From positions 1-20,774 of the forward strand of contig JAFGGQ010000177.1 in NCBI GenBank assembly GCA_016930435.1: a stretch of 20,774 bases of DNA, in the 5' to 3' direction. A program made the position numbers and the translations under genes. Under the pieces are notes generated by a model. The model saw only the letters and a list, made by a program, of their open reading frames with translations, was not told the origin of the DNA and searched no databases. This DNA comes from a bacterium (GTDB lineage Bacteria; UBP14; UBA6098; JAFGQG01). Shown piece after piece: positions 1-20,774 of the stretch (position 1 is its first letter; each line of letters opens with the position of its first letter).

Positions 1-44
1 TATATATAATTTATGCACTTAACCCAAAGGTTTTTTTGTTTTTT

Positions 45-70
45 TATCTAAAAATCGTGATTTTTAGATA
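45..70. repeat. 26-bp perfect palindrome (12-bp arms, 2-nt centre)
   Basis: Left arm TATCTAAAAATC (45-56) is the exact reverse complement of GATTTTTAGATA (59-70), separated by GT. The left side is T-rich (about 31-45) and the right side is T-rich again (71-97). It could be the terminator hairpin of a gene ending off the left edge, or an operator 37 bp upstream of the -35 box of the promoter at 107-135. The tiny centre and very AT-rich stem leave both readings open. Confidence 0.6.
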
Positions 71-106
71 TTATTTTATATTTTTTGCTTTTTTGTGATA
101 ATCTAC

Positions 107-135
107 TTGACAAACTCTCCTATTATATATATGAT
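107..135 (+). promoter_or_regulatory. sigma70-type promoter for the 235-3753 gene
   Basis: TTGACA (107-112), a 17-bp spacer and TATGAT (130-135) form a near-consensus housekeeping promoter. Predicted transcription starts near 142, giving a leader of roughly 90 nt before the ATG at 235. The AT-rich surroundings raise the chance match rate, but the perfect -35 and optimal spacing support it. Confidence 0.6.
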
Positions 136-234
136 TAAAACGTATAATTTCATAATGTAAAAATAGTGACTTAATAGAATAAATCCGAAGAAAGTAAGGT
201 ATATTTCAATTTTTGAAATTAAAAGGAGTCCTAG

Positions 235-3200
235 ATGAAAAGGATGGGTTTTGTCTTTGTCGTTTTACTCCTTGTTTCAAACCTTCTTGCCTGGGATTAT
301 GAATCTGATGTGATTGATGTGAGGTCAGATCCCAGAGTATCAGGGGGTGAACCACGGTTTTTACCCTATTACATGTCAGTTTGCATCGACCAACCTCCTC
401 TTGTTGTGGACTTGAATCTTCCATGCGGGAGTTACTGTGTTGATGCTTATATTCGGTATTATCCTTGTGATCAAGACCACGAAATAATAGATGTTGCAAT
501 TGGAAATCATGTGGAAACGGTACCGGATCAAGGTTGCATCAATTTCAGGTGGTTTCATAATATAGGTGAATGCGGTGAAGATTGCGGTGGCGATCCTCCG
601 CCTCTTAATTTCCATAACACACTTGATGATGCCGATCTCGTATTCACAGGCGCTGGATGGAGTACTGAAGGAGTGAATATTGTTTACGTGAAGGTTTATG
701 GCAATTATTGTTCTACTGAACCACCTGTGGTCACCGATCTAACGCCATCCGAAGGGGAATTTGCTGATGATATTATTCTCGATGCCACATCTTACGATCC
801 CGATGGGGAGGTGCTCTCAGAAGAGTATCAATATTCCCTCAATGGTGTTACTTGGTACAACATTAGCACTACCTCAGCGGTCGATGATCCATATACCTGG
901 ACATCAGGCTTGAATGAGTGTGATGTTTTCTTAAGGGCACGGGCTTATGACGGCGAATTTTATTCAGAGTGGTTCGAAGTAGGACCTATCTTGATAGACA
1001 ATACACCCCCAACAACAGTTAACAATGCACCCGCAGGCTGGAAAAACGAAGATTTTAACGTACTCCTTCAACCCGATGATGGGGTATGCGGCTCTGGATT
1101 TAATGCTTCCGGTGGAACTTACTATTCTATAGACGGCGCTGCTTTTCTTGAAGGCACAGAAATACTCTTCTCAGAATCAGGAATATATACGGTTCAATAT
1201 TATTCCGTTGATGATGTTAGTAATGAAGAAGATGTTAATGAATTTACAGTTTACCTGGATAAAGAATGTGTAGAATTCACAGATTGGAACGCTCCCGATA
1301 TTAACTCAAGCTGGGGAGCTGAAGAATGTGTTACGTATACAGGTAGAGAGGATATCGTATATCTTGTTGATATTGGAACTGACCCAACTTGCGGCCTCAC
1401 CGGTATCAAGTTTGAAGACCCAACCCTAACTTTAGGTGACGACGGAGTTTACGAAGCAGATATTTTCCAATTTTTCATTCCGATAGGAACATTACCAGCT
1501 GAAATCGAGGTAGCCACTAAAGCAGGACCCGCTTGCGCATACACTATATTTACAGCAGCTGATTGCGGTGTCCTTTCAGGTAGTGGAGAGGTGTGCGAAA
1601 CTGGACCAGATGACCTGGGTTTTACAATCCAACTCCTCGCTGCCGAAGATATGGGTGATGGTACCATGAGACTTACATTTAGAGTGGTCAGCGACCATAG
1701 CGAAGAAACTGCCGCTCTCTCTCACGTTACTTTTGGAGTGCCTGAACCCCTGGGAATGGATGAATATACAACGATTTATGAATTCACTGTATGTACGGGC
1801 GGAGGAACTGCTTGCGCAGAAGTCAGCTTGTTTATTGGTGACGCCCTTTCTGGTGTGGACAACGCCTCTATTAATATGTACTACGGATTCGCTGGAAATG
1901 CTGATATCACCGATCCTGACCTTATCGAATGGACGCTCTTTTCATCCGAAACATCGGGAAACATCTGTGAACCTTTTTCAGAGCATGCTGACGAATACTT
2001 ATACATTATGACCGAAGCCGGTGATATTGCAGGTAACGAATGCTTCTCTCTTTATTTCGAATATATAGATGTTTTCGATGAACCAATAGGCGGAGGATGT
2101 GGTGAACATGTCTTTCTCGATTGGGGAGTTGATGGAATACTTAGAGATGTCTATAGCGACGCTAAATTCAAAGTCTATGGAGCTGAAAATATGGAAGGTC
2201 CTTATGTAGCTCTTACACCATATCCCATTACTGCAAGTCAATTCAGCGAAGACCTCTTTCCAAACCACACCAGATATTATTATGTTACTATGGTTAATGA
2301 ATTTCTTGAAGAAATGCACCTTTGTGAACCTATCGAAGTCACAACCTACGAAGCAACAGTTAATGGTCTCTCCTATGAGCTACTCCCTGAAAACAGTGTC
2401 AGATTCTCCTGGACGGATATACCTGAAGTATCGACCTACCGTATTTACTATGGAGAAACCGATATTAACTATGCATCGCCGATTGCTACCATTACTGACA
2501 ACGCGACCTGGACTACTCCAGCGGGACTTCTGGAAGCAGGGGCAACCTACAACTTTGGACTTAGAGTTGTAACCGACTGTGGCTGCATAGATGAAAATTA
2601 TACAACCGTTGTGCATCTTGCACCTCATGACGATCCCGCTTCTGCACCACTGGTTGCAGTTTCGGCACCAGCTTGCGGGAAAAGAATATCAGGCGATTTA
2701 GTTACTATCGTAGGAACACCTTTGAACGAATCTATAACACTTGGGTGCGTTCTGTTCCAGTATAAACTCGATTCGGAAGAATACTGGTATGATCTACCCG
2801 GCAATATAACAGAGGGACCAGGATTTACAGGTCACGACAATCCCGATAGGGTAACACCATATTTTGTACATTGGAATACAACATTCCTGATGAACGGAAC
2901 CTACTACGTGCGAGCAGTCGGAATGGATGAATATGGAATTATGGATGAAAATCCGGCATATATATCATTGATAATAGACCACGATAATCCAGGTTACACC
3001 GAATGGAACAGTGCTGAAAGTATAGATCACTATACTAAAACGCTTCTGCCTTCTGACAGGATTATGCCTCTAAACCTCGGTTACGACCACCAGGATGCGC
3101 TTATCACAGCGAATGTTATTTTATTTGGTGATATAAGTCCATCTTACGTATTATTATCGCAGGTTGACCTCCGGGCTTATCCCACAACACCTCTGCCCAA

Positions 3201-3753
3201 CTCAAGCATAGCATTTAGCATCAACTCAACCGGTGATGTTGATTTCGGTGACCTACTTATTAATCTCAATATCAAATATGATACCTACACTTGTGATATT
3301 CCAGGAAATCAAAGAGGCTTAGTATTATATCGCTACCTCCCTGGCGGTGTTTGGGAAATCGTGCCTTCCGAAGTCGATGTTGAATATAACCGGTTAACCG
3401 CAACCCTTGATGCTTTTGGAGTTTATGCAGTTCTTTACGATGCATCTGTGGGAATTGGACAGGATGACAATTTGCCAAAAGTACTAACATTGTTTGGTAA
3501 TCGTCCAAACCCTTTTAATGCTACAACAGCTATCAGTTACTATCTTCCAACACCCATGAATAGTAAAATAACTATATACAATATTTTCGGAGAAGAATTA
3601 ACCGAAATCAATCCTGGTATCAAGGAAGGTATGGTTACAATCCTGTGGAACGGTGATACTAAAGACGGAACCAAGGTTGGAAGTGGAATTTACCTCTACA
3701 GGTTCATGGCTGGCGATAAGACATTCACTCGGAAAATGATGCTGCTTAAATAA
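235..3753 (+). CDS. Secreted multi-domain protein with C-terminal FlgD-like / type IX sorting domain
   Basis: The function of this 1172-aa exported protein is not recognised; it is probably surface-attached or released. The start at 235 is set by AAGGAG (223-228) six bases upstream. Residues 1-19 form a signal peptide (MKRMG, then a hydrophobic run ending near LLAW). The middle resembles a string of Ig/fibronectin-like beta modules: segments such as 'DPDGEVLSEEYQYS' and 'YSVDD' around 180-340 and a FN3-like part near 715-800. It is rich in Cys and acidic residues. The last ~90 residues match the FlgD-Ig/type A sorting pattern: NPFN at 1092-1095, then IYNIFGEE, WNGDTKDGTKVGSGIYLYR, and a basic end KMMLLK. 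That tail directs export through the type IX system in this lineage, which is family knowledge. The gene is monocistronic: a near-consensus promoter precedes it and a strong terminator follows at 3786-3811. Confidence 0.85.
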   Translation: MKRMGFVFVVLLLVSNLLAWDYESDVIDVRSDPRVSGGEPRFLPYYMSVCIDQPPLVVDLNLPCGSYCVDAYIRYYPCDQDHEIIDVAIGNHVETVPDQGCINFRWFHNIGECGEDCGGDPPPLNFHNTLDDADLVFTGAGWSTEGVNIVYVKVYGNYCSTEPPVVTDLTPSEGEFADDIILDATSYDPDGEVLSEEYQYSLNGVTWYNISTTSAVDDPYTWTSGLNECDVFLRARAYDGEFYSEWFEVGPILIDNTPPTTVNNAPAGWKNEDFNVLLQPDDGVCGSGFNASGGTYYSIDGAAFLEGTEILFSESGIYTVQYYSVDDVSNEEDVNEFTVYLDKECVEFTDWNAPDINSSWGAEECVTYTGREDIVYLVDIGTDPTCGLTGIKFEDPTLTLGDDGVYEADIFQFFIPIGTLPAEIEVATKAGPACAYTIFTAADCGVLSGSGEVCETGPDDLGFTIQLLAAEDMGDGTMRLTFRVVSDHSEETAALSHVTFGVPEPLGMDEYTTIYEFTVCTGGGTACAEVSLFIGDALSGVDNASINMYYGFAGNADITDPDLIEWTLFSSETSGNICEPFSEHADEYLYIMTEAGDIAGNECFSLYFEYIDVFDEPIGGGCGEHVFLDWGVDGILRDVYSDAKFKVYGAENMEGPYVALTPYPITASQFSEDLFPNHTRYYYVTMVNEFLEEMHLCEPIEVTTYEATVNGLSYELLPENSVRFSWTDIPEVSTYRIYYGETDINYASPIATITDNATWTTPAGLLEAGATYNFGLRVVTDCGCIDENYTTVVHLAPHDDPASAPLVAVSAPACGKRISGDLVTIVGTPLNESITLGCVLFQYKLDSEEYWYDLPGNITEGPGFTGHDNPDRVTPYFVHWNTTFLMNGTYYVRAVGMDEYGIMDENPAYISLIIDHDNPGYTEWNSAESIDHYTKTLLPSDRIMPLNLGYDHQDALITANVILFGDISPSYVLLSQVDLRAYPTTPLPNSSIAFSINSTGDVDFGDLLINLNIKYDTYTCDIPGNQRGLVLYRYLPGGVWEIVPSEVDVEYNRLTATLDAFGVYAVLYDASVGIGQDDNLPKVLTLFGNRPNPFNATTAISYYLPTPMNSKITIYNIFGEELTEINPGIKEGMVTILWNGDTKDGTKVGSGIYLYRFMAGDKTFTRKMMLLK

Positions 3754-3785
3754 TCGAACGAAGAAAATTAAATATATTTTTAAGG

Positions 3786-3811
3786 GGGGAGCAATAGCTC
3801 CCCTTTTTTTT
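3786..3811 (+). terminator. Rho-independent terminator after the 235-3753 gene
   Basis: A GGGGAGC (3786-3792) / GCTCCCC (3797-3803) stem with an AATA tetraloop is followed directly by eight T (3804-3811). It lies 33 nt after the stop codon. It also argues against the TTG at 3817 as the next gene's start, since that codon falls just after the termination point. Confidence 0.93.
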
Positions 3812-3849
3812 AAATTTTGATAAAAACTCTTCTATTTATTAAACCAAGC

Positions 3850-5670
3850 ATGATTAAAACAAATTTACTTCCCATAACTCTGCTTGTTTTATTATCATGT
3901 TTTTCATTAAGAGCTGAATCGCTTGATTTCATCGACAGCAAATACTGGAGTTTCACAACTGACGTTACATTTTCGTCTGATACCAGTATTTATGTCGCTT
4001 TTAAAACAGGAATTACTGAAATGATTCTCGGAATTAATGACCAGCTTTTTCTATATAAAAAATATTATATCGATGGTAATGTTCTCGCAATGGAGAAATT
4101 TGGGAAATTCTTGTATATTCTCACAATGAATAATGGCTTGTTCATTGTTAAAGATGAAAATAAATATTTTAGAATTGTCGATAATGTTGAAATTCCACCT
4201 AAAAGTTATATAATCAGCAGTAATGGAACAAATCTTATAGTAGGGAATAATAAAAAACTATATCTTTTTCAAGTTACTGAAGCATCCAAACCTGTATTGA
4301 CCGATTCGGTCAATTACCAGCGGGAAATCACCTATGCAGATTTTGATCAAGATAAATTGTATATAACTCTTGCAGATACTATAATGAAGGGATTCAGCAT
4401 AGTCGATGGAATACTATCCGATCCAGTGGTCGATTATAAAGTGCCACAGAGTTCCGAATTTTTTGTAGTTAAAAATGACCACTTGTTCATATCGAACATA
4501 ATAGAGGGTGTTAGTTATTATAAGATATCTCAAAGCGGTACAAATTTCCTATGTAAAATTAGCACACCCGAAAATTTTTACAGTTCATTAGCTGCTTCAG
4601 ACGGTATCCTTGCGTTATCCCAACTGGATGTTGGTGTAGAGCTTTATAATATATCAGGTATATGCTCTAGTGAGCCTTTATCCTATTATGAAAATATGAA
4701 AAATTCTCAGAAAGTAGTATTCGAAGGTTCAAAGATAGGTTTAGTTAATAATGAAATGGGTTGTGAATTTTTGCGTTATGACGAAGAGAGTGGCATTATT
4801 AAATCAGGTGAGTACCTTCCTAATACCAGTATTCTCGACGCTGAAATCCTTGATAATTATGTTATCTTGGCAGCTGGGCAATATGGCATGCCTATTCTCG
4901 AGGTGAGCTTGAGAGGAGTTAAAGAAGTTTCAGTATTCCAACCAGAAGGTTATGTTAGGGATATCTACGTAAATGAAGATAAAGCATATATAACTGTTGA
5001 AGGCGTTGGGATTTCGGTTGTTTCGCTTGCAAATCCGGAATATCCTCAGATGGATTACAATCTCGAGTTTGAAAACCCTTTTGCAGTAGCTTCGAATGGA
5101 AATATCATCGCTTTTACCACACACGGAAGTAACCAACTTGGTTTTGTCAAAGTTTCTTCCAGTCATTATCTTGAAAGTTATGATTCTGTTCAAAGCTTTG
5201 AAATTGAAGGTTTCGCGAGGGAAATACTAATAGAGGGTGATTATTGTTATGCATCATGTGATAGAGGAGGACTGTATATTTTTGATATTTCAAATCCAGA
5301 AACCATTACCTATGCCAGGCGATATAAAACACCAAGTTATACAAGAGGTTTACATATAGTCGATTCAACGCTTTATCTTGCCTGTGGCGAAGATGGAATT
5401 AACATTCTGAACATCGCCAATCCAATGAGAATAAAAGAGATCGCTAAAATAGACATCCCTCTTGCCTCGGATGTATCTGTTGCTGGAAATTTCCTTATAG
5501 CAAGCAGCGATAATGAAGGGTGTTATCTCTATGATATAAGCGACAAACTCGCCCCAGTTTTTCTGGATAGTTATGCTAATTCCGGGCTGGCAAGTAAGAT
5601 AGCAATATATAATTCTGTCGTTTTTATGGTCGATCAATATAGTCTGTACATCCTGAAGATCTCTGATTGA
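3850..5670 (+). CDS. Exported LVIVD-type beta-propeller protein
   Basis: This is a 606-aa exported protein with a repeat fold and no catalytic motif seen. The reading frame is open from a TTG at 3817. I prefer the ATG at 3850 because it places a normal signal sequence (MIKTNLLPITLLVLLSC...) at the N-terminus, whereas the TTG touches the preceding terminator. No clear Shine-Dalgarno site is visible for either. The LLSC at residues 14-17 could be a lipobox; otherwise signal peptidase I could cut after SLRA. The body consists of ~40-45-residue blades of the LVIVD kind, each with a hydrophobic strand then '[VIL]xDISNP' or similar: FDISNPE and LNIANPM, with LYDISDK near the end and VSLANPE earlier. 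Such repeats usually build propellers used in surface binding. No sorting domain is present at the C-terminus, unlike its upstream neighbour. The gene is AT-rich like that neighbour. Confidence 0.75.
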   Translation: MIKTNLLPITLLVLLSCFSLRAESLDFIDSKYWSFTTDVTFSSDTSIYVAFKTGITEMILGINDQLFLYKKYYIDGNVLAMEKFGKFLYILTMNNGLFIVKDENKYFRIVDNVEIPPKSYIISSNGTNLIVGNNKKLYLFQVTEASKPVLTDSVNYQREITYADFDQDKLYITLADTIMKGFSIVDGILSDPVVDYKVPQSSEFFVVKNDHLFISNIIEGVSYYKISQSGTNFLCKISTPENFYSSLAASDGILALSQLDVGVELYNISGICSSEPLSYYENMKNSQKVVFEGSKIGLVNNEMGCEFLRYDEESGIIKSGEYLPNTSILDAEILDNYVILAAGQYGMPILEVSLRGVKEVSVFQPEGYVRDIYVNEDKAYITVEGVGISVVSLANPEYPQMDYNLEFENPFAVASNGNIIAFTTHGSNQLGFVKVSSSHYLESYDSVQSFEIEGFAREILIEGDYCYASCDRGGLYIFDISNPETITYARRYKTPSYTRGLHIVDSTLYLACGEDGINILNIANPMRIKEIAKIDIPLASDVSVAGNFLIASSDNEGCYLYDISDKLAPVFLDSYANSGLASKIAIYNSVVFMVDQYSLYILKISD

Positions 5671-5766
5671 CAGGTATTCACTTAAAAATATTAAATAAAC
5701 ATTCCTCATCGATTACATTTCCTCTGCTAATGTTCACCAATAAAGCCTCTTTTCCAAGAAGTTTAA

Positions 5767-5800
5767 GTTCTGATGGTTCTGTCAGAACCTTCTTTTTTTC
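5767..5800 (+). terminator. Rho-independent terminator after the LVIVD gene
   Basis: GTTCTGA (5767-5773) pairs with TCAGAAC (5782-5788) around an 8-nt loop, and a T-rich tract follows (5790-5800). An alternative pairing GGTTCTG/CAGAACC with a 1-nt centre uses the same bases. It sits ~97 nt after the plus-strand stop. The T tract is on the plus side only, so it does not obviously serve the convergent permease gene. Confidence 0.75.
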
Positions 5801-5852
5801 TAATATTTTAGCCCGTTTTATGGATATACATGGACCATTTTAGCATGCAGTT

Positions 5853-7622
5853 TTATAACGGCCAGAAAAACAATATCAGGGGTATGCCAATAAGCAAAAT
5901 AATCAATTCAAGAAGTAATCCCATTCTTAAGTAGTCGCTGAATTTGTATCCGCCGGGGCCCATTACAAGGGTATTGGATTGATGTCCTATTGGTGTGAGG
6001 AATGCGCATGATCCTCCGACTGCAACAGCCATAAGAAAAGGGTCGGATGAAAAACCCATTCCTTGAGCCACATTAATGGCAATAGGAGCCATCAGTACAA
6101 CAGTAGCGGCATTATTTATGACATCAGACAACATCATGGTGATAATAAGGATGAGAGCGAGCAGAAGCCATGGTGGCGAATTGTTCCCCAGGTTCATAAG
6201 TATGTTTGCCATAAGATCTGCACCCCCAGTGGTTTCCAGCGCCGTTCCTACCGGGATCATAGCCCCAAGAAGCACGATTACGGTCCAGTCGATGCTATCA
6301 TATATCTCTTTCAAGGGCAAAAGACCGGTAAGAGTCACGCCAAGTGCCGCCAATGTAAAGGCGATATGTACTGGGAGCAAACCGATTATGATAAGCACAA
6401 TTGAGGTAATGAATATGGTAAGGGAGAGCAAGATTCTCTTTTGGAAACCAATCCTAAGGCCCCGCGGGGCAAGGGGTAGGCAGCCCATAGCCTTAATTGC
6501 ATCATCAATTGTCTGGGAACGCCCCTGCAGCATTATTACATCACCGGCGCGGAATGCGATGTGGTCCAGTCGCTTGTGAATTTGTTTATCCCTCCGCGAT
6601 ACCGCAAGCAGGTTTACCCCATAACGAGTCCTTATCTTTATGCCGGAGGCAGTCTGCCCCGTCAGCGGAGAGTCTGGCATAACTACCACTTCATCAATGT
6701 TAATATCTTTCGAACCAACAGCATCTTTCCTGAACTTTTTACCACCAACCAGTTCCACGCCTGTGTCATCAACGAAGGTTTTTAATGAATCCGTATCGGA
6801 TTCCAGGATGATGATATCGTTGCTTATCAATCCTTCGTCATCACCGGGCGCATGAATCCTCTTTTTCTTGCGCACTAAGCCGAGGATCTGTACATCAGCC
6901 TTCAGACTCGCATTTAGTTCTCCGATGGTCAATCCGCAAATCTTCGAATTTTTTGTGACCTTTACCTCGGTAATATAATCATCGATCTGAAACGATTCCG
7001 TCTGAGACTTTTTACCGGATCGCTTTGGCAATAGCCGCCATCCGGCAAGCGTTATAAACAATAGGCCGGAAAGCACCAATCCTACGCCTACCGGTGAGAA
7101 ATCGAACATACCAAACGTTTCTCCTGTTTCACCCGCCCTGAATGTTGCTATAATAATATTTGGGGGCGTGCCTATCATCGTTGTCATACCGCCTAAAAGG
7201 GAGGCGAATGCCAATGGCATGAGCAGTGAAGAAGGGGAGTTGCCGCTCCTCTTGGCCATGTTAAGCGCTACGGGCATAAGTATGGCAAGCGCACCGACAT
7301 TGTTCATAAAAGCGGAGGAAACCGCTACAAGAAGTGAGAGGGTGAGTATCTGGATGGTAATATTATCACCGACCCTGGAAACCCATTTACCCAAAACATC
7401 GATAAGACCCGAATTTTCAAGGGCTTTTCCGATGATTAATACCGCAGCTACGGTTATTACCGCAGGGTGCCCAAAACCGGAAAAGGCCTTTTCAGCCGGA
7501 ATAATTCCAAGCACCGACAGTGCAAGAAGGGCGATAAGAGCCACAAGATCGTGGCGTACCTTGCCCCATACAAACAATCCGATTACGATAATGAGGGTTA
7601 TAAAAACGTAAATATGATCCAT
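5853..7622 (-). CDS. SLC13/DASS-family anion permease with two TrkA-C (RCK_C) domains
   Basis: This 589-aa inner-membrane transporter is probably a sodium- or proton-coupled carrier of dicarboxylates, sulfate or a similar anion; the substrate cannot be read from sequence. Membrane segments cover about residues 4-195 and 395-588. The two halves carry the inverted-repeat hallmarks of the family: MNN at 106-108 with GTPPN at 151-155, and INN at 502-504 with GHQSN at 546-550. Between them, about 212-292 and 300-380, are two hydrophilic TrkA-C domains that bind a ligand in related permeases and channels and may gate transport. The length is typical for this two-RCK architecture (known in the YbiR/SLC13 group). 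The start ATG (7620-7622) has no good Shine-Dalgarno site. The 5' flank is repeat copy 1, ending 19 nt upstream. The gene is convergent with the LVIVD gene. Confidence 0.88.
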   Translation of the reverse strand: MDHIYVFITLIIVIGLFVWGKVRHDLVALIALLALSVLGIIPAEKAFSGFGHPAVITVAAVLIIGKALENSGLIDVLGKWVSRVGDNITIQILTLSLLVAVSSAFMNNVGALAILMPVALNMAKRSGNSPSSLLMPLAFASLLGGMTTMIGTPPNIIIATFRAGETGETFGMFDFSPVGVGLVLSGLLFITLAGWRLLPKRSGKKSQTESFQIDDYITEVKVTKNSKICGLTIGELNASLKADVQILGLVRKKKRIHAPGDDEGLISNDIIILESDTDSLKTFVDDTGVELVGGKKFRKDAVGSKDINIDEVVVMPDSPLTGQTASGIKIRTRYGVNLLAVSRRDKQIHKRLDHIAFRAGDVIMLQGRSQTIDDAIKAMGCLPLAPRGLRIGFQKRILLSLTIFITSIVLIIIGLLPVHIAFTLAALGVTLTGLLPLKEIYDSIDWTVIVLLGAMIPVGTALETTGGADLMANILMNLGNNSPPWLLLALILIITMMLSDVINNAATVVLMAPIAINVAQGMGFSSDPFLMAVAVGGSCAFLTPIGHQSNTLVMGPGGYKFSDYLRMGLLLELIILLIGIPLILFFWPL

Positions 7623-7641
7623 ATCATCATTTAGTAATTTT

Positions 7642-7750
7642 GGTTTATATGCAATTTAGTTGCATGGTATTATTTGAAATTTACCATAACTGCCACCGGA
7701 TTGCTGGATGGTTTTCCTCTCCTGTATTGTTGAGTGATGATTGTTCTTGT
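7642..7750. repeat. ~109-bp direct repeat, copy 1
   Basis: It matches 16351-16458 with only a handful of differences: one 1-nt indel and about seven substitutions. Each copy contains two inverted repeats: ATGCAA/TTGCAT around 5 nt (7649-7665), and ATGGTA/TACCAT around 12 nt. In this copy the first hairpin differs from copy 2 by A to G, which still allows a G:U pair in an extended stem. There is no coding potential, no terminal inverted repeats and no evident target duplication. This copy abuts the 5' end of the permease gene. Confidence 0.92.
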
Positions 7751-8222
7751 AAAATTTAGTGAGTTTATCATTCACCTTATTTCCATAACATCAACCTACA
7801 TATTTATTATAGACTTCATTCAGTGTTCATGATATCTATTTTTATTGATCAAAGTTTTTACAAGATTTTAGTGACGTTTTTCCAGGCATCAAATCATTCA
7901 TTTGTCTAATTTACTTGAAATAATATCCTTAGTACTTTATTTTTGCAACTAATTTGTACATGATCCACATTTTTTAAATCTACATCAATATGTAATTAAT
8001 ACAAAATTTTTTCAACCTTAATTTTGATTTTATTTCCTATTTTTTCAAATTTTTACAATTAACCATTAATATTATTCCCCTCATGGATTCCTAAAGCAAA
8101 TAGCCCAACAAATGTATGCTATCAAAGCATTTGGTATTAAATCAGGACCATTTCTAAGCTACATTTTTCCGTGATTGGTTTATTATTAACCGTCATGTTA
8201 ACGGGATCGACGATTTTTTTCC
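7751..8222. other. AT-rich intergenic region, no gene seen
   Basis: There are 472 bases between repeat copy 1 and the Rrf2 promoter without a credible reading frame on either strand. They are strongly AT-rich, unlike the flanking genes. A small hairpin ATGCT/AGCAT occurs near 8114-8128. I see no tRNA, riboswitch or transposon remnant. Confidence 0.6.
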
Positions 8223-8250
8223 TTGACATGTATTTTTATTCTGGTATTTT
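8223..8250 (+). promoter_or_regulatory. Promoter of the Rrf2-cupin-cooS unit
   Basis: TTGACA (8223-8228), a 16-bp spacer and TATTTT (8245-8250) lie 38 bases before the start codon. The -10 element is embedded in the inverted repeats described at 8242-8265, so a bound regulator would block RNA polymerase. Confidence 0.55.
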
Positions 8251-8265
8251 AGTACCAAGATACTA
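8242..8265. promoter_or_regulatory. Overlapping inverted repeats, likely Rrf2 operator
   Basis: Two inverted repeats with identical 6-bp spacing overlap: TGGTA (8242-8246) with TACCA (8253-8257), and TAGTA (8250-8254) with TACTA (8261-8265). They cover the -10 box and the probable transcription start of the regulator's own promoter. Rrf2 proteins bind palindromes of about this size as dimers, so negative autoregulation is a reasonable inference. No binding has been shown. Confidence 0.5.
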
Positions 8266-8287
8266 ATACGGACAAAGGAGATACATA

Positions 8288-8731
8288 ATGAATAACCTGC
8301 TCAAACTATCAGAATCAACATCACTCGCACTCCACATGATGGTCTTGCTCGCTGAAGATACCAGAAGATTCCACACCACCGAAGAGATCGCCAACGCCAT
8401 ATCCGGCTCCAGGCACCACCTCTCAAAGGTCATACAGAGACTCGTAACCGAAGGATTGATCGTCTCCAAAAGCGGACCCGCGGGTGGTGTTATGCTGGAA
8501 CGCCCTCCCGAAGATATCTCCTTCCTCGATATCATCGAAGCACTGGAAGGAAAATTTCTCGAACAGGACTGCTTCCTGGGCCGAAAGGTTTGCCGCGCCA
8601 AAAAATGCATTCTCGGTAACCTGGGCCATCAGTTATTCAAAAAGACACGGGAAACCTTGATAAATACGAAGCTTTCAAATTTCATACCTGCCAATCATAA
8701 GAAAAAATCCAAGCCAAGGAAGGAAAAATGA
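8288..8731 (+). CDS. Rrf2-family transcriptional regulator with three-Cys cluster motif
   Basis: This 147-aa DNA-binding regulator belongs to the Rrf2 family (IscR, NsrR, RirA, CymR). Residues 1-60 hold the winged helix, including the recognition part 'SGSRHHLSKVIQRL' (39-52). The wing 'KSGPAGGVML' (61-70) matches the family pattern K-x-G-x-x-GG. Cys95, Cys102 and Cys107 fall where IscR and NsrR ligate an Fe-S cluster, but the spacing here is C-x6-C-x4-C rather than C-x5-C-x5-C. Sensing of NO, oxygen or iron-sulfur state is therefore likely. The C-terminal tail is lysine-rich (KKKSKPRKEK). AAGGAG (8275-8280) sits seven bases before the ATG. The stop overlaps the cupin start (ATGA, 8728-8731), so the two are translationally coupled. 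The probable operator overlaps its own promoter. Confidence 0.9.
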   Translation: MNNLLKLSESTSLALHMMVLLAEDTRRFHTTEEIANAISGSRHHLSKVIQRLVTEGLIVSKSGPAGGVMLERPPEDISFLDIIEALEGKFLEQDCFLGRKVCRAKKCILGNLGHQLFKKTRETLINTKLSNFIPANHKKKSKPRKEK

Positions 8732-9063
8732 ACAAGACACCACTTAATCTGCCGCATTCCAAGGTAACCGAACTGGAGAAACTCGTCAATTACCAGCCAA
8801 ATTCAATAGTAAGCAGTACGCTGATCGACAAAAAGGTGGGCACTATCACCCTGTTCGCCTTCGACCAGGGACAGGGCCTCAGCGAACATTCCGCCCCTTA
8901 CGATGCCTTCGTTTTCCTCCTGGACGGTAAAGCCGAATTTTCAATACTGGGAAAACCCTACCCGGCTGAAAAGGGCGGGATGCTCATCATGCCGGCAAAC
9001 GACCCCCATGCGGTAAAAGCAATTACCCCTTTTAAAATGATGCTTGTCATGATAAGGGAATAG
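8728..9063 (+). CDS. Small single-domain cupin protein
   Basis: This 111-aa single-domain cupin (COG1917-like) has no signal peptide and is therefore cytoplasmic. Motif 1 reads 'GLSEHSAPYDA...LLDG' (50-67): His54 is present, but the usual second His (H-x-H) is replaced, leaving S-A-P. Motif 2 reads 'MPANDPHAVKA' (88-98) with His94. The metal site would therefore be incomplete or use other ligands, and a binding or sensory role is as plausible as catalysis. From memory, cupins with the EH-x-APYDA signature often sit beside hybrid-cluster-protein and CooS-type genes; this should be verified. The start overlaps the Rrf2 stop and has an AAGGAAGG ribosome site (8716-8723). It is followed by a 148-nt gap with a tandem repeat before cooS. 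Confidence 0.85.
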   Translation: MNKTPLNLPHSKVTELEKLVNYQPNSIVSSTLIDKKVGTITLFAFDQGQGLSEHSAPYDAFVFLLDGKAEFSILGKPYPAEKGGMLIMPANDPHAVKAITPFKMMLVMIRE

Positions 9064-9064
9064 T

Positions 9065-9096
9065 GGGGAAGGAATAAATAGGGGAAGGAATAAATA
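9065..9096 (+). repeat. Two tandem copies of a 16-bp unit
   Basis: GGGGAAGGAATAAATA occurs perfectly twice in a row (9065-9080 and 9081-9096), directly after the cupin stop. Each unit carries a GGAAGG that resembles a ribosome site. The second is followed by ATG at 9097 opening a four-codon frame (Met-Asp-Lys-Ala-stop). It may be replication slippage or a small leader element. Confidence 0.85.
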
Positions 9097-9211
9097 ATGG
9101 ATAAGGCTTAGAACGCCGAACAGACTGATTGTAATTATAATCGGGGATAAATTCAGAAAGGGAAAAATAATAGAATAATCTTCGAAATACTTTTCAGGGA
9201 GGTGCATTTAA

Positions 9212-11116
9212 ATGGACAAGAACAGGATTTCACATCATGAATCGGTTGTTAGGATGTATGATCGCCTGAAGGCGGACGGGATGACTAATTTATGGGATCG
9301 TTACGAGGCGCAGGGGATGGGCGGTAATCCTGACCAGCGCTGCCCCTTCTGTATGGGAGGTGTTCGGTGTGACCTGTGTTCCAACGGCCCCTGCCGGGCT
9401 GATGTGGCCAAGGACAAACGCGGTGTATGTGGCATTACCGGCGACGGCATGGCAATGAGAATGATGCTCCTTCGCAATGTTATGGGTTCCGCAACTTACC
9501 AGTACCATGCCGATCAGACCATCAAGACACTGCGCGCAACCGCGAAGGAACAAACCCCTTATAAGATTTCAGAACCAGAGAAACTGATGGACTTTGCTGC
9601 CCGGCTGGGAGTGGGTACCTCTGGTACTAATGAGGAAGTAGCCCTGCGCTTTTGCGACTATGTTGAAGGCGAGTTTAATAAAAAATATTACGAACCCAGC
9701 GAGATCGTCGAAAAGCTTGCCCCAAACGAAAGAAAGGAACTTTGGAAAAAGCTGGATATCTTCCCCGGTGGTATATACGCCGAGATGATGTTCTCCACAA
9801 GCTCATGCCTGACTAATGTTGACGGCTATTATGTCAGTTTAGCATTAAAGGCAATGAGACTGGGCATTGCAATGGCTTACCAGAGCCAGATCGTGAACGA
9901 GTTCTGCCAGGACATCCTGTTCGGCATTCCCAGACCTCACAAGATGCGCGTGGACCTTGGTGTCCTTGACCCGGACTACGTAAACATTCTTCCCAACGGT
10001 CATGAACCGTTCCTGGGATTTGCCTTAGTGCAGGCAGCCCGGAAGCCGGAATGGCAGGAGAAGGCAAAAGCAGCCGGCGCAAAAGGACTTCGCATTATTG
10101 CTAATATCGAGACAGGGCAGGAGATGATACAGCGCTGGGAGATGGATGATGTATTCTATGGCTTCACCGGTAACTGGATTATGCAGGAAGCGGTCCTTGC
10201 CTCCGGTTGTGTAGATCTCTTTGCAGCGGATATGAACTGTTCTATGCAGGTCGATCCCATGTATGCCGATAAGTACCACTTCAAACTGGTGCCGGTAAGC
10301 GAATTGGTCGTATTTGAAGGGGTAAATGAGCGCATTAATTACAAACCGGAGAAAGCCGAAGCCCAGGCAGCCCAACTTTTGGAGATGGCAATAGCCAATT
10401 TCCCCGTGCGGAAGAAGAACGTTGAGGCGATCACCGGTCTGCCGATGAGCGAAGCGGTGGTAGGGTTCTCAACGGAAAGCATTTTAGCTGCACTGGGCGG
10501 CACCCTGGAACCCCTGCTCGAGGCGATCAAAAACGGCGCTATCCGGGGTGTAGCGGGATTGGTATCCTGTACCTCCCTTCGTGACAACGGGCAGGATGTG
10601 CATAGCGTAAAGGTAGCCAAGGAGCTGATCAAAAGGGATATTCTGGTATTATCGATGGGCTGCGGTAATGCCGCTATGCAGGTTGCCGGACTGTGCTCAC
10701 CGGAAGCAAAGGAGCTGGCTGGACCCGGACTGAAGAAGATATGTGAAGCTCTTGGCACTCCACCGGTGCTGAGTTACGGCACATGTACGGATACTGGCCG
10801 TGTGGCAGACCTTATTCACCATGTATCCAATGCACTGGGTGGGGTAGCCATTCCCGACCTGCCTATGGTCGCAGCGGCACCTGAGTATATGGAGCAGAAA
10901 GCCACCATTGACGCCATCTTCGCCCTCGCATTCGGATTATATACTTATGTAAATCCCATACCTCCGGTTACCGGCGCTCCCAACCTGGTGAAGCTGTTAA
11001 CCGAGGATATCAAAGGAGTTACCGGAGCATTACTCGATGTAGAAACTGACGCGGCAAAGGCTGCCGGCAATATGCTGGCACACATCGAGGCAAACCGCAA
11101 AAAGCTGGGAATTTAA
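9212..11116 (+). CDS. cooS: CooS-family (Ni-CODH-like) protein lacking one active-site Cys; probable hybrid-cluster-type enzyme
   Basis: This 634-aa protein has the usual length and full-length scaffold of the anaerobic CO dehydrogenase catalytic subunit. AGGGAGGTG (9196-9204) lies seven bases before the ATG. The B-cluster cysteines are C53, C56, C61 and C73. The D-cluster pair is C44-x2-C47, not the usual C-x7-C. C-cluster counterparts by motif are H264 (NGHEP), C343 (MNCSM), C453 (VSCTS), C484 (MGCGN) and C525 (YGTCTD); K563 is kept. The expected second Cys of 'CCTGNE' is Glu300, in 'NIETGQE'. Of the His ladder (H93, H96, H99, H102 in CODH-II) only His99 remains. Deviant CooS proteins missing one C-cluster Cys, such as C. 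hydrogenoformans CooS-V, hold an Fe/S/O hybrid cluster and slowly reduce hydroxylamine instead of oxidising CO. I infer a similar chemistry here. No cooC, cooF or acetyl-CoA synthase gene is nearby. Confidence 0.9.
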   Translation: MDKNRISHHESVVRMYDRLKADGMTNLWDRYEAQGMGGNPDQRCPFCMGGVRCDLCSNGPCRADVAKDKRGVCGITGDGMAMRMMLLRNVMGSATYQYHADQTIKTLRATAKEQTPYKISEPEKLMDFAARLGVGTSGTNEEVALRFCDYVEGEFNKKYYEPSEIVEKLAPNERKELWKKLDIFPGGIYAEMMFSTSSCLTNVDGYYVSLALKAMRLGIAMAYQSQIVNEFCQDILFGIPRPHKMRVDLGVLDPDYVNILPNGHEPFLGFALVQAARKPEWQEKAKAAGAKGLRIIANIETGQEMIQRWEMDDVFYGFTGNWIMQEAVLASGCVDLFAADMNCSMQVDPMYADKYHFKLVPVSELVVFEGVNERINYKPEKAEAQAAQLLEMAIANFPVRKKNVEAITGLPMSEAVVGFSTESILAALGGTLEPLLEAIKNGAIRGVAGLVSCTSLRDNGQDVHSVKVAKELIKRDILVLSMGCGNAAMQVAGLCSPEAKELAGPGLKKICEALGTPPVLSYGTCTDTGRVADLIHHVSNALGGVAIPDLPMVAAAPEYMEQKATIDAIFALAFGLYTYVNPIPPVTGAPNLVKLLTEDIKGVTGALLDVETDAAKAAGNMLAHIEANRKKLGI

Positions 11117-11416
11117 GTCATGTCCATTGAAAATTTCTGAAAATATCCGAAACACTTCTCCTTAAACCAGTATAATCGAGATCGGCGAGGAGAAGCAGTG
11201 GTCGGCGCTGATACTCTGATTAGAAGTCCTAAAGATATTCTGCATGGCCGGTACAATGAGAGTGGGTTTTTGCTCGTTATTAATAGAGGGTTTATTTCCC
11301 TGATTTTTCCCTGTTTATCATTTTATCCATCAAACTAAAGACCATTTCTATTGACTTACTCCCAAAGTTCCTTAAGTTTATCAAGGTAACAACGGTATTA
11401 TTAAATCGGCTTTATT
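11117..11416. other. Intergenic region between cooS and the S74 gene
   Basis: There is no credible gene in these 300 bases. CTTCTCCT near 11154 can pair with AGGAGAAG near 11188 around a ~26-nt loop, but no T tract follows. A weak AGGG/CCCT hairpin with a T-rich tail lies near 11287-11306 and is the best, poor, terminator candidate for cooS. A TTGACT at 11351 lacks a convincing -10. Confidence 0.45.
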
Positions 11417-11422
11417 GGGAGG
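11417..11422 (+). promoter_or_regulatory. Ribosome binding site that decides the S74 gene start
   Basis: GGGAGG (11417-11422) directly touches the in-frame TTG at 11423, too close for initiation there. It is six bases from the ATG at 11429. The ATG is therefore the start. Confidence 0.8.
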
Positions 11423-11428
11423 TTGATC

Positions 11429-13531
11429 ATGAAGAAATTAGTATTAATGATCTTGTCTATCTCATTGCCCTTATGGGCCCAAATTCCTCAGACTATAAAT
11501 TATCAGGGGAAGTTGACCGATCCCGCCGGGGTAGCTATTGAAGGCACAAGGGACATAGTATTCAGTCTTTATAACGATGTTTCCACTGGTACACTGCTGT
11601 GGACTGAATCCCATAGCGGGGTTCCGGTAGTAAAGGGGTTGTTCGATGTGGTCTTGGGTGAATTAAATCCTCTGAACCTGCCCTTTGACACCCAATATTG
11701 GATGGAACTTGATGTTGAAGGTGAAACGCTTTTCCCCAGGCAACCGCTTTCCACGGTCCCTTACTCATTCCGGGCGCTCTGGGCGGATAGCGTCTCTGGG
11801 GTATCAGTGATCACCTATATAGATTCAGTCAACTACATCGACAGCATTGCCTATATCGACTCGATAGTCTATATTGACAGCCTTAGTTTTGCGGACTTCA
11901 TTTCCTATATCGACAGCATCAATCATATTGACTTTATAAGTTATATCGACAGTATTGGCTATATCGACTCTATTACATGGATCGATTCCATAGGCTGGGT
12001 AGGTCATACGGTCTGGGCGGACAGCGCGCATTGGGCCGGTTATGTTCACTGGGATTCCATTGACGGAATACCAGGTGGTTTTTCAGATGGAGTGGATAAT
12101 GAAGGTATCACTTCCATTGAGAGTCAAACTGGTCCTGCTATCGATATTGCCACCGCCGGTACTGGCCTTTCCGTAGCCGGAGCGGGGAATGTCATCACGT
12201 TTACCCATAGCAGCGATGGGGATAACGATGCTAATAATGAATTGCAGACCATCACGGGGAGCGGTACTTCTTCTTTTACCCTTTCCGATGAGGGCGGCAC
12301 GATCACCCTGAACGGCACCGGTGGCGTAGATGTAACCCGGTCCGAAAACACCTTGATCATCGACGCTGCGGGAGCGGGAGAGGCTAACCAGACCATAATC
12401 ACCGGCGCGGGGGTAACCGGCGCGGAATCACCGGGAACCTCCGGGAATTTCACTATAAATGTTGGGGAGGGCTGGGGAATATCGACCACGGAAACGCAGG
12501 TTTCGGTTAACCAGACCACTCTCGATGGGCGTTATGCTTTGAGTAGCGGTAATGTAACCGGTAGCGGAAACGCTACCCGTGTAGCCTTCTGGAATACTCC
12601 TAACACCATATCTTCAAATGCAAATTTGTACTGGGATAATAGTAATAACCGACTGGGAATAGGTACCGGTAGTCCTTCCTATCCCTTGCACGTAATTGGT
12701 GACCGGGTTTCTTTAGGAGGGTCTAACACACTGACTTCTACCAGCGCCAATAATATAGCTATCGGCTCCGGAATTAATCTGTCGGCAGGAAGCTCTGCCT
12801 GGTACACTCATATCGGTATCGGCTACAACGCAGATGTTACAGCTACATCCTGCGCCTTAGCCCTGGGATATACCGTAGCCACCAGCCAGGGCTACAGCAT
12901 CGTGATGGGGATAAATTCCGAGATAACCGGCAGTGGCACCGGTTCACATGTTATCGGTAATCAAAGCAGCTCTACTGCAAGTAACGGTTACACATTTGGA
13001 TCAGATTGCGATGCCACTGCTACTCAAGCTATGGCTATCGGTTATAATGTTACCAATGATGTAGGAACTTCGGTAGAAATAGGCGCTTCATCAAGCGGAA
13101 CTGGAATATTTGTTAACAGCTCTAATAATGTTGGGATTGGGACTACCAGCCCTACATATAAACTGCATGTGAGCGGACGGATTAAATCCGATGGGATTAA
13201 TGAAACTTCAGATGCCCGGTTCAAGAAAAATGTTCAACCCATCGAAAATGCCCTTGAAAAGGCGCTAGCCCTGCAGGGAATCACCTTTGAGTGGAATCAA
13301 GAAAAAATGGGAGAGGATATGCAGCTGGGTTTGATAGCGCAGGATGTTGAAAAAATCCTGCCGGAGGTAGTGAATACGGATGAAGATGGCTATAAATCCA
13401 TAAGATATTCCGTAATGGTCGCCCTACTGATCGAGGCGTTAAAAGAACAGCAGGCGGAGCAAAAGATCCTGATGGAAAAGATTTACCTTCTTGAAGACGA
13501 ACTCCATGAGATCAAGGAAAGACTGGAATAG
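11429..13531 (+). CDS. Exported tail-fibre-like surface protein with C-terminal peptidase S74 chaperone domain
   Basis: This 700-aa protein starts with a signal peptide (MKKLVLMILSISLPLWAQ). Residues ~20-115 form the N-terminal domain common to these proteins ('INYQGKLTDPAG', 'PFDTQYWMELDVEG', 'RQPLSTVPYSFRA'). Residues 130-207 are 13 tandem hexads of the form aromatic-I-D-S-[IV]-x. A Gly/Thr-rich shaft follows, then YadA-head-like repeats (about 420-570: 'NNIAIGS', 'ALALGY', 'AMAIGY', 'NNVGIGT'). The end is a peptidase S74 / intramolecular chaperone domain: SDARFKKNV with the Ser594-Lys599 dyad used for self-cleavage in phage endosialidases, then 'LGLIAQDVEKILPEVV' and a terminal coiled coil (about 665-700). 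The family forms trimers. It probably acts as a surface fibre, not a phage protein, as no phage genes are near. No sorting domain is seen; the S74 domain occupies the C-terminus. Confidence 0.88.
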   Translation: MKKLVLMILSISLPLWAQIPQTINYQGKLTDPAGVAIEGTRDIVFSLYNDVSTGTLLWTESHSGVPVVKGLFDVVLGELNPLNLPFDTQYWMELDVEGETLFPRQPLSTVPYSFRALWADSVSGVSVITYIDSVNYIDSIAYIDSIVYIDSLSFADFISYIDSINHIDFISYIDSIGYIDSITWIDSIGWVGHTVWADSAHWAGYVHWDSIDGIPGGFSDGVDNEGITSIESQTGPAIDIATAGTGLSVAGAGNVITFTHSSDGDNDANNELQTITGSGTSSFTLSDEGGTITLNGTGGVDVTRSENTLIIDAAGAGEANQTIITGAGVTGAESPGTSGNFTINVGEGWGISTTETQVSVNQTTLDGRYALSSGNVTGSGNATRVAFWNTPNTISSNANLYWDNSNNRLGIGTGSPSYPLHVIGDRVSLGGSNTLTSTSANNIAIGSGINLSAGSSAWYTHIGIGYNADVTATSCALALGYTVATSQGYSIVMGINSEITGSGTGSHVIGNQSSSTASNGYTFGSDCDATATQAMAIGYNVTNDVGTSVEIGASSSGTGIFVNSSNNVGIGTTSPTYKLHVSGRIKSDGINETSDARFKKNVQPIENALEKALALQGITFEWNQEKMGEDMQLGLIAQDVEKILPEVVNTDEDGYKSIRYSVMVALLIEALKEQQAEQKILMEKIYLLEDELHEIKERLE

Positions 13532-13700
13532 TTTAAGAATGCCGGATGCCCCGAAGCATCGAGGGTATGGTGGAATGATGGGTTACAGATAATAATTGGA
13601 ATAATGGAATAATAGAACAATTTTATAAATCTAACAAACCATTAAAATATCATATTTGCATAAATTCAGATAAATAAAAGTTATTCGAAGGAATATTAAA

Positions 13701-16337
13701 ATGAACAATGCAATCCGTAATTTTCTTACATTTTTGATATTATTCTGTTTTATTGCTGCAGCATATCCTGCCAACTTCTACAATGGAATAAATACCTCTG
13801 GTTTCAGTGGATTTGAATTGAATCGGGGGCAAATATATGATGAGGATGGACAGGGGAGGCCGGAGGTCCAATTTGTGGCGGGTTTTCCGGGGGTAAATTT
13901 GTTTTTCACGCCGCAGGGAGTAGTATTATATTTCAGGCAGGTTGAGGCCTCAAAATTGGATCTGATAATGTCCGGTAAAATGCAAAACCCCTATTCTGCC
14001 GGGGAATGGGAGAGAATCATGTCTCAAATAGCGGAAGGGAACCTGGAAAAAGAAATGGTTAGGGCTAAAACCAACCTTTATCGCGTCGATTTGTGTTTCC
14101 CTGGTGCCGATCTGAGCCATGCCGGCGGTGAGTTTGAAAAGCAGGAAAAACGGCACTATTATCATCCTAATTATCCCGAGGGCATCAGGGATGTAATACT
14201 ATATGAAAGGATAAGATACAAAAATATATATGCGGGAATTGACCTGGTCTTTCGCATTCACAATGGGGTGCTGAAATATGATTTTGAAGTCGCTTCCGGG
14301 GCTGATCCGGATCAGATAAGGATCGCTTACAAAGGCTATGACAAAATGGAGCAGGACAAACAAGGAAATATCAATGTTCATATCCTACCGGGGATCATAA
14401 CGGAGCAGAAACCAGCCTGTTTTCAGGAAGGGGGCCAAATCCCCTCGGAATATGTGCTTTCGAATGATACGATACAATTCCGTTTACAGGATTATGACCA
14501 CGAAAAACCACTGATCATTGATCCTTCATTAGTGTGGTCAACCTACTTTCATGATGGGACTACCAGTGCCGCTTTTACTTATACCCGGCCGGTTTGGGAT
14601 TCAGAGGAAAACATGTTCATGGTGTTCGATACATATAACAGGACGGTCTTCCCTACCATTAATCCCGGCGGGGGAGCATATTATCAAAGCACAGCCGGGT
14701 CCACCGGCCTGCAGTTGGTTATCCAAAAATTCAATACTTCCCGCCAGATTGTATGGGCTACCTATTATGCAAGCAGTCAGGCCGCCAGCACCAATTTTAC
14801 CAATCAGGGCCTGGTGATCGATCAGAGTAATAACATTTATATAGTAGGGCATGTGTTCTATGTATATGCTGACCCTCCTGCCTCATTCCCTCTGTATAAT
14901 CCTGGAGGCGCCGCATATTATGAGAGCGCCCAGGGCAACAACCGGAATTTCATTTTGAAGTTCTCTTCATCCGGGGTTCGTTTATGGGCAACCATGTTCT
15001 GTACTTCGGGCGCTTCCAGCTCCGGGCTGGATCTGGAGGGCTTAGCCATTGACAATAACAATAAGCTGGTAATTGTGGGGCAGGCCTATACCCCGCCATC
15101 ATGGACATCCATGCCCGTTGCCAATCCGGGAGGTTCTCATTATTACAAAACTTCACCGGCAGAAAGCCGGGTACCCACCCTGCATCGGTTCTCCACCTCC
15201 CTGGGTCTGGAATGGAGCACTTACATCAGTCAGGGTACTTCGGGCACCTATTGCGGAAATGTGAATTCAACGGTGGATATAGATGGCAGTAATAATATTT
15301 TTGCCGCCAGCGATGCACATAGCTCCTATACAACCGTAAATCCGGGTGGAGGCGCTTATATCGATGGTACCGGTGTCAGCGGCAGAAAGATATCCATATA
15401 TAAATTTCTGAGTTCTGGTGCTTTGAACTGGTGCACTCTTTACGGCGGCTCCCTGAGCGCAAACAGCGTCTTATGGCAGGATATAAGGGATTTGAAAGTA
15501 GCCTCCAACGGCGATGTTTTTCTGGCAGGTAGGGTAAACACCACCAATTTCCCCACCTATAATCCGGGAGGGGGCGCTTATGTAAAGACAACATTGTCAA
15601 CCGGTAGTAGTTGGGTTTGCGACGGCGTAATACTCCAGTTTTCAAATGGCGGGGTAAGAAAATGGGCTACCTATTGCGGAGGGAACGGAACCAGTGATGG
15701 TACCGATTTCATGGGACTGGGATTGAATAGTATGGACGATATTTACATAGCGGGGATCAGCAGGAGCTCGGCCTTCCCGGTGATGAGCAAAACAGGAAGT
15801 TATAATCAGTCCAGCATCACCGGTGATTATGCCATTGTCCTGGCTCAGTTTAACGTGAACGGTGTCATGCAGTGGGCTTCCTATTTTGGGGATGTAACAT
15901 TTATGTCATCCGGAGGATTTGCCGCCCAGGCAGGGATGTGCGGTTCCAGTACCTTGATGCTGATGGGTACCGCCAATAACTCCTACAGTCTTACCACCGT
16001 TGATCCGGGTGGTGGAGCCTATTACAATGCTTCTATTGAAAGTGGTGGATCACTTACCGATTTTTATGCGGAGTTTTCGGAAGGCGCCTCGGGCTACGGC
16101 GGCCCCCCAGGCATCTGGACCTGGCTGGGATACAGCAACGATTGGTTCGACCCCTGCAACTGGGATAAGATGAGCGTTCCCACCTTAACTTCGGATGTTC
16201 AGATCCCGGGCGGAACTGCCTATTACCCGCTGATCGATGATGAAGCTGAATGCAAAAGCATTGAAATTGCAACTACCGCCGGCGCGGAAATCACTATTGA
16301 CGTTTCATCCGGGGGAAATCTGGAGGTTGCAGATTAA
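13701..16337 (+). CDS. Exported SBBP-type beta-propeller protein, apparently lacking its C-terminal end
   Basis: This is an 878-aa exported protein. The ATG at 13701 follows GAAGGA (13687-13692). Residues 1-24 are a signal peptide ending near AAAYPA. Residues ~30-280 match the conserved N-terminal domain of SBBP proteins ('FELNRGQ', 'VVLYF', 'YKNIYAGIDLVF', 'LKYDFEV', closing with 'KPLIIDPSLVWSTY'). Then come about seven ~75-residue propeller repeats marked by NPGGGAYY-like motifs at residues 321, 400, 475, 547, 621, a degenerate one near 697, and 768, with 'W(A/S/C)TY' strands between. The tail (~805-878) begins a typical 'WLGYSNDWFDPCNW...PTLTSDVQIPGG' module, which in relatives is followed by more sequence and often a sorting domain. 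Here it stops at 'GGNLEVAD'. Repeat copy 2 begins 13 nt after the stop, suggesting the 3' end was lost at that junction. Confidence 0.82.
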   Translation: MNNAIRNFLTFLILFCFIAAAYPANFYNGINTSGFSGFELNRGQIYDEDGQGRPEVQFVAGFPGVNLFFTPQGVVLYFRQVEASKLDLIMSGKMQNPYSAGEWERIMSQIAEGNLEKEMVRAKTNLYRVDLCFPGADLSHAGGEFEKQEKRHYYHPNYPEGIRDVILYERIRYKNIYAGIDLVFRIHNGVLKYDFEVASGADPDQIRIAYKGYDKMEQDKQGNINVHILPGIITEQKPACFQEGGQIPSEYVLSNDTIQFRLQDYDHEKPLIIDPSLVWSTYFHDGTTSAAFTYTRPVWDSEENMFMVFDTYNRTVFPTINPGGGAYYQSTAGSTGLQLVIQKFNTSRQIVWATYYASSQAASTNFTNQGLVIDQSNNIYIVGHVFYVYADPPASFPLYNPGGAAYYESAQGNNRNFILKFSSSGVRLWATMFCTSGASSSGLDLEGLAIDNNNKLVIVGQAYTPPSWTSMPVANPGGSHYYKTSPAESRVPTLHRFSTSLGLEWSTYISQGTSGTYCGNVNSTVDIDGSNNIFAASDAHSSYTTVNPGGGAYIDGTGVSGRKISIYKFLSSGALNWCTLYGGSLSANSVLWQDIRDLKVASNGDVFLAGRVNTTNFPTYNPGGGAYVKTTLSTGSSWVCDGVILQFSNGGVRKWATYCGGNGTSDGTDFMGLGLNSMDDIYIAGISRSSAFPVMSKTGSYNQSSITGDYAIVLAQFNVNGVMQWASYFGDVTFMSSGGFAAQAGMCGSSTLMLMGTANNSYSLTTVDPGGGAYYNASIESGGSLTDFYAEFSEGASGYGGPPGIWTWLGYSNDWFDPCNWDKMSVPTLTSDVQIPGGTAYYPLIDDEAECKSIEIATTAGAEITIDVSSGGNLEVAD

Positions 16338-16350
16338 AGTTTAAATGTTG

Positions 16351-16458
16351 GGTTTATATGCAATTTAATTGCATGGTATTATTTGAAATTTACCATAACT
16401 GCCACTGGATGAATGGATGGCTGCCTCTCCTGTATTGTTGAGTGATGATTGTTCTTGT
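16351..16458. repeat. ~108-bp direct repeat, copy 2
   Basis: Same orientation and nearly the same sequence as 7642-7750. The first hairpin is a perfect 17-base palindrome here (ATGCAATT, T, AATTGCAT). The copy begins 13 nt after the SBBP stop and ends 19 nt from the catalase stop. It fills most of the intergenic space between these convergent genes. No transposase or integrase is nearby. Confidence 0.92.
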
Positions 16459-16477
16459 TAAGAATTTAAGGTTGGTT

Positions 16478-18001
16478 CTAATTAAAGGTTCCCTGCTTGG
16501 TGGCTTCTACTCTTTGTTCGTGGGTCATCTCAGCAAGTTTTTTCACTTCATCGATCTTCAATTCCAGTCCATTAGCTACATCGGTGCCATATCCGGGATC
16601 GGCTTTATAGAAGATCGCTGCTTGGCGGTACTGGATTCGTTTCTGAGCATTGCAGAGATGGGTAGTTATATTGCCTATAAGGTTTTTCCGGTCAGATTCG
16701 GACATCACCCGGCGGTAGAGTTCTCCGGCCTGGAAATAATCTATATCGGTCAGGACATAGGGTTCACGGGCAGCGGTACCGGAGTATTCTGACGGCGGTT
16801 CCGCTATCTCGTTGTTTGGGGAAGGGCCTCCAAAGCTATTGGGATAGTAATTTGGTGCAGAGCCGCCGTTATCGCCATAATTCATCATCCCGTCGCGTTG
16901 GTAGTAATTTACCTCAGCCGCTTTTGGGCGGTTTATGGGAAGGAGATGGTAGTTCGGTCCCAGTCGATGGAGATGGGCATCATGGTATGCGAACAATCTG
17001 CCCTGCAGCATGCGGTCAGGAGACGGAGCCATCCCCGGTACCAGGTTTGCCGGCGAAAAAGCCGCCTGCTCTACCTCCGCAAAGTAGTTCACCGGATTAC
17101 GATCCAGAACCATTCGGCCAATTGTGATGGGCGGAAAATCGCCGTGGAACAACACCTTGGTGACATCAAAGGGGTCAAATTTATACTCTTTAGCTTGCTG
17201 GGGAGTCATTACCTGGATCTCTACCCTCCAGGATGGATAATCTCCCCGTTCGATAGCCTCGAATAGATCCCTGGTAGCATGGTCGGGATCCTGGGACTTT
17301 ATCTTATCAGCCTCTTCCCGGGTAAGGTTCCGGATCCCCTGTTCGGTCTTAAAATGGAGCTTTACCCAGAAATACTCCCCTTTTGAATTGTACCACTTGA
17401 AAGCGTGTCCGCTATAACCGTTCATGTTACGGAAGGTCGCGGGAGTGCCCCGGTCTGAGAAGAGAATGGTAACCTGGTGAACGGATTCAGGAGTGAGTGA
17501 TAAAAAATCCCAGAACATATTTGCGTCCTTCAGGTTGGTTTCAGGATTACGTTTCTGGGTATGTATAAAATCGGGGAATTTGAGGGGGTCACGGATAAAA
17601 AATACGGGGGTATTATTTCCGGCCATATCGAAATTGCCCTCTTCGGTATAGAATTTTACTGCAAATCCCCGGGGGTCCCGTTCGGCATCTGCAGAGCCCT
17701 TTTCACCGCCAACAGTCGAGAAACGCGCAAAAACCTCGGTACGCTTGCCGACCTCCGAGAGAAACTTAGCGTTGGTATATTGAGCTACATCTGAGGTCAC
17801 CTCAAAATAACCGTGGGCTCCCGCACCCTTGGCATGGACAACCCGTTCCGGAATACGCTCCCGGGTAAAATGACCCATCTTCTCCAGAAAATGAGTGTCC
17901 TGTATAAGAATCGGACCCTTCTTGCCTACAGTTTTACTTGCCTGGTCATTATCAATGGGTACACCAAATCCTGTTGTATATTTCTTTTTGTCTTCTGCCA
18001 T
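16478..18001 (-). CDS. katA: Monofunctional haem catalase (small-subunit, clade 3 type)
   Basis: This 507-aa cytoplasmic catalase converts hydrogen peroxide to water and oxygen. The distal pocket is intact: His56 in '[12 protein letters not shown]', the Ser/Thr-Val motif 'FSTVGGE' (94-100), and the Asn in '[13 protein letters not shown]' (129 or 130). The proximal ligand is Tyr339 in '[14 protein letters not shown]', preceded by Arg335. The length and the absence of a C-terminal flavodoxin-like extension put it in the small-subunit group. The start is fixed by AAGGAGGG on the minus strand (18009-18016), seven bases upstream. Its probable promoter is 18051-18078. The stop lies 19 nt from repeat copy 2, beyond which the plus-strand block begins. 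In an organism with a CooS-type enzyme this implies exposure to oxygen or peroxide. Confidence 0.96.
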
Positions 18002-18050
18002 CTAAAAACCCTCCTTCTTATAATATTGACTGTAGTTTGATTAAGTATTA

Positions 18051-18078
18051 ATAATATAATAATTAAAAACTAAATCAA
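18051..18078 (-). promoter_or_regulatory. Probable catalase promoter
   Basis: On the minus strand TTGATT (plus 18073-18078), a 16-bp spacer and TATTAT (plus 18051-18056) lie about 50 bases upstream of the ATG. The region is AT-rich, so a chance match is possible. No convincing PerR or OxyR box is seen. Confidence 0.4.
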
Positions 18079-18197
18079 GTCTAATTATAATGTTCGTGTA
18101 AGAATTAGTTGCAAAAAAAAATGGCGCTACGGTTATTGTAAATTTTTAATGATCTTAGCCAACCAAATTGCAGATGAACCCAAAATTTAAGATTTTA

Positions 18198-18226
18198 TTC
18201 TTGCGTTATTCCCCTCGAAATATAAT
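18198..18226 (+). promoter_or_regulatory. Candidate promoter of the TonB-dependent receptor gene
   Basis: TATAAT (18221-18226) is a perfect -10 box, 30 bases before the start codon. The -35 at 17-bp spacing is weak (TTCTTG, 18198-18203). It implies a short leader of about 25 nt, with no Shine-Dalgarno motif. Confidence 0.4.
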
Positions 18227-18256
18227 CTTCAGAATGATTTTATCTTAAACTGACGA

Positions 18257-20656
18257 ATGATTTTTATGGTGAAGATTATACTTACAATTCTGCTGGGTTA
18301 TGTTGCGTTTATTTATGCCCAAACAGGGAGCATTACCGGCCAGGTAACCAATAAGGCTACAGGTAAACCTTTAATAGGGGTTAACATTATACTTCTGGAG
18401 CATCAATCCGGCGACGCTGCCGATCTGGATGGGAGATACGAGATCTCTGACCTTCCGGTAGGAAGCTATAATGTTCAATATTCGATGATCGGTTACAAGA
18501 CATTGATCAAGAACCGTGTGTTGATAAAGCCGAACCGTCCCACGGTGCTAAATGTAGAGTTAGAGGAAGAGGTTACGGTTGGTGATGTAGTAGTGGTGAG
18601 GCCCAGCTATTTTGAGAAACCCAGGGACGCTCCGGTAAGCGCCCGGAGTATGGACTACGAGGAGATCGCTATTCAGCCGGGAGCTTCATTTGATATTCAG
18701 CGTACTGTTCAAGCCCTTCCCTCTGTAGTTTCCAGCGGTGACCAGGATAATGAAATAATTGTAAGGGGTGGAAATTACGGTGAGAATTTGTTTGTATTGG
18801 ACAATATCGAGATTCCTAATCCCAATCATTTTGCTACGCAGGGCGCCGGCGGCGGTCCGGTAAGCGCTATATATACCGACTTCGTTAGTGAGGTGGATTT
18901 TATTGCCGGAGCCTTCCCCGCTAAATACGGCGATAAAGCATCCTCCGTACTGGACATCACCCTCCGCGAAGGACTCCGGGATAAATTTCATCTAAAATTC
19001 GACCTGGGCATGCACGGAGCAGGAGGTAATATTGAAGGCCCATTTCTCAATAAGAAAGGTTCCTATATGCTGGCCGGGCACCGGAGCTTCCTGGACCTCA
19101 TTGCGTCCACATGGGGACTGACCGCCATCCCGCAATACTGGAATACACAGGCTAAAATTGTTTACGATATCAACACGCGCCTTAAACTCTCCTTCTTCAG
19201 CTTATATGCCCGGGACTGGATAGAGGTGGACGCACGGGAGGAAGAGCAGGCCGGCAGCGATCTGGATTGGTATGCCGATTCTCAGACCGATCAGTATGCG
19301 CTGGGCATAAACCTTAAGGTTGTAATGAAAAATGCTTTCGCTACCTTCACCCTCTCCAGTACCGAAAACAACTGGAATGAATCGGTCACCGATTCTTTGA
19401 AAAAAGAAGAATGGTTTCATAATTATTCCACAGAAAGAACCACTACCCTGAAAAGCGACTGGACAATGTTCCCATTCCGCCGGAACGAGCTCTCCGGCGG
19501 AGCATACTTAAAGTACAACCATTTTGATTATGACTATTTCGATAAAGAGGATACCCTCTTCATTTATGAACCCGGTACAGATTCCATTATCGGGAGTACC
19601 GGTTATATATACGGCGAACAGGATACGGTTATAGAACACTCCCTGAAGTACGGGGGTTACCTGCAGTATAAGCACTATTTTGGAGCCTTATTCAGGTTGA
19701 ATGCGGGTGTCCGTCTGGACGCATTAGAATTTACCCGGAACTACTACTTCTCGCCCAGGTTGTCCCTGACCTATAATCTGCTGGCCAGCACCGGTCTATC
19801 AGTAGCTTACGGACGTCATTATCAGCCTCCGGATTGGTATATGCTGGCTTTTAACGGAAGAGGCACTACGCTTGATCATTATTATTCAGACCAATATGTA
19901 GCGGGTATCGATCATCTCTTCGCTGAAGATGTCCGTGGAACATTGGAGGCTTATTATAAAAGCTATCATGACTATCCCGCAACGAGAAGCCAACTAACCG
20001 AAGACCCCTATGATGAGGATATATATTTTGTAAATGCGGTAAAAGGTTATGCCAAGGGGATAGAAATCTTTCTTCAGAAAAAGGTAAAGGAGAATCTTTG
20101 GGGCACCCTTTCCTACTCTTATTCAAAAGCTGTCAACAGGGATCCCCGGGCAACAAATTGCCCGGACTCCCTGGTTTGCCCCTACGGGGAATATCCCAAA
20201 TCCTTTGATTATGGACACGTAGCAACTTTTATTATGGGCTACCGCCAGGAATTCATGCAATACGAGTGGTATCATAACCTCAAGTCAAAATGGTGGTGGG
20301 GACCACTTTCCTGGATACCCGGTACCCCTTCTGATGAGAGCGAATACTCATTCCGATTCCGCTACCTGGGTGGACGTCCTTACACCGAACCTACATATCG
20401 CCCTGAACACCGTCTTTGGGTTGTGGACCCCGGAGAACCTTATAATCAAGCCCGAATGCCCGAGTATATTAATCTTGACCTCCATATTCAATCCCGCTGG
20501 TATTACGGAAAATGGACCCTATTTACCTACTTTGAACTGGATAACGCCTTTAACCGCAAGAATATCTGGTGGTACCAGCGGAATTCGGACGGGACCGTGG
20601 ATACCGTTTATCAAAGGGGCCGGATGTTTGTGGGCGGCATTATTATGGAGTTTTAA
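18257..20656 (+). CDS. TonB-dependent outer-membrane receptor with carboxypeptidase-regulatory-like N-terminus
   Basis: This 799-aa outer-membrane protein takes up a substrate using energy from TonB-ExbBD; the ligand is unknown. A signal peptide covers residues 1-21 (cut after YA, before QTGSITG). Residues ~24-105 form the beta-sandwich regulatory-like domain ('GSITGQVTNKATGKPLIGVNI', 'DLDGRYEISDLPVGSY'). The plug domain follows (about 120-240), with 'QALPSVVSSGDQDNEIIVRGG', 'FVLDNIEIPNPNHF' and 'YGDKASSVLDITLREG'. The rest is a beta-barrel rich in aromatic strands, closing in 'MFVGGIIMEF' with the C-terminal Phe recognised by the BAM machinery. The ATG at 18257 lacks a ribosome site; Met4 at 18266 is an alternative. 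No SusD-like partner follows within the window, so it is not shown to be a SusCD glycan system. The gene is divergent from catalase. Confidence 0.9.
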   Translation: MIFMVKIILTILLGYVAFIYAQTGSITGQVTNKATGKPLIGVNIILLEHQSGDAADLDGRYEISDLPVGSYNVQYSMIGYKTLIKNRVLIKPNRPTVLNVELEEEVTVGDVVVVRPSYFEKPRDAPVSARSMDYEEIAIQPGASFDIQRTVQALPSVVSSGDQDNEIIVRGGNYGENLFVLDNIEIPNPNHFATQGAGGGPVSAIYTDFVSEVDFIAGAFPAKYGDKASSVLDITLREGLRDKFHLKFDLGMHGAGGNIEGPFLNKKGSYMLAGHRSFLDLIASTWGLTAIPQYWNTQAKIVYDINTRLKLSFFSLYARDWIEVDAREEEQAGSDLDWYADSQTDQYALGINLKVVMKNAFATFTLSSTENNWNESVTDSLKKEEWFHNYSTERTTTLKSDWTMFPFRRNELSGGAYLKYNHFDYDYFDKEDTLFIYEPGTDSIIGSTGYIYGEQDTVIEHSLKYGGYLQYKHYFGALFRLNAGVRLDALEFTRNYYFSPRLSLTYNLLASTGLSVAYGRHYQPPDWYMLAFNGRGTTLDHYYSDQYVAGIDHLFAEDVRGTLEAYYKSYHDYPATRSQLTEDPYDEDIYFVNAVKGYAKGIEIFLQKKVKENLWGTLSYSYSKAVNRDPRATNCPDSLVCPYGEYPKSFDYGHVATFIMGYRQEFMQYEWYHNLKSKWWWGPLSWIPGTPSDESEYSFRFRYLGGRPYTEPTYRPEHRLWVVDPGEPYNQARMPEYINLDLHIQSRWYYGKWTLFTYFELDNAFNRKNIWWYQRNSDGTVDTVYQRGRMFVGGIIMEF

Positions 20657-20774
20657 ACATCTCCCGGAAATTAAAATGATATTAATTTTGCGATAAAGCC
20701 CAATGGCTGACTCCGAAACATGAGCCAGCATCAAATGGAAATCACAATAATAATAATATATGCTTGACCAAATA
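20657..20774. other. Right-edge intergenic stretch
   Basis: There is no gene in the last 118 bases. AAATTAA/TTAATTT (near 20671-20691) and TGGCT/AGCCA (near 20704-20727) are weak inverted repeats without a T tract. A TTGACC at the very edge could belong to a promoter for the next gene. Confidence 0.4.

Follow-up and report, generated by a model that had tools for sequence, protein, structure and literature searches.

A CooS-V-type 'CO dehydrogenase' with a glutamate at a C-cluster cysteine position and a probable Hcp-like role in stress response

The cooS-V-type gene and its surroundings

The stretch of DNA analysed here, hereafter the window, comprises 20,774 nucleotides of a bacterial contig. 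Three genes follow one another on its plus strand, encoding an Rrf2-family regulator (8288..8731, 147 aa), a small cupin (Cupin_2; 8728..9063, 111 aa) and a 634-aa CooS-V-type protein (9212..11116), the last an open reading frame preceded by the ribosome-binding site GGGAGG at 9197-9202. The cupin gene shares its first 4 bases with the end of the Rrf2 gene, and 148 bases separate the cupin gene from cooS-V. Short AT-rich palindromes lie around this gap, at 9127-9142 (GATTGTAATTATAATC), 9043-9056 and 9202-9217 (GTGCATTTAAATGGAC, which spans the cooS-V start codon); they are no more than possible regulator sites. The regulator carries the motif C-x6-C-x4-C and may be an Fe-S sensor; it scores far below the cut-off of the NsrR equivalog and is 31-36% identical to the Rrf2 proteins encoded next to hcp.

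The host genome (2.85 Mb, 90% complete) yielded no other gene of the prismane/CODH family (PF03063). Elsewhere in the window, the minus strand encodes a monofunctional haem catalase (16478-18001; Pfam Catalase, 645 bits), a further oxidative-stress gene about 5 kb from cooS-V, and a 589-aa CitMHS/Na-sulfate-type transporter with two TrkA-C domains (5853-7622). Downstream of cooS-V on the plus strand is a gene for a 702-aa surface-type protein (11423-13531), which has a stretch of 'YIDSI' repeats and ends in a Peptidase_S74 endosialidase chaperone domain; this domain is usual in phage tail fibres, and its setting here is chromosomal.

Active-site residues and membership of the CooS-V subclade

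The preliminary description of this gene had pointed to a glutamate, E300, in place of the first C-cluster cysteine of CO dehydrogenases (CODHs), and both the sequence and the alignments bear this out. The codon at 10109..10111 reads GAG, in the context '...IANIETGQE...', and the encoded residue aligns with the Cys of 'GICCTGNE' in CODH-IV (6elq) and with the Glu of 'IESGQE' in CooS-V of Carboxydothermus hydrogenoformans (7b7q); it corresponds to Glu295 of CooS-V and Cys295 of CODH-II (PMC9311411). The other ligands that had been listed are likewise present and aligned. The active-cluster ligands are H264 (10001..10003; CooS-V His259, also aligned in the Hcp profile), C343 (10238..10240; Cys338), which directly follows N342 (Asn337), C453 (10568..10570; Cys449), C484 (10661..10663; Cys480) and C525 (10784..10786), the equivalent of the persulfide-forming Cys521 of CooS-V (PMC9311411). 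The B-cluster [4Fe-4S] cysteines form the pattern C53-x2-C56-x4-C61-x11-C73 (9368..9430), and K563 is retained. To these we add three features beyond the earlier list: the cysteine pair C44-x2-C47 (9341..9352), corresponding to the type III D-cluster that is a bridging [2Fe-2S] cluster in CooS-V (PMC6344411, PMC9311411); Y96 (9497..9499) at the position of the CODH acid-base histidine (PMC6344411); and E561, a second hybrid-cluster glutamate (CooS-V Glu556, Desulfovibrio vulgaris Hcp Glu494), which together with K563 occupies 10892..10900 (PMC9311411).

These residues place the protein in structural group D-1 of the clade D 'CODHs', whose defining features are the type III D-cluster, a first C-cluster Cys exchanged for Glu, an acid-base His exchanged for Tyr, and a retained Lys with a Glu two positions ahead of it (Inoue et al., PMC6344411). 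The window protein has C44 and C47 for the D-cluster (two cysteines, Cys41 in CooS-V), E300, Y96, K563 and E561. Among 96 aligned rows, the set C47/Y96/E300/N342/E561/K563 occurs in all 88 D-1 rows, taken as the rows with Glu at position 300, and in none of the 8 others, so E300 is neither chance nor sequencing error. A cysteine ligand supplied from another position would have undone the initial reading of the active site; no cysteine is conserved in place of Cys295 in the D-1 alignment, and on this ground we rejected a true CODH with an alternative cysteine ligand.

Database and tree searches agree with this assignment. A phmmer search of PDB sequences gives 680 bits to C. hydrogenoformans CooS-V and 391 bits to the next relative. 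A tree of 50 proteins resolves into three groups, with D-1, including 7b7q and the window protein, at a support of 100/99, the other CODHs at 97/100, and Hcp at 100/100, separate and attached by long branches. The AlphaFold model of the window protein, which is without cofactor, has a pLDDT of 82.5 and a pTM of 0.88, with low confidence at residues 40-65, and its best Foldseek match is CooS-V. The fold cannot decide the active site, since the VIA-align Z-score of CooS-V (50.1) falls within the range of canonical CODHs (44-52); class III Hcp is lower, at 26.7. The preliminary description had called for an alignment with CODH, CooS-V and Hcp, a CooS/Hcp tree and a model of the fold. With the ligands matching CooS-V residue by residue, the window protein inside the CooS-V clade, and CooS-V the top structural match, its claim of a CooS-V-like enzyme is well founded.

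The expected misannotation as CO dehydrogenase is also real, because the window protein passes TIGR01702, the NCBIfam equivalog for the 'anaerobic CO dehydrogenase catalytic subunit', with 727 bits against a cut-off of 478. The complete C-cluster set of a functional Ni,Fe-CODH, His and five Cys, is broken by E300 at the Cys295 position, and of the acid-base pair the Lys is kept while Tyr96 replaces the His. The Hcp model TIGR01703 gives 34 bits against a cut-off of 360.8; this score and the separate Hcp clade rule out that the protein is Hcp itself. A comparison of the D-1 and Hcp profiles reaches a probability of 96% and matches H264, C343, C453, C484, C525, E561 and K563 to Hcp residues, so that from the Hcp ligand set (His, two Glu and four Cys) the His, one Glu and the four Cys are paired. 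E300 is not aligned to an Hcp Glu by hhalign; the equivalence of the E300 position with the Hcp Glu comes from published structures (PMC9311411, PMC6344411).

The exchange of Cys295 for Glu is a published shared derived feature of the CooS-V subclade (Jeoung et al., PMC9311411; also PMC6344411), so E300 correctly recognises a known subclade and not a new variant. By its sequence, the window protein is a member of this described subclade. The observation of E300 itself is not new; the genomic setting is the new part.

Gene neighbourhoods of D-1, hcp and CODH genes

Scanned with an alignment of three sequences, 84,980 species genomes gave 80 D-1 loci of 74-80% identity, spanning WOR-3, Chloroflexota, Desulfobacterota, Actinomycetota, methanogens, Asgard archaea, Bathyarchaeota and others. 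When all neighbours were clustered, the top family at D-1 loci, by a wide margin, was a protein of 270-290 aa with an N-terminal dicluster ferredoxin domain. It was present at 22 of the 78 loci, at 20 of them no more than three genes away, and two cupin families and Rrf2 came next. Rodionov et al. (PMC1274295) described FrdX as a ferredoxin-like partner of hcp, and knockdowns of hcp and of frdX in Clostridioides difficile are each NO-sensitive (PMC12915319). The ferredoxins adjoining hcp at two loci (L108, L110) are homologous to the D-1 neighbour over its full length (HMM scores of 293-307 bits over positions 2-266 of 268), and FrdX next to hcp is 43-44% identical over 288 aa to the ferredoxin next to cooS-V. 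The FrdX proteins of hcp loci, all from one broad taxon, form mostly a separate group from those of D-1 loci. The cupins adjoining hcp in Methanosarcina-type relatives and in class relatives of the host are 51-54% identical to the cupin beside cooS-V in G001, a genome of the host's class; the window cupin is remote (20-27%) to both the hcp-type and the G001-type cupins.

Counted within 1.5 kb after removal of duplicates, FrdX, cupin or Rrf2 accompanies 29 of 87 D-1 genes, 16 of 42 hcp genes and 0 of 62 canonical CODH/CdhA genes, always on the same strand as the D-1 or hcp gene. The Fisher p values for these counts, 1.9e-8 and 6.3e-8, are optimistic, as the rows are not phylogenetically independent. 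The neighbour profiles were built from D-1 neighbours and therefore favour D-1; the comparison of hcp with CODH is free of that bias. Around D-1 genes the markers fall steeply with distance, numbering 38, 4 and 4 in successive kilobases, with none farther. Some two thirds of D-1 genes lack all three marker neighbours. In a sample taken without selection from one phylum, Desulfobacterota, markers accompany 9 of 30 hcp genes and 0 of 24 CODH genes (p 0.003); the D-1 count there is 0 of 6, and the arrangement is therefore not universal. The latest CODH survey reported no clear pattern for clade D gene neighbourhoods (PMC13056359), and we did not find in the literature searched a statement that D-1 genes have the neighbours of hcp rather than those of CODH genes. 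Two Lokiarchaeota D-1 genes (L076, L087) lie among genes for flavodiiron protein, rubredoxin, rubredoxin reductase, desulfoferrodoxin, cupin and FrdX.

Within the class of the host, CooS-V occurs in 2 of 17 genomes, the host (G000) and G001, whose protein is 77% identical to the window protein, and Hcp occurs in 3 of 17 (G004, G008, G009), numbers too low to count as mutual exclusion. The G001 gene sits in a long cluster that reads Fur, FrdX, cupin, CooS-V, DHOD-like, Hrb, flavodiiron, ferritin, DsrE, IscS, IscU, rubrerythrin-like, peroxiredoxin, desulfoferrodoxin (superoxide reductase, SOR) and rubrerythrin; the hcp of G008 stands in the order Fur, Hrb, Hcp, flavodiiron, ferritin, peroxiredoxin, desulfoferrodoxin (SOR) and rubrerythrin. 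Seven neighbours are common to the two clusters, at 35-70% identity. The host genome has a G001-syntenic O2/NO-stress cluster on another contig, C145 (L230, 4406-13518), without the FrdX-cupin-CooS-V cassette: Fur and the DHOD-like gene are adjacent there, followed by flavodiiron, ferritin, DsrE, IscS, IscU, peroxiredoxin, desulfoferrodoxin and rubrerythrin. The host cooS-V is located apart from this cluster, in the window behind Rrf2 and cupin, and G004 and G009 show the order Rrf2-hcp, followed in G009 by a cupin. From the layouts of G001, G008 and C145 and the Rrf2-hcp pairs it follows that the cooS-V cassette and hcp occupy corresponding places. A full-length FrdX was not found in the host genome at its 90% completeness.

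Of the 50 D-1 genomes searched, ten contain just one PF03063 gene, and five of these ten are one-chromosome assemblies (G062, G071, G077, G080, G099), so D-1 can exist without CODH and without Hcp. Many D-1 genomes also have Hcp-like or CODH genes, and replacement is therefore not general.

Proposed function and relation to known systems

Building on the residues, clade, fold class and shared neighbourhood described above, we propose that the window protein is a CooS-V (D-1) hybrid-cluster enzyme, most likely with an Hcp-like role in the response to nitrosative or oxidative stress, a reading to which we assign a probability of about 0.7. What we infer comprises the part in the stress response, control by the Rrf2 protein, the identity of the substrate (NO, or an N-O or O-O species related to it) and that of the electron donor. 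The cluster chemistry is carried over by analogy from CooS-V, the structure of which revealed no Ni and a redox-switching [4Fe-3S-nO] cluster held by Glu295 among others, with a channel that opens in the reduced state only (Jeoung et al., PMC9311411). CooS-V neither oxidises CO nor reduces CO2 and slowly reduces hydroxylamine, at 20 M-1 s-1, a catalytic efficiency about two orders of magnitude below that of a typical Hcp, and its NO reduction did not rise above background (PMC9311411). The preliminary description had relied on these properties of CooS-V; its statements on the Fe/S/O cluster and the lack of CO turnover stand, and hydroxylamine use is weak evidence of function because of the low efficiency and the lack of NO reduction.

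The enzyme would be a homodimer of CODH fold in which an Fe/S/O hybrid cluster, held by H264, E300, C343, C453, C484, C525 and E561, takes the place of the Ni-Fe C-cluster. Electrons would enter at the bridging [2Fe-2S] D-cluster (C44, C47) and pass through the [4Fe-4S] B-cluster to the hybrid cluster, which in its reduced state would bind a small oxidant and reduce it, with no interconversion of CO and CO2. Encoded together with an Rrf2 repressor and a cupin, the protein would take on the role that Hcp has in other anaerobes; in relatives, its partner would be the Hcp ferredoxin FrdX. Rrf2-family regulators often carry Fe-S clusters that are damaged by NO or O2, as established for NsrR and IscR, and such damage to the window regulator would release expression under stress.

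The reading furthest from this proposal, a working Ni,Fe-CODH in which Glu300 stands in for the Cys ligand, can draw on an intact CODH scaffold, on the conservation of five of the six C-cluster ligands and of Lys563, on the TIGR01702 score, and on a genetic study in Methanosarcina acetivorans that hinted at a part for D-1 in CO use (cited in PMC6344411). We nevertheless consider it highly improbable: CooS-V has the same Glu and shows neither Ni nor CO/CO2 activity, the C295E variant of CODH-II likewise loses Ni and CO oxidation (PMC9311411), the acid-base His is a Tyr, the marker neighbourhood, common to Hcp and all 27 D-1 loci at which it was observed, is seen at 0 of 62 CODHs, and no other member of the CODH/Hcp family was found in the host genome. 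The last point also weighs on the idea that D-1 proteins are redox sensors or auxiliaries of a real CODH, as proposed for clades C and D from co-occurrence. Clade D does co-occur with active CODHs, and an eLife 2026 survey proposes auxiliary or regulatory roles for it (PMC13056359), to which the very low published turnover would be suited; however, D-1 is the sole family member in the host and in the 10 of 50 genomes noted above, and its common neighbours are those of Hcp and not of CODH, which makes a sensor or auxiliary role improbable here.

A closer alternative keeps the stress response and changes the substrate: the enzyme may be a reductase for something that Hcp does not use, such as peroxide, a superoxide-derived species, a sulfur or selenium oxide, or another low-potential substrate. 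The potentials of CooS-V lie about 300 mV below those of Hcp, from which its authors argue for a function different from that of Hcp, and NO reduction was not detected (PMC9311411); the clusters of G001, the host and Lokiarchaeota are, moreover, rich in rubrerythrin, SOR, peroxiredoxin and flavodiiron genes. Against this, the tests made so far place both FrdX and Hcp in the NO response (PMC12915319), and members of that FrdX family are found beside D-1 genes. The published assays used artificial donors, and the low rates could stem from the missing native donor. On balance we think a non-Hcp substrate unlikely, if with an appreciable chance of being right. For the Hcp-like role, the evidence from neighbours, which is indirect, suggests a common stress response with Hcp and not an equal reaction rate. 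A broader idea, to which we would give even odds, is that D-1 arose independently as a second hybrid-cluster enzyme and can be exchanged for Hcp in the nitrosative/oxidative stress response of anaerobes, bacterial and archaeal alike. The two would use one partner ferredoxin, FrdX, and similar kinds of regulator, and in related genomes one would have taken over the position of the other in stress operons.

So far, the CooS-V group has been studied through a single purified protein of low activity. For its physiological role, the neighbour statistics and the exchange of Hcp and CooS-V within one class give a specific and testable answer, an Hcp-like role in which FrdX may donate the electrons and the substrate may be NO or hydroxylamine (or peroxide). 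If this is correct, a set of 'CO dehydrogenase' genes of anaerobes should no longer be read as a sign of CO metabolism, a caution that extends to genomes with no other CODH, such as that of the host.

Among characterised proteins, CooS-V (7b7q) is the closest, at about 51% identity, with a common fold, Glu at the Cys295 position, and equivalents of its D- and B-cluster cysteines, Asn337, Glu556 and Lys all kept in the window protein; the window gene differs in lying in an Rrf2-cupin unit and in a genome where no further CODH or Hcp gene was found. Canonical Ni,Fe-CODHs (CODH-II, CODH-IV and D. vulgaris CODH) have in common with the window protein the scaffold, the B-cluster, five of six C-cluster ligands and Lys563, but the window protein has Glu for Cys295, Tyr for the acid-base His and the extra Glu561, and the canonical genes lack the marker neighbours seen around D-1. 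Hcp of classes I-III has the active-cluster ligand set in common with the window protein, has neighbours (FrdX, cupin, Rrf2, flavodiiron, rubrerythrin and SOR) that overlap those of D-1, and in one class relative holds the place of CooS-V in the stress cluster, whereas the window protein has CODH-type N-terminal cysteines with the bridging D-cluster pair and belongs to another clade.
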